From positions 64,401 through 128,400 of the forward strand of contig JAFGJO010000055.1 of NCBI GenBank assembly GCA_016929065.1: DNA of 64,000 bases, read 5' to 3'. Every line of letters starts with the position of its first letter. Position 1 is the first letter of the stretch. Source of the stretch: Spirochaetales bacterium. GTDB lineage: Bacteria; Spirochaetota; Spirochaetia; SZUA-6; RPPD01. Of this stretch, positions 1 to 64,000 are shown piece by piece. The notes beneath the pieces are model-generated. The model made no database searches. It saw nothing but the letters and a program-made list of their open reading frames with translations, and had not been told where the DNA came from. The translations under genes were made by a program, and so were the position numbers.

Positions 1-2
1 AA

Positions 3-161
3 CTTGAAATAGAAAACATGAAAAAAATAAAAAAATCAGTAAACATTGATGCGGCGAAAGTGGTGGATACCATTGAAATGGATTTAAGCTACCTCACGCC
101 GTTCACTGGTGGAGCCGCATCAGGAATAACCGGAAGCACACAGCCTGAATCATCAGGTTGA
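3..161 (+). CDS. C-terminal end of an unidentified protein (gene truncated by window edge)
   Basis: The reading frame is open from the window edge to TGA at 159-161, giving about 52 residues. It contains a lysine-rich stretch (KKIKKS) and a Gly/Ser/Thr-rich tail. An internal ATG at 18 could make this a complete 47-residue protein, but it has no ribosome binding site, so I read it as the tail of a longer gene. It ends 32 bases before the likely start of coaBC, so the two are probably co-transcribed. No family is recognised. Confidence 0.4.
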   Translation, partial: LEIENMKKIKKSVNIDAAKVVDTIEMDLSYLTPFTGGAASGITGSTQPESSG

Positions 162-193
162 CATATCTGTGTTTACACTTTATCGTCGAGATA

Positions 194-1456
194 ATGGCAG
201 AAAACATACACCCGTCATTTGACATACAGGGAAGCGACTCAACCTTGCTTGCAGGCAAACGGATTATTTTGTGCATCGCGGGAAGTGTTGCGGCAATTCG
301 GTCGCCGGACATCGCACGAAAGCTGCTGCGCCACGGCGCCGATGTGTTTCCGGTGATGTCGGATGCGGCGACCAGAATCATCCATCCCGATATCATGCAT
401 TGGGCAACCGGGCACAAGGCAGTAACGCAGCTGACCGGCGAAATTGAACATGTCGCCCGGGCGGGAAATGTCAGGGATACAGCCGATCTCATGCTATTGG
501 CGCCGGCCACGGCAAACACAATTGGAAAAATAGCAGCGGGAATCGACGATACGCCGGTCACCACATTTATAACGACAGGCCTGGGGGAAGGCATTCCCCT
601 GGTGATTGTTCCGGCCATGCATCTGTCGATGTACAATCATCCAATTGTGCAGGAGAATATCGAAAAACTGAAAAAGATCGGGATTACGGTTCTAATGCCG
701 GAAATGAGCGAGGGGAAAGCGAAAATCGCCCCGACTGATGCGATTATCGATACAATCACGGGAATACTCGGCGGGGAACGAAAGCTGTCCGGGAAAAAAG
801 TTTTGATCACGCTCGGCCGGACCGTTGAATATATTGACCCCATACGCGTCATCACCAACAATTCCACCGGGAAAATGGGCGCCTCTCTTGCCGCGGCCGC
901 AGCGTATCAGGGTGCCGAAGTGACAATTATCGCCGGGAAGCACTCGGTACCTCTGCCGGGCAGCGCACGGGTTGTTTCGGTAAACACGGCAGATGAAATG
1001 ATGAATGCTGCGGTCGCAGAATGCAGCCGCATTGCTTTTGATGTTGTCATCGCCGCTGCAGCGGTTGGAGATTTCAAGCCGAAAACCGTTTCCGCAGAAA
1101 AAATATCAACCCATATCAATAAAAGTATTTCGCTGGATTTGGTTCCCACACCGAAAATACTCGACATTATAAAGGATCATAATCCAAAGACCTTTCTTGT
1201 TGCGTTTCGCGCTGTTGCCGGACTTTCGAAAAAAGCGCGTACAGCAGACGCGCAGGAGAGAATGAAAAAAGCGCGGGCAGATTGCATTGTCGTCAATGAT
1301 ACCGCAGTGCAGGGAGCCGGGTTTGAAACCGATACAAACGAGGTTGAGATTATCACTGCAGGGGGTGAGGTATTTTTTCTTCCACAAGAATCAAAGAAAA
1401 CCATTGCTGTTAAAATCTTGGATATCATTGCCGCTCAATTAGAGCAAAAACGCTGA
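194..1456 (+). CDS. coaBC: Phosphopantothenoylcysteine decarboxylase / phosphopantothenate-cysteine ligase
   Basis: This bifunctional cytoplasmic enzyme performs two steps of coenzyme A synthesis: it joins cysteine to 4'-phosphopantothenate (CTP-dependent) and decarboxylates the product (FMN-dependent). The N-terminal flavoprotein half shows the FMN-binding GSVAA (about residues 30-34) and APATAN (about 103-108). The substrate-recognition clamp reads PAMHLSM (about 140-146), with His where most bacterial enzymes have Asn. The ligase half shows IDPIR, NNSTGKMG and AAVGDFKP, then PTPKI where bacteria usually have NPDI. The clamp His and PTPKI resemble archaeal CoaBC. I chose ATG 194; TTG 158 overlaps the upstream stop and is possible but has poorer ribosome-binding context. 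A LolA-like gene follows 16 bases after the stop. Confidence 0.93.
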   Translation: MAENIHPSFDIQGSDSTLLAGKRIILCIAGSVAAIRSPDIARKLLRHGADVFPVMSDAATRIIHPDIMHWATGHKAVTQLTGEIEHVARAGNVRDTADLMLLAPATANTIGKIAAGIDDTPVTTFITTGLGEGIPLVIVPAMHLSMYNHPIVQENIEKLKKIGITVLMPEMSEGKAKIAPTDAIIDTITGILGGERKLSGKKVLITLGRTVEYIDPIRVITNNSTGKMGASLAAAAAYQGAEVTIIAGKHSVPLPGSARVVSVNTADEMMNAAVAECSRIAFDVVIAAAAVGDFKPKTVSAEKISTHINKSISLDLVPTPKILDIIKDHNPKTFLVAFRAVAGLSKKARTADAQERMKKARADCIVVNDTAVQGAGFETDTNEVEIITAGGEVFFLPQESKKTIAVKILDIIAAQLEQKR

Positions 1457-1472
1457 TCAGGATCGCTTGGCC

Positions 1473-2195
1473 ATGAAAAGAGTATTTTTTCTACTGCTGC
1501 TCTGTCTCCTGTTTTTTTACCTGCCATTATTTTCCCAGCCTGATGACGCAGCAGCCATTCTTGATACGGCATCGAAGAAGCTGGTGTTTGGGCAGGATGT
1601 TTCCATGAAAATAACTCTGCGATATGAGGAATCAGTCGTCGGGGAATATATACTATTTCGCCGGGACAAATCCAGTACTGCGCTTCTGCTTCAACAGAAA
1701 CCCGGCAGCATGAACGGGACTGGTTATCTGTTTTTATCAGGGACACTGTGGCTGTATAATCCTGTCTGCCGGTGTTTTGAATCCTCGTACAAATCCCGTC
1801 GTGCAGCAGGTAATTTTCTCATGTTTGCGGATATTCTGCCTTTTACACTAAAAAAAGAAGATACAGCCGAGAAGGCGCGTGAAAAGGAAATATTCGGTGA
1901 AAAAACACATGTCCTGGAATGTTATGCTGCAGAAGACATGTATTCTGTACGGATGTATCTGTCCAAAAAAACAGGCCTTCCGGTGTACCGGGAATACCTG
2001 AATGACCAGGGGAATGTGACCTCCTCGTCCACCCTTCTGATGTATGGTGAATACGGTAAACAATATATCCCGATTCATTTTCTGGTGCAGACAGCAGACG
2101 GCCGAAAAGTTGAAATAACATGTTCGGATATTTCAATCCATCCGCTTCCCGATGCGGTGTTTACAAAATCCTACCTTCTTGAAATTACACGATAA
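1473..2195 (+). CDS. LolA-like outer-membrane lipoprotein-sorting family protein, exported
   Basis: The protein has about 240 residues and an N-terminal signal peptide (long Leu/Phe stretch ending near FSQ). The remainder alternates beta-strands, consistent with the half-barrel LolA/LolB-like fold found in periplasmic lipoprotein carriers. Seen features include a GEYILFRR-type strand, a GTLWLYNP segment, and C-terminal VEITCSDI followed by DAVFTKSYL, which matches the closing part of LolA-like proteins. It would bind a lipid or lipoprotein in the periplasm; the real cargo is unknown. ATG 1473 has AGGA about 10 bases upstream; TTG 1467 is an alternative. It follows coaBC closely, so the two probably share a transcript without sharing a pathway. 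Confidence 0.65.
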   Translation: MKRVFFLLLLCLLFFYLPLFSQPDDAAAILDTASKKLVFGQDVSMKITLRYEESVVGEYILFRRDKSSTALLLQQKPGSMNGTGYLFLSGTLWLYNPVCRCFESSYKSRRAAGNFLMFADILPFTLKKEDTAEKAREKEIFGEKTHVLECYAAEDMYSVRMYLSKKTGLPVYREYLNDQGNVTSSSTLLMYGEYGKQYIPIHFLVQTADGRKVEITCSDISIHPLPDAVFTKSYLLEITR

Positions 2196-2203
2196 AATAA
2201 TTT

Positions 2204-3046
2204 TTATTTTTTCTCATATACGATGTTTGGAATAAAAAAATATTTGGGGCTTTCGTTCATATCTATATCCGCATTCAGGAAACGGACAATGGTGCCGTTG
2301 TCTTTTTGCTCAACTGTCCAGAGCATATTAATCGGGTATTCGAATGATGCATATCCTTTTTTTTCTTGAAAAATGTTTACCACTTCCCAATTTTTACCAC
2401 CATCCTTGGTTTCTAAAATAATGATGCTATTTTCACCTTCAATCCATTTGCCAGTTGAGTCTATTAGCCAATAGTTATTACCGGCAACAATACATTGTCC
2501 TTCGAGCGGATTTTTAAAAAAAAATGAATCAAGCCACAGTATTGTCCCGCCTAACTCATTAAAGCCGCATGCCTCCCAGGTATTGCCGCCATTATCAGTA
2601 CGATACATGAAAAACCATGTACCGGCACACGACCCTCCGCCCGTCAGCCATCCATGGTCTGTATCAATAAAAATCATTTTCCCAACCTGATTATTCCCGT
2701 CAATCATGGCACAACCGGGTCCGGCGAGATTGGTCCAGGTTTTTCCGCAGTCTGTGGTTTTTATCATAAAAAGATGATGAGGATTTTCGAAACACAAGGG
2801 TCCTTCATCCTGCTCAATAAACGTATATTGGCCGTATATGATACAGGTGTCTTCGTCAATTTCACACACTGCAAGATGTTCCAGTTCTATTCTGTGAAAG
2901 TATTCTTCAGAATCCTGTAGTAAATATTCAACAATATCTTTATGTTGATTTTCAAGCCATTTGTCAAACCCGGTGTTCTGTGTAAATCCCGGGGCGATTA
3001 ATTGGGTAAGGCAAAGACCCAATGATGATATTAATTTGAATGTCAT
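2204..3046 (-). CDS. Secreted protein with BNR/Asp-box (Ycf48-like) repeats
   Basis: The protein has 280 residues, with a signal peptide (cleavage near GFTQ) followed by at least three Asp-box-like motifs: TTDCGKTW, TDNGGNTW and TKDGGKNW. These S/T-x-D-x-G-x-x-W turns are the hallmark of BNR/sortilin/Ycf48-type beta-propellers, so this is probably a small periplasmic or surface propeller. The number of visible motifs is lower than in a full propeller. An AGGAG precedes the ATG by about 6 bases. It lies downstream of a DUF8091-like gene on the same strand but 42 bases away, and converges with the LolA-like gene. No enzymatic function can be assigned. Confidence 0.6.
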   Translation of the reverse strand: MTFKLISSLGLCLTQLIAPGFTQNTGFDKWLENQHKDIVEYLLQDSEEYFHRIELEHLAVCEIDEDTCIIYGQYTFIEQDEGPLCFENPHHLFMIKTTDCGKTWTNLAGPGCAMIDGNNQVGKMIFIDTDHGWLTGGGSCAGTWFFMYRTDNGGNTWEACGFNELGGTILWLDSFFFKNPLEGQCIVAGNNYWLIDSTGKWIEGENSIIILETKDGGKNWEVVNIFQEKKGYASFEYPINMLWTVEQKDNGTIVRFLNADIDMNESPKYFFIPNIVYEKK

Positions 3047-3088
3047 TCATGCTCCTGTTAATGAGTATATACTCAAACAGTGTTGATT

Positions 3089-3829
3089 TCATTTTAAGCG
3101 GTTTTTTTGAAAAATAAATGAATTCCCCTGTTTCCCTTTTACGGCAAGCAGGCCGAGAGAACGAAGCAGATAGGTTATCTGCTGTGCCCGCGAGACATGG
3201 ATTTTCAGGCGGGATGCGAGTTTCCTGTTTGTGAAGTTTCGCGGGCAGGGGGAGGGAAGCAGTTTCAGAAAATCTTTTTTATCATGAAAGACATGTTTTT
3301 CCTTTATATCGACCAGTTTGCGGTCCGTAATTGTCTTTCCCTTGCGTCGCCAGCTTCCCTTGCCGTCATCGTGCCTGATTTCTTCTTCTCTGGTAAAGAC
3401 CACTTCAATATATAAATTCCTGTGGCCGATATATTCCCGTATTCCGGCACATTCAAAGGCAATATCAGAGAGACTGTTTTTTTTGGGAGATTTTCTTTTT
3501 GAAACAAGTTTTTCCCCGTGTTTGTCATAGAGCAAAATTGTTTTTTCTGCTGCAACCGGGTAGACGATCGTGACACGGTATTTTTCAAGAAGATTTTCAA
3601 GTTTGCGTCTCAGTTTTCCCAATCCGCGGGTCTGAATCTCGAAAATGCAGTCGGGTGCGGCAAGGATGTCCACAACGATTCTGCCCAACTTTACTTCCTG
3701 CTGTGCGCCGGGGGGAAGATACAATTCCTTCAATGCGGCGTGCAGGGATCTTTCTTTTAAAAGGCCGATGTGAGGCTGTGCTTCACCGGGATGGAGGGGT
3801 GAGCCGTTTTTTTTACCCATACATTTCAT
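3089..3829 (-). CDS. DUF8091-like conserved protein, possible nuclease-fold
   Basis: The protein has 246 residues and is predicted soluble and cytoplasmic. The N-terminal part has the pattern I recall for the widespread uncharacterised DUF8091 family: HIGLLKERSLHAALK, then VVDIL, then FEIQTRGLGKLRRKL, and a further RKSPKKN block. The VVDI...EIQT arrangement resembles the Asp...Glu-x-Gln/Lys core of restriction-endonuclease-like folds, which is a suggestion rather than a demonstration. The C-terminal 80 residues are rich in Lys/Arg and look like a winged helix that could bind DNA (segment around TNRKLASRLKI, then LLRSLGLLAVKGK). It lies 14 bases after the TraB/GumN gene on the same strand. Confidence 0.55.
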   Translation of the reverse strand: MKCMGKKNGSPLHPGEAQPHIGLLKERSLHAALKELYLPPGAQQEVKLGRIVVDILAAPDCIFEIQTRGLGKLRRKLENLLEKYRVTIVYPVAAEKTILLYDKHGEKLVSKRKSPKKNSLSDIAFECAGIREYIGHRNLYIEVVFTREEEIRHDDGKGSWRRKGKTITDRKLVDIKEKHVFHDKKDFLKLLPSPCPRNFTNRKLASRLKIHVSRAQQITYLLRSLGLLAVKGKQGNSFIFQKNRLK

Positions 3830-3843
3830 TCAATCGCTGCCGG

Positions 3844-4800
3844 CTACAGCCGGGTGATGGTATATCCGTGTTTTGCCAAAAGCACAAGGACATTATCATT
3901 TCCTATAAGGTGTCCGCTGCCGACAACCACAAAAAAGGAACCGCCGGATTGAATCAGCGGTACAAGCCGATCGGCCATAATCCGGTTTCTGTTGGAGAGA
4001 AGTATCTTCTCCACGGTTTCCAGTTCCCGGTAATCATCATAAATTTTGGTGAACTGGTATTGAATTCCGTGAACATTTCCGGTACGCCACGCATCCACTA
4101 TTTTATTTGTTTCACCGTTCATCAGGTGGGCTTTGTCAAGGACCACTTCCAGGTATTTGATTTGTGCATTCTCGGGAATGGAGGCAAGGTGATCAATCTG
4201 CTCATTTGTGGTTTCAAGGCCGACAATCTGTTTCCCGGCCTTTTCCGCCTTGCCGGTAAAATAGGCATCCACACCGTACTTTTCGTTGTACCCCAATGTC
4301 CGCTGTTTATATTGTGTAAATGTCATGGCAGCATACATTGGTCTCATGCGCGATACCGGCTCAAACGGAATTTTGACCGTCTGTAATGTCGATCTCAGTT
4401 TTTTAAGGAGGCTGTCCGAGATGTGTTTCTCAATGGTGTCCGGTTGGGGATACATGAGTTTCTGTTCGAACAACGCGTGCATGTAATTCGCGTTTATCTT
4501 GTTCAGGTCAATTTCAGTTACCAGAGTACTGGATGCGGCAAATGCCGATTCAATCTGTTTTGGAAACGGGTAGAAGTCGGCCCGTCCAACGTGGATGGCA
4601 CCAAAAAAATACATTGTTGTTTTTGCGGTTTCCAGTTTATAGAGGGCCTGACCCTTTTGTTTTGTCGGCTGAAGGTGCACTGTCTCGGCCGGAGTTGATA
4701 GTGTCCGGGACGGCATGTCTGCGCATTTCCCGAGCATTCCAGCGAAAAACAACACAGATGATATCAACAGGATTTTATTGACTGTCCGGTAAATCTGCAT
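3844..4800 (-). CDS. TraB/GumN family protein, exported
   Basis: The protein has 318 residues with an N-terminal hydrophobic export signal followed by a TraB/GumN (Tiki-like, erythromycin-esterase/Tiki clan) domain. Family motifs are visible: FFGAIHVG near the start of the domain, VTEIDLN, the GLETTNEQ block, SNRNRIMA, and the terminal VVGSGHLIG. In this clan the two GxxH and the Glu residues are thought to bind a metal and cleave peptides, so it may be a periplasmic metallopeptidase; the substrate is unknown. It starts 4 bases after the FHA-domain gene ends, so translation is probably coupled. Confidence 0.8.
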   Translation of the reverse strand: MQIYRTVNKILLISSVLFFAGMLGKCADMPSRTLSTPAETVHLQPTKQKGQALYKLETAKTTMYFFGAIHVGRADFYPFPKQIESAFAASSTLVTEIDLNKINANYMHALFEQKLMYPQPDTIEKHISDSLLKKLRSTLQTVKIPFEPVSRMRPMYAAMTFTQYKQRTLGYNEKYGVDAYFTGKAEKAGKQIVGLETTNEQIDHLASIPENAQIKYLEVVLDKAHLMNGETNKIVDAWRTGNVHGIQYQFTKIYDDYRELETVEKILLSNRNRIMADRLVPLIQSGGSFFVVVGSGHLIGNDNVLVLLAKHGYTITRL

Positions 4801-4804
4801 GGGC

Positions 4805-5407
4805 TTAAAAGATAGTCCGGCTTTTCACACGGCGTGAAGCTTTTTTCTTTGCCGCCGGCTTTTTCTTTTTTGCAGAAGATTTTTTTACCGGTTTTTTTAC
4901 AGCTTTCTTTTTCACGGTTTTTTTTGCCGTTTTTTTAACTGATTTTGCTTTTATTGATTTTTTCACGGTCTTTTTAACCGGCTTTCTGGCTGTTTTTTTC
5001 GCCGTTTTTTTTGCTGTCGGTTTTTTCTTTTTTTTGGGATCTTCTTTTTTTACCCTGATTTTCGAAACTGAAAAAGTAATGACAATTTTGCCGATTTTTA
5101 TTTTATCGCCGTCTTTTAACGGTGTTACTTTTGTAATTCGTTTGTTGTTGACATAGGTCCCGTTTGTCGATTTTTCATCTTTGATACGGAACGATGATTT
5201 ATCCCATCGAATGGACGCATGAATGTCCGACACCGTTCCTTCCCTGATGACCAGATTGTTTTTGGAAAGCTTTCCAAGCGTGAATTTCTTTGTCTTGTTG
5301 AGCGCGACCGGTGTTTTTCTGATAGAAGATGACAAGGAATATACTTTCTTGTCTTCCGGACGCTTTGTTTTTGGTGTTTTTCTTGATATGACAGTGAAAT
5401 CTTTCAT
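4805..5407 (-). CDS. FHA-domain protein with a histone-H1-like lysine-rich tail
   Basis: The protein has 200 residues. Residues about 40-112 form a forkhead-associated domain with the diagnostic GKLSKNNLVI, SDIHASI and STNGTYVNNKRI blocks, which bind phosphothreonine peptides. From about residue 120 to the end the chain is almost entirely Lys/Ala/Thr/Pro/Val, with recurring KKTAKKT, KKPVKKS and AAKKKA units, like eukaryotic histone H1 tails and bacterial Hc1/AlgP-type DNA-binding tails. This predicts a nucleoid-associated adaptor that tethers a phosphorylated partner to DNA. AAGGGAG precedes the ATG. No Ser/Thr kinase gene lies in the window, so the phospho-partner is unknown. Confidence 0.85.
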   Translation of the reverse strand: MKDFTVISRKTPKTKRPEDKKVYSLSSSIRKTPVALNKTKKFTLGKLSKNNLVIREGTVSDIHASIRWDKSSFRIKDEKSTNGTYVNNKRITKVTPLKDGDKIKIGKIVITFSVSKIRVKKEDPKKKKKPTAKKTAKKTARKPVKKTVKKSIKAKSVKKTAKKTVKKKAVKKPVKKSSAKKKKPAAKKKASRRVKSRTIF

Positions 5408-5534
5408 AAGGCTCCCTTTCTTACTATAGATTTTTTACAGCATGGAATGAATACGGTATACTGTCAAGTATTTTTCAATGACAAGGCGAAAAAAAGATGC
5501 CGGAATAGTATCGTACTCCGGCAGCAATCGTGTA

Positions 5535-6137
5535 TTATTTTTTATTGAACCCGCCGGGGAATGTAATTGACTTCAATATTTTTTCTACATGGTCAATGTA
5601 CAGATCGCTTTTGTCTTCCTCTGCAATGGCAAGTTTCATGGTCATGATCACCAGTACCGCTGTTCCCGCTTTCATGTCCCCGTATGCAGCTGCGGCTCTG
5701 AAAAACCCGGGATCTTCATCGCTGCTCACCATATAACCGTTTACTGTGCCGTGATTGAACTCGGTTTCGGTTTCCTCGACTGCTTGTCCGGTTATTTTTG
5801 CATTATCAAGAAATTGTTCAAAAACCATTTTGACAAAATCAATATATTCCATTCCTGCTGTCTTAAGATCAAGGGTGAATGAGGGGAAGAACATAAGGAC
5901 CATTGTGGCGGCTTCCTTGTCGGGTGAACCAAGAACCTGAGTGTACCCGATTGTTGTCGCGTCTCCGTAGGTAGCATCGCCCATATCCGTCAACTGCCAC
6001 CCCTCCGGGTACTCAAAACTGAATCCCTGGGTTTCCGTAAATTCCCAGTTTGTTTCGGCAAATACAGAGACAGGCAGAATCAGGGTGAAAAAAATTACGG
6101 TCATGAACATTATTTTATATATACGAATGTGTGTCAT
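5535..6137 (-). CDS. Secreted PsbP-like protein
   Basis: The mature start is fixed by GAGGAGG a few bases upstream of ATG 6137; an in-frame upstream extension has no such site. A classical signal peptide ends near SVFA. The exported part of about 170 residues has the PsbP/Mog1-like profile: FSFEYPEGWQL near the start, a long middle section, and a closing VEKILKSITF. Proteins of this fold occur widely in bacteria as small periplasmic or surface proteins with no agreed function. It stands alone between an FHA gene and a divergent transporter gene. Confidence 0.55.
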   Translation of the reverse strand: MTHIRIYKIMFMTVIFFTLILPVSVFAETNWEFTETQGFSFEYPEGWQLTDMGDATYGDATTIGYTQVLGSPDKEAATMVLMFFPSFTLDLKTAGMEYIDFVKMVFEQFLDNAKITGQAVEETETEFNHGTVNGYMVSSDEDPGFFRAAAAYGDMKAGTAVLVIMTMKLAIAEEDKSDLYIDHVEKILKSITFPGGFNKK

Positions 6138-6261
6138 GGTTTCCTCCTCGAATGTGTATACATACAGTCTACAGTAAAAAATAAAATTTTCAATCAAATT
6201 CGACTGGCAATTTTATTACCTCTTGACCGCGGCCGTAACTGCATTTTATAATCCAGGTTCC

Positions 6262-7569
6262 ATGAATATTATCCTGGACGTCCCGGTTATCATAAAAGTA
6301 CTTGGCTCTCTCGCGGTGTTTATTGCAGTTCACCGTCTCTCGAAAAATCTGCTTGTTGCCCTGGGGATCGGAACGCTGCTTTTGGCCTTCTGGTCCGGAC
6401 ATACGATCGTCTCGACGGGGATGGTAATCCGGGAAACGGTTACCTCCCCGAACTCCCTGTTCCTGTTTGGGATTATTTTTTTGGTGATCTGGTTGAGTTC
6501 GCAGATGGAGGAAGCCGGGCTGCTCTCCGACCTGGTGACTGCTGTCAAGGCGCGCTGTTCCAACCGCCTGGCAATGGCGGTACTGCCTGCTGTCATCGGA
6601 CTCTTGCCCATGCCGGGCGGGGCGTATTTTTCTGCGCCGATGGTAGATGAATGCGATCCGGGAAAGAACGTCAAACCGATTTTGAAAACAAACATCAACT
6701 TCTGGTTCCGCCACATTTGGGAGTATTGGTGGCCGTTGTATCCGGGAGTGATCAAGGCAATTGATCCGCAAAACTTCAATCTGCCCCTGTGGATTTTCAT
6801 TCCTGTCCAACTCCCCTTCTGGGCGATTGCAGTGGGAGCAGGGATTGTTTTTTATTTGCGGAAGGTTCCGCTGGAAAAAAAACCAGAGAAGAGCGAAACA
6901 AAAGGACTTCTAATGCCGTTTTTGCCAATTATTGTCATTGCAGTGGTATATGCACTGGTAAAGATATTTATCCCTGTATTGGGAGACATCAACAAGTATT
7001 TGCCGTTTGTGATTTCGATTGTTTCTGCCATGACCGTCCTTGCCATACTTCGGCCGCTGGCGGTTGCCGCGTGGAGGAAAATATTATTCTCGATGAAGAC
7101 AATTAAAATATGGGGAATAATTTTCCTGGCGACGATCTACGGCGGATTTATCCAGGCGCAGCTGCCGTCAGGGGTTTTTCTGATGGACCAGATGAAAGGA
7201 GAGCTGGACAGCATGGGTATCCCGATACTTCTTTTGGTCATGGCTTTGCCGTTATTAAGCGGACTTACCACGGGAATCACTGTCGGGTTTGTCGGCGCCA
7301 GTTTTCCCATTATTGTAAGCCTTTTGGGGACGCAGCCGCTTTTGTCTGAAAAACTCTCGATGATGGTCCTTGCCTACGGATGCGGGTATGCCGGAATTAT
7401 TTTATCACCGGTACACACCTGTCTTGTCATGACCAATGAATATTTCAAAACAAGCCTTGCAAAAAGTATCCGCAATATGCTGTTTCCTGCATTTGTCATT
7501 GTGGCGAGTGCGGTGGGTTTTTATTTTCTGATTCGTACAATGGGATTTATTAATACAATTTCATTCTGA
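6262..7569 (+). CDS. DUF401 family integral membrane transporter-like protein
   Basis: The protein has 435 residues with about ten hydrophobic segments. It carries DUF401 family motifs including LLPMPGGAYFSAP, the strongly conserved HIWEYWWPLYPG and the later SPVHTCLV. DUF401 belongs to the ion-transporter-like membrane proteins; the substrate is not known. ATG 6262 has a CAGG 5-8 bases upstream, whereas the in-frame TTG at 6223 lacks a site. The gene's last 9 bases overlap the end of the convergent MFS gene, so antisense transcripts at both 3' ends are likely. Confidence 0.8.
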   Translation: MNIILDVPVIIKVLGSLAVFIAVHRLSKNLLVALGIGTLLLAFWSGHTIVSTGMVIRETVTSPNSLFLFGIIFLVIWLSSQMEEAGLLSDLVTAVKARCSNRLAMAVLPAVIGLLPMPGGAYFSAPMVDECDPGKNVKPILKTNINFWFRHIWEYWWPLYPGVIKAIDPQNFNLPLWIFIPVQLPFWAIAVGAGIVFYLRKVPLEKKPEKSETKGLLMPFLPIIVIAVVYALVKIFIPVLGDINKYLPFVISIVSAMTVLAILRPLAVAAWRKILFSMKTIKIWGIIFLATIYGGFIQAQLPSGVFLMDQMKGELDSMGIPILLLVMALPLLSGLTTGITVGFVGASFPIIVSLLGTQPLLSEKLSMMVLAYGCGYAGIILSPVHTCLVMTNEYFKTSLAKSIRNMLFPAFVIVASAVGFYFLIRTMGFINTISF

Positions 7570-8796
7570 GAGGTGTTCCGTGGATGCATACTTTTTCGGC
7601 GAACGGACAAAGATGATAAAAAACAATACGGCGACTGCGGTGATCACTGCACTGGCGAAAATCATAATCTGCGAGTCAAATAATTCGAGAATTGCCCCGT
7701 TAAAAAAGAGCCCCAGAGCCATTGGAATATTTACTCCAAAAACGGTATATAAATTGAAATACAATGCCTTCAGGTCCGGATGAGACAGCAGGTCGATGTA
7801 ATTTACCATACCCAGAGTCTGGATGCCGAATCCCAGCCCGTGAATCGACATGATGACAATTATCATCCACGGCTGTTTGTATACTGCAGCAAGGCCCAGC
7901 CCGACAAGTTTTGCGGTGAGGATGATCGTTCCGACAAGAATCATTTTCCTGTTTCCGAGCCATGCTGTTATTTTTTTTGCATTGAGCATAATGGGAATTT
8001 CCGGAATGGCAGAAATGCCGAATGCGATTCCCATCGCAATAAAATTCAGTCGGGAGTCCTCAAAGAAAATACTGATGAAAAACTGTGAGCCAAACAGGCT
8101 GAACGACTGGATAAAACAAAAAATGAGGAAAATAAAAAAACTTTTATCCCTGAAAAGCAGGGAGAGGGGGACCTTTGCGGCCTGGATTTTTGCCTGAAAA
8201 CCTGTTCGGGCAGTAAATGCTATAAGAGCGTGCCCGGCAAGGTAAAAGACGGGTACCAAAACCAGAGCCTGGGAGAAAAACAAAACAGATCCGATACAAA
8301 ACGTAAAGACAATCCAGGAAAAGGAAGCATGGGCCCGGTACTGCCCGTAACTGCCTTCCGGTTCATTGTTTTTGTGAATATGTTCCAGGGTTTCAGTGGT
8401 AATGACGGGAAAGACAGGCCCCCCAAAAAGGCCGGTAATCGCGATTCCCAATGTACATACTATAAAGAATAGGGTTGAGGAGGGAATCGGGATGATCCCT
8501 GTGCCTGGAAAAATCAAAAACAATGTACCGGCAACCACGAGGACAGAACAGAAAAACAGCACGCGGTTTTCGATTTTGAACCGGTCTGCAATATACCCGG
8601 CAATGGGATTGGAGAGCAGGGATAACAGTGGCTGTATCCCCAAAAGGATCGTCACCAGTTTAATTGCGTGTTCTTCGTGCAGCTGGTTAAAAATATGCCG
8701 GTAGTAGAGCCCCATATACGGCACAGCCGCGCTGATGCTGACAAAATAAAACCAAAAGAGAAGCCTGATTCTGTTTTTTCCCGAAAACAACGTCAT
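7561..8796 (-). CDS. Major facilitator superfamily transporter (MFS_1-like)
   Basis: The protein has 411 residues with twelve predicted membrane spans. The N-terminal half has GYIADRFKIENR, matching the conserved loop 2-3 G-x-x-x-D-R motif of MFS carriers. The layout of FYFVSISAAVPYMGLYYRHIF at the start resembles the LacY/nucleoside-symporter-like MFS_1 subgroup. It is an inner-membrane secondary carrier with unknown substrate. No neighbouring catabolic gene gives a clue. Confidence 0.8.
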   Translation of the reverse strand: MTLFSGKNRIRLLFWFYFVSISAAVPYMGLYYRHIFNQLHEEHAIKLVTILLGIQPLLSLLSNPIAGYIADRFKIENRVLFFCSVLVVAGTLFLIFPGTGIIPIPSSTLFFIVCTLGIAITGLFGGPVFPVITTETLEHIHKNNEPEGSYGQYRAHASFSWIVFTFCIGSVLFFSQALVLVPVFYLAGHALIAFTARTGFQAKIQAAKVPLSLLFRDKSFFIFLIFCFIQSFSLFGSQFFISIFFEDSRLNFIAMGIAFGISAIPEIPIMLNAKKITAWLGNRKMILVGTIILTAKLVGLGLAAVYKQPWMIIVIMSIHGLGFGIQTLGMVNYIDLLSHPDLKALYFNLYTVFGVNIPMALGLFFNGAILELFDSQIMIFASAVITAVAVLFFIIFVRSPKKYASTEHLSE

Positions 8797-8836
8797 AATG
8801 AATTATTGTGCGGCGGTATGAAGGGCGGCATACACG

Positions 8837-9358
8837 CTATGCATCGATGTAATCATGATACAGGGTTGTCAGCTCTTCGTACAGGTCAGTATCGGTTTTT
8901 TTTGCCAGGGCAAGCATTTTTTCATAGTGCTTTCGGTATCGTATCAATAAAGCGTTATTTTGACTGTATTCAAGGGTATGATAAAACATGTCGGCAAGTG
9001 CGTGAAAAAAATCATCACTGCATTGTTTCTGGTTTTTGATAAATGAGATGCTTTCTTTCATGCAGAAAAACATAAGCTGGAGGGTGAGCAGTTTGTCTTT
9101 TGACGTTTCCAGAAACTCTTTGATAATTTTCCGTAATTCGGAAAACGCTTTCGGCTGCGGTTTTTTCCAGTCACGAATAAAACTGCTGATTTTTCTTCTA
9201 TATGTCTCAAGAAGCGGAGACTCCTGATCTTTTTCCGCTGCCTGTTTTATATATTCCAGGTTTGACTTGTTTTTTTCTGCAAGTTCGACAAGCAGGCTGA
9301 TGAGCGCCTCTTTTGAAAAACCAAAGAGTGCTTTTTGTAATGCATTTTTGGATGCCAT
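8837..9358 (-). CDS. DUF6155-like all-helical cytoplasmic protein
   Basis: The protein has 173 residues and is predicted to be entirely alpha-helical and soluble. The pattern of an N-terminal LFGFSKEALISLLVELAEK helix, a central RKIIKEFLE, and a terminal YEELTTLYHDYID resembles DUF6155. No catalytic motif is visible. AGAGG lies 7 bases before ATG. It is 40 bases upstream of the MFS gene on the same strand and may be read with it. Confidence 0.5.
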   Translation of the reverse strand: MASKNALQKALFGFSKEALISLLVELAEKNKSNLEYIKQAAEKDQESPLLETYRRKISSFIRDWKKPQPKAFSELRKIIKEFLETSKDKLLTLQLMFFCMKESISFIKNQKQCSDDFFHALADMFYHTLEYSQNNALLIRYRKHYEKMLALAKKTDTDLYEELTTLYHDYIDA

Positions 9359-9465
9359 TTTTTATACCTCTGTAAGCAATTGTATGGAGAATGCAGCTGG
9401 ATTATACAGTGCAGATTTATGAAATACAATCACTTTTTATCCAACAGGCGCGCCATCTGAACTTA

Positions 9466-9493
9466 TTGACAGAAACAGCCGGTATGCTACAAT
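9466..9493 (+). promoter_or_regulatory. Sigma-70-type promoter upstream of a barrel-protein gene
   Basis: A perfect -35 TTGACA (9466-9471) is separated by 16 bp from TACAAT (9488-9493). The secreted-protein ATG at 9527 follows an AAGGAG at 9515-9520, so the leader would be about 27 nt. Confidence 0.7.
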
Positions 9494-9526
9494 AATATGC
9501 TATCACAAATATATAAGGAGTTTTTG

Positions 9527-10258
9527 ATGAAACTTCGAGCCTTCCTGATTCTTCTGTTTTTATGTCTGTCATCGGCATCAAACGCCTTTGCTGTAGAAGT
9601 CGATTACCTCGATTTTGTGAACCTCGAGATCAACCTGTTTGAGTTTGTGTACCTTGGTGCGGAAATCGACGGTGGGTCGGGGGTAGTACTCGATTTTAAC
9701 ACGGGCCCGTTTGTCTGGCATGTCGGCGCACGGGTACATTATTGGTCAACGCTTGGTGTGTATGGAGAGGCAGGCGTGGGATATGTGCTGTTCGGCTCCT
9801 ACGAGACAAATGCGCCGTATACCCAGGTTTTTTTAATCAATTCAACAACTGTGGGGAATGTCCGGTACGATGAATATGAGATAATAAAGGGTACCTGTCC
9901 GGCTGTCTGGCTGCACATGGTGGAAGCGGGAATCCGGCCGTTTTACCTGACCTATAATGACGATATCCTGAATTATTCATCGGAATTCGCGGATTTTATG
10001 CTCTATGCCGGGTATCGTTTTGCGTCATATTACGGTGAAATCATTCCGGCAGAGGAAATCGATGTTCATGCCCATGCTATTGCGGGATTTACAAACCGGC
10101 ATGTCGATGATGACGGCTTTATCACCAATGACCAGGGGCGGATTCTCCCCGGCTTTGAATTGGGCGCAAAATGGCATATGTTCACCATGGACTTCGGGTA
10201 TTACGATGACGAACTGTATATTCATATTGCCTGGAGATTGGCGATTACTTTTATGTAA
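9527..10258 (+). CDS. Outer-membrane or periplasmic beta-barrel-like protein
   Basis: The protein has 243 residues with a signal peptide ending near NAFA. The rest is rich in aromatic residues and alternating strands (for example WHVGARVHYW, VYGEAGVGYVLFG, FELGAKWHMFTMDFGYY) and ends in a Phe-Met pair, as in small outer-membrane barrels. AAGGAG 7 bases upstream of ATG 9527 fixes the start; an earlier in-frame ATG at 9497 would bury the signal peptide. No specific family is recognised. Confidence 0.6.
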   Translation: MKLRAFLILLFLCLSSASNAFAVEVDYLDFVNLEINLFEFVYLGAEIDGGSGVVLDFNTGPFVWHVGARVHYWSTLGVYGEAGVGYVLFGSYETNAPYTQVFLINSTTVGNVRYDEYEIIKGTCPAVWLHMVEAGIRPFYLTYNDDILNYSSEFADFMLYAGYRFASYYGEIIPAEEIDVHAHAIAGFTNRHVDDDGFITNDQGRILPGFELGAKWHMFTMDFGYYDDELYIHIAWRLAITFM

Positions 10259-10275
10259 ATTACTCCGGAGCGGAC

Positions 10276-10623
10276 ATGAAGAGTGAAAAGAAAAAAATCG
10301 AATTGGATATTGATTACTCTGCAATCAAAACCCATAAAGATTACCAGGACTGCTGGAACAAACTGGACCGTCTGGAAATAAAAATGGTGAAAAAAGACGG
10401 AGAATGCCGTCACCGCGAGGGGGATGCTTTTTTTTATGACTCACCCTATATGCGGCCGCAGGGTGTCTGCCCCGCCCTGCTGCACGTCATTGATTTGTAT
10501 ACGTGGCGGTCTGTGCTTGGATTTCCTTCATGGAACAGCGATGACCGCAAAGTATTTCGGCTTCACTGTCCTGATCCCGAAGGGACCGTCTGGGAACTGC
10601 GGCGAATGCCAAAGGAAGAGTAA
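10276..10623 (+). CDS. TIGR04076-like small protein
   Basis: The protein has 115 residues and is soluble. The block GECRHREGDAF, then GVCPALLHVI, and the terminal HCPDPEGTVWELRR match the conserved Cys-containing pattern of the TIGR04076 family from anaerobes. The conserved Cys (in GEC, GVC and HCPDP) and His residues could bind metal or a thiol cofactor; this is inference. It begins 17 bases after the barrel-like gene and probably shares its promoter. Confidence 0.65.
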   Translation: MKSEKKKIELDIDYSAIKTHKDYQDCWNKLDRLEIKMVKKDGECRHREGDAFFYDSPYMRPQGVCPALLHVIDLYTWRSVLGFPSWNSDDRKVFRLHCPDPEGTVWELRRMPKEE

Positions 10624-10760
10624 CCCGGATACATCATGCGTTCTGTAACTCTGAAAAGGTTTCTGGTGATTGAACTTTGAAAGTATGTTTCCGCCATGTA
10701 TATTACCGTGAAAAGGGAACACCGCAACGAACGTTTCAGCGTAATAATCGGTATTGTCGA

Positions 10761-11603
10761 TTAACCAATTTCATCAGCTTTCGCCTTGTAAAGCATTGCC
10801 TCCTTTCTGTATGAATCGTGAACGTCTGTTTTTCCGCGTTTTATCGCACCGTTTGCAAAGATAGTGCATTTTTCATAAAGCGTTTCATACAGGAGTTTGC
10901 GCTGCTGTATCGAAAAACAATCATGCTTCAGTGCTTGTTGTAAAGCCTGAATTCTGAATTTTTCTATGTGGCCGTATTTCCCGGAGAGCTGGTCACCATG
11001 CCCGCCGTTTTTTTCCACCAGTGGTGTATCGATGTACCCGATGGAATGGTTTGCGGTGATCCGAAGCCATAATTCATAATCCTCGGCTATTTCAAGTGAT
11101 TCACAAAATCCGCCATAGTGTTCAAACATTGTACGGGAGAGCATGACGGTAGACGGCCCGATAATGCATTTTTGCAGGGCATCCTTAAATATTTTGCCGC
11201 TTGTATTGTGTTTCTGTCCTGTCTGGGAAATTATTTTTCCCTGTCTGTTCCAAATTTCACGGGTGTGGCAAATCTCAAGGCCGGGATTTTCATTGAAAAA
11301 AGAGATCTGTTTTTCAAGCTTTTCCGGTTTCCATACATCATCGGAATCAAGAAAGGAAAGATATTTTCCTTTGGCAATTTCCGCGCCCCTGTTACGAACC
11401 AATCCGGGCATACCGCTGTGTGCAATCACCAGATGACGAATATCAGCAGAAGCAAGCCACTGGGCGGTTTTGTCAACAGACCCGTCATCGACCACAATGA
11501 GTTCAAAATCCCTGAAGGTTTGTGCATACACCGAGGCAACTGCTTTTTTTAACAATGCAAGCCTGTTAAAAACCGGGATGATGACAGAAACAATTGGCGT
11601 CAT
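10761..11603 (-). CDS. Family 2 glycosyltransferase
   Basis: The protein has 280 residues with a GT-A fold. Visible are the N-terminal VSVIIPVFNR, the nucleotide-binding VVDDGSVDKT, the DSDDVW metal motif and a C-terminal EDYELWLR acid/base region. It transfers a sugar from a nucleotide donor, probably into a surface glycan. ATG 11603 fits the usual GT2 N-terminus; an in-frame TTG at 11639 is possible. It follows the aldehyde dehydrogenase gene by 46 bases on the same strand. No other glycan genes adjoin it. Confidence 0.85.
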   Translation of the reverse strand: MTPIVSVIIPVFNRLALLKKAVASVYAQTFRDFELIVVDDGSVDKTAQWLASADIRHLVIAHSGMPGLVRNRGAEIAKGKYLSFLDSDDVWKPEKLEKQISFFNENPGLEICHTREIWNRQGKIISQTGQKHNTSGKIFKDALQKCIIGPSTVMLSRTMFEHYGGFCESLEIAEDYELWLRITANHSIGYIDTPLVEKNGGHGDQLSGKYGHIEKFRIQALQQALKHDCFSIQQRKLLYETLYEKCTIFANGAIKRGKTDVHDSYRKEAMLYKAKADEIG

Positions 11604-11649
11604 GCAGTGTATTGTACCGGCGCCGGTTGGGGGCGGCAAGCAGGATATT

Positions 11650-13212
11650 TTATTTTTTCATGCTTTGTAAAAACAGCATCAAAAGCTTTTTTAATCCATC
11701 CAATTTTTGTTTTAAACCCTTTTTATAAAGAAGCTGAATAATGCCCTTTACATTTAGGTATTTTTTAAATGAATGCGGATACCACCAGAAACTTTTCGGA
11801 AAGCGGTGAAGCAGGTCGCTGATGACTGTTTTCTGCCGCGTCATTTCATGAAACCCTGCCTCTCCGTGTGTTCTGCCGGTTCCGGATTGTTTGTACCCGC
11901 CCCAGGAAAGGCCTGCGAGTGCATGGCTCATTAAATGATCATTTATGGTGACAGTCCCGGCTTTGAGCGCAGCAGCTATTTGTTTGGCCTTGCCTGTTTT
12001 TTTTGACCACACACTTGCGGTGAGCCCGTACGCAGTGCTGTTTGCCAGTTCAATTGCCTGGTCATCGCTTGAAACAGTGACGACGGGAAGCACCGGGCCG
12101 AATGTCTCTTCCTTCATGATAAGCATATCCGGCCGGGTATTTGTGACAATGACTGCCGGATAAAGCAGGATGCTCTTGTCGGCTTTCCCGACCCGCGCGG
12201 CAATTGTTGCGCCTTTTTTTACCGCATCCTCTATGTGGTTTTCGACTGCTATGTATTGAGAAACAGAGGATAGTGTTCCGATATCGATATCAAACTCTGT
12301 TTCCCGGCCGATCCGAAGTGTTTTCAGTTTTTCACAGAGCAGCCGTGTAAATTCCTCTGCAACTGATTCGTGCACATATATTCTTTCCACTGCCCCGCAC
12401 GACTGGCCGGCATTCGATAGTCCTGCCCACAGCGCGCCGTTTGCCGCCCGTTCGAGGTTTGCATCAGCACAGACTATCATTGCATCGTTTCCGCCCAGTT
12501 CCAGACACAGCGGGAGGAGTGATTGTGCGGATTGCTTGAAAAGCTGTTTTCCCACCGTAGCAGATCCGGTAAAAAACAGTTTGTCGATTCCTGCCTGCAA
12601 AAATGCGGGCCCGGCTTTGGCGCCTTCAATATTGACAAACTGAACAAGATGTTTGGGAACGCCAGCCTCCATAAAGATTCGGGTAAACCAGCAGGTCAAA
12701 GGGCGGGCGAGCGAGGCGAGTTTCAGCAATACTGCATTCCCGCTCATGAGTGCAGCGGCGATTTCATGAAACGCGATGCTGAATGGATAATTCCAGGGGC
12801 TTACAATTGCCACGACACCCCACGGTTCATGAATGACTGTGGAATGCTTGTAGGAAAATATGATATTTCCCGACCCTGCCCGTTTTTGTTTCAGAAACTT
12901 TTTTGCAGATTTTGCATACCAGGCGGCAGCCATGGCGGATGGGATCACTTCGGTCGACAGGGCATCCATCCTGGTCTTCCCGGTGCAGTCTGCAATTGCG
13001 CATGCGATACGGTCAGCATAAAAACTGATGATTCCCGACATGCGCTCGACAACTTTTTTACGGCGGGAGAAACTGAACTGTTCCCACATCTGTTGTACTT
13101 TTCGCGCCTGTTCAACCTGAAGCCGGATTGAATACGCCGGATTATCCGCTGTCGGCGGTGTTGAAACAGGATTGTTGTTTTTATTTTTGGGCAATTTGAC
13201 TTTCATCTCCAT
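11650..13212 (-). CDS. NAD(P)-dependent aldehyde dehydrogenase
   Basis: The protein has 520 residues and oxidises an aldehyde to its acid. Family motifs are present in order: PWNYP (substrate/cofactor loop), the cofactor-binding Lys in LLKLAS, FTGSATVGK, LELGGND with the general-base Glu near residue 237, GQSC with the catalytic Cys near 272, and EETFGPV. The C-terminal 60 residues are basic and hydrophobic (FWWYPHSFKK onwards), longer than in soluble members, which suggests membrane association as in fatty/aromatic aldehyde dehydrogenases. The substrate is unknown. It is the first gene of a two-gene unit with the glycosyltransferase. Confidence 0.9.
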   Translation of the reverse strand: MEMKVKLPKNKNNNPVSTPPTADNPAYSIRLQVEQARKVQQMWEQFSFSRRKKVVERMSGIISFYADRIACAIADCTGKTRMDALSTEVIPSAMAAAWYAKSAKKFLKQKRAGSGNIIFSYKHSTVIHEPWGVVAIVSPWNYPFSIAFHEIAAALMSGNAVLLKLASLARPLTCWFTRIFMEAGVPKHLVQFVNIEGAKAGPAFLQAGIDKLFFTGSATVGKQLFKQSAQSLLPLCLELGGNDAMIVCADANLERAANGALWAGLSNAGQSCGAVERIYVHESVAEEFTRLLCEKLKTLRIGRETEFDIDIGTLSSVSQYIAVENHIEDAVKKGATIAARVGKADKSILLYPAVIVTNTRPDMLIMKEETFGPVLPVVTVSSDDQAIELANSTAYGLTASVWSKKTGKAKQIAAALKAGTVTINDHLMSHALAGLSWGGYKQSGTGRTHGEAGFHEMTRQKTVISDLLHRFPKSFWWYPHSFKKYLNVKGIIQLLYKKGLKQKLDGLKKLLMLFLQSMKK

Positions 13213-13350
13213 TCATTACATTCCTTGACCCTTTGGACATTGGTCTATTCTTTTATTGTTATTTTAAATGTAATTCATCGGAAATAATATTCAAGCAAAA
13301 AGATTTGGGCGGATTCATTTTATAATAATGCGAATTGTTGTGCAGCGGCG

Positions 13351-14349
13351 TTATTTCAGGACAATACGCATGATCCTGTCCTGCGCTGCTTTTGAAATAT
13401 CAAGAAATTCGATGCTGATCGTGTGGTCCCTTTCATGCTCCCGGAGCGTGCGGGCTTTTAATTTTATTGGATTTCGTTTATCGGGAGAAAATGACAACTG
13501 CAGCGGAGCTCCTTTTTGAAAGGGTAGTCCCGGCACATATATTCTGGCGCCGCCTGCACTGATATCGGTTATATATCCTCCCTCTGGCTCATCATCCCTG
13601 CCGATGACCTGCGCGGTCAGCGGAATTTTGACTTTCCGGCGATAGAATTTCCGTTTCTGCAGATGTTCGACTTTTTCGGTATGAGCAGCCAGGATTGCAC
13701 TCCCCTGGGTTTTCATTACCCTTGTGGAGATGATGAAGCAGCCCTGCCGTGTCCGTACTTCGACCATGATCGGGCTGTTCTCTGCAAATACCGGTTTTAT
13801 CTTGATGACGATGCCCTTTGGGTCGACAGCAGCGACATTCCCCTTTTCCGTTTTTATACCCGTGCCGTGAACAAGCACCGGAGTCCCGATGATGATTTCC
13901 GCGGTGGAATGAATAATCTGGCCGGATGTTTTTGCGGCGATCCCCAGTTTTAGCCGGATGCGGGCGATCGAGTCATCCTGAGCTGGTTTTTTCTTTAAAA
14001 AGCGCCTGGATGCCGCATTAAATGATGCAGGTTCTGTCGCGATTTGTGCAAGATATCGTTTGTTGCGCGAAAAATATTTGGTCAGCTTTGTGAGTATCTG
14101 TCGCTCTTCGACAGTCAGCTGTTTCTGTTCAGCAATTGTTTCCAGACGGCTGCGGGCAGCTTTGACGGCTTTGTGCCAGGAGCGGATAGAAAAAATTATG
14201 GTCAGGATGACGGGAACGACAATCATGCCGGTAAACAGAATTATGGCCAGCGCAATTTCAAACGGGCTTTTTTCGAAACCTTTTGATAGATCCTCAAAAA
14301 ACTTGTCCATGCGTTCCTGGTCAAAAATGATCTGCAAATACACAATCAT
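13351..14349 (-). CDS. Membrane-anchored PilZ-domain c-di-GMP receptor
   Basis: The protein has 332 residues with one transmembrane helix near 35-58 and a long cytoplasmic part. The C-terminal third is a PilZ domain: RKFYRR supplies the RxxxR c-di-GMP clamp and DISAGGAR the D/NxSxxG motif. The central region (about 150-225) looks like a second beta-barrel module, as in YcgR-like proteins. It should couple c-di-GMP level to an envelope or motility target that is not encoded nearby. The gene is monocistronic. Confidence 0.85.
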   Translation of the reverse strand: MIVYLQIIFDQERMDKFFEDLSKGFEKSPFEIALAIILFTGMIVVPVILTIIFSIRSWHKAVKAARSRLETIAEQKQLTVEERQILTKLTKYFSRNKRYLAQIATEPASFNAASRRFLKKKPAQDDSIARIRLKLGIAAKTSGQIIHSTAEIIIGTPVLVHGTGIKTEKGNVAAVDPKGIVIKIKPVFAENSPIMVEVRTRQGCFIISTRVMKTQGSAILAAHTEKVEHLQKRKFYRRKVKIPLTAQVIGRDDEPEGGYITDISAGGARIYVPGLPFQKGAPLQLSFSPDKRNPIKLKARTLREHERDHTISIEFLDISKAAQDRIMRIVLK

Positions 14350-14407
14350 GATGTTCCCTCTCTTTATGTTATCGGACAGCTGCCGGTAAACTCCGAATAA
14401 AAACCGT

Positions 14408-15469
14408 CTATGAACCGGGTTTCTGTGCGGGAATAACCGTTGAAATCAGGAATTCTATGGATTCAGAAATAATCTGTGCGCTTTTTTTTGTATACCCGCC
14501 TGACAACACCATGCACACCGGAATATTATTCTTCAATGCTGATGTAAACACAATACTGTCGCGTTCCACGATTCCCTTTTTTGAGAGTTTCATCCCTCCG
14601 AGAGGATCTTCTTCGAAGACATCGGTTCCTGCATTATAAATGATTAATCCGGGATTTGATTTCTTGATTGCGTCAGGCAGGGTAGTCTGCAAAATACGGA
14701 TATATTCGGAATCATCAATTCCCGATGAAACCGGATGGGCAAAGTCGATATACCCTGCTGCCGGTTTGTCCAGAGGATAAATATTCCTGTTATACAGATC
14801 GTAGATAAACACTCTCTCGTCGTCCTGAAAGACCGATGCATATCCATTTCCCTGGTGTGCATCCAGGTCGACAACGAGAATGCGCAGTTCGGGATTCTTG
14901 TTCCATAAGATGTGTACGGCAACGGGAATATCAGCGAAATAGCAAAAACCGCCGCCCGAGTCGGCTTTTGCGTGGTGGTATCCGCCGGAAAGATTGATTG
15001 CCCATCCGTGTGACAGAGCCAGTGTTGCTGCCAGAATGGTCCCGCCGGTTGCGAGTTTCATAGGTTTATAGATGCTTTCTTCTATTAAGTGCGGCGGAAT
15101 ACGGGCAATTTCGGTGACCCCGGCGATGCGGGCGGTCAGTGACGGATTCTCCAGTGCTTTCAGATATGCAGGGGTATGGACCAGAAGCAGCTGCTCTGCA
15201 GTAACAGCCTGGGGTGTGTAAAACTGTTCGGGGGCAAGCCCTGCGTGGCTGAGAAGTGCGTCATATACTTTTTTGTATTTTACCGTATCAAACGGATGCA
15301 GCTGTTCGAGTCCCAGCAGTTCAATCGAATAGCCGTCTGAATAGACAATCGGAAGTTTTCCTGTCTGCATGGGGTATATGTCTCCTTCTCCGTTTTGAGA
15401 TCCCGAGCACCCCGCAAAAAGCAGGGTCATGAACAGAAGAACTGTTTTTTTTCGTATCATCATTATCAT
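14408..15469 (-). CDS. Histone-deacetylase superfamily protein with a lipoprotein signal
   Basis: The protein has 353 residues and belongs to the zinc-dependent arginase/deacetylase fold, nearest in style to class IV (HDAC11-like) bacterial members. Key motifs are GGYHHA (tandem His, about 161), DLDAHQGNG (zinc Asp/His, about 200) and NAGTDVFEEDPLG (second zinc Asp). The N-terminus is unusual: basic residues, a hydrophobic stretch and a lipobox LFAGC with Cys 21. If used, this would place the enzyme on a membrane outside the cytoplasm, so its substrate would be an acetylated periplasmic molecule rather than a cytoplasmic protein. It is divergent from the downstream SAM-hydrolase gene. Confidence 0.85.
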   Translation of the reverse strand: MIMMIRKKTVLLFMTLLFAGCSGSQNGEGDIYPMQTGKLPIVYSDGYSIELLGLEQLHPFDTVKYKKVYDALLSHAGLAPEQFYTPQAVTAEQLLLVHTPAYLKALENPSLTARIAGVTEIARIPPHLIEESIYKPMKLATGGTILAATLALSHGWAINLSGGYHHAKADSGGGFCYFADIPVAVHILWNKNPELRILVVDLDAHQGNGYASVFQDDERVFIYDLYNRNIYPLDKPAAGYIDFAHPVSSGIDDSEYIRILQTTLPDAIKKSNPGLIIYNAGTDVFEEDPLGGMKLSKKGIVERDSIVFTSALKNNIPVCMVLSGGYTKKSAQIISESIEFLISTVIPAQKPGS

Positions 15470-15589
15470 AATTATAAATTAGCATACTATTGCCGCTTCG
15501 TCAGTATGTATTATCTGCGGATGATTATAACAACCGGTCGTGAAGGAATTGTTTATAGACCGGACTGGTGTCATCTGGTATGATCAATC

Positions 15590-16414
15590 ATGCTGTTTTT
15601 TAAAAAACTCCGTCCGATTGCCCTGCTCTCTGATTTCGGCAGTGCAGATCATTACATCGGCACGGTAAAAGCGGTTATTTCTACTTTATCACCGCACACA
15701 CACATTTTTGATATCACACATGAAATTTCACCGGGAAATATTTTGTCCGGAGCCTTTATTCTGGGAGCGGTGTTCGATTGGCTGCCAGGTAATGCCGTCG
15801 TCTGGGCGGTGGCAGATCCGGGGGTCGGGAGTCAAAGAAAAATACTCTGCGCGCAGATCGGCAACCGGTATGTGATTGCCCCTGACAACGGACTGCTGAG
15901 TATGCTTGTCCGGCTCTATGGTGAGTTCCCGGTCCGGGAATGTGATGCAGAAAGAATAGCAACATTTGCAAGCCGCACTCCTTCTGCCACTTTTCATGGC
16001 AGGGATATTTTTGCCCCGGCCGCGGTTCTGCTCTCGCTGGGAAGGTTTTCGAGTGTTGTCGGCCCGCATCCTGGACCCTGCACGCCGATTCTGCTTCCGG
16101 AGATATTTGCCGCTACAGACGAAAATGCAGCGGTCTCGGGACGAGTTCTTCATTGTGACCGGTTTGGTAATGCGATTACTTCAATAATGGCAGATCAGCT
16201 GCCTGCCGGGAAATTCCTGCTTCGTATTGATGAGTGCGCCTTTCGGTGTGATCGTTTTGCAACGACCTTTTCTGATGTTTTGCAAAATGAGCCAATGCTA
16301 TTCATCGGCAGTGCGGGATTTCTGGAAATTGCAGTACGGGACGGAAATGCTGCGGATAGATACGGGATTGTGCAGAATATGCGGGTGTTGGTGAGCGGGA
16401 GAGATGAACATTGA
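15590..16414 (+). CDS. SAM hydroxide adenosyltransferase (SAM hydrolase, DUF62 family)
   Basis: The protein has 274 residues. It shows the family blocks LLSDFGSADHYIG, DPGVG, APDNGLL, FHGRDIFAP and RFGNAITS. Members split S-adenosylmethionine to adenosine and methionine using hydroxide activated by a conserved Asp-Arg-His triad; they are related to fluorinases but make no fluoride product. It is cytoplasmic. No Shine-Dalgarno site is evident before the ATG. Confidence 0.9.
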   Translation: MLFFKKLRPIALLSDFGSADHYIGTVKAVISTLSPHTHIFDITHEISPGNILSGAFILGAVFDWLPGNAVVWAVADPGVGSQRKILCAQIGNRYVIAPDNGLLSMLVRLYGEFPVRECDAERIATFASRTPSATFHGRDIFAPAAVLLSLGRFSSVVGPHPGPCTPILLPEIFAATDENAAVSGRVLHCDRFGNAITSIMADQLPAGKFLLRIDECAFRCDRFATTFSDVLQNEPMLFIGSAGFLEIAVRDGNAADRYGIVQNMRVLVSGRDEH

Positions 16415-16459
16415 ATGGAAAAAAATCTTCGCGAAGCCCGCGGAAATGCTTATCCACCG

Positions 16460-16879
16460 TCATGTTGAAGCATTTTGTATGTATCTGCCGATATCATCGA
16501 AGAACGTTTCCCGGCTGTACGTGTACGCTTCTGCCTGGTAATTCGGGTTATCTGTCCTTCGTAAGGTGATTTTTATTGTTTTTGATATTTGCTGCGCAGT
16601 GTCACTATTATTCAATAATGTGAGGAACAATTCAGGATTTGTAATTTTGATTGAAATCTCAACATTAATATTTTCTCCATCATGTTCCATATGCTTGAAC
16701 TCAACACACGTTATTTTTACGGAATTATCCAGTATATTTTTATCTCTTGATGAATAAAAAATTTCCTGTGATGCATATGACCATCCGCCTCTGTAAAACT
16801 TTTCAATTTGATTTATAATATTATCTCTTATAAATGTTTCCAAAAATACAAGGATCTTTTCAACATCGCTCTCGTTCAT
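16460..16879 (-). CDS. Hypothetical protein
   Basis: The protein has 139 residues and no recognisable family. AAGGAG a few bases before ATG 16879 fixes the start; a longer frame reaching 16933 overlaps the upstream gene and lacks a site. The protein is acidic to neutral, predicted soluble, and has alternating strand/helix features (VKITCVEFKH, VEISIKITN, KTIKITLRR). It sits just downstream of the ETF-quinone oxidoreductase-like gene, so it is probably co-transcribed with it. Confidence 0.55.
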   Translation of the reverse strand: MNESDVEKILVFLETFIRDNIINQIEKFYRGGWSYASQEIFYSSRDKNILDNSVKITCVEFKHMEHDGENINVEISIKITNPELFLTLLNNSDTAQQISKTIKITLRRTDNPNYQAEAYTYSRETFFDDIGRYIQNAST

Positions 16880-16929
16880 TTTTGCTTCTCCTTCTTGGTC
16901 TCTCTGCCTCCGTGTGAATCTCTTTTTTT

Positions 16930-18540
16930 TCACATCCCCGCATACCGCGGGCCGCCGCCGTCACCAGGAGGGGTCCATTCAATATTGTCATACGGGCATT
17001 TTACCAGGCAGGTCTTGTCATGAAGGCAGTTTACGTGTTGTATCTGTATTGTGCCGTCATTATTAAGTGAATACACTTTTCCCGGGCAAAAATGCAGACA
17101 GGTATTCTTTTTTAATTGAATACACGTGCGGCACAGTGCGGAGTCTGTGATCACAATATGCGATAGTGAATCTTCTTCATGACGGGTCCCTGAATGAAAT
17201 ACAAATTCTTCCCGGTTCATTCCATGATAATTGTTTTTTTGTGTTCTTGTCAGCGGTGAATCCCGGTCTTTGTGTAATGACAGAGGAAAGGGAATAAGGT
17301 GCTGTAGTAAAGACAACGGAGCACCGGCAAGGAAGCCGAGCGGGGAGCGGAAAATCTGGCGGAAATTCCGGCCTTTATACAGTTCACGGGAGACACCCAT
17401 TTTACTGAGGGTATGCATATAATTTAAAACAAGTTGTTGTTCCTGGTGGTGTGCACTTGATTTGCCTGCGGCGATGCCCGAGGCGATGGCGAGATGAAGC
17501 CCTTTAAACATGAATAAATTCATGAATCCGCCGGCATCTCCGGCAATGAGCACATTGCCGTATCCGGGAACCGGCAGGGAATAATAGCCGCCTTCCGGAG
17601 TGGTTTTTGCCCCGCATAAAACCACCTTATGGCCGTCAATAAGCCGGGCGATGTGGGGATGTGATTTGAACCGTTCCAGCTCATGGACCGGATTGAGGTT
17701 TTTGATTTTATAATCGAGCCCGATTAAAAGACCGACAGCAGCCATGTTGTTTTCAAGCGCGTACAAAAATCCGCCGCCGAACACGGTGACCGGCAGGGGA
17801 TATCCAAGCGAGTGTATTGCAGTGTCCGGCCGGAGTGTGCTTTTGGGCGAGAGCCTGATCAGTTGTTTTACACCAATTGAATACAGCTGCGGCTGAACCG
17901 GATTTGCCAGGCTGCATTGGCTGATCAGTTTTTCTGAAAGTGTGCCGAGTGTTCCCTCGGCAAAAATAAATGTTTCAGCTTTGATGATTTCGGCCGATTT
18001 AAAACTGCTCTTTTTTCTTCTGTTTTTGTCTCTCCCGGCTTCCGGGATGATGAGCGCTTCAACAATCCCGTTTTTCATGATGAAATCAGAGACTGATACT
18101 CCATTGTAAATGTGAATTCCTGCAGCCTCGCAGGCAGAGTGCAGTATGTCTGTCAGTTTCCCTGCCTGAACAATCATATCATTGTGGTGCTGCAGGTTTG
18201 GAGGCAGGATTTTCCCTGGTACCCGTATACCGGTATATGGTGCAAGAAAATGCATCCAGTCATGTTGCACCGGCCGGGCGATGCTCTGAATTTGTTTGAA
18301 ATATTCTGGATTTTCGATAATCTGTTCCAGGTGCTTCATTGCAGCACGGCTCATCACGGCACCCGAAAGAGTATGTGCAGACGGGAGCGGCGCTTTGTCT
18401 ATCACCAAAACGGTTTTTATCTTGTTTCTTTTTTTCACTTCCTTGCTGAAGGCAAGTGCGGCCGCGAGTCCGGCGGGGCCTGCCCCGATGATACAGCAGT
18501 CAACGGAAATATGATCAGGGGAAGGAGCAGTGTTACTCAT
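16930..18540 (-). CDS. Electron-transfer flavoprotein:quinone oxidoreductase-like flavoprotein
   Basis: The protein has about 536 residues. An N-terminal FAD domain shows CCIIGAGPAGLAAA and the ETF-QO block HTLSGAVMS. The middle carries GVKQLIRL and a second dinucleotide-contact stretch VLIAGDAGGFMN. The C-terminus is a ferredoxin-like domain with CRTC, CLHFCPG, then CLHDKTCLVKCPYDN, ending GGGPRYAGM as in ETF-QO. It should pass electrons from a flavoprotein to the quinone pool at the membrane. The Cys spacing has more Cys than the single-cluster mitochondrial enzyme. No etfAB pair lies in the window. ATG 18540 places GAGPAGL about 20 residues in; an extra N-terminal 26 residues from 18618 look non-coding. 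Confidence 0.85.
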   Translation of the reverse strand: MSNTAPSPDHISVDCCIIGAGPAGLAAALAFSKEVKKRNKIKTVLVIDKAPLPSAHTLSGAVMSRAAMKHLEQIIENPEYFKQIQSIARPVQHDWMHFLAPYTGIRVPGKILPPNLQHHNDMIVQAGKLTDILHSACEAAGIHIYNGVSVSDFIMKNGIVEALIIPEAGRDKNRRKKSSFKSAEIIKAETFIFAEGTLGTLSEKLISQCSLANPVQPQLYSIGVKQLIRLSPKSTLRPDTAIHSLGYPLPVTVFGGGFLYALENNMAAVGLLIGLDYKIKNLNPVHELERFKSHPHIARLIDGHKVVLCGAKTTPEGGYYSLPVPGYGNVLIAGDAGGFMNLFMFKGLHLAIASGIAAGKSSAHHQEQQLVLNYMHTLSKMGVSRELYKGRNFRQIFRSPLGFLAGAPLSLLQHLIPFPLSLHKDRDSPLTRTQKNNYHGMNREEFVFHSGTRHEEDSLSHIVITDSALCRTCIQLKKNTCLHFCPGKVYSLNNDGTIQIQHVNCLHDKTCLVKCPYDNIEWTPPGDGGGPRYAGM

Positions 18541-18657
18541 GTAGAAAATATAGCATATTCGGGAGGTGTTTAAAATACTTTGTCTGCAGTTATACCTCAT
18601 TGAACAAACAATCTTCAATCAGTATATTTAATAAAATATCATAGAAAGGTGTTGACT

Positions 18658-19560
18658 GTGAATGTAATCGTGCCGCAGCTTTCAGGGTTTTGTCCGGGAG
18701 TCAAGAACGCGGAAAAAAAAATCTTTGAAATAAAAGCTCTTTATCCCGATGAACCGGTGTACATATATGGATATGTAATCAATAACCGTAAATATATAGA
18801 ATATCTGGAGAACCAGAATGTCCATACAGTGGAAGATATTACCAAATTACCCCTCAATGCAATTGTGGTAATCCGGACGCATGGAATCAACCAGCATGAA
18901 GAGATACTCCTGCGGAAGGAACACCGGGTGATTGACCTTACCTGCTCCAAGGTAAAACGGGTACAGCGGCAGATTCAGCAATACTCCCAACAAAATTATT
19001 TTATTGTTTTGACCGGAAAGAAAGACCATCCGGAAACAAAGGGACTGGTCAGCTATGCTCAAAATTATATGGTTATTGAAAATACCGAAGACCTTTCTGA
19101 ATTTCTGTTATCCGGAGAAAGCATTATTGACAAGAGCCGCAGTCATAATATATTTGTGATTTCACAGACAACGGGTTCCCGGGAATTGTTTTCGAAAGCA
19201 ATTTCAGAAATCAGAAAAAGATGGGACACCCGTTATGATATTAAAACAGCCGATTCAATATGTCCGGTGACCGATAAAAAAGAGCGGGAAGCACTTGCAC
19301 TGCAGAAAGAGGCTGAAATATCCTTTGTTGTTGGTGACAAACTCTCTTCGAATGCGAAAAAGCTGTTCCGTATTTTGTCAAACGGCACAACAGAGACGTA
19401 TTTTATTGAAGACACTGCCAGCCTTCAGGCACTTGGTCTGCCGTTGTCCCGCTACAGAAATGCGTTGGTGGTCTCCTCTGCGTCAACGCCCGTTTTTGTG
19501 GAAAAGAATGTCTGTGACTACCTTGCTTCGATCCCGCATTCAGAAGGAAACATTGTCTGA
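18658..19560 (+). CDS. IspH/LytB homologue lacking one active-site histidine
   Basis: The protein has 300 residues. IspH reduces HMBPP to IPP and DMAPP with a 4Fe-4S cluster. The three cluster Cys are present in GFCPG, DLTCSK and DSICPV; also present are the active-site His of RTHGI and DHPETKG (with Glu), Thr of SQTT, and SSNAKK. However, the first substrate His (in the VVHN motif of E. coli) is Asn here: YVINNR. Either the substrate pocket differs or this is a paralogue with a new role. GTG 18658 has AAAGG about 10 bases upstream and gives the usual short N-terminus; GTG 18649 and TTG 18652 are too close to the site. Divergent from the ETF-QO-like gene. Confidence 0.8.
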   Translation: MNVIVPQLSGFCPGVKNAEKKIFEIKALYPDEPVYIYGYVINNRKYIEYLENQNVHTVEDITKLPLNAIVVIRTHGINQHEEILLRKEHRVIDLTCSKVKRVQRQIQQYSQQNYFIVLTGKKDHPETKGLVSYAQNYMVIENTEDLSEFLLSGESIIDKSRSHNIFVISQTTGSRELFSKAISEIRKRWDTRYDIKTADSICPVTDKKEREALALQKEAEISFVVGDKLSSNAKKLFRILSNGTTETYFIEDTASLQALGLPLSRYRNALVVSSASTPVFVEKNVCDYLASIPHSEGNIV

Positions 19561-19686
19561 AAAAAAGACAGAAAAAACCGGTTTTCATTGAAAAACCCAC
19601 TGTTTCCGGGTTATACTACGGTGTATAAATTACAACAAGCTTTCCTCTTGCAGCAGCAAACGGGAAGCTTGAAAAAGGAGAACACA

Positions 19687-20010
19687 ATGTCAGACAGTTC
19701 AATGCAGCAACCCGGCGGAACACCGGCCGGCATGAAACCGCATAATGGGACCATGATTCTGGTTTTCGGAATTCTGGGGCTGTTGATGTGCACGATTTTC
19801 GGTATTATTGCCTGGGTCATGGGAAACCGGGACCTGAAAGAAATGGACGCGGGTGTGATGGATCCTGCAGGACGCGACAATACAAAAACCGGGAAAATAC
19901 TCGGCATGGTTGGTACTATTATCGCAATTGTCGGAGTGGGACTCACCATCCTGATTTCAATTTTTATGCTCATTTTTGGACTGGCTGCAGCCGGTTCAAG
20001 CGGGATGTGA
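19687..20010 (+). CDS. Small membrane protein with DUF4190-like domain
   Basis: The protein has 107 residues. A Pro/Gly-rich cytoplasmic N-terminus is followed by two hydrophobic helices separated by a polar loop containing GNRDLKEMD and KTGKILG, the pattern of DUF4190. AAGGAG lies 6 bases before ATG 19687. Its TGA overlaps the ATG of the next gene (TGATG), so the two are translationally coupled. Confidence 0.65.
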   Translation: MSDSSMQQPGGTPAGMKPHNGTMILVFGILGLLMCTIFGIIAWVMGNRDLKEMDAGVMDPAGRDNTKTGKILGMVGTIIAIVGVGLTILISIFMLIFGLAAAGSSGM

Positions 20011-20429
20011 TGACATTTGGATTTGAGAAAACGACGCGTTTTCCCCGTATCCCTGTCATTCCTTTCGTGCTCGCAGGGATATGGGTTTTTCTTGTGGTTT
20101 TGGCTATTCTGTTTCAGGAATTTTGGGGTCAGACTGTCGAGCTGTGTTTCTTTAAACGGGTGACCGGCATTCCCTGTCCATCCTGCGGTACCGGTACCAG
20201 TGTCATCCATCTGTATCACGGCAACATCCCTGAAGCGTTTTTTTCCAATCCATTCATGTTCACTGGTCTGGTGCTGCTTTCGCTGTATCTTGTTTTCCGG
20301 CTTGTTTTTGCCCGTCATCCGGTCATATCATTGAAAAACACTGAACGGTTCATTTTTTGGGGCAGCATGGCATTTGCCTTTCTCCTCAACTGGCTGTATC
20401 TGATTTTTATCCGGTATTCTGCCGGATAA
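20010..20429 (+). CDS. DUF2752 membrane protein
   Basis: The protein has 139 residues with three hydrophobic helices and the family-defining motif GIPCPSCGTGTS, which follows the C-P-x-C-G consensus. The Cys pair could bind metal or be redox-active. It begins in the overlap with the DUF4190-like gene; such pairs of TM2/DUF4190 and DUF2752 proteins recur in bacteria, and function is unknown. Confidence 0.75.
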   Translation: MTFGFEKTTRFPRIPVIPFVLAGIWVFLVVLAILFQEFWGQTVELCFFKRVTGIPCPSCGTGTSVIHLYHGNIPEAFFSNPFMFTGLVLLSLYLVFRLVFARHPVISLKNTERFIFWGSMAFAFLLNWLYLIFIRYSAG

Positions 20430-20707
20430 AGCTGCGTTTTGCCCTGAAAAGCCAAACACTCATGAGAATATAGCAAATTAAATATATAAAAGAAATAATA
20501 TCAACAGAGTGCTTGACGTACAGGCTGGTAATAGGGTATTCTCGTTTACTCGGATAACCATTGTTACTACTGGCAGGCGAACAATTACCCAATCTGTTTT
20601 GTCTGTAAAATATATGCATTCCTGACCGTGCGGAAGGCTTGAATTTTGAAATTGTATACTACCCAGCAACCAATATCATTAGGCGTAATTGAAAGGAGAT
20701 TTCATAT

Positions 20708-23700
20708 ATGACCCATAATACAGCTGTGAACAGGGCACTTGGTGTGTGTCTTGGTGCATCAACAATCAGCGCAGTAGAACTTGCAAAAAACGGCGAAAAT
20801 CTGTCCGTAGAAAAAACATATATCATTCCTCATGAAGGCAATCCAAAGGAGGCCTTTGAAAATTTTATTGCGGAATACAAAAATTCTGATATTCAGATCA
20901 TGATTACCGGGAGAAAATTCAGGCAGTTTGTGCAGCTTCCGAGCATCACTGAACCGGAGGCAATTGAATACGCCCTCGGACTTATTTCTGACGGCAAGGG
21001 AAATTATGATGCGCTTGTCTCGGCCGGCGGAGAGACATTCATTGTCTATCGGCTGGATCATGAGCATCAGGTTACCGGTATTTCGACCGGAAACAAGTGT
21101 GCATCCGGAACCGGCGAGTTTTTTCTTCAGCAGATCAAACGGATGGACCTTGAAATCGACAAGGCGATCACTATCGCAAGCAAGGGCCAGCCCTATGCGG
21201 TAAGCGGCCGCTGCTCGGTTTTTTGCAAGTCTGACTGTACCCATGCGTTGAACAAGGGTGAGCCGATTGAAAACGTGACGGCGGGTCTCTGCAAAATGAT
21301 TGCCCAAAAGATAACTGAACTGCTTGCAAAAATTCCCCATGAAAAAGTGATTATCGTCGGCGGCACAGCACAGAATGATGTGGTTATCGACCATGTAAAA
21401 AAAGACATTCCCAATATATATGTGCCAAAAGAGGCTCCGTACTTTGAGGCCATGGGCGCAGCAGTTTGCGCATTCGACCGGGGTGAAAAAATACCAGAAA
21501 AACTTTTTCATGCAGAGCATTCAAATTTCACCTTTCTTCCTGCGTTAAAAGAGTATGAATCTCTGGTGACATTCAATTCTGTTGAATCTGCCAAAGCCAA
21601 AGACGGGGATGTGTGTATTCTGGGACTGGATGTCGGATCAACCACAACAAAAGCTGTGCTGATGCGCGCAGAAGACAATACATTCCTTGCTTCAATTTAC
21701 CTTCGCACAAACGGAAACCCGGTTGAGGCATCACGGCAATGTTTCATCAATATCAAAGAGCAGGTCGGTGTAGCCAAAGTGAGTATCATCGGTATTGGCG
21801 TGACCGGGTCGGGCCGGCATATTGCAGGATTGTATTCACTCACTGAAGGAATTATCAACGAAATTATCGCACACGCATCCGCTGCAGTTTATTTTGATGC
21901 GGACGTCGATACCATTTTTGAAATCGGCGGACAGGATGCAAAATATACCTATATTACCAATTCGGTCGCATCAGACTACGCGATGAACGAGGCATGTTCT
22001 GCGGGTACCGGATCATTCCTTGAAGAAGCAGCCTGGGAATCGCTCGGGGTAAAGGTGACTGATATTGCCGATCGTGCAGTGAAGGCCACGCGGCCGCCGA
22101 ACTTTTCTGACCAGTGCGCGGCGTTTATTTCTTCGGACATTAAAAATGCGACACACGAGGGTATTTCCCGCGAGGATATCCTTGCGGGGCTTGTATATTC
22201 GATTTGCTTTAATTATATTAACCGTGTCAAAGGCCACCGGCCGGTGGGCGAAAAAATATTCATCCAGGGCGGTGTCTGCTACAATAAAGCGGTACCTCTC
22301 GCGATGGCGTCCATCATCAGAAAGCCCATTATCGTTCCGCCGGAACCCGGCCTGATGGGTGCGTTCGGTGTCGGCCTTGAGGTGAAAAAGCGGATAGATC
22401 TTGGATTGCTTAAAAAAGAATCATTTAACCTGGATACGCTTATTGCCCGGGAAGTAAAATATGAGGATCCGTTTATCTGCGCGGGCGGAAAAGAAAAGTG
22501 CGATTTAAAGTGTTCGATCAACAGAATCAGAATCGAGGACCAGCTGTACCCATTCGGCGGCGCATGTAACCGATACTACAACCAGCGGTACAAGATTCAT
22601 GTCGATGCGGACAAGCTTGATCTGGTCAAACTCCGCCACGATCTGGTATTCGACAAGTATACCCCGGCAGCGGCGAACAATACATCCGGCCCGGTAATAG
22701 GAATAAACCGCAGCTTTTTCACACACCGGCTTTTCCCATTGTATTATAATTTCTTTACTGCAATCGGTGCACGGGTTGTCATTCCGTCAGAACTGAATGA
22801 AAAAGCATTCGACCGGCAGACCTCATCCATGTGTTTTCCTGCCCAGCTCGCGATTGGATATTTCGACAAGCTGACAGAGGCAAAACCGGATTATTATTTT
22901 ATTCCGCATCTTGAAGAAATGCACATTGAAAACGGCAACAAACGGAAAGAGTTCTCCTGTACCTGTATTTTTGTTCAGGGAGAAGCGTTCTGGATGAAGC
23001 AGATTTTCAAGGACAAAAAGGAACTGGAAGAAAAAATGCTGGCCCCGACCGTGAATTTCAACGGCGGATGGCTGAAAGGCGAAAAACAGTTTGTTGAAAT
23101 CGCCAAAAAGCTGAAAGTGAATAAAGACAAGGCAGAGGAAGCGTTCAGGCGTGCGGCTGCCATACAGGAACAGTTTGAAGAAGAGCTGGTGCTCATTGGA
23201 AAACAGGTGATTGATGAACTGCATCAGGACCCGGACAAGATTGCCCTGGTGCTGCTCGGCCGTCCCTATAATGCATTCACCGAAGAAGCAAACAAGGGTA
23301 TCCCGAAAAAAATTGCAACGCGGGGATATATCATTATTCCGCATGACATGCTCCCGATTCAAAAGGAACCGGTTCCTGAGCCGCATGATGATTTCATGCA
23401 CTGGGAAATTGGGGAAGAAATTCTGCGTGCAACCGCGATTATCAAGCGCGATCCGCAGCTCTTTGGTGTCTATATTACCAACTTCCTGTGCGCGATCGAT
23501 TCTCTGCTGGTAACCTATTTCAGAAAACAGATGGAATCAAAACCGTCATTAACCCTGGAACTCGACAATCATACTGCAGATGCCGGGGTAAACACCCGTG
23601 TTGAAGCATTTGTCGATATTATCAGAAACTATTTACAGGTTCAGAAATCAATTCTGAACATCAGGAATGAAAAATACCGGCAGGCTTCAATCGCCGTTGA

Positions 23701-25078
23701 ACAGACAGGGATCAGTTTTGTCGGGTCTGACGGCAAAAAAATACCGCTTAATGATCCGTCAGTGACCATGATTGTGCCCTCCATGGGCGACCTTGGAAAC
23801 AGGGCTTTTGCCGCGGTACTTCAAAAACGGGGAATTAAAGCCGTTCCCATGCCGATCGCAGATACCGAGGTCCTCCGGATGGGCCGCGGGGTGACCACCT
23901 GCAAGGAATGTCTCCCGATGATTGTCTGTATTGGCTCGATGCTCAATTATATTGAACACGAACGAAAGCCGGGTGAAAATATTGTGGTATTCCAGCCGCG
24001 TGCCGCCGGATACTGCCGGCTTGGGCAGTATCATGTGTATATGAATATGCTTATCCGTGAACGGGGCTATGAAAATGTCGCGGTATTGTCCCTGGCAAAC
24101 GAGGAACGGTATTCCGGACTTGGACCCACCTTTGCATTGTCTGCGTGGGAAGCCATTATCGTCAGCGATGTTGCAGATGACATTCGCAACAGCATTATGA
24201 CCATCGCAAAAGACAAGGATGCGGCGATGGCATTGTTCCACGCAGAATACAACAAGGTGCTGGACAAGATGTCCGGGAAACAGAGGGGCTCTTTCTATAA
24301 ACAGCTGAAAGTAATGGCGAAAGAGCTGCAGAAGATTGAGCTGAAGATTCCGTACCACGATGCACCCGAAGTAATTATTATGGGTGAGATTTTTGTGCGG
24401 CGGGATTCTTTCTCAAACCAGAATCTCGCGGAGATGCTTGCTGAACGCGGGTTTATTGCGCGGATTTCACCGGTTGGTGAATGGATCTACTACCTGAACT
24501 ATCTGTTAAAGGAAAAGCTTCATGTTGCAGAACATACACTGCTGGGTGCAATTGAGTTTTTTATCTCTGACAAGACGCAGCGCTTTGTGGAGAAAAAAAT
24601 AAAAAAGATCATGGAAAAATCAGGGCTCTATAAAACTGAGATGATTGATATCGATGACATGATCAAATATTCCAAACACCTGCTTCCGAATACGATGAAG
24701 GGTGAACCGGGGCTGATTATCGGCATGCTGATGCGTGATGTATTAAGTCATTATGCGGGGATTATCAATATCGGGCCGTTCGGGTGTATGCCGGTGCGGT
24801 TTACCGAAGCGGTTGTTGCCAATAATATTGACATGCAGAGCAAAGCAGAAGCCTTTGAAAGTGCTGGAACATCCTCACAACTGTCGACGCTTGAGTTTTC
24901 TCCGAATGACCGCATTCCGTTTTTAACAGTAGAATGTGACGGGAACCCGTATCCGCAGCTTCTGGAAGCACGGTTCGAAAGTTTCTGTCTGCAGGCATCA
25001 CGGGTTGCGGGAAAACAAAAGAAAACAGTTCTTGGAGCTCATCAGAAAAAAGTGGAAGTCGAAGCTGAGCAGAATTAA
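20708..25078 (+). CDS. Giant 2-hydroxyacyl-CoA-dehydratase-type activase (two ATPase domains plus DUF2229/dehydratase-like domain)
   Basis: The protein has 1456 residues and is cytoplasmic. Two BadF/BcrA/HgdC ATPase domains lie in tandem. The first (about 10-260) has CASGTGEFF (near 130) and CSVFCKSDC (near 168). The second (about 305-565) has GLDVGSTTTK, EIGGQDAK, ACSAGTGSFLEEA and FIQGGVCYNKAV. From about 660 a DUF2229 segment (GINRSFFTHRLFPLYYNF) leads into a dehydratase-D-like part with TCKECLPMIVC (near 1064). By homology to HgdC and to double-cubane-cluster reductases, ATP hydrolysis would drive low-potential electron transfer through 4Fe-4S clusters. No partner dehydratase subunits lie in the window. 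AAGGAG precedes the ATG. Confidence 0.88.
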   Translation: MTHNTAVNRALGVCLGASTISAVELAKNGENLSVEKTYIIPHEGNPKEAFENFIAEYKNSDIQIMITGRKFRQFVQLPSITEPEAIEYALGLISDGKGNYDALVSAGGETFIVYRLDHEHQVTGISTGNKCASGTGEFFLQQIKRMDLEIDKAITIASKGQPYAVSGRCSVFCKSDCTHALNKGEPIENVTAGLCKMIAQKITELLAKIPHEKVIIVGGTAQNDVVIDHVKKDIPNIYVPKEAPYFEAMGAAVCAFDRGEKIPEKLFHAEHSNFTFLPALKEYESLVTFNSVESAKAKDGDVCILGLDVGSTTTKAVLMRAEDNTFLASIYLRTNGNPVEASRQCFINIKEQVGVAKVSIIGIGVTGSGRHIAGLYSLTEGIINEIIAHASAAVYFDADVDTIFEIGGQDAKYTYITNSVASDYAMNEACSAGTGSFLEEAAWESLGVKVTDIADRAVKATRPPNFSDQCAAFISSDIKNATHEGISREDILAGLVYSICFNYINRVKGHRPVGEKIFIQGGVCYNKAVPLAMASIIRKPIIVPPEPGLMGAFGVGLEVKKRIDLGLLKKESFNLDTLIAREVKYEDPFICAGGKEKCDLKCSINRIRIEDQLYPFGGACNRYYNQRYKIHVDADKLDLVKLRHDLVFDKYTPAAANNTSGPVIGINRSFFTHRLFPLYYNFFTAIGARVVIPSELNEKAFDRQTSSMCFPAQLAIGYFDKLTEAKPDYYFIPHLEEMHIENGNKRKEFSCTCIFVQGEAFWMKQIFKDKKELEEKMLAPTVNFNGGWLKGEKQFVEIAKKLKVNKDKAEEAFRRAAAIQEQFEEELVLIGKQVIDELHQDPDKIALVLLGRPYNAFTEEANKGIPKKIATRGYIIIPHDMLPIQKEPVPEPHDDFMHWEIGEEILRATAIIKRDPQLFGVYITNFLCAIDSLLVTYFRKQMESKPSLTLELDNHTADAGVNTRVEAFVDIIRNYLQVQKSILNIRNEKYRQASIAVEQTGISFVGSDGKKIPLNDPSVTMIVPSMGDLGNRAFAAVLQKRGIKAVPMPIADTEVLRMGRGVTTCKECLPMIVCIGSMLNYIEHERKPGENIVVFQPRAAGYCRLGQYHVYMNMLIRERGYENVAVLSLANEERYSGLGPTFALSAWEAIIVSDVADDIRNSIMTIAKDKDAAMALFHAEYNKVLDKMSGKQRGSFYKQLKVMAKELQKIELKIPYHDAPEVIIMGEIFVRRDSFSNQNLAEMLAERGFIARISPVGEWIYYLNYLLKEKLHVAEHTLLGAIEFFISDKTQRFVEKKIKKIMEKSGLYKTEMIDIDDMIKYSKHLLPNTMKGEPGLIIGMLMRDVLSHYAGIINIGPFGCMPVRFTEAVVANNIDMQSKAEAFESAGTSSQLSTLEFSPNDRIPFLTVECDGNPYPQLLEARFESFCLQASRVAGKQKKTVLGAHQKKVEVEAEQN

Positions 25079-25103
25079 AAATTGAAACTTTGAATAAAAC
25101 AGT

Positions 25104-25132
25104 GGCCTGGATTTCTCCAGGCCGGTTTTTTT
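25104..25132 (+). terminator. Rho-independent terminator of the giant activase gene
   Basis: An 8-bp perfect stem (25104-25111 with 25116-25123) and a 4-nt loop are followed by GG and seven T. Confidence 0.9.
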
Positions 25133-25133
25133 G

Positions 25134-25166
25134 TAAAAAAAAACCGGCTGCGGCCTGCGCAGCCGG
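25134..25166 (-). terminator. Rho-independent terminator of the SH3 lipoprotein gene
   Basis: A 9-bp stem (25144-25152 with 25158-25166) is followed, reading the minus strand, by a run of T. It sits back to back with the plus-strand terminator. Confidence 0.85.
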
Positions 25167-25183
25167 CACGATACAAAAAAAAG

Positions 25184-26203
25184 TTATTTTTCTTCTTTTT
25201 CTATGAAGTAACCAAAAATCCATCCGGCGATACCGCCGCCTTCAACATAATACCAGCGTGATTTCTGGCCGCTGATCGTGTACGTGTCGGTTGTCTGTGA
25301 ACGGATTTGCACTACCTGTCCTTTATCGAGCTTGCCGATGACATTTTCAAGCTTTTCATTGGGTTCATCACGGACATTCACATCGGCTTCGGTGATGATG
25401 CCGGAGAAACTGGCATCTTCTGTGGGCCGTGAACCTGATCCGTCAACTCCTTCACCGGATAGGAGGGCCTGCGCATCCGAGACAAATACAGAGTCGCCGT
25501 ATGATTTTATGGCATTTTCAATTGCTGTTGCCCACAGGCCTTTATCCAGTTTCTTGATTTTTTCGATTGTCTCCATCATGTCGAAATCGTTCTGGTTTGT
25601 GCTGACATATGATGATTCAATGTAGTATTTCTCCCACAGTCCGAAAGATACTTTTTTCCCGATCGGCTGGGCCACCTGATAGGCGACAAACTGCTGGCGG
25701 TCAGAACCTGGTTCAGAATTGACTACTGCGATAATGGTGCCGCGCGGGATCGTATAGGAGGTAATATCTGCAGGTTTAAGCCCGTCGTAGATAACTGCTG
25801 TTTTTGGTGCAGTGACGACCGCTTTTCTTTGACCCGGCATCAGATACCAGATCGAGATAAAAACATTCCGGCCGTCAGCAAGCTGGGCCGGTGCAATCCG
25901 GTAGTTGGAACCGTCATATTTGATATCCGTTGGTGTTGCCCCGCCTTTGAGACGGACAGATTCCCCAACCGGAACATATCCAAGATGTTTATAATAGTTT
26001 TTCCCTTCATTGTTGACCGCTTCCTCAAAATATCGGGAAGCCACGGTAACTTCAGCATTTCCCGCAGGGATTGTGGTGGGCTGCATGGCCTGACCGTCCC
26101 CGAAATCATAGGAATCCAGGCCATAATCGTCTTCTTTTTCACAGGCCGTGAAGAGCGCGAGTGGTAGCAATGCTATGATCATGAAAAACAGGATTTTTTT
26201 CAT
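25184..26203 (-). CDS. Lipoprotein with C-terminal bacterial SH3 domain
   Basis: The protein has 339 residues. Lys-Lys and a hydrophobic stretch end in the lipobox LFTAC (Cys 21), so it is a membrane-anchored lipoprotein. The C-terminal 70 residues form an SH3b domain: DVNVRDEPN, IGKLDKGQVV, WYYVEGGGIAGWIFG. SH3b domains often bind peptidoglycan or peptides at the surface. The middle (about 50-250) is unassigned. AAGGAGAG precedes the ATG. It is followed by its own terminator. Confidence 0.8.
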   Translation of the reverse strand: MKKILFFMIIALLPLALFTACEKEDDYGLDSYDFGDGQAMQPTTIPAGNAEVTVASRYFEEAVNNEGKNYYKHLGYVPVGESVRLKGGATPTDIKYDGSNYRIAPAQLADGRNVFISIWYLMPGQRKAVVTAPKTAVIYDGLKPADITSYTIPRGTIIAVVNSEPGSDRQQFVAYQVAQPIGKKVSFGLWEKYYIESSYVSTNQNDFDMMETIEKIKKLDKGLWATAIENAIKSYGDSVFVSDAQALLSGEGVDGSGSRPTEDASFSGIITEADVNVRDEPNEKLENVIGKLDKGQVVQIRSQTTDTYTISGQKSRWYYVEGGGIAGWIFGYFIEKEEK

Positions 26204-26341
26204 TTTTCTCTCCTTTTAAAAACTAATTGAATGCCTGTCCATCAAGAGGAGAGGACACACATCCTGTGATTTTATTTTCAAACAGACGGTTTTGTCAATT
26301 GCCCCGGGAAAGTATTATAAAAAGCCGGCAGATTCCAGAAA

Positions 26342-27271
26342 CTATAACGAGAGTTTGTCTTCGGCCTCGATACGGTCAAACTCGCCTTCGAGTTCTTCAA
26401 ATGCGGTAATAAACGAAGTGACATCGCTTTTTGCGTTAAACAGATTTTCGTGGGTTTCCTGATTCTGCGCCACTTCCTGTTTTGCGGCTGTCTCATCAAC
26501 CGGGGAAACGTCGTTGATTGCAAGTTTTGCCTGTCGCGCGGTAAGCCCCTCATAAAACCGGTCGCATACCGCCAGTGCCTGTTTGAGGCTTTTTAAGGCG
26601 GCTTTTCCGTCGGGCGTTTTTGACAGGGTGTTTTCTGTGTACGTTGTTTTTAATTGTTCCCCGGCCTGGATGGCTTTTTTCAGGGCTTCCATACGCTTGA
26701 TACAACCCTGATAATCGAGTTTTGTCCATTCGGCCTCTATGGGTTCAAGCGAGTTTTTCCAGCGGATAATTTCAATTTTCCACAATTCCACCTCGTATCG
26801 GCCCCTGTATTTCATAAGGAGCTGCTCCGCGTTGTCGATAAGCAGGGACATGGATTTCATTTTATCAGTTTTTTTTCCTTCCTTTATATTGTTGCGTACA
26901 ATATTGAGTTTTTCATTACGGGAGGTAATTTCCTGAATGCGGCTGTGAATATTTGTTTCATCGCTTTTCAGGTAATTTTTCGCGGTGATTTTCTCTTTTT
27001 TCATCTGTTTGTCAAGGATTGAACCAATGATAAACAACACAGAGGAAACTGAACAGAGAGTGATAAAAAATGTGAGCGGATTGACCTTATAGACAGGAGA
27101 GATAAGGGTGAACAGAAAGATAATCAAAAAAATGGAGAGATTGAGAAACACGAGGAAGATTTTCCAAAACGGCCCGAACGGTTTTAAAGGATCACGGTGT
27201 CCGCAATTGGGGCATATTCGTTCGGTGGTCTGAAGCCAGAATCCGCAGAATCGGCATTGTAAAAAATTCAC
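26342..27271 (-). CDS. Membrane protein with N-terminal zinc ribbon
   Basis: The protein has 309 residues. The first 25 residues hold two CxxC pairs (CRFC, CPNC), a rubredoxin-like zinc ribbon. Two transmembrane helices (about 35-90) follow, then a long Lys/Glu-rich, coiled-coil-like region of about 200 residues. A GTG start at 27271 with GGGGAGAG upstream is used. No family is recognised. It may share an operon with the next minus-strand gene. Confidence 0.65.
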   Translation of the reverse strand: MNFLQCRFCGFWLQTTERICPNCGHRDPLKPFGPFWKIFLVFLNLSIFLIIFLFTLISPVYKVNPLTFFITLCSVSSVLFIIGSILDKQMKKEKITAKNYLKSDETNIHSRIQEITSRNEKLNIVRNNIKEGKKTDKMKSMSLLIDNAEQLLMKYRGRYEVELWKIEIIRWKNSLEPIEAEWTKLDYQGCIKRMEALKKAIQAGEQLKTTYTENTLSKTPDGKAALKSLKQALAVCDRFYEGLTARQAKLAINDVSPVDETAAKQEVAQNQETHENLFNAKSDVTSFITAFEELEGEFDRIEAEDKLSL

Positions 27272-27356
27272 ATCACTCTCCCCGCTGTTTGCTTTCTATA
27301 GTGATAATATTTTTCACAAAATTGTCAAGACAGTATCCTTATGTTGTATTGTTTCA

Positions 27357-28253
27357 CTATCCCATCCCCTTCTGAATCCGTGAAATGACCAACATCACCG
27401 CAAAGAGAATGATCATGGCTAATCCAATAATGACCAGGGCCATCATCAGATCAAATCCCGTATCTGCTCCGTATTCAAAGAGCCGCACGTTTCCGGCAAG
27501 CGGCATTGACAGCTCGTTTGTGTAATAATCTTTAATGTCGGATTCCAGCCCCTCCCATAAAACATTTCGCAGAACCAGATTGAGATGTTCCTGATTGGCG
27601 AGACCGGCAAGGTCTGATTCACTCATGGGCGGTGTTTTTATCACTGCATAAACGGGATCGCCGGGAGACCAGTCGGCCGGTACATATGCAATAAAGTTGT
27701 CATTTGTTGTTTCGTCATATGCATACACCTCAAGATAGAGGTACCCTCCGGAGAGAACCACATTGCGGGAAGCTGTTTTGCACTCATCCCGGCATAATGC
27801 AATATCGACAGTTTCCCTGCCTGAATCCAGGCCGTGAAGGATGGCGGGCAGAAAAAAGACCGAGAAAAGGGCAATGACTACAATAAACACAATGAGCGGG
27901 GTTATGGAGCCCACGTTCACTGCTTTCATCAGCTTGTGCGCTTCTTTTTCGGGCATGGAACGGATATCCGCTCCCGGTTTGCATGCTGCAATTGCATCCA
28001 CAGTTTTTTTAAACCCGGGATCACCGAAATTACTGCTGAACCGGAACAATTTCGACTTTCCAGCATCAGTTTCGTATACAATAATACACTCGTTGGTTAT
28101 TTCCCGAATATGATGACTGTACAGATACGTTATTTTATTGAGTTCAATTTTTTTCGTGCTTAATCCCTGTTTTATGGTGCAATAAATCCCGTCAACAACA
28201 ACTGCTACCTTTATCGTCATGAGCTCAAACTGAAATTCCTGTACTGCCATCAT
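27357..28253 (-). CDS. Hypothetical membrane protein
   Basis: The protein has 298 residues. The first 110 residues look like a cytoplasmic PH-like domain (SKLFRFSSNFG onwards). A transmembrane helix (about 117-138), an extracytoplasmic domain of about 130 residues with the Cys pair CRDEC, and a second helix (about 268-292) follow. GGGGG precedes the ATG pair. Family and role are unknown. Confidence 0.6.
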   Translation of the reverse strand: MMAVQEFQFELMTIKVAVVVDGIYCTIKQGLSTKKIELNKITYLYSHHIREITNECIIVYETDAGKSKLFRFSSNFGDPGFKKTVDAIAACKPGADIRSMPEKEAHKLMKAVNVGSITPLIVFIVVIALFSVFFLPAILHGLDSGRETVDIALCRDECKTASRNVVLSGGYLYLEVYAYDETTNDNFIAYVPADWSPGDPVYAVIKTPPMSESDLAGLANQEHLNLVLRNVLWEGLESDIKDYYTNELSMPLAGNVRLFEYGADTGFDLMMALVIIGLAMIILFAVMLVISRIQKGMG

Positions 28254-28343
28254 TTTCCCCCTTTTTTCACTGGACGGAATGTATTATAAACGAAAAAACC
28301 GATTGGTACAGAACATTTTTAAAGGGAACTTGAAATTCTGGAA

Positions 28344-29942
28344 TCAGAGACGGGAGAATACGATTCGGCCGCCGGTAACCGTCATAATTGTTTCTATGGT
28401 GCGGATATTTGCAGGAGCTGTTTTGAAAATATTGTCAGAAAGTACAATAAAATCGGCGAGCATGCCCTTTTTGAGCATTCCTTTGATTTTCTCCGTCCCC
28501 TCTGCGTATGCAGAGCCGGTTGTATATGCCCTGACTGCTTCCATAACGGAAACAGCTTCGGCTGTATCATAATGTCCGTTCTTGTGGATGCCTTTCCGGG
28601 TCACAGCCGCCTGGATGGCGGTGAAAGGGGAATATTCAATTTCACCGGGAAAATCCGATCCAAACGAAAGCGCAACACCTGCCGTGAGTAAAGATTTAAA
28701 CGGATAAAGCAGGGGAAACCGTGAGTCGCCGAACATGGCCCTGTCCCTTTGTGGCTGTGAGAGTCCTGTGGGCTGGGCTGCCACACACATGCCCATGGCC
28801 TTGATGCGGGGCATGTCTTTTTTTTGGATGATCTGTGCATGTTCAAGCCGAATTCTCATATTTTTTATCTGCGGGTAAATTCCCGCTGTTTTTTCAACTG
28901 CATCAATAACGCTCGAAACTGCCTTGTCGCCGATTGCATGAAATGCCAGCTGACGGTGTTTTTTTGCCGCTGTCTGCAGCACTTTTTCAAGTTCCTTTGT
29001 CCCCATAACCGAAATGCCGGTGTTTCCCGGTTCGTTTTCATACGGTTCATGCAGCAGGGCGGTGTGGGGCGAAAACGCACCGTCAACAATGTACTTCCAC
29101 GGGCCTTTCCGTATCCAATGCATGTCCCACGGGCAGAAATCCATGGATTTTGCGAGCAATGGATACGGGCCGTACGGCCAGCAGGTAAAACGCACCGGGA
29201 GCGTGCCCTTGTGGTGAAGATTTGCCAAAAGCCATGGGGAAAACGGCTGCCAGGTATTGTCCTGCACCGAGGTAATCCCCTTTTCCGAGAGAAGGGCAAG
29301 CGATGTTTGCAGCAGTTTTTTATGGAGCGGAAGGTTGAGCACCCGAGCAAGCAGTTCATTGCGGCGGTGCTTGTACACAACCGTGCCCCGGATTATGCCG
29401 GTTGGATGCCCGTTTCCGTTTCGTTCTACTTTCAAACCAGTGTCATCATATTGGGGGATGGAGGAAACTTTGAGTTTCTTCAGCATACAGCTGTTTACCC
29501 AGGCGGCATGCCCGGAATACTGGCGGAGAATTACGGGATTACGGGGAAAGGCGGCATCAAGAACCTCTTTATTGGGGTTCGGACAGTCGGTATAGTCCCA
29601 GGCAAACCCCATCAAGGTTTTTCCAGGCCTTGCATTTTTATAGAACGATTTCAGCAATCCAATAATTTCATCGGGATTTTTTCCAAATAATAACGGAAAG
29701 CGGAAAAAATTGCCCATACTGAGAGCATGGAGGTGATTGTCGTTAAATCCGGGGATGATAACCCGTTTTTCTGCATCGATACATACGGTATCAGCTTCGC
29801 GAAACAGGAGTGCCTGCTCTGTGCTGCCGATATACTCAATTTTTCCCCTTCGGCAGACTATCGCTTCGGCAGCAGGATGTTCAGCATCCATGGTGACAAT
29901 GTCGGCGTTAAAGACAATCATGGAGGGGGGTATTGGCGTCAT
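28344..29942 (-). CDS. YtcJ-like metal-dependent amidohydrolase
   Basis: The protein has 532 residues. It has an amidohydrolase TIM barrel with DNHLH as the first metal motif, FHAIGDKAV, LEHAQ and GSDFP, and a C-terminal LKKGMLADFIVL strand closing the small beta-domain. It most resembles the YtcJ/TRZ-type subgroup with broad amide/urea-like substrates. It starts 9 bases after the STAS gene ends, so they may be coupled. Substrate unknown. Confidence 0.85.
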   Translation of the reverse strand: MTPIPPSMIVFNADIVTMDAEHPAAEAIVCRRGKIEYIGSTEQALLFREADTVCIDAEKRVIIPGFNDNHLHALSMGNFFRFPLLFGKNPDEIIGLLKSFYKNARPGKTLMGFAWDYTDCPNPNKEVLDAAFPRNPVILRQYSGHAAWVNSCMLKKLKVSSIPQYDDTGLKVERNGNGHPTGIIRGTVVYKHRRNELLARVLNLPLHKKLLQTSLALLSEKGITSVQDNTWQPFSPWLLANLHHKGTLPVRFTCWPYGPYPLLAKSMDFCPWDMHWIRKGPWKYIVDGAFSPHTALLHEPYENEPGNTGISVMGTKELEKVLQTAAKKHRQLAFHAIGDKAVSSVIDAVEKTAGIYPQIKNMRIRLEHAQIIQKKDMPRIKAMGMCVAAQPTGLSQPQRDRAMFGDSRFPLLYPFKSLLTAGVALSFGSDFPGEIEYSPFTAIQAAVTRKGIHKNGHYDTAEAVSVMEAVRAYTTGSAYAEGTEKIKGMLKKGMLADFIVLSDNIFKTAPANIRTIETIMTVTGGRIVFSRL

Positions 29943-29951
29943 GGAAACACC

Positions 29952-30317
29952 CTACGTAATTTGTTTTATTTCAATGACTGCTTCATCAATACTGGTACAT
30001 TGAGGGATAAGCGAAACCACTCCGGAAAGCTGGATAATTTTTCGTATATTTCCCGGAATGTTGACAAATCGTATCCGGGTCTGGTTGTTGTTGTACATTG
30101 AGGAGAGGGTGATCAAAGCCCCGATGCCGCTTGAATCAATATACATGGTCTCGTTTAAATCGACAATAAAATGTGAAGATTTTTTACTTGCCAGCTCCAG
30201 GAGGTGCTTTTTCAGGCGTTCGGCACTGTAGATGTTTATTTTCCCGCCCACCTTTACATGGGTAATGCCGTCGGTGCGGTGTTCGGTGGAAAGGCGGATG
30301 TTGGTTGAAGAAATCAT
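29952..30317 (-). CDS. STAS-domain anti-sigma factor antagonist-like protein
   Basis: The protein has 121 residues and is a single STAS domain. MYIDSSGIGAL contains the phosphorylatable Ser seen in SpoIIAA/RsbV-type antagonists, and an N-terminal strand HVKVGGKINIYSAERL is typical. It would be switched by a kinase (anti-sigma factor) and a PP2C phosphatase. Neither lies in the window. Confidence 0.85.
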   Translation of the reverse strand: MISSTNIRLSTEHRTDGITHVKVGGKINIYSAERLKKHLLELASKKSSHFIVDLNETMYIDSSGIGALITLSSMYNNNQTRIRFVNIPGNIRKIIQLSGVVSLIPQCTSIDEAVIEIKQIT

Positions 30318-30733
30318 ATATTTCTGCCTCGTGCGTCCATTTATTTAAATTATTATTCTCAAATAAAATACTGCTGCAAAGCAGTATTTACAGCCTTAAC
30401 AATTAATAATAAATATATTTACCATGTGCAAGCAAGAAAAAAATATGAAAAAAAAGTGAAATCCTGTTTCTTGTATAGCAGTATATCTATATAGTAACAA
30501 TATAATTTTTTTTAAAAAAGTATTGTTTTTGATGAAAAAATGGTGTAGATTAACAATGTATTTAAAAATCAAATATATCTACAACGTCCAATCTATTAAA
30601 TTTACAATAAAAAATTGTTTGAAATTTGTGTATAAAGTTTTAAACTATACAGGGGTGCATGAGCAAAGAAGCTGAGTGAAGAATAAAGTGTAGATTATAA
30701 CGTCGGAAACACTATTTTATACGGAGGTAGACT
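30318..30733. other. AT-rich intergenic region with no gene
   Basis: These 416 bases are unusually A+T-rich compared with the neighbouring coding regions. No gene or tRNA is visible on either strand. A weak promoter candidate (TTGAAA at 30619-30624, 16 bp, TAAACT at 30641-30646) precedes the secreted subunit gene. The region separates the minus-strand STAS gene from the plus-strand surface-protein cluster and probably carries both promoters. Confidence 0.5.
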
Positions 30734-31264
30734 ATGAAGCGTCTATTGTTATCATTAATTGTTTTATTTGCTTTTGGCGGATTTCTTTTTGCGCAGGATA
30801 CAGCGTCTCATGAGGTGCAATTGACTGTCGCTGAGGTATGTCTTATCGATCTCAATGATCCTGCACTAATCACTCTGGAAACAACAATACCGGCCAACGG
30901 CGGTGAAGATCCGGCAGGCGAAAGCAATACTGACAAATATCTGCAGTACACATCGCTTGTTCCGTCAGGACAAACCAGGGCAATCTCGATTGCCTGGGAT
31001 GTTGCTGATTCCGCTCCGGCGGGGACCGCGCTTCTTCTGGAAGCAATCGCTGTTCCTGCAAACTGCGGCACCGCGGCAGGTCAAATCACCGTGTCCAGTT
31101 CCGGGCAGAATCTAATCACAGGAATCGGCAGCTGTGCGACCGGCACGGGTGCAACCACCGGTGCACAGCTCCAGTATGACCTGTCGATTACCGATGTCAC
31201 CCAGCTGAATGTCGGCGATACCAGCACAGTGACAATTTATTTCACTCTGACGACAGCATCGTAA
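30734..31264 (+). CDS. Secreted subunit-like protein (candidate fibre or surface-layer component)
   Basis: The protein has 176 residues with a signal peptide ending near FLFAQ. The mature part is Thr/Ser/Ala-rich beta-sandwich sequence with a Cys in VAEVCLID, a further Cys in NCGTAAG, and the block LITGIGSCATGTG followed by QLQYDLSITD. I recall similar GIGSC-type secreted proteins in Bacteroidetes gene clusters beside chaperone-like and usher-like proteins; that recall is not proof. Strong GGAGG before the ATG and a terminator directly after the gene suggest it is the most highly expressed product of the cluster. Confidence 0.6.
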   Translation: MKRLLLSLIVLFAFGGFLFAQDTASHEVQLTVAEVCLIDLNDPALITLETTIPANGGEDPAGESNTDKYLQYTSLVPSGQTRAISIAWDVADSAPAGTALLLEAIAVPANCGTAAGQITVSSSGQNLITGIGSCATGTGATTGAQLQYDLSITDVTQLNVGDTSTVTIYFTLTTAS

Positions 31265-31274
31265 CCCCCTTTAC

Positions 31275-31309
31275 CAAAGAGGAGGGCAGCAATGTCCTCC
31301 TCTTTTTTT
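31275..31309 (+). terminator. Terminator or attenuator between the two small secreted-subunit genes
   Basis: Stem AGAGGAGG/CCTCCTCT (31278-31285 with 31296-31303), extendable by flanking A/T pairs and with a 10-nt loop, is followed by seven T. The downstream gene starts at 31347 with its own GGAGG, so partial read-through would give a large first-gene excess. Confidence 0.8.
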
Positions 31310-31346
31310 CACTCTGCCGGTGGACAGGGTGCAGCGGAGGCAACAC

Positions 31347-31844
31347 ATGAAGCGTGTTTTTTCATTCATCAGACATTCCCTGATTGTACTTCTTGTGTTT
31401 TGTGTGGTATCTTCTGCATTTTCTGCGCCGAAAATATCCATAAAGGTGCAGATCGCGGGCGGCGGATGGACTGTTGATCTTGATGAGACAAATCTTTCCG
31501 GTGGCGCGGGATCAGATTTTGTCTCGCCGATAGAAAGTGCAAGCGATCTGATTGATGTGGACGTGACCAAACCGGCGAACGGCTGGCAGGTGTCCATTAT
31601 GCGGACCGATAGTGTCTGGAATTCAAACATCAGAATATATGCGCGACGGACAACTGACGGGAGCGGGACGGGAACAATTGCCGACGGGACTACGTATCAG
31701 GAGATTACCACGAGTGACTGGTATTTTTTTTCCGGCACGCTGGATAGATCCGGTTTGAAAATACAGCTTTCTCTGGACGTCGACGCCTCAATTGGTGTGG
31801 ATAATTTTTCTACTACATTATATTACACGGCGACCGAAATTTAG
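31347..31844 (+). CDS. Second small secreted subunit-like protein
   Basis: The protein has 165 residues with a signal peptide ending near AFSA. The mature part is beta-rich (ISIKVQIAGGGWTVDL, QLSLDVDASI, LYYTATEI) and has no Cys after the signal region. Role inferred from its place between the major subunit-like gene and the chaperone-like gene: a minor or tip subunit. ATG 31347 has GGAGG 7 bases upstream. Confidence 0.55.
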   Translation: MKRVFSFIRHSLIVLLVFCVVSSAFSAPKISIKVQIAGGGWTVDLDETNLSGGAGSDFVSPIESASDLIDVDVTKPANGWQVSIMRTDSVWNSNIRIYARRTTDGSGTGTIADGTTYQEITTSDWYFFSGTLDRSGLKIQLSLDVDASIGVDNFSTTLYYTATEI

Positions 31845-31857
31845 ACAGGAGACACAA

Positions 31858-32670
31858 ATGAAGGACCGTTCTGCCTTTTTACTGACATTTGCTTTTTTTC
31901 TGCTTGCTCCTGTCCTGCTTAATGCGAATATTATTGTAAAAAACGGGCTTACCCATGAAAATGAGGCCGCATCCGGGGAGTACTATGAGGGATCGCTTGA
32001 ACTCCAGAACGATGCCGACATCCCCCAGGAAGTAAAAATTTATCAGGCAGATTATTTTTTCTATGCTGACGGGAGAATTCTCTATACCGATCCGGGGAAG
32101 CTTGAGCGCTCAAATGCGCACTGGATAACCTTTTCCCCGAAACGTCTGACCATCCCGCCGAAAGAGGAGATTTCGGTCCGTTTTTCGGTAAAGGTTCCCG
32201 CAGACAAGATGCTTTCCGGCAGTTACTGGAGTGTTTTTATGGTTGAGGGAATCCCCGATGAGAGTCCTGAATCCACAAAATTCAAACCGCAAGAGTCGGG
32301 GCTTGGCGTACGGCAGGTCTTTCGCTATGCCATCCAGATTGTCACTCAAATTGGCGCTGTCGGGAAAAAATCCGTTCAGTTTCAGGAAACAAAACTGCTC
32401 AAGCAGGGTGTGGAGCAGTTTTTGCGTCTTGATATCAAGAACAATGGTAAATGGTGGCTGCGGGCAACAGTTTGGGCTGAACTTTATGACCAAAACGGAA
32501 ATTTTGTCGGGAAATACGAGGCGGCGCCGCTAAGGCTGTACCCCGAGACATCGGGCCGGTTTGCCATTCCCCTCAGTGATGTTCCCAATAACACTTACAA
32601 AGCCCTGATTATCGTCGACTGCGGCGGTGAGGATATTTATGGAGCGAACCTGAATCTGATAATTAAATGA
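31858..32670 (+). CDS. Periplasmic Ig-fold chaperone candidate
   Basis: The protein has 270 residues with a signal peptide ending near LLNA. The mature protein reads as two Ig/fibronectin-like beta-domains: domain 1 with [32 protein letters not shown] and [15 protein letters not shown]; domain 2 with [23 protein letters not shown]. The layout (two Ig-like domains, no C-terminal membrane anchor, beside subunit-like genes and an usher-like barrel) recalls PapD/FimC-type chaperones, but the classical PapD signature is not evident. AGGAG precedes ATG 31858. Its TGA overlaps the ATG of the next gene (ATGA). Confidence 0.6.
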
Positions 32671-35600
32671 AACAGTTTTTTTTTGTCTGCTGCTTTTCAT
32701 CATCTCGTATTCTGCCTGGACTCAGGACAGCGGAATCTTTCTATCCCGAAAAGGGCCTCCGGTCGTGGAAGTCAGGTCACGCGCAAATGTCTCGACAGCT
32801 TTTTTTATTACAAACCGACGGTCATGGTCCCGTTCTTTTGAGCAGCAACTTCTGCTTCCTGAGGGATGGAAAATTGTCAGTCCCCTGTTTCAGCTGACCG
32901 TCCCTCCCGGATCATCAGAGCTTTTTATTACTCATTTTCTTGTACCGGAAGGAGCGGCTGCGGGAGATTACCCGGTTGTCTATAAAGTTGCCGATACAAA
33001 TAATGCTGCGCTGGCAGAAACATTGTCCTTTGTTGTACGGGTACTTCCCTTTCCAAAACTGGAAATAAAGGTATTAAAAATTCCGGATTATGTTGTCGGC
33101 GGGGATTCCTATAGTATCGAGTATGTGGTGCAGAATACGGGGAATACAGCACTTGACAGCTTCTTTTTTGTTAAAAATACCGGGAATTACAATGTCGCGT
33201 TTGTTTCGCCGGAGTTTCCTTCGAGCGGGCATCAACTGATGCTGGCTCCTGGCGAACAAGTGACACTTGTTATTACAATTAAAACGACGGCGGGTATCCG
33301 ACGAACCTTTAATCACAGTGTGACGCTGTATGCGGAATGCCGTCTGCCCGGGGGCGGGGAGGTGGTAACCGGCACCAGAGAGGTCAGCAGGGTGGAATTA
33401 ATTCCGTTAATTACACAGGAGAGTTCCATCATGCACACGATTCCGCTCCAGCTGTCTGTCAAAGGTCTGGTCGATTATCTGGATGATACCTGGGTGGCAG
33501 GCAGTGAGGCCGAGATACGGGCTAAGGGAACCCTGGACGAAAACAAGGCGCATGCGGTCGAGCTTTTTCTGAAGAAGCGGATAGATAACGGCAATGACCT
33601 GCTCTTTCATCAGAACGACCGATACAGTGCGGAGTATACCTCGTCATTACTCAATATTAAGGCGGGAGATCACGGCTGGGAACTCTCCCCGCTGCTCGAT
33701 AGCTACCGTTTTGCGCGGGGCATCGGGGGATCGGTATTCCTGAATCCGGTTTATTTCGGGGGGTATTATTATCAGGATATCTGGTCGTTCGACGCCCGTC
33801 AGAACATAGCAGGATATATTGATTATCTGTTCGAAAACAAAGCGTACCCCCGCGGATACAACTACCGGGTCGGGTTGAATGTGATGAGCCCGTTCCAGGA
33901 CAATGTTCTCTTCAGTCTTGAACAGGAATTCCTGCCGCTTACAAATATCCGGCTTCTGCTTGATCTGGGCGGTGAAACAGAAAGCGACGGCTCCTTTTCC
34001 AAAGCCGGATTTTTTGAGGGGACAGGAGACCACGGCTGGCTCCAGTACCGGCTTACCGGGATTTATGCTGATCCTGATTTTGACGGGTATTATCGGGACC
34101 GGTATCAGGTTTCCGGCAACGCGACTGCGAGGTTTCTTGAAGAACGATTGACACTAAGTGCCCGGCTATCACTTGTTGAAAACAATCTTCTCAACGATAC
34201 GGAACGGTCGACTGCTCAGCGAAAGTTCACCGCACAACTCGGAGGGAGATATCTTTTTACGGATATAAAGATGAATCTCCAGGGAACGTACCAGTTTGTG
34301 AATACGTTCGACAAATTTCCCGCTCATGAATATGATACGTTCGAAAACAGTCTGCGGCTGATTGCCCGGTTTCCGATTGATATTTTTTCATTCTCGCTGA
34401 TTACCTTTTTTGCAGTCAAATATGATATCGCCGATTATTCTTCAACTTTTTATCATAAATATCATGCGGATGTGGATTTTCCCCTTTTCGCGACGATGAA
34501 CCTGCATCTGCTGGCATATTATGACGGGACGGTTGAGGCGGAAGACGACATCAGCCACCGCTTCGGATTCGGCGCAGGTGCCCATATCAGCCTTGACCGG
34601 TTTCGTATTAATGCTGACATAAAGAACAGTTATCTGTTTGTTACCCAGGAATACCGCTGGATTTCGCTGGATTTCGCTGCGGGGCTGACATATACCTTGC
34701 CAAACCGGCACAGTATTTCGAGCTCGCTGTCTTACGTGATGGTAAACTCCATTCAGGGCTTTTACCATACCTTCTCGTTCTGGCTCAAATATACCGCTCC
34801 TTTGGACATACCTGTCAGCCCCAAAGATACCGCAGTCATTGTGAAGGGCCGAATTTATGACGAGTCGACCGGGCAGGGACGGCCCGGTGTCATTCTCCGT
34901 GTTAACGGCGCCGCGACGATGACCGATATGAACGGCAATTATGCGTTTTATCTTGCCAGTGCGGGTCAGTATTATCTTCACATCGACCGGTCCCGTCTGG
35001 GTGAGTCCATGATACCCAACAAACAGATGCCGGTGCTGATTAATTCGGTGAAGGGGACTGTCTATGTAGAAGATTTCGGGCTTATCCGGGCGGCCTCCGT
35101 TACAGGACATGCTGCTGTCTATGAACCGGTTACCAAAGGAACCATCGCTCTGCAGGAAAAAGACGGGACCGGTCTTGCCTATAAGCGTACAGCCGGTCTC
35201 CCCAATCAGCTGCTTGAGATATCGGATGGAAAGGATGTCCAGCGGCTGCTGACGGATGTGAATGGTGATTTCAAATTTGAGGAAGTGCGTCCGGGGAAAT
35301 GGACCCTGAAAGTACTCGGCGGTAAAATCCCGCAATATTATCATTTTGAGGTTGATGAGTATGAATTTATTGTAACGCCGGGCGAGACAGAGGAATTTAT
35401 CTTCCGGGTGGTCCCGGATAAGCGGGAGATAAGATTTGTGGAAACTACAGAGACAGTAACACTTGATCCGGCCACTCCGACGCTCGATACGTTCGGTGAG
35501 ATTACCATACAGACTGAAGAAATTACGGATAAACCTCCCCGGCCGACACCAACGCCAACGCCAACGCCGACACCAACACCAACGCCAACACCAACACCAA

Positions 35601-35809
35601 CACCAACACCAACACCAACACCGACACCAACACCAACACCAACACCAACACCGACACCGACACCGACACCAACGCCAACGCCAACGCCAACGCCAACGCC
35701 AACGCCAACGCCAACGCCAACGCCAACGCCAACGCCAACACCAACACCAACCCCCAAACCAACACCGGCGCCGCTGCCGACACCGCGGCCAACACCCCGG
35801 CCATATTAA
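32667..35809 (+). CDS. Usher-like outer-membrane barrel protein, out of frame with its own signal peptide by one base
   Basis: Translation from ATG 32667, which overlaps the upstream stop, yields a signal peptide only if one base is added to (or two removed from) the run of nine T at 32676-32684; then [20 protein letters not shown] runs on into the 1014-residue frame. As sequenced, ATG 32667 ends after 76 residues at 32897, while the long frame opens at GTG 32765 without a signal. The protein has NEW3/CARDB-like Ig domains (about the first 200 residues), a large beta-barrel region with [18 protein letters not shown], two transthyretin/carboxypeptidase-regulatory-like domains ([31 protein letters not shown]), and a terminal Thr-Pro repeat. 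Read as the exporter of the neighbouring subunits, by analogy with ushers. Confidence 0.75.
32676..32684 (+). repeat. T9 homopolymer in the usher-like signal peptide
   Basis: Nine consecutive T lie seven bases after the ATG (bases 10-18 of the coding region). Ten T (or seven) would join the signal peptide to the main frame; nine T puts them out of frame. Such tracts change length by slippage during replication or transcription. Confidence 0.9.
35545..35751 (+). repeat. Hexanucleotide repeat encoding about 34 Thr-Pro dipeptides
   Basis: A run of 6-bp units (CCAACG, CCAACA, CCGACA variants) encodes alternating Pro and Thr, ending in mixed Lys-Pro, Arg-Pro and Ala-Pro units to the stop. The array sits at the C-terminus of the usher-like protein, is probably extended and exposed, and is prone to copy-number change. 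Thr-Pro-rich linkers are classic O-mannosylation substrates of bacterial PMT enzymes. Confidence 0.9.
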
Positions 35810-35889
35810 AAAATGGAGGAAAGGAAAAATGCATGCAATTAATGGAAAAAACCATATACTATATAGCGAAGAGCATGAGGAGGTCGAAA

Positions 35890-37044
35890 ATGAACGGTAA
35901 GGCAGGCAGTCTGCTCTTTATCTGCACAATTTTATTGCTGTTTCCACTCTATGCGCAGGAAAATCTGGTTAATAACAACAGTTTTGAAAGAGATGACGTA
36001 TTGGGAAATTTAACCTGGTGGGAGACTGATTCTTTTATTCAGAATAGCAGTTCTGCACTTATTGTACCGGTTGAGGGGATCAGCCGTACCGGAAAACGCT
36101 CACTCTTGGTCCTCAACTATATTCCAAATGATTCGCGGGCTGTGCAATGGGTTCGGGTACAGCCGAACACTGTATACAGGTTTTCTGCATGGGTTTATAT
36201 AGAAGAATCCGGTCCGCAGGGAAAGGGAGCCAATATTTCTGTTTATGGTTCTATTTTCCCTTCAGATGACTCTGCCCCGGCAAAAAAAGAGTGGCAAAAG
36301 ATAGAGCTTGTCGGAAAAACCGGTGGGGATCAAACGGAACTTCCGGTAAATGTCCGGCTGGGTTTTTTTGGAAGGCTGTCCACCGGGAAGGTATATTTTG
36401 ATGACGTGGAAATGATAAAGCTTGATGCAATGCCGGCAGGAAAAGTGATTGATCTCTCTCAAAACGAGGGGACCGGTGTGGTGAGCTATAAAGAGAAGAA
36501 AGATGAAAAACAGGGATTTTTCGAAAATGTAAATATCCTGCTGGTCATCGTAACCGGCGCACTTGGATTTATTGTCCTGCTCCTCGTTCTTCAGCTTTTT
36601 GGTGTTTTTGGAAAAATTGTAAAAGCAGTGTCCGGCGATAAAAAGTCGTTGCCAAAAAAAGAACCGGTCACTGTCGATCAGAAGGCGGCCCTTGATAAAA
36701 TAGAACGGCGAAGGACACCGCGAAAAAAGATAAAACTGGATATCGTTCTTTCCAGGAAGATGCCCGGCGGCGGGTATGAGATTCTTGAACTTCAGACCAT
36801 TGATTTGTCTGAAACCGGAACCCTGGTGAAATCAGAGGATCTGGGTGCATTGAAAATAGACGACAAGGTCTCCTGTGAAATAGAGTACAAAAAACGACGT
36901 TTTGATGTCGGCGAGGCAAAAGTAGTGCGGAAAGAAGAGATTTACGACAAAAAAGGGAAACTCAAAAAAAGCGGATTCGGGCTGGTGTTTGTCTCTGAAG
37001 CACAACCGTTTTTAAAGAACCGGAAAATGCTGATGAAGGAATAA
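35890..37044 (+). CDS. Membrane protein with extracytoplasmic carbohydrate-binding-like domain and cytoplasmic PilZ domain
   Basis: The protein has 384 residues. A signal-anchor is followed by a galactose-binding-fold domain (about 25-185) whose later part reads WQKIELVGKTG, QTELPVNVRLG, STGKVYFDD; the same domain occurs in the double-GT-C protein encoded at 38018. A transmembrane helix (about 215-240) leads to a cytoplasmic PilZ domain with RRTPRKK (RxxxR) and DLSETGT (DxSxxG). It could relay c-di-GMP state to, or sense binding at, the surface. AGGAGG before ATG 35890 fixes the start. It is last in the plus-strand cluster and meets the convergent glycosyltransferase operon. Confidence 0.8.
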   Translation: MNGKAGSLLFICTILLLFPLYAQENLVNNNSFERDDVLGNLTWWETDSFIQNSSSALIVPVEGISRTGKRSLLVLNYIPNDSRAVQWVRVQPNTVYRFSAWVYIEESGPQGKGANISVYGSIFPSDDSAPAKKEWQKIELVGKTGGDQTELPVNVRLGFFGRLSTGKVYFDDVEMIKLDAMPAGKVIDLSQNEGTGVVSYKEKKDEKQGFFENVNILLVIVTGALGFIVLLLVLQLFGVFGKIVKAVSGDKKSLPKKEPVTVDQKAALDKIERRRTPRKKIKLDIVLSRKMPGGGYEILELQTIDLSETGTLVKSEDLGALKIDDKVSCEIEYKKRRFDVGEAKVVRKEEIYDKKGKLKKSGFGLVFVSEAQPFLKNRKMLMKE

Positions 37045-37045
37045 A

Positions 37046-38008
37046 TTACTTTCCCCTCTTTTTTTGTTTTTTACCGGGCTGCTGTATGGAGTCAATAATA
37101 TACAGCGGCCTTTTTTTTACCTCTTCAAAAATACGCCCGATGTACTCTCCCATGATTCCCAGTAAAAGATAGGAAATACCGTTTAAAATAATCAGCAGGG
37201 CGATCGTCGATGTCCATCCGGGGACAGTATCGGTGGTGAAAAAAAACTGGTAGAGTGCATAACCCAGGTAGACGAGCCCGCCGAAAAAAGTGACCAGCCC
37301 AATCATGGAAGCGAGCTTCAGGGGTTTTGGGGAAAATGAGGTGAGCGCGTTTACAGCGAGCCTGACACGCTGAAAAAAACCATAGGTGCTTTTTCCGGCT
37401 GCCCGTTTTTTACGGACATAGGAAACCTCTTTTTGACGGAATCCCGTCCAGGCGACCAGGCCCCGGATATACTTGTGGTACTCACCCATCGAGGAAAGCA
37501 CGTCACAGACTTTACGGTCGATAAGCCGAAAATCACCGGTATCACGGGGAATTTTTACTGCTGAAAAGGTGCCCAGCAGCCGGTAAAAAATCTTTGCAAA
37601 AAACTGCAGCAGAAAAAACTCGCCCTTTCGTTTTTTTCGTTTTGTATAGACCACCTCAAACCCCTGTTTCCAGGAAGCAAAGAGTTCGGGGATCACCTCG
37701 GGCGGGTCCTGGCAATCAGAATCAATAATCACAACTGCATCCCCTTTTGCATTGGCCATTCCTGCCGAAATCGCGGCCTGATGTCCGAAATTCCGTGAAA
37801 ATTTGATGATTACTATTGCAGGATCTTTTTTGGCAAAATCGGTGAGAATTTCAACTGAATTGTCCCTGCTTCCGTCATCAATAAAAACCAGTTCGTAGCT
37901 TGTTTTTATTGAGCGCAGCGCAGCGCTCGTGCGCTGATAAAATTCCGGAAGGACCTTGTGTTCATTGAACACCGGGATTACTACAGAAAGTGTCGGATTT
38001 GATGCCAT
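37046..38008 (-). CDS. DPM1/GtrB-like polyprenyl-phosphate sugar synthase
   Basis: The protein has 320 residues. The catalytic N-terminal part carries VSVVIPVFNE-type start, FIDDGSRDNS, DSDCQDPPE and RDTGDFRLIDR; two C-terminal transmembrane helices (near 230-255 and 268-290) follow, as in GtrB/DPMS subtype. It makes undecaprenyl-phosphate-linked mannose or glucose, the lipid donor for GT-C enzymes. It lies 9 bases after the double-GT-C gene in the same operon, so it should supply that enzyme's donor. Confidence 0.88.
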   Translation of the reverse strand: MASNPTLSVVIPVFNEHKVLPEFYQRTSAALRSIKTSYELVFIDDGSRDNSVEILTDFAKKDPAIVIIKFSRNFGHQAAISAGMANAKGDAVVIIDSDCQDPPEVIPELFASWKQGFEVVYTKRKKRKGEFFLLQFFAKIFYRLLGTFSAVKIPRDTGDFRLIDRKVCDVLSSMGEYHKYIRGLVAWTGFRQKEVSYVRKKRAAGKSTYGFFQRVRLAVNALTSFSPKPLKLASMIGLVTFFGGLVYLGYALYQFFFTTDTVPGWTSTIALLIILNGISYLLLGIMGEYIGRIFEEVKKRPLYIIDSIQQPGKKQKKRGK

Positions 38009-38017
38009 CCTATCTCC

Positions 38018-41000
38018 TTACGCGTGAAATATCCATGAAGGAAGCCACTTGAGGGCAATATCCACAAAATCTTTTGCGATGGGGATGCCGGTTAATACCG
38101 GATAAAACAATACAAACAGGATACCGCAGAGTATACAAAAAATATACCCCGCATACCGGAACTCCCGTTTCAACTTTACCAGATGCTGTACAGAATAAAC
38201 AAGTGCGAAGATTATAAACGGGACAGCCGGAAAAAAATGATAAATAAATGTGAGATCCCGCGGAATAATAATCCACGGCAGGTACGTAAGGAGAAACGAG
38301 ATAATGATAAACATTCCCGCCTTTTCCCTCTTGAGGATTGCGAACATTGCCGCTGATATAATTGCAAGTGTTCCCATCCACCATACAAGCGGATTTCCCA
38401 TTGACACGATACTCGAAATAAATCCATGTGGTATGTTTTCTGTTCCCTGATACAGCCAGATCGGTTTTTCCACCAGCGGCCATGACCACCATTTTGAGGA
38501 GAACTCATGCTCTGTTTTCAGATTTTTATGATAGGCGTACATATTCTCCTGCTCACGCACAAATTCACGGAAGATATTTTTTTCCCTGTTGCGGTATAAT
38601 GACGGGGTCGAAGAGATGAGATATATCGAAGCTGGAACGATCAAGGCGCAGAGCAGGAATATTTTGCCGGTCCGCCAGAGAAAGAGAAGAGGCGTTCCCC
38701 GGGTTTTTCCCTTGTTGGATGAAATAGAGTACTTCAAAAACTGAATGACGGTAAATATGAATAATATAAAAAATCCAGGAGCGAGATACATTCCGGTCCA
38801 TTTCACCGAGACCGCCAGTCCGAAAAATATTCCGGCGGTCAAAAGCGGGAAGAAAGGGAGTGTGTCTTCCTGCTTTGAAAAAAGCAGTTTTGTATAGCGG
38901 AAAAGAAAGTATGCCGAGATCGTCATGAACAGTACGAGGAAGATGTCGACGGTGGCCATTCTTGACTGGACAAAATGCATGAAATCAACGGCCATAAGAA
39001 ATACTGCGGCAAGCGCGGGCAGTTTCCGGCGAAACAATGCAATGCCGAATGTGTACATGACCGGAAGCAGAATAATTCCTGCAAGAACACCCATAATCCG
39101 CCACCCGAACGGATTCATGCCGAAAAGCATGATTCCCAGAGAGATAATGAGTTTGCCCAGCGGTGGATGAGTCGTTTCGGTCGGCTGGTCATTCTCAATG
39201 TATTCATATGCGGTTCTTGCAAAATACACTTCATCAAAGTACATGCCGTTAAGCCAGGATGCTGGTAGTTGTGCGCTCGTTTGTTCATCGAATACGGCTG
39301 AAAATACAGTGGAAGATCCGGAAACAGGATCAACTTCCCGGCAGGATGCAATAGGGAGGACGGTGCCTCCAGCGTTTTTGGCTGCGGCTTCGAAAAGACG
39401 AAGTCCCGGCCGGCTGGTGGTAATCCGCATATATTTTGCAGTGACAGACACGGGAATGACCCGCCACTCAATATATCGGTAAGGGGTATCCTGGCTTATG
39501 GTGACTGGTGATTCCCATGTTGTCCTGTCTCTGGAAAAATCAATGGAATAGCCGCCGATGCCGTACCCGGTATAGAGACGCAGCTGCGAGATTGGTTCAG
39601 GCCGGTCAAATTCCGCGATTCCCTGTTCGCCTGTGTGCAGCGGGTTCCAGTAAGTTTGGGGCGTATTTGTTAATCCAAGGCCATACAATGAAATCAGTCC
39701 ATAGAGTATTGTGACGATGATGATTGCACGGTGGTTTTTCAAAAAAGGCATGATTTTTCTGATCTTTTGAAATCGGGGCAAACCGGGGGCAAACAGGTTT
39801 ATTGGGATCTTTCTTATTTCAACAATCCGTTTTTTTAAAAGAATGTCGTACAGTGTTTTTAATGAAAATAAAAACAGGCCACAATTCACCGCGGAAAGGC
39901 TCACCAGAAAAAAATCATTGCCGGGAATATGGTAGCTGCCGGTCTGATTGACCAAATAATAGACCACTGCCTGGTTAATAAACAGGGTAGCGGAAAATCC
40001 CCCATACAGATACAAAAGCCGCCTGTCTTTGCACAGAATAAATCCAAGCAGCAAAAATACAAGAGCGGGAAACAGATACCGTTCGTGCATTTTTGATCCA
40101 AACAGGAAGGTCGCAGAAAAGAGAAAAAATACCAGGAGTATTTTACGTGCGCCGTGATGTGAACGGAAGAAAATAATTCCGGAGATTCCTGTTATGATGA
40201 AAAGCCAGATGAAATTCCATGCAAAAACCGGAAACAGCAGGGATGTGGAATCCGGTGAAAAATTCAATCCAAGCAAGGAATAAAGGTTTGCAGCATTCAG
40301 GCTTGCAAACGGGTATTGCGCCAGAGATTCACCGTACAATGAGATAATCCAGAACGGGGATTGTTTAAAGGAAAAAGGAAGTATTATCAGTACAGCCGCA
40401 GCAAGGGAAACGATGACCGAAATGGCGATCTTTTTCCACGAATGCGACCGGATGAATGTAAAAAGGATGACTGGTGCGCAAACCAGTGCCGAAATTTTTG
40501 TCAGCACTGCAAACGTAAAAAACAGTCCGGTGAGTAAAAGTCTTTTATTGCCGGCAGAGAGAATTGCAATAACGATAAACAGGGTAAAAACCGTATCCAC
40601 CTGGCCCCAGACAGATGAATTAAACAGTATGGCTGGATTCAAAAAATACAGGAAAGACAAAAGGAGCGCCCATCCGTGATGTATTCTTTTTTTCCCCCAT
40701 TTAAAAATGACCAATGCGGTGACCAGGTCGGCAAAAATGGCAGGCAGTTTTATCAGAATATAATACAGCGGACTTTGAAATGACAGGCCAAACAGATTCC
40801 GTATGCCGCCGACAATCCACAGTATGTACAGATACAGCGGAGGATAATCGGTAAATTGCGAATCAGTATATACGTGTGAAAACCCCTTGGTGAACGCGGT
40901 CTCGGACCAGCCGGAAAAACACGCGAAGTCATTGGGAAAACCGAAAGATCCCGCGGCAAGCAGTATTCTGACAATAAAGACACCGGCAAATCCGGCGGCC

Positions 41001-41770
41001 AGCATACCGGTCAATTTCAAGGATGCAAGCTCCTGAAACCTGTTTTTTTCCAGAACAAACCTCAGGAATATTTTTATCAGCACAACAAACAATATGCCAA
41101 CACATAAAATAAAGAACAGAGCAGGAATGTCCACGCTGAAGGGTGTGGTTACCGAGGCATGTTCTGTTTGTGAGGGATCAAAATTCACAAAGGATGTCTG
41201 CGTCAAAGCAGCTCCCGGCGGTAGCTCTCGAATAGAAATATCGTCAAACCATGCTCTGCCGGCGGAGAGATTACCATAGCTGCCGATCCCGACTGCAACG
41301 GGCAGCTCTGTCTGTCCGGAACCGGTTTTGCCGGCAAGTAATATTTTTGTCCATGAATTTGGTCCTGCAGACAAATCCCGGGATCGCGCAAGTGTTCCGG
41401 GAATACTGATGCATACAGACGGCTTTTTGTTTTGGCTTGATGTATCTGATGTCTTTACCCAGCAGGATATCTCATACAGAGTGTCGGGTTTTACCGAAAC
41501 ATATTGAACCAGGCGAATGTCATTGGGGACGGTTGTTTCGATACGCACTGATGAGGTTCCGCTATGAGCCACAGCTGAATCGGATACATGGACAAAACCG
41601 CTTTCCTTGAATGCAGAAATGTTCCAGAGAAGGGGTTTTTCGGCCTGATGTTTTTCAAACCCGCTGTTGGCAATTGTTGTTTGCGAAAAACCTCCCTGAA
41701 TCGAAAACAGCATAACGCAGCAGATAAAACATGTGGAAAAAACAGGCGCGAGGTTTATTTTTATCAGCAT
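38018..41770 (-). CDS. Double GT-C glycosyltransferase with carbohydrate-binding domains (PMT-like C-terminal half)
   Basis: The protein has 1250 residues. Order: signal peptide (1-30); galactose-binding-like domain (31-190) homologous to that of the nearby PilZ protein; first membrane GT-C module (about 250-650) with DYPPLYLYIL; short linker; a second F5/8-type-like beta domain (about 710-830); then a PMT-type module (about 840-1250) with DEVYFARTA and THPPLGKLI. The PMT half would transfer a sugar from polyprenyl phosphate to Ser/Thr of exported proteins. The first half may add a second sugar or modify a glycan. Fusion of two GT-C modules is unusual. Confidence 0.82.
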   Translation of the reverse strand: MLIKINLAPVFSTCFICCVMLFSIQGGFSQTTIANSGFEKHQAEKPLLWNISAFKESGFVHVSDSAVAHSGTSSVRIETTVPNDIRLVQYVSVKPDTLYEISCWVKTSDTSSQNKKPSVCISIPGTLARSRDLSAGPNSWTKILLAGKTGSGQTELPVAVGIGSYGNLSAGRAWFDDISIRELPPGAALTQTSFVNFDPSQTEHASVTTPFSVDIPALFFILCVGILFVVLIKIFLRFVLEKNRFQELASLKLTGMLAAGFAGVFIVRILLAAGSFGFPNDFACFSGWSETAFTKGFSHVYTDSQFTDYPPLYLYILWIVGGIRNLFGLSFQSPLYYILIKLPAIFADLVTALVIFKWGKKRIHHGWALLLSFLYFLNPAILFNSSVWGQVDTVFTLFIVIAILSAGNKRLLLTGLFFTFAVLTKISALVCAPVILFTFIRSHSWKKIAISVIVSLAAAVLIILPFSFKQSPFWIISLYGESLAQYPFASLNAANLYSLLGLNFSPDSTSLLFPVFAWNFIWLFIITGISGIIFFRSHHGARKILLVFFLFSATFLFGSKMHERYLFPALVFLLLGFILCKDRRLLYLYGGFSATLFINQAVVYYLVNQTGSYHIPGNDFFLVSLSAVNCGLFLFSLKTLYDILLKKRIVEIRKIPINLFAPGLPRFQKIRKIMPFLKNHRAIIIVTILYGLISLYGLGLTNTPQTYWNPLHTGEQGIAEFDRPEPISQLRLYTGYGIGGYSIDFSRDRTTWESPVTISQDTPYRYIEWRVIPVSVTAKYMRITTSRPGLRLFEAAAKNAGGTVLPIASCREVDPVSGSSTVFSAVFDEQTSAQLPASWLNGMYFDEVYFARTAYEYIENDQPTETTHPPLGKLIISLGIMLFGMNPFGWRIMGVLAGIILLPVMYTFGIALFRRKLPALAAVFLMAVDFMHFVQSRMATVDIFLVLFMTISAYFLFRYTKLLFSKQEDTLPFFPLLTAGIFFGLAVSVKWTGMYLAPGFFILFIFTVIQFLKYSISSNKGKTRGTPLLFLWRTGKIFLLCALIVPASIYLISSTPSLYRNREKNIFREFVREQENMYAYHKNLKTEHEFSSKWWSWPLVEKPIWLYQGTENIPHGFISSIVSMGNPLVWWMGTLAIISAAMFAILKREKAGMFIIISFLLTYLPWIIIPRDLTFIYHFFPAVPFIIFALVYSVQHLVKLKREFRYAGYIFCILCGILFVLFYPVLTGIPIAKDFVDIALKWLPSWIFHA

Positions 41771-41840
41771 GCGGTATTGTACCCGAGCAAAATTTAAAAA
41801 TCAATATTTTTTTATCAGCGGAGGAACCGGATTTTATTTT

Positions 41841-44381
41841 TTATTGGTACAGCAGCAACGTGTGATCGATTTCTTTTTGTGTCATCGGTAATCGTATGGT
41901 GAACCGGGTTCCTTCTCCGGGGACCGAGGAAACGGAAATGCCCCCCTTATGATTTTCCACGATCATTTTACAGAGTGCAAGCCCAATTCCCGTCCCCTCT
42001 TGAACAGAGGATGTTTCAACACGGCTGAAAATATCAAAAATACGGGAAAACTGATCCGGCGGGATACCCTGCCCGTTATCTGATATAACAATACTGGTAA
42101 ATATTTTTCCCCTGGTTGTTGCGGAAATCGCGATGGTTGATGCCACTTCGGTATTTCTGAATTTAAGCGCATTGTCAATCAGGTGAAAAAACAGAAGCTG
42201 GATCTGGTTTGGGTCTCCTTCAATGGTCGGGAGCGGGCCGATTTCCATGGATACTTCGTATTCTGTTATGATGCGGTCAAGAATATCGCAGATGGTCTGA
42301 ACAGTCCTGTTCAGATCCACTTTTTGATTGTTTCCTCCCGAGACAAGGACGTTTGTATAATCGGTGAGGTCCTTTAAAAGATTTTCGGCTTTGTCGATGG
42401 AGGTAAATATGCGGTTGATATCATCCCGCAATAATTCAGGGATCTGGAGATTATTAAAATAAAATTCTTTACCGGAATGAACCATGCGGTTGAGCGGTTC
42501 CTGCAGTGCGTGGATGAACAGGGATGAATATTCTTTGAAATCGCGGTTTGTATTTTCAATGGACATGATTTCCCGGTCTCTTTTCTCGATTGTCTGCAGC
42601 TTGTTGATTGTACTGTTGAGCTCACTGCCAAGTTCCTCATATAGTGTGCCGTTCGGGGAAATAATTTGAATACAGGAATATCCGGACAATTTTGTTGTTG
42701 AATAAATGCCTGAAATCAGCATGCAGAGCGGTTTTTTATCCGGCATCAGCTGCTCTGGAATAATTGTGGCTGCCGGGAACCGAATTGGGGCAGTTTCATC
42801 AGCCACCAGTGTATTGTCTTTCTGGCCAAGGAAAAGCCGGGCATATAATTCATGGTCACCCGTCTCCTCGAATAATGAAATAAAACAGAAGGCGATATTC
42901 AGTTTTAACAGTTTTTTCATGAATGCATCAGAGAATTCACGGGCATTCAAATGGGTAAAATATGATGTATCAACTTCCCGGAGCCTTACCTGAATGTTTT
43001 TTTTCTCGCTGAGGGCCCGTATGCAGGAGTGGATGCTTGTTTCACTTATTTTCAGTCTGAGTTCAAGAATTGCGGATTGTACTGCTTCAATTTGTTTTCC
43101 GGAAAGAAGAGTTTCAAGCTGTCTCTGAAGGATAGTCAGGATATTCTGCCAGTTTGAATGAAACGCAGGTGAAAATGTATTCTCCCTGAGATATGTATCC
43201 AGATGCAGAATAAGATGTCTGCTATCAGTATTGTCTCCCGTTACTATATGCCCTAATTCATTGTAAAGAAAAAGTACGGTGTCATATTCATTTGAGGATA
43301 AGCCGGTGCAGAGAGCTTTTTCTATCTGGCTGATCAATTCCTTCTGTAATAATTCTTTATCTGGTGTGCGTACTGTAAAAGGTTTGGATACGGTGACATT
43401 TTCGACTGCTTCATAGAGACAGCCGCAGGAGGTTCTGATTGCCAGGCTGCTTGGTACAAGAATTTGCTGCGTGGAGGTGTCCCCCTTCAAATGGGCATGC
43501 AGAAGCTGGACTGCTTTTTCTCCCATTTCAAAAAAATGGGGATTTACTGTTGTCAGGGGTGGAGTGGCGCAACGTTCCCGGTCCATATTGTTGTATCCGA
43601 TCACCGCGATGTCATCCGGAACCCTGATCCCCCTGTTTTGCAGGATTTGCATTGAATTTAGCGCGAGACCGCCGGAAGCGGCCAGTATCGACTGGAAATC
43701 TTTTCCCGGCACAAGGTTTTGTTCATCAAGAATTGCATTCAGACTGTTTTTGCCTTTTTCCCAGTCAGCCGGCGGGGTGATCAGCCGCTGATCAACAGGA
43801 ATATTGTTTTCCAGCAGAGCATCAAGATATCCCTGGTACCGCTGCATGGCACCCCAGTGAAATTGTGGACCGCGGATGAACAGTATTTTTTGGTTGTTAT
43901 GATGCTGTACAAGATGGTGTACCGCTTTTTTTACTCCGCAATAGCTGTCATCAATGATACTGGGTATTCCGGGGAGTGCATATTCACCAATCACGACCGG
44001 AATGGAAGAAAAATGCCGAACAAATGTCTCAATATCCTGTTTGCCGGAGAATGGGCCGATGCCGCCGAACCAGATAATGAGCCCGTCAAGAAATTTATCT
44101 GATACAATCTTTGTGAGAAACGAGTTTTTTGCGATAATTTCCTCGGGAGAAGCCACCAGTCTGCCGGAGAAGCAATACAAGTCAAGATTTGCTTTTTTAC
44201 ATCCCTCTATAACGCCCTGCCATTGCAATTCCCGTACCTGATTTGAAATTGTCCGGATTAATAATCCTATTTTTTTCCCATCAGTATATCCAGGGAGTGA
44301 TTCACCATGAACAGGGATTGGTGTTTGTTTCACTGTTTCTCCATACTTTGACAGCCTTACGGATATCGCCCGTCTCACCAT
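41841..44381 (-). CDS. Cytoplasmic hybrid: LacI-like substrate-binding sensor fused to a histidine kinase
   Basis: The protein has 846 residues and no transmembrane segment. The N-terminal 330 residues are a LacI/periplasmic-binding-type fold (GKKIGLLIRT, GVIEGCKKANL, VIGYNNMD, then SLAIRTSCGC) without a helix-turn-helix. A long linker of about 300 residues leads to a dimerisation helix with HALQEPLNRM (His as phosphoacceptor, near 650) and an HATPase with NALKFRN, DNGQGIP, GTGIGLALCK. It should sense a small molecule in the cytoplasm. No response regulator gene lies beside it. It is last in an operon with the DHH and propeller genes. Confidence 0.85.
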   Translation of the reverse strand: MVRRAISVRLSKYGETVKQTPIPVHGESLPGYTDGKKIGLLIRTISNQVRELQWQGVIEGCKKANLDLYCFSGRLVASPEEIIAKNSFLTKIVSDKFLDGLIIWFGGIGPFSGKQDIETFVRHFSSIPVVIGEYALPGIPSIIDDSYCGVKKAVHHLVQHHNNQKILFIRGPQFHWGAMQRYQGYLDALLENNIPVDQRLITPPADWEKGKNSLNAILDEQNLVPGKDFQSILAASGGLALNSMQILQNRGIRVPDDIAVIGYNNMDRERCATPPLTTVNPHFFEMGEKAVQLLHAHLKGDTSTQQILVPSSLAIRTSCGCLYEAVENVTVSKPFTVRTPDKELLQKELISQIEKALCTGLSSNEYDTVLFLYNELGHIVTGDNTDSRHLILHLDTYLRENTFSPAFHSNWQNILTILQRQLETLLSGKQIEAVQSAILELRLKISETSIHSCIRALSEKKNIQVRLREVDTSYFTHLNAREFSDAFMKKLLKLNIAFCFISLFEETGDHELYARLFLGQKDNTLVADETAPIRFPAATIIPEQLMPDKKPLCMLISGIYSTTKLSGYSCIQIISPNGTLYEELGSELNSTINKLQTIEKRDREIMSIENTNRDFKEYSSLFIHALQEPLNRMVHSGKEFYFNNLQIPELLRDDINRIFTSIDKAENLLKDLTDYTNVLVSGGNNQKVDLNRTVQTICDILDRIITEYEVSMEIGPLPTIEGDPNQIQLLFFHLIDNALKFRNTEVASTIAISATTRGKIFTSIVISDNGQGIPPDQFSRIFDIFSRVETSSVQEGTGIGLALCKMIVENHKGGISVSSVPGEGTRFTIRLPMTQKEIDHTLLLYQ

Positions 44382-44434
44382 GAAGTATAATTTCTTTCTT
44401 CGTTTATTTCCAATAGATAGCTGATTTTAAAAAG

Positions 44435-45943
44435 TCATTTTTCGGTGCTGGAGTACAGTGACTCGATGTTGTATACATCAATATCCGCATCCTGGAAATT
44501 GCTGAAAACCAGAAGTTTTCCGTCAGAGCTGACATCCAGGCCTGTCGGCTGTCTCCCCCCCTCAATTGCGCCGATGATCTTCCGGCTGGCAACATCAATT
44601 GCCAGTACTTTGCCCGGATAGACACTGGGATACAGATACCCTTCGGGGCTGTTGGGCCCCCGGCAGGATACAAAAAGCAGCTCGTCATTCGGAGTCAGAT
44701 CGATCGTGTTCGGCAGACTGAAAACAGAGTAGGTATGACTCAGGGAAAAAGATGTGGCATCGATTTCGAATATCTTTGAAAACATCATGTCGCTGACAAA
44801 AAGGGTCTTTCCGTTTTTGGTCTGGACGATATGCCGCATGGCAGTTTTCGGTACAGATACACGATTTACTTCTTTCCATGAAGCAGTTTCAAATTTTACG
44901 GTAAATCCGCCCTCGTATGAAGCAATGTAGAGATACCGTTCATCCGGTGAAAATAAAACGCCGCGGGGGACCGAAAGATTTGGAATGACATGTTTTATAT
45001 TACCTGTCGCATAGTCAAGAATCACCACTGAATTTTCCATCCAGTTTGATACCGCAATGCAGTCAAGCTTTTTGCTGTACGCGACGACTTTGGGCATATT
45101 CCCTTTTGAATTTATCTCTCTTGAAAAAACCGGTTCTGCAGGATTCTGTACCGAGTATTCAATGATTCTGGAACGGGTCATCTGTGTGACCAGAAACGTA
45201 TTGGTATGTTCCAGAAAGAGTCCTTCAACAAATCCAAGATATGAAGGAGAAGCTCCGGCAGGTATTTTTTTAAGATAGGTAAGCGACGGCATGTGATACA
45301 CATCGAAGCCTTCATCCGCCAAAAGGGGAATATACAGATATTCGGAATCGGGTGAAAAGACGACCTGTTTCGGCTGCTTGCCGGTCGGGAAAGAACCAAG
45401 GAAACGGATCTTGTTTTCATCGATAAAGGGGAACCGTGTGCCGTACGACGATTGGGGATGATAGATTACTTTCCGTTTTGCAGCGGTCACCTCGATGGCT
45501 TCTGAATAGACTTCTTTCCCGCCGGAGACTAATGTTACTGAATGTGCGCCGTGTTCAAGGCTGGCATGTATCGGAGGAGCAGCTGCAGTTCCATGGTCAA
45601 TACTGATTTGATATTCCCGCGGGGCACAGTCGATGACCATCGCATATTTCTTTTTTACAAGATCGATGGATATCACATTTGTTGCAAACGGATCGTGCAG
45701 TACCGCCGTTGTTTCTATCGGGGTATAATCACGGTGCGAAGCGGTAATGGTGATGCTGTTTGAGTTCGATGTATTCTCATCTTCCGGAACGACCGGCTGG
45801 CCGTCAACCAGTATCAGTGCGTCGTGTGGGGTTGCGTGAATTTTATAGGTGTATTGGCATGAAAAAAGCAGAATACAACACAGCACAAACAGGACAGTAA
45901 AGCGGAAAAAACCGGGGGCACGTGGTGTAATGGTAGTGTTCAT
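44435..45943 (-). CDS. Lipoprotein with YncE/YVTN-like beta-propeller
   Basis: The protein has 502 residues. A lipobox LLFSC sits near residue 29. A PEGA-like section (DALILVDGQPV) precedes seven or so propeller blades with repeated motifs such as VVFSPDSEYLYIP, GVLFSPDERYLYIAS and LTPNDELLFVSC. It is probably an envelope scaffold or redox-propeller protein. It lies 12 bases after the DHH gene and 53 bases before the sensor-kinase gene, so the three form one operon. Confidence 0.8.
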   Translation of the reverse strand: MNTTITPRAPGFFRFTVLFVLCCILLFSCQYTYKIHATPHDALILVDGQPVVPEDENTSNSNSITITASHRDYTPIETTAVLHDPFATNVISIDLVKKKYAMVIDCAPREYQISIDHGTAAAPPIHASLEHGAHSVTLVSGGKEVYSEAIEVTAAKRKVIYHPQSSYGTRFPFIDENKIRFLGSFPTGKQPKQVVFSPDSEYLYIPLLADEGFDVYHMPSLTYLKKIPAGASPSYLGFVEGLFLEHTNTFLVTQMTRSRIIEYSVQNPAEPVFSREINSKGNMPKVVAYSKKLDCIAVSNWMENSVVILDYATGNIKHVIPNLSVPRGVLFSPDERYLYIASYEGGFTVKFETASWKEVNRVSVPKTAMRHIVQTKNGKTLFVSDMMFSKIFEIDATSFSLSHTYSVFSLPNTIDLTPNDELLFVSCRGPNSPEGYLYPSVYPGKVLAIDVASRKIIGAIEGGRQPTGLDVSSDGKLLVFSNFQDADIDVYNIESLYSSTEK

Positions 45944-45955
45944 ATCAAATTTCCT

Positions 45956-47005
45956 TTATAACTGAGGAATCAGCTGATTCCAGCGCGGGTTTATATATCC
46001 CAATATTTTCGCGAAATTTTTGCTGATATCATTTTCAATTACTGTTATATCCTGCGCGCCTGATTTTTGTAAAGGGATATATCCGCCCGCCATGGTTTCG
46101 TGGCCGCCTGCCGTGTCTGTGTTTTTTACCAGTTTTTGTATTATTTTTCCCGCATGAGCGCCTGCCGACGAAACGCGGATGGATACTATAAAATAATCCC
46201 TGAATTTTCCGGTACACAGAACCCGGCCGATTCTTTCATGCCGATGAAAAAAATCGGCCATTTCAGAGACAATTTCCGGATTCGGGACTTCCCCCAGATG
46301 TGTACAGATAATGTTTTGAAATACAATGGCTTTTTTTAACGCAGTGGAAAGTGTAATGAAATATGTTCGCGGCAGTTTCGGGTGTATGATTTCCCCGAGT
46401 GTACGGACATTGCATTTATTATAGACAAAAAGGAATGCCTCAATATCCTGTCTGTTGGCTTCTCTTTTCAGATTTTGTGTCTCGGAGGTGATTGCATAGG
46501 AGAGGGCGGTAGCGAGGTCAGTTCGAATATCCAGACCAGCATACTGCAGCAGATTCACCATCAAGGTTGCAGTCGCTCCTGTATCGGGTTTTATTAATGC
46601 AAAATCGGCCCTCAGGCTGTTTCGCTGTGGATGATGGTCGATGACGATATCGCATGATGCATTATCCGGCAGGGAATTGTTTCCTGCACCCGGCTGCGTA
46701 TCCACTAATGAGATACAGTCATATTTCTGGAATTTGATTCGGCCGATCTGCTTCAGTTTGATTTTCAGTTTCTGGATCATCGCTCTGTTTTCTGCGCGCC
46801 GGATCACTCCGCCGTAGGCAATACTCACAGAAACAGCATATCGCTGAAATACCAGGTACTGCATTGCCCAGGCAGAGGCAATGGAGTCAGGATCAGGATT
46901 GTCATGAAGAATTACCAGAAGGGATTTTTTTTTCACAAACAATTTGTCGCAGAATAGAAAAAAAGTGTGGAGAGAATCTGATGGATACTTGCCTGTCTCA
47001 TTCAT
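45956..47005 (-). CDS. DHH-family phosphoesterase (NrnA/c-di-AMP-type)
   Basis: The protein has 349 residues. The DHH domain has NPDPDSIAS, DTQPG and DHHPQRN; the C-terminal DHHA1-like domain has GHETMAGGYI. Members hydrolyse nanoRNA or cyclic dinucleotides with Mn2+. Which one cannot be told here. First gene of a three-gene operon. Confidence 0.85.
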   Translation of the reverse strand: MNETGKYPSDSLHTFFLFCDKLFVKKKSLLVILHDNPDPDSIASAWAMQYLVFQRYAVSVSIAYGGVIRRAENRAMIQKLKIKLKQIGRIKFQKYDCISLVDTQPGAGNNSLPDNASCDIVIDHHPQRNSLRADFALIKPDTGATATLMVNLLQYAGLDIRTDLATALSYAITSETQNLKREANRQDIEAFLFVYNKCNVRTLGEIIHPKLPRTYFITLSTALKKAIVFQNIICTHLGEVPNPEIVSEMADFFHRHERIGRVLCTGKFRDYFIVSIRVSSAGAHAGKIIQKLVKNTDTAGGHETMAGGYIPLQKSGAQDITVIENDISKNFAKILGYINPRWNQLIPQL

Positions 47006-47218
47006 TCCTGTTCCGCTTCAAGGGATTTCCGACACAATATACTATTTGTGCTGCTCTGTTTTATTGTATGGGTTGTGAGCGTCTTTTTCAAGGGGAGAGG
47101 CTGCATTCTGCGAATAAAAAGTTTTTTTCGTGACATGTTTATCGATGTGTGGTAAAGTTTATTGGAGATATTGTTTTTTTCCCTGACTACGACACAGGAA
47201 TTTTGAGGCTATATCGAA

Positions 47219-48286
47219 ATGAAACAGAAAAATGATCATGTCCATGAACATGAACGGCTCGTCGGAGAAATACTTCAGCATTGTCTGGATATTGATACAG
47301 CTGCCCTCCACATATACCGTGATTTTTCTTCACTCCCCCTGGTTGACGATGTTCTTGCTTTTTTCAAACAGCTTCAGCATGAGGAAGCAACCCATGTTTC
47401 ATACTGGCGGCAGCTGTTAAAACTTTCAAAGGAAGGTTTTGTCATGCAGCTGTTTGAAGATCCCCGGCTGACGCTTCTGGAACTGAAACATGTCCTGCGC
47501 ACCACTGAAAAAATACAGACGGATGTAAAACGGCACCGGTATCGGACCACCGAGGAAATGTTTTATGCCATGCTCCGCGTTGAATATTCATTCCTGTTCC
47601 CTCCTTTTGTCGAATTGTTCCGTTTTGCGGAATTTGTCCCGGACCATATGTCAATGGAAAAAGAGTATGATGACCATATTCAGCATATAGTGAACATGTT
47701 GAAAATCAAAAGCTATCACAATCCGATGCTCATGCTTTCGGGTGAATACATCCAACGGCTCTGGAAAATAACCCGTGAATCCAACAACAAGGGTGTCTTT
47801 GACATGCTGACCGGCGTATTTACCCGGCAGGGATTTTACCAGCACCTGCGGCCTTTAAGTTTTCTTTCAATGCGGCGGGAATTGACGGTTGCCATCATGA
47901 TGATCGATGTCGATTTTTTCAAGAAAATCAACGATTCACTGGGCCACCCGGCAGGTGATGCAGCAATTCGATATGTCGCTGAATATATTCTGCAAAATAT
48001 CAGGAAATCCGATATACTGGGTAGATTCGGCGGTGACGAGTTTATTGTTTTTTTCTCTGATGTACAGGCTGATGCCCTGCTCGATATGGCAGAGAAAATC
48101 CGTGCGGGTATCGCAGCACAAAAGACCGGTTTTGGCAAATTGACCGTGAGCATCGGGATTGCGCTGGATGTCATGACTGATGAACCCGAAAAGCTGGTGG
48201 AGCGTCTGCTGAAAGAAGCGGATACTGCGTTATACGATGCAAAAAACAACGGGCGGAATTGCGCAAAGTTATTCAAGCGTGAATAA
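47219..48286 (+). CDS. Diguanylate cyclase with N-terminal ferritin-like (rubrerythrin-like) domain
   Basis: The protein has 355 residues. The N-terminal 165 residues resemble a four-helix ferritin/rubrerythrin module: LDIDTAALHIY, LQHEEATHVSYW (EExxH), LRVEYSF and EKEYDDHIQHI. The C-terminal GGDEF domain is intact (FGGDEF), with an upstream RKSD inhibitory site five residues before it. It should make c-di-GMP in response to iron or oxygen. GAGG lies 11 bases upstream. No EAL or HD-GYP gene is in the window; the two PilZ proteins could be its readers. Confidence 0.82.
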   Translation: MKQKNDHVHEHERLVGEILQHCLDIDTAALHIYRDFSSLPLVDDVLAFFKQLQHEEATHVSYWRQLLKLSKEGFVMQLFEDPRLTLLELKHVLRTTEKIQTDVKRHRYRTTEEMFYAMLRVEYSFLFPPFVELFRFAEFVPDHMSMEKEYDDHIQHIVNMLKIKSYHNPMLMLSGEYIQRLWKITRESNNKGVFDMLTGVFTRQGFYQHLRPLSFLSMRRELTVAIMMIDVDFFKKINDSLGHPAGDAAIRYVAEYILQNIRKSDILGRFGGDEFIVFFSDVQADALLDMAEKIRAGIAAQKTGFGKLTVSIGIALDVMTDEPEKLVERLLKEADTALYDAKNNGRNCAKLFKRE

Positions 48287-48310
48287 CAGAAAAATCGGAG
48301 AGGGTTGATT

Positions 48311-48661
48311 GTGAAACAGTTTCGGCTTCATTCAATAACCGACATTCATGAAGGGCACTTTCTCAAAGACAGGATTCCCGGAAAATATATTTCACGCGGC
48401 GCGCTCATGTGGGGAAAACCCGGGCAGCGGACACATACCAACGACGGGCCGGACGGAAAAGACTATCATGTTCATGATGACGAAGAGATTTTTGTGGTAC
48501 TCCAGGGAAAGGGAATCATGGAGCTGGAGGGAGATGAATATCCTCTTTTTACCGGTGATGTCATGATCGTGGAGCCGGGCGAGGATCATCATCTTGTCAT
48601 CGATGAACAGGATCCCTGTGTTATTGTATGGTTTCATGCTTCGGATACAAGGCCGGCATAA
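48311..48661 (+). CDS. Cupin-domain protein
   Basis: The protein has 116 residues and forms a single cupin barrel with GQRTHTNDGPDGKDYHVHDDEEIFVVLQG and a second motif DHHLVI; the His residues would bind a metal. Role unknown. GTG 48311 has GGAGAGG 8 bases upstream; TTG 48305 is too close. It follows the diguanylate cyclase gene by 24 bases and is likely co-transcribed. Confidence 0.8.
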   Translation: MKQFRLHSITDIHEGHFLKDRIPGKYISRGALMWGKPGQRTHTNDGPDGKDYHVHDDEEIFVVLQGKGIMELEGDEYPLFTGDVMIVEPGEDHHLVIDEQDPCVIVWFHASDTRPA

Positions 48662-48692
48662 AAAAAACCGGCCGCTTTAAAAAACCGGCCGG
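48661..48692 (-). terminator. Terminator of the DUF4870 gene
   Basis: A G+C-rich stem (CCGGCCG with CGGCCGG) is followed on the minus strand by at least eight T. Confidence 0.8.
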
Positions 48693-48713
48693 CAGAAAAA
48701 ATAATCTGATATG

Positions 48714-49115
48714 TTATTTTGATACCTGCTTTTCGGCAATCTCTCCAATAACAGGAATTTTGAATCCTTCCATCTGGTATGCCTTTATCATGCAGATAAT
48801 GGTAAGAACAATGAAGCCAAGGTATACAACAAGGTTGATCAGGCCGATAATAAATGAGATCGCAAGCCAGGCGCTCGGCGACAATACAAGGCCGACGATT
48901 CCAAAAATAATCGAAAGAATGATAATGACCGCAATCAGCACAACGCCAAGAAGTATTGACTGGAGTGCATGGAACCGCACAAATTTCGAGTTTTTTTCAC
49001 CCAGGAAGAAAATCAATCCGCCGATGATCGAAAACAGATAGGCAAGTAATGCCTCGAGGTTTTCATCCATACCCATACTCGTTTTTTTCCTGGCTTCTTT
49101 TGTTTCTTTTGCCAT
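48714..49115 (-). CDS. DUF4870 (Tic20-like) membrane protein
   Basis: The protein has 133 residues with three to four transmembrane helices and the conserved stretch LLAYLFSIIGGLIFF, FVRFHALQS, then IKAYQME. Family function is unknown. It is monocistronic and terminated by a hairpin. Confidence 0.85.
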   Translation of the reverse strand: MAKETKEARKKTSMGMDENLEALLAYLFSIIGGLIFFLGEKNSKFVRFHALQSILLGVVLIAVIIILSIIFGIVGLVLSPSAWLAISFIIGLINLVVYLGFIVLTIICMIKAYQMEGFKIPVIGEIAEKQVSK

Positions 49116-49275
49116 GATGGCCTCCTTTATTAATACAGCTATAAAAAATAATTTTGGTTACTTAGTTGAGTATAATCCGAGAAATGTTGTTTGTCAAAAA
49201 GAAATAAAAAATATCCTTCCAGTTATGAGGTCTGCTATATATGGATATTTAAAACATGCCTATGGAAATCAATGA

Positions 49276-50313
49276 ATGAAGAGCCAAAAGCTTGTTTGGA
49301 TGAAAATGAGGATGCATGGTTGCATTCCGATTGAACGAGTGATACTATCAAATGCTTCTATGAATGAATCTGTTGGCATTCTGCCGAAAAAATCAACACC
49401 GTATTACGCTTCGCTTTCCGGTCTTTGTGAGGAACTGCAACGTCAAATTGAGCCGGACGACCGGGAATTGTTTGCACAACCATATGAAATGCCGGATCCG
49501 CTGTCGGAGAATATGCATACTGTTTCACCCGGCCTGGTGCACCGGTATCAAAACCGGGTCATTCTTAAAGTAACCGATGAATGTGCGGTTCATTGCAGGT
49601 TTTGCTTTCGAAAAGCTTTAATAGCAGAAAAAAGGGGAGCTCTTTTGGAGAGCGATCTTTTATTGGCAGCGGTGTATATTGCGGAGCATCCGGAAATAGC
49701 CGAAGTCGTATTGACCGGTGGAGATCCACTGATGCTGAAGGATACTCAGCTGCAGTATGTTTTGACTGTGCTGCGGGAGAAACGGCCGGATATTGTTTTC
49801 CGCATCAATACACGGATACCGGTAGTTCTTCCGGATCGGATAACCGAAAAGACGGTGAAAATGCTTGCGGCTTTTTCTCCCTTATGGGTGAGCATTCACA
49901 CCAATCATCCGGGAGAGCTGACTGCGCAGGCATCGGGGTGTATCTCTCTGCTGGCAGATAACGGCATCCCGCTGTTGAGCCAGACTGTTCTGCTCAAGGA
50001 TATTAATGATAAAGCAGATACACTCGAACAGCTTTTTTCACAGCTTATACGGCTTCGGGTCAAACCGTATTATTTGTTTCAGCTCGACTCTGCATCCGGG
50101 ACCAGCCATTTCCGGGTTACAATCGAACAAGGCTTTGAAATCATGAAAGAACTGCGCTTGCGGTTAGCCGGCTATGCACTTCCTGTATATGCTCTTGATC
50201 TGCCGGGCGGTGGCGGGAAAGTGCCGTTGACGCCTGACAGAATTGTTGGGCATGAGGAAGGGTGGATTGTGCTGAAAGACGATGCGGGGAAAGAATACCG
50301 GTATCCGGAGTAA
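49276..50313 (+). CDS. Lysine 2,3-aminomutase/EpmB-like radical SAM enzyme
   Basis: The protein has 345 residues. The radical-SAM cluster motif CAVHCRFC is followed by FRKA, the C-terminal PLP Lys lies in DLPGGGGKVPL, and YYLFQLD/ALDLPGG provide Asp residues that in lysine aminomutase contact the substrate amine. It would move the alpha-amino group of lysine to C3, either free or for EF-P beta-lysylation. No efp or epmA gene is nearby. The start is uncertain; ATG 49276 is used. Confidence 0.85.
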   Translation: MKSQKLVWMKMRMHGCIPIERVILSNASMNESVGILPKKSTPYYASLSGLCEELQRQIEPDDRELFAQPYEMPDPLSENMHTVSPGLVHRYQNRVILKVTDECAVHCRFCFRKALIAEKRGALLESDLLLAAVYIAEHPEIAEVVLTGGDPLMLKDTQLQYVLTVLREKRPDIVFRINTRIPVVLPDRITEKTVKMLAAFSPLWVSIHTNHPGELTAQASGCISLLADNGIPLLSQTVLLKDINDKADTLEQLFSQLIRLRVKPYYLFQLDSASGTSHFRVTIEQGFEIMKELRLRLAGYALPVYALDLPGGGGKVPLTPDRIVGHEEGWIVLKDDAGKEYRYPE

Positions 50314-50410
50314 GAAACCACAGATTTCACCGATTACATAGAAAGGGAAAAGAATTAAATCTTTTCTGTTAACAGCATCTTCAGGTATTATACTGTACAT
50401 CAGGAGAAAC

Positions 50411-50660
50411 ATGGTGAAAAATCAAAAGCTGAGACTGCTGCTGGTCTTTTTTTATTGTATCCGGTACGCAAACCCGGGCGGGAGAACCGGATATAGTCTC
50501 TTACGCAGCAGCTGGAAATTGGGATGAAGTAAGGAAAATCCTGTCTGAATAGACTGACCCGGACATAAATCTAATAGAATATCAAGGAAAATCAACGCTG
50601 ATGTATGCGGTACTTGATAATCAAATTGAAATCGCTGCCGAGTAGATTGCCAGGGGCGGT
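50411..50660 (+). pseudogene. Decayed secreted ankyrin-repeat gene
   Basis: ATG 50411 with AGGAGA upstream begins a signal-peptide-like segment (LRLLLVFFY). One frame on, the sequence reads as ankyrin: EPDIVSYAAAGNWDEVRKIL, then a TAG, TDPDINLIEYQGKSTLMYAV, a second TAG and IARGG. So a frameshift (near a T7 run at 50447-50453) and two in-frame amber stops break the gene, and it ends abruptly before a terminator. This is a remnant. Confidence 0.7.
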
Positions 50661-50667
50661 CAGATAA

Positions 50668-50696
50668 AAAAGCGTTCACCTTTAGTGAACGCTTTT
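50668..50696 (-). terminator. Bidirectional terminator behind tRNA-Cys
   Basis: A 12-bp stem with GTTCAC/GTGAAC core and a 5-nt loop CTTTA is flanked by A/T tracts on both sides. It ends the minus-strand tRNA-Cys transcript and also follows the ankyrin remnant. Confidence 0.85.
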
Positions 50697-50700
50697 AAAA

Positions 50701-50772
50701 AGGCGCCGAGCGGATTCGAACCGCTGCATAAAGGTTTTGCAGACCTCTCCCTTACCACTTGGGTACGGCGCC
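50701..50772 (-). tRNA. tRNA-Cys (GCA)
   Basis: Reading the minus strand, a 7-bp acceptor (GGCGCCG with CGGCGCC), D-arm with GTGGTAAGGG, anticodon loop CTGCAAA (anticodon GCA), and T-arm GCGGTTCGAATCCGC fold into a cloverleaf with discriminator U, as expected for Cys. CCA is not encoded. Confidence 0.95.
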
Positions 50773-50816
50773 GCGGTTTCATGGCAAAGGATTGTTCCTT
50801 TGCCATGAAACCGCGG
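50771..50816. repeat. Perfect 21-bp inverted repeat abutting tRNA-Cys
   Basis: Arms 50771-50791 and 50796-50816 are exact reverse complements with a 4-base loop TTGT. The outermost CC is also the first two bases of the tRNA. Confidence 0.95.
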
Positions 50817-50864
50817 AGTTCCGATTTATCTTATTTACCATATTAAGGAATAAATCGGAACTCC
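50815..50864. repeat. Second perfect 15-bp inverted repeat in tandem
   Basis: Arms 50815-50829 and 50850-50864 are exact reverse complements with a 20-base loop that can extend the stem by CTTA/TAAG. It shares two bases with the first hairpin. Confidence 0.95.
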
Positions 50865-50899
50865 ACGAACCTTTTTTAATATCATTTGATGCAGAAACG

Positions 50900-50928
50900 A
50901 ATATAATAAAAATAGCCTGATTTGTAAA
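50900..50928 (-). promoter_or_regulatory. Minus-strand promoter for tRNA-Cys
   Basis: On the minus strand TTTACA (-35) and TATATT (-10) are 17 bp apart. Transcription would start near 50893, leaving about 120 nt of leader that contains both hairpins. Confidence 0.6.
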
Positions 50929-50962
50929 GGCTTATGCCGCTATTCTGCAGAAATTATTGGGG

Positions 50963-51694
50963 TCACCGGGGGGTGATGACATAGACAATTGTCCCGCGGA
51001 TCGTGGCGGTGCCGGAAACACGGGTGTATTTCCAGCGGTTCACTGCGGTTCGTACTGCCGAGTCAACGTCCGGGTATCCGCATGATTTTTTGATCCCCGT
51101 CACCCGGACAAAACCCGAGGCATCCAGCTGCACCGAAAGCTCCACCCGCAGACGCAGACCCTGCTCGGAAACCCATCGGGGGATGTCTGGTTCAACGCGG
51201 GAAATCGGCTGGCGGGATGCATTATCTTCCCATGAACTTGAGGACGATGATGCAGGGTTGGGCGAAGAAGCTGAATCGTCGGAACTGTTGTTTCCGCCGG
51301 AAGTGTCCCTGTTTTTCAGCATTTCATCCAGGCGGGAGAGACTGCCTTCTTCAAGGTTGGAATCAGGTTTTGTTTCCTCTGTCCGGGGAGCAGTGTTGTT
51401 TGCAGAGGCAGCATTGGTGTTGTTGTTTTTTGGCCCGGATTTCGGTTGTGTATTTTCCACTGGTCCTGAATCCGGGGCAGTGTTTGTCGTTGTTGTGTCT
51501 GTCTGAACCGTCGGTGTAGTGGTGAACATGCTGTCGAGCTCGATATAGATTGGGCCTTCGTATTCCGGCGTCTCCGGTACAATATCACCCAGAAACAAAA
51601 ACAATATGAGAAAAATTACTGCATGCAGAACAGCGGCACTGATGATCCCCACTGCGAGGCGTTCGTTTTCTCTTTCAGATGACTGGTGCATCAA
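50963..51694 (-). CDS. TonB energy transducer
   Basis: The protein has 243 residues. One N-terminal transmembrane helix, a long Thr/Asn/Ser/Pro-rich periplasmic spacer and a TonB C-terminal domain (LRVELSVQLDASGFVRVTGIK, DSAVRTAVNRWKYTRV). It passes proton-motive energy from ExbBD to an outer-membrane partner. Last gene of the five-gene operon. Confidence 0.88.
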   Translation of the reverse strand: MMHQSSERENERLAVGIISAAVLHAVIFLILFLFLGDIVPETPEYEGPIYIELDSMFTTTPTVQTDTTTTNTAPDSGPVENTQPKSGPKNNNTNAASANNTAPRTEETKPDSNLEEGSLSRLDEMLKNRDTSGGNNSSDDSASSPNPASSSSSSWEDNASRQPISRVEPDIPRWVSEQGLRLRVELSVQLDASGFVRVTGIKKSCGYPDVDSAVRTAVNRWKYTRVSGTATIRGTIVYVITPR

Positions 51695-51699
51695 TTCAG

Positions 51700-52110
51700 C
51701 TACTCCTTGTCTGTTTTGGTTTTCAGGTTTGCGACCTTGAATCCGTTTTTCCTGAGGACGTCCAAAACAGATATCATCAGGCTGTAGGAAACATTTGCAT
51801 TTCCTTCGATAATGGCTCCCTTCCTGTCAATCTCCTCAACGGTAACGGTTTTTGCAAGCGCGGCATCGAGTGTTTCAAGAGAATACTTTTTGTCAGCTAC
51901 ATACAGTTCACGTTCTGATACGACCGTCACTACCAGTTTTGTCATGGCGACCGGTTCTGCTGTTGTTGATGTCGGAAAAATAATCGGAATCCCCGGTGTA
52001 ATTAAAAAGGTTGTTGATACCATGAAAAAGATTACTAATTGAAAGACGACATCGATCATGGGAATGAGATCGACATTTGCTTTTGGGACAAGTTTTCTTC
52101 GAAACTTCAT
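51700..52110 (-). CDS. ExbD/TolR biopolymer transport protein
   Basis: The protein has 136 residues with one transmembrane helix and the conserved VDLIPMIDVVFQLVIFFMV, including the proton-path Asp. A periplasmic domain follows. It lies 1 base after the ExbB gene. Confidence 0.92.
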   Translation of the reverse strand: MKFRRKLVPKANVDLIPMIDVVFQLVIFFMVSTTFLITPGIPIIFPTSTTAEPVAMTKLVVTVVSERELYVADKKYSLETLDAALAKTVTVEEIDRKGAIIEGNANVSYSLMISVLDVLRKNGFKVANLKTKTDKE

Positions 52111-52111
52111 G

Positions 52112-52720
52112 TTATTTCCCTTCGGTTAACAGGAGAACCATCTGGTTTACCCGGTTTTCGAGGCGGATAATGATATGATTCACCTTGCTTACCAGATAAT
52201 TGTAAAAGATAATCGCTGGAATAGAGACAATAATTCCTGCGGCGGTTGTCAACAGCGCAACAGAAATATCCCCTGCCAGCAGCGATGGATCCAGCTGGCC
52301 GACGGCTTCTTTGAGCACGCCGAATGCGCCGATGTTTCCGATGACCGTTCCCAGCAGTCCCAAAAGCGGTGCAATATGTGCGATCGTTCCCAGGGTCGAA
52401 AGGTTTCGTTCCAGTTTTGGTATTTCCAGGTTTGCGGCATCCATGATGGCATCCTTGATGATATGGACATCATAATTTTTATGCTCGATACCCACTTTCA
52501 GCAGATTGGTAATGGGGGAAGGACTGCTCTCGCAGATGGCGAGTGCTTCATCATAGTGATGCTTCTCCATGGTGACCTTGAGCCGGTTGATCATCTTGTC
52601 TTCATCAACCCGTATTTTTCGAAAGTACAAAAACCGCTCGATGATAATTCCAAATGCCACTATTGAAAGCGGCATGATAATAAACATGAGCGGTCCACCT
52701 TTGATCATTAATTCCCACAT
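52112..52720 (-). CDS. ExbB/TolQ (MotA-like) proton-channel protein
   Basis: The protein has 202 residues with three transmembrane helices. The conserved block IAHIAPLLGLLGTVIGNIGAF and the third-helix ALLTTAAGIIVSIPAIIFYN are seen. Forms the proton channel with ExbD. Confidence 0.92.
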   Translation of the reverse strand: MWELMIKGGPLMFIIMPLSIVAFGIIIERFLYFRKIRVDEDKMINRLKVTMEKHHYDEALAICESSPSPITNLLKVGIEHKNYDVHIIKDAIMDAANLEIPKLERNLSTLGTIAHIAPLLGLLGTVIGNIGAFGVLKEAVGQLDPSLLAGDISVALLTTAAGIIVSIPAIIFYNYLVSKVNHIIIRLENRVNQMVLLLTEGK

Positions 52721-52732
52721 TGTATGCTCCTT

Positions 52733-54361
52733 TTAAAACGTTATTTGAAATTTAAACCGGGCACGGATTCCCGGTGATAGATATGGATACACACTTTCCC
52801 GCTGCCGGCCCAAAAGCGGCGACAAAAGATCGAGTCCTTCCAGAATGAATTTCATGTTGTCAAGCACGCGGACAAAGGCACTGGCGTCAAGATACGGAAA
52901 CTCGTAGATGCCGCCCACCTCTGCCTTGATACGCAGGGTGACAGCTGCACCAAAGAGTCCTTCCACATGTTCTGCGGCCAGCTCCCCGCCGACTGAAAAT
53001 GATGAATGCAGCTCTGTATCAAACGGAATGTCGATTGCATTTACCGAGCTCAATGCCAGCCAGTTGAAAACAGGGAACCGGAGTTTCACATCAGTGTGGA
53101 AAAGCCAGACATCCGGCGTATAGATTACCGGAAACAAGCCGGTTGTTCCGGACATTGTCTCTCCTTGAGTGACATATGATCTGTTTTCGGAAATGGTTGC
53201 ATCGGCAATAATAAGCAGTGAGTTTTCCAAAGATATCTGTACACTCGCATTGGCGAACCAGCCGTGGTTGTCAGCCAGAGAGGCCGGGAAATCTGCATAG
53301 TCAAAACCGCTGAGGAGGTGAAACAAGTCGCGTTCTTCAATTTTATAACCGCCGCCCGCGCTCAGTTTCAGCCAGTCGGCCGGATACGCATGCAGGGTGA
53401 TCGTAAACGGGACAAGATACGGAATATCAGAGCTGGTAAAAAATCCCGCTGCGGCATCGGCAAGAAACCAGTCCCCCAGTTCAAATCCCAGGGACAGGTC
53501 TGTGCGGAACCGGTGGGTTTCATAATCAGCGTCACCTGCGATATTCCTGTATTTGTAATTGAGGGCCAGCTGTATTGTCACAGATTCCCACCGTGCATCG
53601 CCGATTAATTGTTCCCGGATCGCAAACTCGATCGGCGGATACGCTACTGTGTAGACGGGATTTGTATCCCCGGTGAGATGCAGGCTGGTCGACTGGAAAT
53701 TGGTTATTGTCGACAGGGTAAAAAAGTCAGCAAGCTTGAAGGCGAACAATGCATCAAGATGTGAAAACTGGTTTATTGTTGAAAAATACGCGACCTGTTC
53801 CTGAAGGCCCTGCTCTTTTTCATGAAATCCGCCGTCAGCTTCAATGGTAATCCCCGGCATCTGAATTTTTATCGATCCCTCAAACTCGTCCTGGCGCGCA
53901 TGATACCCAAGCCCAATCTGGTTATAGGCAAATCCGTCGGCATTTTCATGTTTGTAAAACAGCTTTACGATCGGCTGTTCCTTGAGTTTGAAAAAAGTGA
54001 TTTCGCTCAACAAATTGCTCTGAAGCCCCACCCCAAAAAGTACCTTTGTAAAAAAAGACTTGTCTTTAATCCTCGCATACTCGCCGTCCTGTCCCGGAAC
54101 AATCAAATCGACATCCGGTTCATCGATGGGAATTTCATCAGGCTGCGGGAGCGGAGCTTCCTGTTCAAAGGTCATCAGGTCTTCGTCGGGGGTGAAACCT
54201 GCATCGATCTGTTCCTTGCTTAAATCATCGATTTCAAGAACCATCGAAGGAAAGAGATCACCCGGATCTTCGGCTTCTTCCTTTTTTTTCTCCTGTGCGA
54301 ACACTGCAGCTGCAGAGAACAGGAGAAGGACAAGTGTTAACAGAATTATATTTTTATTCAT
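52733..54361 (-). CDS. Large outer-membrane beta-barrel protein
   Basis: The protein has 542 residues with a signal peptide ending near FAQ, an acidic Glu/Pro/Asp-rich segment (about 25-95), then about 440 residues of barrel-type strands ending in KFQITF with a C-terminal Phe. No TonB box or plug domain is obvious, so it may not be a standard TonB-dependent receptor. It begins 2 bases after the TPR gene ends. Confidence 0.7.
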   Translation of the reverse strand: MNKNIILLTLVLLLFSAAAVFAQEKKKEEAEDPGDLFPSMVLEIDDLSKEQIDAGFTPDEDLMTFEQEAPLPQPDEIPIDEPDVDLIVPGQDGEYARIKDKSFFTKVLFGVGLQSNLLSEITFFKLKEQPIVKLFYKHENADGFAYNQIGLGYHARQDEFEGSIKIQMPGITIEADGGFHEKEQGLQEQVAYFSTINQFSHLDALFAFKLADFFTLSTITNFQSTSLHLTGDTNPVYTVAYPPIEFAIREQLIGDARWESVTIQLALNYKYRNIAGDADYETHRFRTDLSLGFELGDWFLADAAAGFFTSSDIPYLVPFTITLHAYPADWLKLSAGGGYKIEERDLFHLLSGFDYADFPASLADNHGWFANASVQISLENSLLIIADATISENRSYVTQGETMSGTTGLFPVIYTPDVWLFHTDVKLRFPVFNWLALSSVNAIDIPFDTELHSSFSVGGELAAEHVEGLFGAAVTLRIKAEVGGIYEFPYLDASAFVRVLDNMKFILEGLDLLSPLLGRQRESVYPYLSPGIRARFKFQITF

Positions 54362-54363
54362 TT

Positions 54364-57270
54364 TTAATTTCCCCCGCCGATCAGTTTCTTCCCTTTTTGT
54401 GTCCAGGGAGAGGAGGGAAAGTTTTGAACCAGCCGGTCAACCAGGTCTTTTGCCGCCTGCTTGTCTCCGGAAAAAGTCATCATCTCGGCAGCGCGGTAAA
54501 TGGATTCTGCCATCAGATCCTGGTTGGATGAATCCACAAATGCGGCCTTTAAAAACTCGTTGCCTGCCTGTTTAAAGTCTTTTTTCCTGTTGTAATATTC
54601 GCCCATCAGATATTGCGCCCGTGCTCCGGTTTTTTTGTCCGAGGATACGCGCAGCACCTGGGAGATCAGCGATACAGCGGTTTCCCATTTTGAAGAATCG
54701 TTTCCCTTAAGGTACAGCGCGGCAAGGTCGTTCATCGCAGTTCTGCCCTGCGGGGTCGCGGTCTTGCTGCTGCGGTCAATAAGAGCAGTCAGCCGCGCTT
54801 CCTCCCCGCTCAATCCCAGCACAAGGTAGCGAAGCTCGGAAACAGTCTCGGATGCCTTCATTGCCTCGGCTTCCTTTGGATACCAGGCAATAATATCCTG
54901 ATACAGGGCGAGGGCCTTGTCATACGCTTTTTGCTCCATGTAGATTTGTGCCGATTGTTTCATGGCCTCGGACCGAAACGGGCTTTTGCCGTGATTTTTT
55001 ATGAGCGTCTCCCAGTGTCTCAGCGCTTCCGGTTTGTTTTTTACCTGCAGGGCGGCATTTCCCGCCCAGTACAGAGAAGCATCAATCAAGTCGCCGTCTG
55101 GAAATTTTGACTGATACTGTTCAAACGCGCTTTTTGCGCTCATAAATGATCCTGCGCTGTAATACAGTTCTGCCCGGTTGTACAGGGCCTGGGCATGCAG
55201 CGGGCTTGATGAATAGTTGTTTGAAAGAGAGAGGTATGCATCAGCTGCCTGCGCGGTTTTTCCCTGCAGGGCCAGAATTCCTGCATACTCAAAAAGGGCA
55301 TCGTCTGCAAAATCAGCATTCGAAGATTTTTTCCAGATATCCAGAAACAGTTTTTCGGCCTTTGCACTATTGCCCTGGGACAATTCTGATTTGGCAAGGA
55401 AAAACTGCGCTTTGGAGAGAGTTTGTGCATCTTTGGTTTTCTGTGCCAGCTGATCAAAATACCGGGCTGACTGGCGGTAATTGCCGGCCGAATAAAAACA
55501 CCAGCCGTTATAATACAATGCCTGTTCAGCCAATTCGTGTTCGGGAAATGCGGAAATCATCTCGGTGAAAAAACCGGAAGCCGTATCAAAATCTCCCAGA
55601 CGATAGTATGCCCAGCCTTTATAAAAAACAACAAACGGCGCAATGTCGCCCAGCTCGGGATCATCAGTATTTTTAATCTGGATTTCAGAAAAACTTGCCA
55701 GGGCATTTTTATACTGCTTGAGTGAGACAAAGGACAGGCCTTCAAAGTATTTAAATATTGTATACAGGACAGGTTCTGTTGTTTTAAGCCGCGGCGAAGC
55801 CTGATTGACTTTTGCCACCCGAGAGACCACTTCGCTATAATTTTTTTCCTGGAACAGAATATAAACATAATCCCGCTGGGCCTGAAGGTCGTCAGTGCTT
55901 GATTTGATGTACCCTGAAAGAAAATCTTTCGCCTGTGATATTTCTCCGCGCTGTACCAGAAGTTTTGAGTGCAGTTTTACCGCAGCCCGGCGAATCCCTG
56001 CCTCCTGGTTGTTATCGGCCAAAAGCCCGGTGGTGAGCACTATGGCCGGTTCTGTTTTGCCTGTTTTGTACAGGGCATACGCGAGTGTGTATGCTGCTTT
56101 TGATTTGTTCGGCGAAGCCGGGTAATCGTGAAGATGCTGTTCCAGAATATTGATTGCGGTTTCAAAATCACCCGCCTGAACAGAGAGACTGCCGGTACGG
56201 AACAGTACGGTATCTGATTGTTCCTTGAATAACTGCTGGTATTCCTGGAGGATTTTTGCCGCATACTGGGCAGACCCTTTTTTTATCAGAATCTCGGAAA
56301 GATACAGCGGCACCGAAACGGGGATTGGGATTCTGTTGCGGAATCCCCACGCGCGGTTAAAATAATATTCCGCCTGTTCCATGTTATTGTCCGAAAAACT
56401 GGCAATGCCGATATTCGTCCAGAAATCCACAAGCATTGCCGGATTGTCTGCAAAGGTATCTTCTGCAATACGGATCAGCCGTTCCATTTCCTTTAACTGT
56501 TTTGATTTCATCGCGAGGGTAAACAGTTTTGCCAGTGCCACCCCCGAAATGTCTGGCGTTTCCGCAAGCAGCGAATTGTAAATATCTTTTGCGCTCTGTG
56601 TCTGGTTTTTTACAATCAACGCATCGGCATAGTAAAGCAGAAACTTGTTTTTAAGGGCGGGTGGCAAATTGGCGAACTCTTTGGTGTTGTGCTGGCCTAT
56701 CAGATCGTCGGCCTTTTCTGTTTTAAAATTGATATACGCCATAAGCACGAAACTGTAATGGAACAGCGGCGTATTCGGGTACTTTGAAAGATAGGCTCCA
56801 GCAGTTGTCCTGGCTGTTTTATAGTCTTCCACCTCCGATTCACAGACCGCTTTGTAATAGACCGCCTGTTCGGTGATATTGTTGACCAGGCCGAATTCCA
56901 GGTATTTTGTAAAGTCTTCAAGGGCGGGGATGTATTCTTTTTTCCTGTAACGGTTCATGCCCTTCCAGAAGGGTATGAACTGAAGAAATTTGGTTGAACG
57001 GAAACGGCGCTCTGTTTTCTCCAGAACTGCAAGTGATTCTTCATACTGTTCAAGGTAAAAATAGCATAATGCCAGGTGAAACTGGACATCCGGGTAAAGC
57101 TCCGATTGCTTGAAATTATCGGAAAACTCCTGATAGGATTCCAGTGCCAGGCCATAGTTCTTTGAAAAATAGAAACTTTCAGCCTCAGTAAAAAGTTCCT
57201 GTTCCGGAGTCTGGGCAAATGCCAAGGCTCCAAAACAAAGCAATAATATACAAACAATGCTCTTTTTCAT
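54364..57270 (-). CDS. Periplasmic TPR-repeat protein
   Basis: The protein has 968 residues with a signal peptide ending near LAFAQ and about 20 tetratricopeptide-like helical repeats across its length (for example SFYFSKNYGLALESYQEF; EQALYYNGWCFYSAGNYRQ). Similar repeats link Tol-Pal/CpoB to the cell wall. First gene of the operon with barrel, ExbB, ExbD and TonB. Confidence 0.85.
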   Translation of the reverse strand: MKKSIVCILLLCFGALAFAQTPEQELFTEAESFYFSKNYGLALESYQEFSDNFKQSELYPDVQFHLALCYFYLEQYEESLAVLEKTERRFRSTKFLQFIPFWKGMNRYRKKEYIPALEDFTKYLEFGLVNNITEQAVYYKAVCESEVEDYKTARTTAGAYLSKYPNTPLFHYSFVLMAYINFKTEKADDLIGQHNTKEFANLPPALKNKFLLYYADALIVKNQTQSAKDIYNSLLAETPDISGVALAKLFTLAMKSKQLKEMERLIRIAEDTFADNPAMLVDFWTNIGIASFSDNNMEQAEYYFNRAWGFRNRIPIPVSVPLYLSEILIKKGSAQYAAKILQEYQQLFKEQSDTVLFRTGSLSVQAGDFETAINILEQHLHDYPASPNKSKAAYTLAYALYKTGKTEPAIVLTTGLLADNNQEAGIRRAAVKLHSKLLVQRGEISQAKDFLSGYIKSSTDDLQAQRDYVYILFQEKNYSEVVSRVAKVNQASPRLKTTEPVLYTIFKYFEGLSFVSLKQYKNALASFSEIQIKNTDDPELGDIAPFVVFYKGWAYYRLGDFDTASGFFTEMISAFPEHELAEQALYYNGWCFYSAGNYRQSARYFDQLAQKTKDAQTLSKAQFFLAKSELSQGNSAKAEKLFLDIWKKSSNADFADDALFEYAGILALQGKTAQAADAYLSLSNNYSSSPLHAQALYNRAELYYSAGSFMSAKSAFEQYQSKFPDGDLIDASLYWAGNAALQVKNKPEALRHWETLIKNHGKSPFRSEAMKQSAQIYMEQKAYDKALALYQDIIAWYPKEAEAMKASETVSELRYLVLGLSGEEARLTALIDRSSKTATPQGRTAMNDLAALYLKGNDSSKWETAVSLISQVLRVSSDKKTGARAQYLMGEYYNRKKDFKQAGNEFLKAAFVDSSNQDLMAESIYRAAEMMTFSGDKQAAKDLVDRLVQNFPSSPWTQKGKKLIGGGN

Positions 57271-57515
57271 AACAATACAAGTCGGGGAATTTTATTCCCG
57301 GGCTTTTCCTTTCCCTGTTTTCATCAGGAAGAAAACTACTCCTTTATGAAAACAATTACATTTTTGATATGATACAGGAATAAATTTAACGCGAACCTGG
57401 ATAAAACACATGTGCCTTTTGGTATGTTTTTGCTGTAACCCGAAAAAAAACAGGGGAAATGAACTCTCTTGACCTCTTTTATGGAGTGTTTTATCGTTGT
57501 TTCACTGTGAAACCA

Positions 57516-58844
57516 ATGGCCCTTCTTGTTTTTCCTCCAGTTTATGATTTCGCGTTTTATGACATGTTTGTAAAACCCTGCGGTCTCCTCCGGATTGGTC
57601 AATGGCTTTCTGATACCGGGTATGAAGTTGAACTTCTCAATTGTCTTGATTATACCGATTCGGCAGGCGTTGAAATATATGGTGAAGTCCAGCGCAAGCC
57701 GAACGGGACCGGGAAGGTATTCCGCCAGATTATTGAAAAGCCGCCGGTGCTGAAAAGTGTAAAGCGAAAGTATGCCCGGTATGGAATCCCGCGGAAAACA
57801 ATAGAAAAACGTATTTCACACGCGCATTCTGATATTATCCTTGTCGGATCGGGGATGACCTACTGGTATCCGGGGGTGCGTGAGGTCATCACTGCGGTAA
57901 AAAAGGTTCAACCAAAAACACCGGTGGTACTCGGTGGGGTGTATGCGACGCTCTGCACGGATCATGCAGAAGAGCAGGCCGGGGCTGATTTTGTTGTAAA
58001 CGGGGACGGATGTGCGGGGTTGCCGGCAATCCTGCAGAAATTGCAGCTTCCTGTTCCAAAAATATCCTATCCCGGGACACAGTTGCTTTTAAAAGAAGGG
58101 TTTCTGGATGCCGCGGCAATCCGTTTGCACGAGGGGTGTCCGCACCGGTGCAGCTATTGCGCATCAGAGGCGCTATGCCCGAAATTTCGGCCCGGGGACG
58201 GAGGTGAACTGGCAGATGAAGTGTTTCGGATTCACAATACACTCGGTATCGTAAATTTTGCCTTTTATGATGACGCGCTGCTTTTTAAAGCCGAAACAGG
58301 AATTATTCCTTTCCTTGAAAAGATCATCGAATCAGGGTTAAAATTGAATTTCTTTTTCCCAAACGGATTGCATATCTCCTTCCTGACAGAAGAAATCGCC
58401 CGGTTGATGAAAAAAGCCGGATGCAAAGACCTCCGCTTCGGGTTTGAGAGTATAAATTCAGAATTTCAAAATGAGTTTGGGTTTAAATATTCTGCTGATA
58501 TGTTCCCGCACGCCATCGATGCATTGCGAACCGCCGGATTTCAGGATAATGATCTCGCCGCCTATATTATGGCCGGACTCCCCGGGCAGATGCCGGAGGA
58601 GGTTGAAGAAACAATACGCACATGTGCAGATCTGAAAGTTCGCGCGTTCATTAATGAATATTCTCCCATTCCAAAAACCGCTTTGTGGGAGAAAAGCGTA
58701 TCGCTGTCGCGGTTCCCGATCGCAGAGGAGCCGCTCTGCCACAACAACAGTTTGTTCGCCCTGCAGAGTGATTCTTTTACAGTGGAAGATCTTCGCCGGT
58801 TAAAGCGGCTGGCACTGGAACTGACGAGGGGGCAGAACGATTGA
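57516..58844 (+). CDS. B12-binding-domain radical SAM enzyme
   Basis: The protein has 442 residues. An N-terminal cobalamin-binding-like fold (ALLVFPPVYDF...GSGMTYWYPG) precedes CPHRCSYC, the radical-SAM cluster motif, and a DDALLF...FGFES barrel. It would alkylate or rearrange an unknown substrate. The start is uncertain between ATG 57459, GTG 57507 and ATG 57516; no clear ribosome site favours one. Confidence 0.8.
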   Translation: MALLVFPPVYDFAFYDMFVKPCGLLRIGQWLSDTGYEVELLNCLDYTDSAGVEIYGEVQRKPNGTGKVFRQIIEKPPVLKSVKRKYARYGIPRKTIEKRISHAHSDIILVGSGMTYWYPGVREVITAVKKVQPKTPVVLGGVYATLCTDHAEEQAGADFVVNGDGCAGLPAILQKLQLPVPKISYPGTQLLLKEGFLDAAAIRLHEGCPHRCSYCASEALCPKFRPGDGGELADEVFRIHNTLGIVNFAFYDDALLFKAETGIIPFLEKIIESGLKLNFFFPNGLHISFLTEEIARLMKKAGCKDLRFGFESINSEFQNEFGFKYSADMFPHAIDALRTAGFQDNDLAAYIMAGLPGQMPEEVEETIRTCADLKVRAFINEYSPIPKTALWEKSVSLSRFPIAEEPLCHNNSLFALQSDSFTVEDLRRLKRLALELTRGQND

Positions 58845-58847
58845 TAT

Positions 58848-59124
58848 CTATCGGAATATTTCGATTCTATAAAAAATATCAATTTCCATGGCATTTCCAT
58901 TGATATCCAGAGTTCCCCAAAAAAATATCTGGCCATTGATTTGTTGCCAGGCTTTTTCACGGACACTGTTTTTGTATTCCGGAAAATACAGAATGATTTT
59001 TGAACCCCGCTTAGTCCATCTTCCGTGTAATTTACTGCCGACAGACATGTTCCCGGTCGGATTCAGGATTTGAAAACGCGGATGTGATGGCCGCGATCAT
59101 GAAAAATAAACCAAACACTCTCAT
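58848..59124 (-). pseudogene. Small secreted protein broken by a frameshift
   Basis: AGGAGA precedes ATG 59124, which opens a signal peptide (MRVFGLFFMIAAITSAFS) but stops at 59032. One frame over, the sequence from about 59070 down to 58848 reads as coherent beta-rich protein (ILNPTGNMSVG, GRWTKRGSKIILYF, AMEIDIFYRIEIF). A single base shift would join them. It could be real decay or a sequencing error. Confidence 0.45.
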
Positions 59125-59126
59125 TT

Positions 59127-59429
59127 GCTCTCCTGTCTCTTTTAAATTATCACCGAGGTATGTGTTTTTCAATATTCATCAAAATAATTATTGTCCGAGA
59201 GCCTGCTGTTCCTGATGATCCGGATGCATACTCTTAAAAAGACTGCCGAAAAAACAATTTTCTCACTTTCTCATCACATTCAGCGACTATACTCAACAGT
59301 ATAGTTTAATGCAATGACTGGGGAGGTTTCATGCACAGACGATCGATGGTTGAAATATTCTTTCTTTTTATATGGCTGTTTTCGGGGGAGTCATAACCGC
59401 GCCGCTTTCTGCCCGGCAGATGAATATTC
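59127..59429. other. Intergenic region with an operator-like palindrome and a 21-codon open frame
   Basis: Contents: an 8-4-8 inverted repeat at 59286-59305 overlapping a possible -10 element (TATAGT), then GGGGAGG and ATG 59331 opening a 21-codon frame to TAA at 59394-59396 that looks like a signal peptide or leader. No other feature is visible. Confidence 0.5.
59286..59305. promoter_or_regulatory. Operator-like inverted repeat
   Basis: ACTATACT-CAAC-AGTATAGT is a perfect 8-bp inverted repeat. Its right arm contains TATAGT, close to a consensus -10, so a repressor bound here would block the promoter of the small open frame at 59331. Confidence 0.45.
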
Positions 59430-61328
59430 TCAAATATTTTTTTCTTCATCTTCACGATGCCGTTTTCTGTGTGACAGCAAAATCGCGGATTTCAATTCTT
59501 TCTCGTTCCTCGCTTTGTGCCATGCCGAGTGAAATGACGGGTCCTGAAGGGTCTGCGCGATCGACATGAGCGCGCGGAGATGGAAATTTCTCCGGTCTTT
59601 GCTTCCAACGAGGCAGAACGCGGTATACACCACTTCTTTTTTTGTCCAGATAATTCCATACCGCGACCGAACGAGAATGATGTCGAAGATCGATTCGCCC
59701 TCGACAATCACATGCGGCAGGGCGTGCGGGATGGCAACTCCGGGATAGATCAGCGTCGAGGTCAATTCTTCGCGCTCGCGGAATTTATCCAGCAGGGTTT
59801 TTTTATTCAGATTGTATTTTTCAGCGATGAGGGCCGCAACATCACCGAACATCACGTCACGTTCGACTGTTTTTGGATAGTCAATGACCAGCGCCCTGCG
59901 GATTACGAGGTCGAACTCGTCCTCGCGGATGTCATTGCGTTCGAGTAAAATCGCAAGGAGTTCATCTTCAAGTTCCTCCTCGCTGTGGTTTTCTTCGGGT
60001 CCGAAGAGTTTTCGTATCATTGTCACAAACGCACTCGTCTTTGACCATCCCCTGCGCGCATACGCGAAATACCAGACAAGTGCGGTCACTACAAAGCCCG
60101 CCGCGATTAATAACGGCACAAGGCCTTGTGTCGCAATCAATACACCATAGACGAGTACACCGAAAATTTGAAGGAAAGGGAACAGGGGCGAGGAAAAAAG
60201 CGGGCGGTAATGACCAAGCCGGGAAAAACGGATAACGATAACCCCAAGGTTTTCCAGGAGAAACACGAGAAGCAGAAAGAGCGAGGCGACCTTGGCCAGT
60301 TCCTTGACATCAAGCCCGATGATAATTACCATCATGAACGCGCTGGTGATGAGTATGGTTCGTGTGGGAGTTCCCTTTTTATTTACCAATCCGAGTGATT
60401 TTGGAAGAAACCCGTCACGGCTCATTGCCATGGGAATTCGCGAGGCGCTTAATATCCCGGCGTTTGCGGTGGTGAAAAACGCGAGCATTCCCGCGGTAGC
60501 GACAGCGATCATCGCGGCAATCGGGGCTGAGGGTCCGGAAAAAAACAGTTTCGCCGCATCGGTGAGCGGTGAATAGCTTGCTGCGAGCGCGATACCGTCC
60601 ATGGCGCCGATGGTGACAAATACCACAAGCAGGTAGACAACCTGAGTCACCAGAAACGCGGAGAGGATGCCGGGGACGAGCATTTTTTTGGGATCCTTGA
60701 TTTCCTCGACCGCGGCGGCAATTTTGGTTATTCCCCCGTAGGAGATGAAGACCAGCCCGGTGGTTTTAACGATATCAAACAGTGACAGATCGGCTGTTTT
60801 CTCAAAGTGAATAAAATCCATATGCCGGTATCCCGCCAGAAGATAAAACGCGAGTATTAAAAAAAGAAAGAACACCATGAATATCTGAAAGCGTCCAGTT
60901 CCCTCTGCGGAGAAAAGATTCAATGCGGTGAAAAAAAGACACGCCCCGATTGCAATCAGTTTGAATTCAAGTACTCCGAATGAAGGGAATAAAAGCGACC
61001 CGAAGATCCCGATTCCCACGAGGGCGAAGGCACTTTTGAGTGCCACAGAAAACCAGTCGGCGAAACCCGCGATCAGGCCCACCGGTGCGCCGAAGATGCG
61101 TGCGAGCGGGAAAAAGGCGCCTCCCGCCTTGGGCATGGCGGATGTGAGTTCAAGTTTGGTAAAGACCGCGGGGAGCATGCAGATTCCGGCCAGAAGATAT
61201 GAGATAAGCGCGCCAATGCCTGCTTCGGAGAAGGCGATCGCAGGCAGGATGAACAGTCCTGATGAAATCATTGCACCCGCGCCGAGGCTGAACACGCCGA
61301 ATGTGGTAAGACTTTTTTTCAGGGTCAT
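59430..61328 (-). CDS. APC-family amino acid permease fused to a PTS EIIA domain
   Basis: The protein has 632 residues. Residues 1-440 form a 12-helix APC transporter (FSLGAGAMISSGLF, ISYGGITKIAAAVEEIKDP). After a Glu-rich linker, residues about 485-620 form an EIIA-type-2 (Fru/Ntr) domain with IPHALPH, the phosphorylatable His. The fusion suggests transport regulated by PTS phosphorylation. Substrate unknown. Confidence 0.88.
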   Translation of the reverse strand: MTLKKSLTTFGVFSLGAGAMISSGLFILPAIAFSEAGIGALISYLLAGICMLPAVFTKLELTSAMPKAGGAFFPLARIFGAPVGLIAGFADWFSVALKSAFALVGIGIFGSLLFPSFGVLEFKLIAIGACLFFTALNLFSAEGTGRFQIFMVFFLFLILAFYLLAGYRHMDFIHFEKTADLSLFDIVKTTGLVFISYGGITKIAAAVEEIKDPKKMLVPGILSAFLVTQVVYLLVVFVTIGAMDGIALAASYSPLTDAAKLFFSGPSAPIAAMIAVATAGMLAFFTTANAGILSASRIPMAMSRDGFLPKSLGLVNKKGTPTRTILITSAFMMVIIIGLDVKELAKVASLFLLLVFLLENLGVIVIRFSRLGHYRPLFSSPLFPFLQIFGVLVYGVLIATQGLVPLLIAAGFVVTALVWYFAYARRGWSKTSAFVTMIRKLFGPEENHSEEELEDELLAILLERNDIREDEFDLVIRRALVIDYPKTVERDVMFGDVAALIAEKYNLNKKTLLDKFREREELTSTLIYPGVAIPHALPHVIVEGESIFDIILVRSRYGIIWTKKEVVYTAFCLVGSKDRRNFHLRALMSIAQTLQDPSFHSAWHKARNEKELKSAILLSHRKRHREDEEKNI

Positions 61329-61703
61329 GGCAGGCCTCTCCGATCATGAACTTTGACGATTATATTTTTATCATCAACCTGTGAATATTTATTTACAATA
61401 GCATATATCGGTATGGGTGTGAAGTGAAATTCAGGAGCGGCGCATACCTGCACCGCCTGACTGGCTGATAATCCGGCAGGAGAGCAAGCGGCGGGAGAAA
61501 AACAAATATGGTTGACCCAATTGAGATAAAAACCGGCACCCTGACATGAAATATCACAACCCTTCTGCCTTTGATTAAATGTTTTTTCCTCTTACTGAGT
61601 AAAAAATATGTTCAGGCTTCCATGAAAATTATTATTTATAACAGATAAGCTGCAGCAGTATCCCTTTTGACATTTATGCTCTTATTATCTATAACCAGTA
61701 GTT
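61329..61703. other. Intergenic region between the divergent permease and tex genes
   Basis: The 375 bases contain no gene. The only clear element is the tex promoter at its right end. The permease promoter presumably lies at the left end but is not evident. Confidence 0.5.
61667..61695 (+). promoter_or_regulatory. Strong promoter of tex
   Basis: Perfect TTGACA (61667-61672), 17 bp and TATAAC (61690-61695). The tex ATG is at 61704, about where transcription should begin, and no ribosome binding site can fit between. Confidence 0.75.
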
Positions 61704-63842
61704 ATGGAAATCAATGACTCGTTTATAGAAAATCTTGCGGTTTCGCAAAGCGATATTACAGAGAAAATCAGCCGGGAACTTGATGTCACCACCCGGCAGG
61801 TATCGGCTGCAATTGGATTGCTGAAAGACGACAATACCATTCCCTTTATCTCCCGCTATCGCAAGGAAGCAACCGGTGCCCTGGATGAAGTTGCAGTGCG
61901 GGATATATCCCATCGGCTTACCGCCCTGGAAAATCTGGAACAGCGGAGGATCGATATCATCCGGCTGATTTATGAACAGGGTCAATTATCAGACGTGCTG
62001 CTGACAAATATCACCAAGGCGAATACGCTCGCGGAACTTGAAGACCTGTATGCTCCCTTTAAGAAAAAGAAAAAAACTCGCGGGATGATCGCGGTGGAAA
62101 AGGGCCTTCAAAAACTGGCGGAGATTATCGAAAAGGAGTCTGATGATAAAATAGAGGCCCAGGCGCCCCGGTTTATTAATCCTGAAAAAGAAGTGCACAC
62201 CGCAGAGGAAGCAATTGCCGGAGCGCAGGATATTGTTGCGGAGAATACCGCACACGACATAGACAAGCGGAAACGCTTGAAGGAGTTTGTCCTCAAGCAC
62301 GGAGTAATTGTGGTGAAAGGGCTGAAAGACGAAGACGCGAGTGTGTATAAAATGTATTACGATTTCAAGGAGCCATTAAGTCAGGTCAAACCGCACCGGG
62401 TGCTTGCGATTAATCGCGGTGAAAAAGAGAAGGAATTGCAGGCAAAAATCGATTTTGACGATGATACGTGCTGCAGAGCATTTTTAACGAATTTTAGAAT
62501 TAACAGTACCTGTTACAGACGGGCCATTGAAGACGGATTAACCAGACTGCTTGTTCCCGCTGTGCTTCGTGAAATCCGAAGTGATTTTACCGAAGCAGCC
62601 GATGCACACGGTATCACGTTATTTGCCACGAATTTGTCAAATTTATTAATGCAGCCGCCCATAAAAAAAACCAGGGTGCTGGGGGTCGATCCGGGAATCA
62701 GGACCGGGACCAAGGCTGCCGCGGTTGATACGACCGGAAAGTTTCTGGGATACTTCACCTTTTTCCAGCATAAAACAGAAGAAGCAAAAAAATGTGTTCA
62801 TGATAATATCGTCAAATACAAGATTGAGCTTGTGGCGGTGGGCAACGGGACCGGCTCTCACGAAGTGCAGACAGTCATCACGGATGTGATAAAAGAATAC
62901 AATCTGCCGCTTAAATATACGGTGGTCAGCGAGGACGGGGCATCGGTGTATTCCGCGTCAAAGCTGGCTGGAGAAGAGTTCCCCGATCTCGACGTGACGA
63001 TCCGGGGCGCGATTTCCATAGCACGGCGGCTGCAGGACCCGCTTTCCGAGCTGGTGAAGATCGATTCGAAATCTATCGGAGTGGGACTGTATCAGCATGA
63101 TGTCAATCAGAAAAAACTTTCAGAATCGCTTCATGAAACCGTGGAATCTGTGGTGAACAATGTCGGGGTAAATCTGAATACCGCATCATCTTCTCTGTTA
63201 CAGTATGTATCCGGCATCACTGCCGGAACCGCAAAAAAGATCGTGACGTTCCGTGAAAAAAACGGGATTATTAAAAACAGGGAAATGCTGAAGAAAGTTC
63301 CGGGTATGGGCGAGAAGACCTTTGAACAATGTGCGGGTTTTATAAAGATACCGGAAAGTGACAACCCGCTTGACAATACCTGGGTGCATCCGGAGCAGTA
63401 CGGAATCGCAACAGAGATTTACCGGCGAATCAAAAATGAAAGTACCATTGGTAAAGAAGAAACCGATGAACTGGCCAGGCTGTTCGGGGTAAGCGAATCA
63501 GCTGTACACGACATCATTCAGGAAATCAAAAAGCCGAACCGTGACCCCCGCCAGGATTTTCCCGCTCCGATTCTGCAGGACGGCGTGGTCAGTTTTGAGG
63601 ATTTGGCAGTCGGCATGAAGGTGACCGGAAAAATAAAGAATGTGGTTGATTTTGGGGCTTTTGTGGATATCGGGATCAAGGAAACCGCGCTCCTGCATAT
63701 CTCCCAGATCAGCGATACTTATATTAAAAATCCGATGGATGTATTAAAGGTCGGTGATGTGAAAGAGGTTGAGATCATCGACATCGATGCGGTGCGAAAA
63801 AGAATTTCTGTTTCACTGAAGACCCTGGAAAAGCCGATCTGA
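61704..63842 (+). CDS. tex: Tex-family S1 RNA-binding protein
   Basis: The protein has 712 residues. Order: N-terminal helical Tex domain with NTIPFISRYRKEATGALDE, YqgF-like RNase-H-fold domain (GVDPGIRTGTKAAAVD), helix-hairpin-helix region (MLKKVPGMGEKTFEQCAGF) and a C-terminal S1 domain (VDFGAFVDIGIKETALLHIS). It binds RNA and affects transcription. It is transcribed from a promoter that suggests a leaderless mRNA. Confidence 0.95.
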   Translation: MEINDSFIENLAVSQSDITEKISRELDVTTRQVSAAIGLLKDDNTIPFISRYRKEATGALDEVAVRDISHRLTALENLEQRRIDIIRLIYEQGQLSDVLLTNITKANTLAELEDLYAPFKKKKKTRGMIAVEKGLQKLAEIIEKESDDKIEAQAPRFINPEKEVHTAEEAIAGAQDIVAENTAHDIDKRKRLKEFVLKHGVIVVKGLKDEDASVYKMYYDFKEPLSQVKPHRVLAINRGEKEKELQAKIDFDDDTCCRAFLTNFRINSTCYRRAIEDGLTRLLVPAVLREIRSDFTEAADAHGITLFATNLSNLLMQPPIKKTRVLGVDPGIRTGTKAAAVDTTGKFLGYFTFFQHKTEEAKKCVHDNIVKYKIELVAVGNGTGSHEVQTVITDVIKEYNLPLKYTVVSEDGASVYSASKLAGEEFPDLDVTIRGAISIARRLQDPLSELVKIDSKSIGVGLYQHDVNQKKLSESLHETVESVVNNVGVNLNTASSSLLQYVSGITAGTAKKIVTFREKNGIIKNREMLKKVPGMGEKTFEQCAGFIKIPESDNPLDNTWVHPEQYGIATEIYRRIKNESTIGKEETDELARLFGVSESAVHDIIQEIKKPNRDPRQDFPAPILQDGVVSFEDLAVGMKVTGKIKNVVDFGAFVDIGIKETALLHISQISDTYIKNPMDVLKVGDVKEVEIIDIDAVRKRISVSLKTLEKPI

Positions 63843-64000
63843 CCATGCTCGACTATAAGCAGAGAGGATGATTGGTGAAGGAATGCACCGTCGCTTGGAA
63901 AAAAAAGCCCAAAAACAAACCTTCCTGGTGCGAAGGGGCTATAAATTTTCCTGACATGTGTCACAACTCGCGGCAGAAATCGGATACACTTCATCAAATC

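Follow-up and report, generated by a model that had tools for sequence, protein, structure and literature searches.

The window analysed here, a stretch of 64,000 nucleotides corresponding to bases 64401-128400 of contig 9 in a draft genome of 3.5 Mb and 69 contigs, contains two convergent genes, P0001 on the plus strand and P0002 on the minus strand, with a third gene (P0003) between them that is just downstream of P0002 and codirectional with it. P0001 (35890..37044, +) has an open reading frame extending from 35833, although translation more probably begins at M20 (35890); the initial annotation had already placed the gene from that position, and the convergent P0002 likewise where we find it. 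The encoded membrane protein consists of a signal peptide, a domain resembling carbohydrate-binding modules (CBMs) of the CBM4/9 type at residues 42-200 (35956..36432, +), a transmembrane (TM) helix placed by hydropathy at about residues 232-258 (36526..36606, +), a Lys-rich and presumably cytoplasmic linker, and a PilZ domain at residues 291-387 (36703..36993, +). The PilZ domain scores 29.3 bits against a Pfam cut-off of 22.5 and has both c-di-GMP motifs, RxxxR (as RRTPR) and [DN]xSxxG (as DLSETG, of the form DxSxxG). On the strength of the domain and its motifs, P0001 is predicted to bind c-di-GMP and to be a receptor of the c-di-GMP type.

P0002 (38018..41770, -) encodes a double GT-C glycosyltransferase of 1250 amino acids, an arrangement also found in relatives, in which the C-terminal half resembles protein O-mannosyltransferases (PMT). 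Its own CBM4/9-like domain follows a signal peptide at residues 30-186 (41213..41683, -), and a TM helix at about residues 206-242 (41045..41155, -), apparent from hydropathy, aligns with that of P0001 in BLASTP. The first GT-C half occupies about residues 248-638 (39857..41029, -) and is 30-40% identical to its counterparts in relatives, which match PMT_2 or GT87. Between the halves is an insert (39281..39664, -) in the position of the discoidin-like (F5/8 type C) domain of 900-residue relatives; F5_F8_type_C is matched by the relatives L090 and L092, while our Pfam search found no match to it in P0002 itself. The PMT half, residues 866-1246 (38033..39175, -), matches PMT (PF02366) at 75 bits and PMT_4TMC (PF16192) at 78 bits, exceeding the cut-offs of 22.7 and 32.4 for these GT39 protein O-mannosyltransferase domains; PMT_2 is matched as well. 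Because the score against NCBIfam Pmt (NF058602) is 72.5 bits and the equivalog cut-off is 800, we class P0002 as PMT-like and not as a Pmt equivalog. P0003 (37046..38008, -), a GT2 protein with a C-terminal TM pair (Pfam GT2, E 1e-32), resembles polyprenyl-phosphate-sugar synthases of the PgfS/ArnC/GtrB type; at 276 bits it does not reach the PgfS (NF047588) equivalog cut-off of 500 and is to be read as a related GT2 only. Comparison with PHROGs gave nothing useful. From the order of signal peptides and TM helices, the CBM-like domain is predicted to be periplasmic in both P0001 and P0002, on the same side of the membrane as the GT-C active site.

The two domains are homologous. Full-length P0001 and P0002 align by BLASTP at 110 bits (E 4e-30) over residues 26-256 and 12-238, respectively, and this similarity runs through the signal peptide, domain, linker and first TM helix, and therefore the entire anchored module is common to both proteins. 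Compared alone (P0001 42-200, P0002 30-186), the domains are 37% identical at 91 bits, with an E of about 1e-25 genome-wide. Their local alignment score of 252 is well above the level of random alignment, with 2000 shuffles having a mean of 30, a standard deviation of 5 and a maximum of 54. The motifs on which the initial annotation based its claim of a shared domain, VPND, GKTG with QTELPV, and S.G...FDD, occur in the same order in both genes and align in register (PND in the first case). Whole-genome searches, including a profile search, found no third copy in the organism's own genome; P0001 and P0002 are the only two proteins that carry the domain.

The domain matches its nearest Pfam family at scores near or below the cut-off. 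Against PF02018 (CBM_4_9), with its cut-off of 25.9, the Pfam search gave 25.5 bits for P0001 (E 1.9e-5) and 17.4 bits for P0002, and the genome search gave 27.6 and 22.2 bits; the relatives L090 and L092 score 36.8 and 33.1 bits. AlphaFold2 (AF2) models of the two domains, built on an alignment of just the two window sequences and hence of moderate confidence (pLDDT 61 and 63), are alike and nearly all beta, and the best Foldseek matches of both include CBM4-2, CBM16 and CBM22, with E about 1e-5 and TM about 0.5. At that confidence, both domains are predicted to be CBM4/CBM16-like jelly rolls. When a profile of eight relatives was compared with the PDB, CBM-bearing arabinogalactanases and CBM16 chains were found. 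A PDB sequence search with the single domain returned a chance match only.

A single-domain query found few matches in a sample of the phylum. With a profile (A3), 18 of 395 genomes of the class proved to carry the domain; the matches in the five with the lowest scores (E 1e-8 to 1e-5) resemble ordinary CBM_4_9 proteins. We collected 51 distinct domain copies, mostly from one family (f62) of the same order, at 6-9 copies per genome; the domain is a lineage-specific module, and the relationship of P0001 and P0002 is real, non-random and wider than could be seen from the window alone. GT-C/PMT enzymes carry 30 of the copies, short anchored proteins 11 and PilZ proteins 10. Five architectures can be distinguished: domain, TM helix and PilZ (366-413 residues); domain, TM helix and a single GT-C unit (670-850 residues), matching PMT_2 or GT87 where matched; domain, TM helix, discoidin-like domain and PMT (about 900 residues); the double GT-C form (1230-1330 residues); and domain and TM helix with only a short tail (260-320 residues). 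Several of the short stand-alone copies adjoin GT-C genes (L112, L114, L133 and L124), which is the arrangement expected of a split form of the fusion, and genes for PgfS-like GT2 and GtrA-like proteins adjoin many GT-C genes in the relatives. Among 26 genomes of the order, the domain occurs in all eight that have PMT_4TMC and in 1 of the 18 others. This recurrence on many GT-C glycosyltransferases is consistent with a glycan-related role for the domain.

A search of genome contigs with P0002 found mostly Bathyarchaeota enzymes, whose alignment covers residues 236-1248 but not the N-terminal domain. The double GT-C proteins of Bathyarchaeota (L024-L035) alignable over this range hint at a transfer between archaea and the lineage described here.

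The ten PilZ copies are monophyletic in a tree of all 51 domains, with support of 100/96 and recovery in all 200 bootstrap trees; therefore the PilZ fusion arose once, before the split of these genera. The domain of the window's PilZ protein pairs with a copy from the genome G002 (100/97), to which its identity is highest at 46-47%, and not with the domain of the window's PMT. With the exception of that in G508, every full-length PilZ copy retains the RxxxR and DxSxxG motifs. Adjacency of a PilZ gene to a PMT gene was seen only in the window; elsewhere among the loci read, PilZ copies lie away from glycosyltransferases.

To the other side of P0001 lies an operon of exported proteins that ends with the PilZ gene. 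It begins with two small exported proteins, at 30734..31264 (+) and 31320..31844 (+; the ATG at 31347 is the likelier start), both with orthologues in relatives, in the same operon for the first. Next is an exported protein resembling Ig/fn3-like chaperones (31792..32670, +; translation more probably starts near 31861 than from the TTG at 31792), kept in 6 of the 26 genomes of the order. The last is a large exported protein with CarboxypepD_reg-like domains (32667..35809, +; predicted open reading frame from 32765), which from its sequence would form a barrel. This barrel-like protein ends in a Thr-Pro repeat tail (35537..35806, +), and four orthologues have a Pro/Thr/Ser-rich tail. MtPMT prefers Pro-rich Ser/Thr targets (PMC12331936), and a threonine-rich region in Cnm is a proposed target of the Pgf system (PMC5856776). 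The tail resembles both, and on composition we would guess it to be a candidate O-glycosylation substrate.

The PilZ gene lies with this operon in four genomes, namely that of the window, G002 (L038), G412 (L103) and G490 (L104). Across the 26 genomes of the order, five have both a PilZ copy and the chaperone-like gene, 19 have neither, and one each has the PilZ copy or the chaperone-like gene alone (Fisher 5e-4, uncorrected for kinship). In G502 the two are on separate contigs. The exceptions are both drafts: in G468 the operon is present but no PilZ copy is, and the PilZ copy of G508 is accompanied by neither the operon, a PMT nor any other copy of the domain.

Our preferred explanation, to which we would assign a probability of about 0.5, is that an acceptor-glycan module of periplasmic glycosylation enzymes has also come to serve a c-di-GMP receptor as its periplasmic head. 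The unit would be a membrane-anchored periplasmic module comprising the signal peptide, the CBM4/9-like jelly roll, the juxtamembrane linker and one TM helix. On PMT and other GT-C enzymes, by analogy with EmbC and GT136 (discussed below), the module most likely keeps the acceptor, a glycan or a glycoprotein, close to the active site. Joined once in this lineage to a cytoplasmic PilZ domain, it would most likely recognise a related ligand in the periplasm, for instance a glycosylated tail or subunit from the surface system encoded alongside, and the PilZ protein may thus couple cytoplasmic c-di-GMP to the assembly or retention of that system, with the signal passing in either direction. The GT-C enzymes and the c-di-GMP sensor would then probably be linked via their common domain. 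Several observations weigh against this explanation: model confidence is moderate, no cleft could be mapped, one genome (G508) has a PilZ copy alone, another (G468) has the operon without it, and the adjacency of PilZ and glycosyltransferase genes is confined to the window. We have also considered a stronger version, in which a module not described before would tie an enlarged set of periplasmic GT-C enzymes for protein glycosylation to c-di-GMP signalling. The PilZ receptor would read the glycosylation of the surface system with a lectin-like domain that it has in common with the glycosylating enzymes, such that c-di-GMP and protein glycosylation would jointly license surface display; we regard this as a rather doubtful extension.

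The main rival to the acceptor-module reading is that the domain, rather than being a lectin, mediates contact between proteins or their positioning, like pairing with like, with the PilZ protein docking through it on GT-C enzymes (or the enzymes dimerising) and c-di-GMP switching glycosylation on or off. It is attractive in that the homologous unit includes the linker and TM helix, and in that stand-alone anchored copies adjoin GT-C genes, the placement expected of a separate subunit. However, PilZ copies are usually not beside glycosyltransferases, the PilZ copy of G508 has no partner of this kind, and both the fold and the neighbouring families are those of carbohydrate binders, and we consider this arrangement unlikely, if a little less so than the alternatives that follow.

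The initial annotation went further than our preferred reading, in proposing that both proteins bind the same cell-surface glycan. We compared residues in the 10 PilZ, 30 glycosyltransferase (GT) and 11 short copies against an outgroup, small and only approximately aligned, of nine unrelated CBM_4_9 domains. E52, W63, G87, Y115, S118, W154 and D190 are general CBM_4_9 residues. D100, by comparison, has a frequency of 0.90 in PilZ, 0.93 in GT and 0.73 in short copies versus 0.11 in the unrelated domains, and R/K102 has frequencies of 1.00, 0.93 and 0.82 versus 0; Q105, G132-A133-N134, T163, R175 and G177 are also enriched in the family and common to the PilZ and GT arms. Of the motifs singled out at the outset, VPND and QTELPV do carry family-specific residues, but FDD is largely a general CBM_4_9 feature, with D190 present in 8 of 9 unrelated domains. 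The residues common to both arms and rare or absent in unrelated CBM_4_9 domains (D100, R/K102, Q105, G132-A133-N134, T163 and R175), polar ones among them, support a common site, although not an identical ligand. The PilZ copies have invariants of their own, P98, W106, G139, F178 and L182, among which W106 and F178 suggest a differing specificity, and they form a separate and old clade. Within CBM4/9-type domains, 37% identity is a low basis for predicting one ligand. Thus, the claim that a receptor of the c-di-GMP type and a GT-C enzyme have a homologous extracytoplasmic CBM-like domain stands, whereas the PilZ-only invariants and the old separate clade speak against assuming one ligand, and strict identity of the glycan now appears improbable. 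A recent local duplication between neighbours, without functional consequence, might be imagined from the convergent adjacency of the genes and the presence of only two copies in the genome, but it retains hardly any probability and is ruled out by the 51-domain tree, in which the domain of the window's PilZ protein falls among PilZ copies from other genera and families.

Each half of the acceptor-module reading has precedents. A CBM on mycobacterial EmbC binds the acceptor (PMC3044687), and a CBM on the GT136 enzyme ORF12 of Citrobacter is involved in substrate binding (PMC11127046). Like these, the enzymes described here are polytopic GT-C proteins with an extracytoplasmic beta-sandwich CBM; unlike them, the CBM4/9-like domain is N-terminal, has its own signal peptide and TM helix, and is found on PMT/GT87-like enzymes, on PilZ proteins and alone. 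LapD exerts inside-out signalling and controls a surface protein (PMC3032545). P0001 shares with LapD, Alg44 and BcsA/BcsB a cytoplasmic c-di-GMP site, a TM segment and a periplasmic domain encoded near a surface-structure operon. It differs from LapD in having PilZ in place of EAL/GGDEF, and further distinctions are its CBM4/9-like periplasmic part, its single pass (N-out/C-in) and an operon that encodes neither a polysaccharide synthase nor a protease partner. GT-C enzymes with CBMs and receptors of c-di-GMP that have a periplasmic part were already known separately; in the open-access papers searched we found none that joins the two through one homologous domain, and nothing on mannosyltransferases in spirochaetes. 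Some 50 natural variants, spread over three kinds of output of which the stand-alone form is one, offer a handle on the ligand and on whether c-di-GMP signalling reads protein glycosylation. The PilZ protein is also a candidate for the receptor of a surface operon not described before.

The pairing of P0002 and P0003 is similar to MtPMT O-mannosylation and to the Pgf system of Streptococcus mutans, where a PMT-type enzyme works with a polyprenyl-sugar synthase (PgfS being the nearest NCBIfam family to P0003) and Thr/Pro-rich surface proteins are likely targets; the double GT-C polypeptide, the extra N-terminal domain and the score of P0003 below the PgfS cut-off set it apart. There is also some correspondence with the three-component Gtr systems (GtrB-GtrA-GT-C), as relatives have a GT2 synthase and a GtrA-like protein beside GT-C genes, but we noticed no GtrA-like gene next to the window's PMT, and the acceptor here is probably protein rather than O-antigen. 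A second PMT-like locus in the same genome (L158:3932-7559, G000 contig 51) has a GtrA-like gene, a 516-residue GT-C protein without the CBM-like domain and a GT2 protein 42% identical to P0003.

The operon adjoining P0001 recalls chaperone-usher pili in combining small exported subunits, a chaperone-like protein and a large outer-membrane-like protein. It differs in its CarboxypepD_reg-like domains and Thr/Pro tail, and we rejected a chaperone-usher identity, as the usher, PapD-like chaperone and pilin Pfam families had no match in the operon, the window or the relatives. A profile of the chaperone-like protein likewise had no sequence match in the PDB. The operon (30734-35809), together with its relatives at L038, L103, L104, L159 and L160, is possibly an undescribed surface-assembly system.

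Two further features of these operons were observed. In the window (32667-32765), the signal peptide of the barrel-like protein spans a run of nine T, and the ATG at 32667 is out of frame with the body. In G002 (L038:5452-5622) a run of 11 T likewise leaves the ATG and the barrel-like body in different frames; a run of about 10 T at L103:10558-10700 is in frame, and L104 has no T run. The poly-T run suggests phase variation or transcriptional slippage, or else draft errors. Also, a gene with a similar N-terminus, for a putative regulator of the cNMP-binding type, recurs in three genomes (L103:5679-6524, L106:8392-9228 and L160:12533-13378), in two of them close to the PilZ gene and in the third adjoining the barrel-like gene.

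Follow-up and report, generated by a model that had tools for sequence, protein, structure and literature searches.

Studies of GT-C glycosyltransferases deal with a single active site each. PIG-M and ALG6/ALG3 are eukaryotic enzymes with a single GT-C module and lipid-linked acceptors. Protein O-mannosyltransferases of family GT39 (PMTs; yeast Pmt1/2/4 and bacterial PMT) bear the Pfam domains PF02366 and PF16192 and a DE motif. In mycobacteria, PimE (GT87), a separate single-module protein, is described as extending the mannose begun by a GT39 PMT (PMC12757957). For Caldicellulosiruptor bescii, it is reported that CelA, with linkers made up largely of alternating Thr/Pro, depends for its glycosylation on a GT39 gene near celA; the GT39 protein Cbes_1864 (556 aa, a single GT-C), encoded near a cellulase with Thr-Pro linkers, contains a carbohydrate-binding-like domain within loop 1 (PMC6151902). 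The pgf operon of Streptococcus mutans is presented as containing the GT2 protein PgfS, the PMT_2-subfamily membrane protein PgfM1, a second and separate membrane protein PgfM2, and an epimerase, with a substrate that has a Thr-rich region (PMC5856776). The three-component systems combine GtrA, GtrB and a GT-C protein (PMC11127046).

In the window, a stretch of 64,000 nucleotides from a Spirochaetales bacterium, a single open frame without internal stops encodes a 1250-residue chain with two polytopic modules (Table 1), both GT-C by predicted fold, just as the sequence-only reading had claimed. Its module 2 shares the two Pfam domains, the DE motif and the fold of GT39 PMTs; unlike them, the protein has no MIR domain listed by Pfam, has a lectin-like domain in loop 1, and carries a second GT-C module in front. 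This front module (module 1) resembles PimE in fold, and a profile match to GPI mannosyltransferase 1 together with folds at Z 25-29 links it to PIG-M and ALG6/ALG3, but here it is fused to a PMT, and its GT87 Pfam score is barely at the cut-off. The domain in loop 1 and the proximity of cellulases recall C. bescii, although that enzyme has one GT-C module. The locus likewise resembles the pgf operon, and PgfS is the nearest NCBIfam model of its GT2, whereas the streptococcal membrane parts are separate proteins. With the three-component Gtr systems it shares GT2 and GT-C, as well as GtrA in some loci of its relatives; it differs in having two GT-C modules in one chain and a PMT-type transferase. 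Our literature searches, judged by titles and the beginnings of abstracts, found no paper describing this fusion.

Table 1. Features of the fusion locus (positions in the window).
Feature	Position	Strand	Remarks
ORF, 1014 aa, CarboxypepD_reg-like domains and Pro-Thr tail	32765..35809	+	probable surface protein
(Pro-Thr)n tract, C-terminus of ORF 32765-35809	35546..35766	+	tandem array, 36.8 copies of 6 bases; candidate acceptor
GT2, 320 aa	37046..38008	-	9 bases downstream of fusion gene; PF00535 113.5 bits
Fused double GT-C gene	38018..41770	-	1250 aa, single open frame, ATG start
Rest of GT-C module 2, GT39 PMT, residues 840-1250	38021..39253	-	PF02366, PF13231, PF16192 over cut-off; Pmt4 fold
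THPPLGK motif, residues 867-873, module 2	39152..39172	-	H, P, P in 46/46
Asp846-Glu847, DE motif of PMT	39230..39235	-	D and E in 46/46 aligned module-2 sequences
F5/8-type-C-like (lectin-like) domain, residues 704-835	39266..39661	-	between first TM helix of PMT module and DE motif
Joint, residues 646-682	39725..39835	-	basic; spanned by relatives' alignments
GT-C module 1, ALG6/PIG-M/PimE-like, GT87-like, residues 246-648	39827..41035	-	profile and fold matches
D308-Y-P-P motif, module 1	40838..40849	-	D308 in 37/39, P311 in 39/39
Asp281 (NDF), module 1	40928..40930	-	D in 39/39 aligned module-1 sequences
CBM4-like beta domain, residues 29-195	41186..41686	-	CBM_4_9 score below cut-off; fold match

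The two lectin-like beta domains expected from the sequence were both found. The CBM4-like domain, preceded by a hydrophobic N-terminal segment (residues about 5-29) and presumably exported, scored 17.4 bits with CBM_4_9 (cut-off 25.9) in the Pfam scan of the whole protein, and residues 46-184 of its AlphaFold2 model matched CBM4 modules with Z about 10. A neighbour of the fusion gene (35833-37044) carries a domain 33% identical to it. The second domain turned out to be inserted in a loop of the PMT module. It is F5/8C/CBM32-like (about residues 704-830; Z up to 9.1 among the matches listed, over 92 residues), exceeds the PF00754 cut-off in one orthologue (30.3 bits) and is present in split archaeal PMT proteins too. 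An extra TM helix (residues 215-240) lies ahead of module 1, and the joint, with 9 Lys/Arg vs. 1 Asp/Glu in residues 646-676, is probably cytoplasmic. If the N-terminal CBM is indeed exported and the basic joint cytoplasmic, the active sites of both modules would face outward.

The assignment of the two modules was examined with sequence families and predicted folds. In the whole-protein Pfam scan, PMT (PF02366; 75.2 bits, cut-off 22.7) and PMT_4TMC (PF16192; 78 bits, cut-off 32.4) matched the second half, and PF13231 also exceeded its cut-off (55.7 vs. 26.1 bits); the PMT-specific PF02366 and PF16192 match 15/15 module-2 alignment members at E <= 1. The NCBIfam protein O-mannosyltransferase equivalog NF058602 gave 72.5 bits, under its cut-off of 800. 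For module 1, GT87 (PF09594) reached 25.2 bits vs. a cut-off of 25 with residues 1-665 alone, being unlisted in the whole-protein scan; it matches 10 of the 14 module-1 alignment members at E <= 1. The GPI mannosyltransferase 1 profile matched module 1 with E 1.6e-9 over 129 positions (profile 96-224 only). Although their confidence was moderate (mean pLDDT 65.0 for module 1, 64.0 for module 2), the AlphaFold2 models gave matches to GT-C structures well above background: for module 1, ALG6 (Z 28.6, 378 aligned, 3.3 A), ALG3 (Z 26.6), GPI mannosyltransferase I (Z 25.1) and PimE (9dm5; Z 20.5, 362 aligned, 4.4 A); for module 2, Pmt4 (Z 27.7, 395 aligned, 3.7 A), Pmt2 (Z 26.1) and ArnT (Z 22.8). 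Since ALG6, ALG3 and GPI mannosyltransferase I score higher, the modelled fold of module 1 does not single out PimE. Taken together, the predicted folds and conserved acidic residues support the view that both modules are GT-C and that each is catalytic. A recent internal duplication was ruled out because the resemblance between the modules is distant (their profiles compare with a probability of 57.6 and E 1e-4, the N-terminal part being poorly aligned) and their nearest folds differ (ALG6 type vs. PMT type).

The acidic motif that the earlier reading had seen in each module is conserved in both, but the correspondence between them needs correction. In the module-vs-module profile alignment, the DYPPL of module 1 pairs with the THPPLGK of module 2 and not with DE, whose likely counterpart is Asp281, the putative catalytic acid of module 1. 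Lys341 (39/39) and His562, Glu563 and Arg564 (each 38/39) are conserved as well, across two domains of life.

The source genome is in 69 contigs, as an assembly join of two genes would allow. Yet the fusion gene is interior to a 131,845-base contig, its GC is 0.43-0.50 throughout, and single local alignments cross the joint in the G002 orthologue (query 24-1249) and in G032, a single-contig genome (query 277-1249). G088 gave one match spanning the joint (query 15-1249) in a search that scored at most two candidates per genome in most rows and may have missed copies, and two archaeal fusions were aligned across it as well (query 254-1248 and 256-1248). Since relatives can be aligned without a break over this region, the fusion is not artefactual, and we give an assembly join practically no credence.

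A database search, as the sequence-only reading had suggested, revealed both modules in one frame at five spirochaete-side loci (one per genome, the window locus included), 12 Vulcanimicrobiota loci and two Bathyarchaeia loci. The fusion is widespread in Vulcanimicrobiota/Eremiobacterota: at least 57 of 98 Vulcanimicrobiota genomes have a fusion frame, a lower bound that counts module-1 matches in frames >= 980 aa among the matches listed, and in 37 of these 57 the same frame has a module-2 match too, again among the matches listed. In most other Bathyarchaeia the halves are adjacent genes, followed by a GT2 gene. The survey of this class covered 151 genomes, 55 of them with any match; among the matches listed, with linkage counted by eye, 31 genomes had a strong PMT match (E <= 1e-50), accompanied by a module-1 match beside it (same contig/frame) in 24 and on another contig in one, with none listed in six. 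The nearest relatives within the order also have the halves as separate proteins: six order-level genomes (G001, G003, G008, G013, G018, G022) contain either separate halves or a PMT without module 1. In G001, which has two PMT genes and gave no module-1 match, module 1 is thus dispensable. Thus, the earlier worry that relatives might encode the halves separately and the fusion be an artefact was justified in its first part, while the artefact was not borne out. L013 has the PMT only and does not count as a fusion.

Separate trees were built for module 1 (39 rows) and module 2 (46 rows), after rows with a module stretch <= 250 residues had been left out. They agree in their main groups, and both archaeal fusions branch within the split archaeal pairs, so there was more than one gain or loss of the fusion. 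Fission on the spirochaete side into separate proteins, each with a CBM, would fit the tree, in which long branches, those of the window's own rows included, make the placement of single rows unsure. Another locus, L105, encodes a divergent fusion whose branch is long in each of the two trees.

The GT2 next to the fusion gene is probably a polyprenyl-phosphate sugar synthase. PgfS (276.3 bits) and PRK10714 (186.5 bits) were its best NCBIfam models, both scoring below their cut-offs of 500 and 529. A GT2 adjoins the modules in 5/5 spirochaete-side fusion loci and in 18/18 Bathyarchaeia loci, and the flanks of the Vulcanimicrobiota fusion loci gave no GT2 match (0/12). The idea that the protein itself might flip a glycan found no support, as it contains nothing flippase-like; the proposed flippase, a GtrA-type protein, has a gene of its own next to genes related to the fusion or to its first half. 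GtrA is adjacent in G032 (L060); among split relatives, L070, L071 and L075 have it next to the module-1 gene, and L066, L069, L072, L074 and L076 have GT2 next to the PMT gene. In the window genome, no GtrA lies beside the fusion/GT2 pair, and three GtrA matches over cut-off are on other contigs.

The best-supported reading, at a probability of roughly 0.55, is that the fusion is a one-chain, two-step extracytoplasmic protein O-glycosyltransferase at the outer face of the cytoplasmic membrane; the earlier suggestion of two sugars added in sequence thus survives as a proposal. The GT2 would charge undecaprenyl phosphate with a hexose, and a GtrA encoded elsewhere would flip the lipid-linked sugar. 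Module 2 would then transfer the first sugar onto Ser/Thr, probably within tails or linkers rich in Pro/Thr. From the same lipid donor, module 1 would add the next sugar(s) to the PMT product, while the CBM and the lectin-like loop may hold the glycan or the growing glycoprotein. On this reading, the fusion equals the mycobacterial PMT (starter) and PimE (extender) in one polypeptide, its halves probably acting in concert. A pair of complete GT-C modules from different families, found together as a fusion or as neighbours in three distant lineages, would be a structural model for the passage from initiation to extension, and the finding directs attention to O-glycosylation systems of spirochaetes, Vulcanimicrobiota and Bathyarchaeia.

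Other functions are conceivable. The modules might share a polyprenyl-phosphate sugar and serve different acceptors, module 2 proteins and module 1 a lipid-linked or surface glycan, with the fusion securing equal dosage and donor supply. The nearest folds of module 1 (ALG6, ALG3, GPI mannosyltransferase I, PimE) indeed belong to enzymes whose acceptors are lipid-linked glycans or glycolipids, and some relatives have the halves at separate loci, with GtrA by the module-1 gene and GT2 by the PMT gene. We nevertheless consider this division of labour unlikely, for a shared donor would not seem to call for fusion or adjacency repeated across two domains of life, and PimE is described as an enzyme of this type that can extend protein-linked mannose (PMC12757957). 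Less likely again is a GT39-like module 2 with a non-protein acceptor, as in the action of ArnT on lipid A, within a three-component Gtr-type surface-glycan modification: ArnT is among the module-2 folds, the GT2 scores with the ArnC-like PRK10714, albeit below cut-off, and GtrA is near the fusion in G032, but eukaryotic PMTs are the best folds of module 2, both PMT-specific families match all its alignment members and are over cut-off in the window protein, and enzymes with Pro-Thr linkers adjoin the gene in three genomes. Finally, module 1 could be a dead scaffold that assists donor or acceptor binding by the PMT module. Its folds include GPI transamidase chain U (7w72_U, Z 21.9), presumably PIG-U, which is regarded as a catalytically dead GT-C scaffold; the conservation of Asp281, Asp308, Lys341 and the His562-Glu563-Arg564 triplet makes such a role very improbable.

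For the two-step O-glycosyltransferase, candidate acceptors were sought in Pro-Thr tracts. The tract in the window, 2267 bases from the fusion gene, is the one site in its assembly to match a pattern of five consecutive Pro-Thr codon pairs (31 overlapping matches). Among the genomes sampled from the phylum, such tracts are most abundant in the five fusion genomes, with 31-94 matches each vs. at most seven in each of the other 316 genomes searched; the search counts a DNA pattern, not proteins, with reading frames inspected for a subset of loci. Only about two independent lineages underlie this spirochaete-side link, and we picked the pattern after having seen the neighbour. The six split or PMT-only genomes of the order have 0-1 matches, so a PMT does not require Pro-Thr tracts. 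As a general rule, the link is ruled out by the Vulcanimicrobiota, where tracts occur in 29 of the 57 genomes with a listed fusion frame and in 18 of the 41 others (Fisher P 0.54). Tentatively, at somewhat under even odds, we propose a recurring "starter plus extender" chain, in which GT39 and a GT87/PIG-M-like GT-C were fused several times in Bacteria and Archaea, the acceptor being handed between membrane sites, and which in cellulolytic spirochaetes would be dedicated to Pro-Thr linkers or tails of secreted enzymes and surface proteins. Four of the five fusion genomes have a tract near the fusion gene, in three of them within cellulase/xylanase linkers. In these (G032, G088 and G180), xylanase/cellulase genes with Pro-Thr linkers and CBM64 follow just past the GT2 gene, and in G032 past the GtrA gene too; CBM64 cellulases are known from Spirochaeta thermophila. 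Such Pro-Thr-linker cellulases are acceptor candidates open to direct testing.

In Pfam scans of the whole 1250-residue protein, PMT, PMT_2 and PMT_4TMC all fell in the second half (module 2), CBM_4_9 appeared at the N-terminus with a sub-threshold score, and GT87 was not listed; scanned alone, residues 1–665, which include module 1, barely reached GT87 (25.2 bits, cut-off 25). Against the PDB, a profile of 14 module-1 sequences matched GPI mannosyltransferase 1 (E 1.6e-9) and an archaeal oligosaccharyltransferase (E 0.0047), and the module-2 profile matched yeast Pmt1 (E 5e-16) and Pmt4 (E 2.4e-15). The protein exceeds the 1200-residue limit for fold prediction, so the halves were modelled separately, using alignments of the window sequence and loci L001–L014, with middling confidence (mean pLDDT 65.0 for the module-1 half and 64.0 for the module-2 half). 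The module-1 model matched ALG6 (Z 28.6), ALG3 (26.6), GPI mannosyltransferase I (25.1), chain U of the GPI transamidase (21.9) and PimE (20.5), the fold being common to PimE, ALG6, ALG3 and PIG-M; the module-2 model matched Pmt4 (27.7), Pmt2 (26.1) and ArnT (22.8), and Foldseek agreed on both folds. In the models, the first beta domain resembled CBM4 modules (Z about 10) and the second was F5/8C/CBM32-like. The sequence-only reading of two GT-C modules with two lectin-like beta domains in one protein is thus confirmed. In relatives of the same order (e.g. G003, G008 and G022), the family to which the fusion protein's CBM belongs is large, with many copies in otherwise different proteins.

Features in and around the fused gene
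Feature	Coordinates	Strand	Remarks
Fused double GT-C gene	38018-41770	-	uninterrupted ORF, 1250 residues
Pro-Thr protein ORF	32765-35809	+	candidate acceptor; about 35 Pro-Thr repeats at end; past GT2 and one more gene; listed GTG start (32765) without signal peptide
Region around the listed Pro-Thr ORF start	32640-32780	+	signal-peptide-like stretch in frame just upstream of the listed start, without ATG/GTG/TTG, next to T run
Row of small proteins	30734-35809	+	signal-like N-termini; chaperone-like protein (31792-32670); long Pro-Thr protein
CBM-PilZ protein	35833-37044	+	signal-like N-terminus, CBM, hydrophobic stretch, PilZ
LacI-type/histidine kinase protein	41841-44381	-	upstream of fusion gene; sugar-binding domain joined to kinase domain
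GGDEF gene	47219-48286		

Both catalytic sites look live, as the acidic and neighbouring motif residues are conserved across the aligned sequences. In module 1 (n = 39), Asp281 and Lys341 are identical in all, Asp308 in 37, and His562, Glu563 and Arg564 in 38 each; in module 2, Asp846-Glu847 and His868-Pro869-Pro870 are identical in 46/46 sequences. DYPPL, which had been taken for the acidic motif of module 1, pairs in the alignment with THPPLGK of module 2; the likely counterpart of the module-2 DE motif is NDF(281). The joint carries nine basic residues and one acidic residue (646–676) and is probably cytoplasmic, which would place both active sites on the outer face.

The fusion is no assembly join. 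Single local alignments run unbroken across the joint in the orthologue from G002 (query 24–1249), in G032 (277–1249) and in two archaeal fusions (254–1248 and 256–1248), and G032 and G088 are single-contig genomes. Both modules share one frame at 19 fetched loci: the window, L060–L063, L014, L095–L105 and the archaeal L090 and L091. Database searches recovered the fusion in other spirochaete-side, Vulcanimicrobiota and archaeal genomes. Among 98 genomes of the Vulcanimicrobiota, the phylum of G336 (locus L014), 94 have some match, and at least 57 carry a module-1 match in a frame at least 980 aa long. In the phylum sample (n = 296), the only further full fusions among the matches listed are in G032, G088 and G180.

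Separate halves do occur in relatives, but the unbroken alignments show that the fusion is no artefact. The PMT module occurs in 8/26 genomes of the window's order, fused in the window's own (G000) and G002; the other six have CBM-PMT proteins of about 890–950 aa. CBM-module-1 proteins lie apart from PMT in G003, G008, G013 and G022, and G018 has a lone module-1 protein; the search of the order found no module 1 in G001, which has a CBM-PMT protein. Bathyarchaeia show a match in 55/151 genomes; PMT matched strongly in 31 genomes, of which 24 carry module 1 beside PMT, mostly as a separate gene, one has it on another contig, and six have none among the matches listed. At L067:7409-12774 in G018, the single module-1 gene lies close to GT2 and to genes for small CBM proteins, without PMT.

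The trees of the two modules recover the same main groups, with archaeal fusions nested within split archaeal pairs. On the module-2 tree, well-supported branches require the fused/split label to change at least five times, and on the module-1 tree at least twice; the halves have therefore been repeatedly joined or parted, which argues that both serve one pathway. L105:3506-6913 (G493) encodes a divergent fusion in which both parts are GT-C-like; it sits on long branches in both trees and is possibly an independent event with another GT-C family.

According to PMC12757957, the first mannose in mycobacteria is added by a GT39 PMT, the family of module 2, and extended by PimE (GT87) from the same lipid donor. 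With this precedent, the GT39 module and the PimE-like fold of module 1 favour the proposal of two sugars added in sequence as the most likely of several readings. Module 2 would add the first sugar to an acceptor protein and module 1 would extend it, the order of steps, sugar and acceptors being inferred; the simplest reading is that this one chain performs both initiation and extension. No description of the fusion was found in the literature searched; it joins known enzyme families in a form that appears to be new.

The GT2 gene starts 9 bases downstream of the fusion gene. It adjoins the fusion in 5/5 spirochaete-side loci and the module pair in 18/18 Bathyarchaeia loci; none of the 12 fetched Vulcanimicrobiota fusions, some with short flanks, showed it alongside. 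Its nearest NCBIfam models, both below cut-off, are PRK10714 and PgfS, the latter part of an S. mutans protein-glycosylation operon. GtrA-type genes follow GT2 in L060 and CBM-module-1 genes in L070, L071 and L075; the three GtrA matches of the window genome are all on other contigs. The CBM-PilZ protein, whose CBM shares 33% identity with the one in the fusion protein, looks like a coupling of outside sugar binding to c-di-GMP signalling. The row of small proteins resembles a surface-protein export cluster. A protein similar to the LacI-type/histidine kinase protein lies near the PMT gene at L066:8554-11094.

Candidate acceptors were sought with a (Pro-Thr)5 codon pattern across the 26 genomes of the order and the 296 of the phylum sample, that is, 321 different genomes by handle, the window's own being counted in both sets. 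The five fusion genomes gave 31 (G000), 35 (G002), 71 (G032), 41 (G088) and 94 (G180) matches; elsewhere, 12 genomes had 1–7 and the rest none. The association of the fusion with at least 31 matches has a Fisher P of 3.6e-11, with kin genomes not independent and the five representing two families. All 31 matches of the window genome come from a single array, separated from the fusion gene by 2267 bases; one array placed at random would fall that close with P about 0.0013, computed after the fact. In G032, G088 and G180, the Pro-Thr proteins encoded near the fusion and GT2 are CBM64-bearing GH10 or GH5 enzymes, and others in G002, G088 and G180 are GH5, GH9 and GH12 enzymes. The nearest case among the papers searched is in C. 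bescii (PMC6151902), where CelA is glycosylated only if a GT39 encoded close to celA is present; loop 1 of this GT39 holds a carbohydrate-binding-like domain, and the CelA linkers consist mostly of alternating Thr and Pro. Against a general rule, order genomes that carry PMT as a separate protein show no more than one match, and G015 has seven without PMT. In Vulcanimicrobiota, the tracts are not associated with the fusion, occurring in 29/57 genomes with a listed fusion frame vs. 18/41 others.
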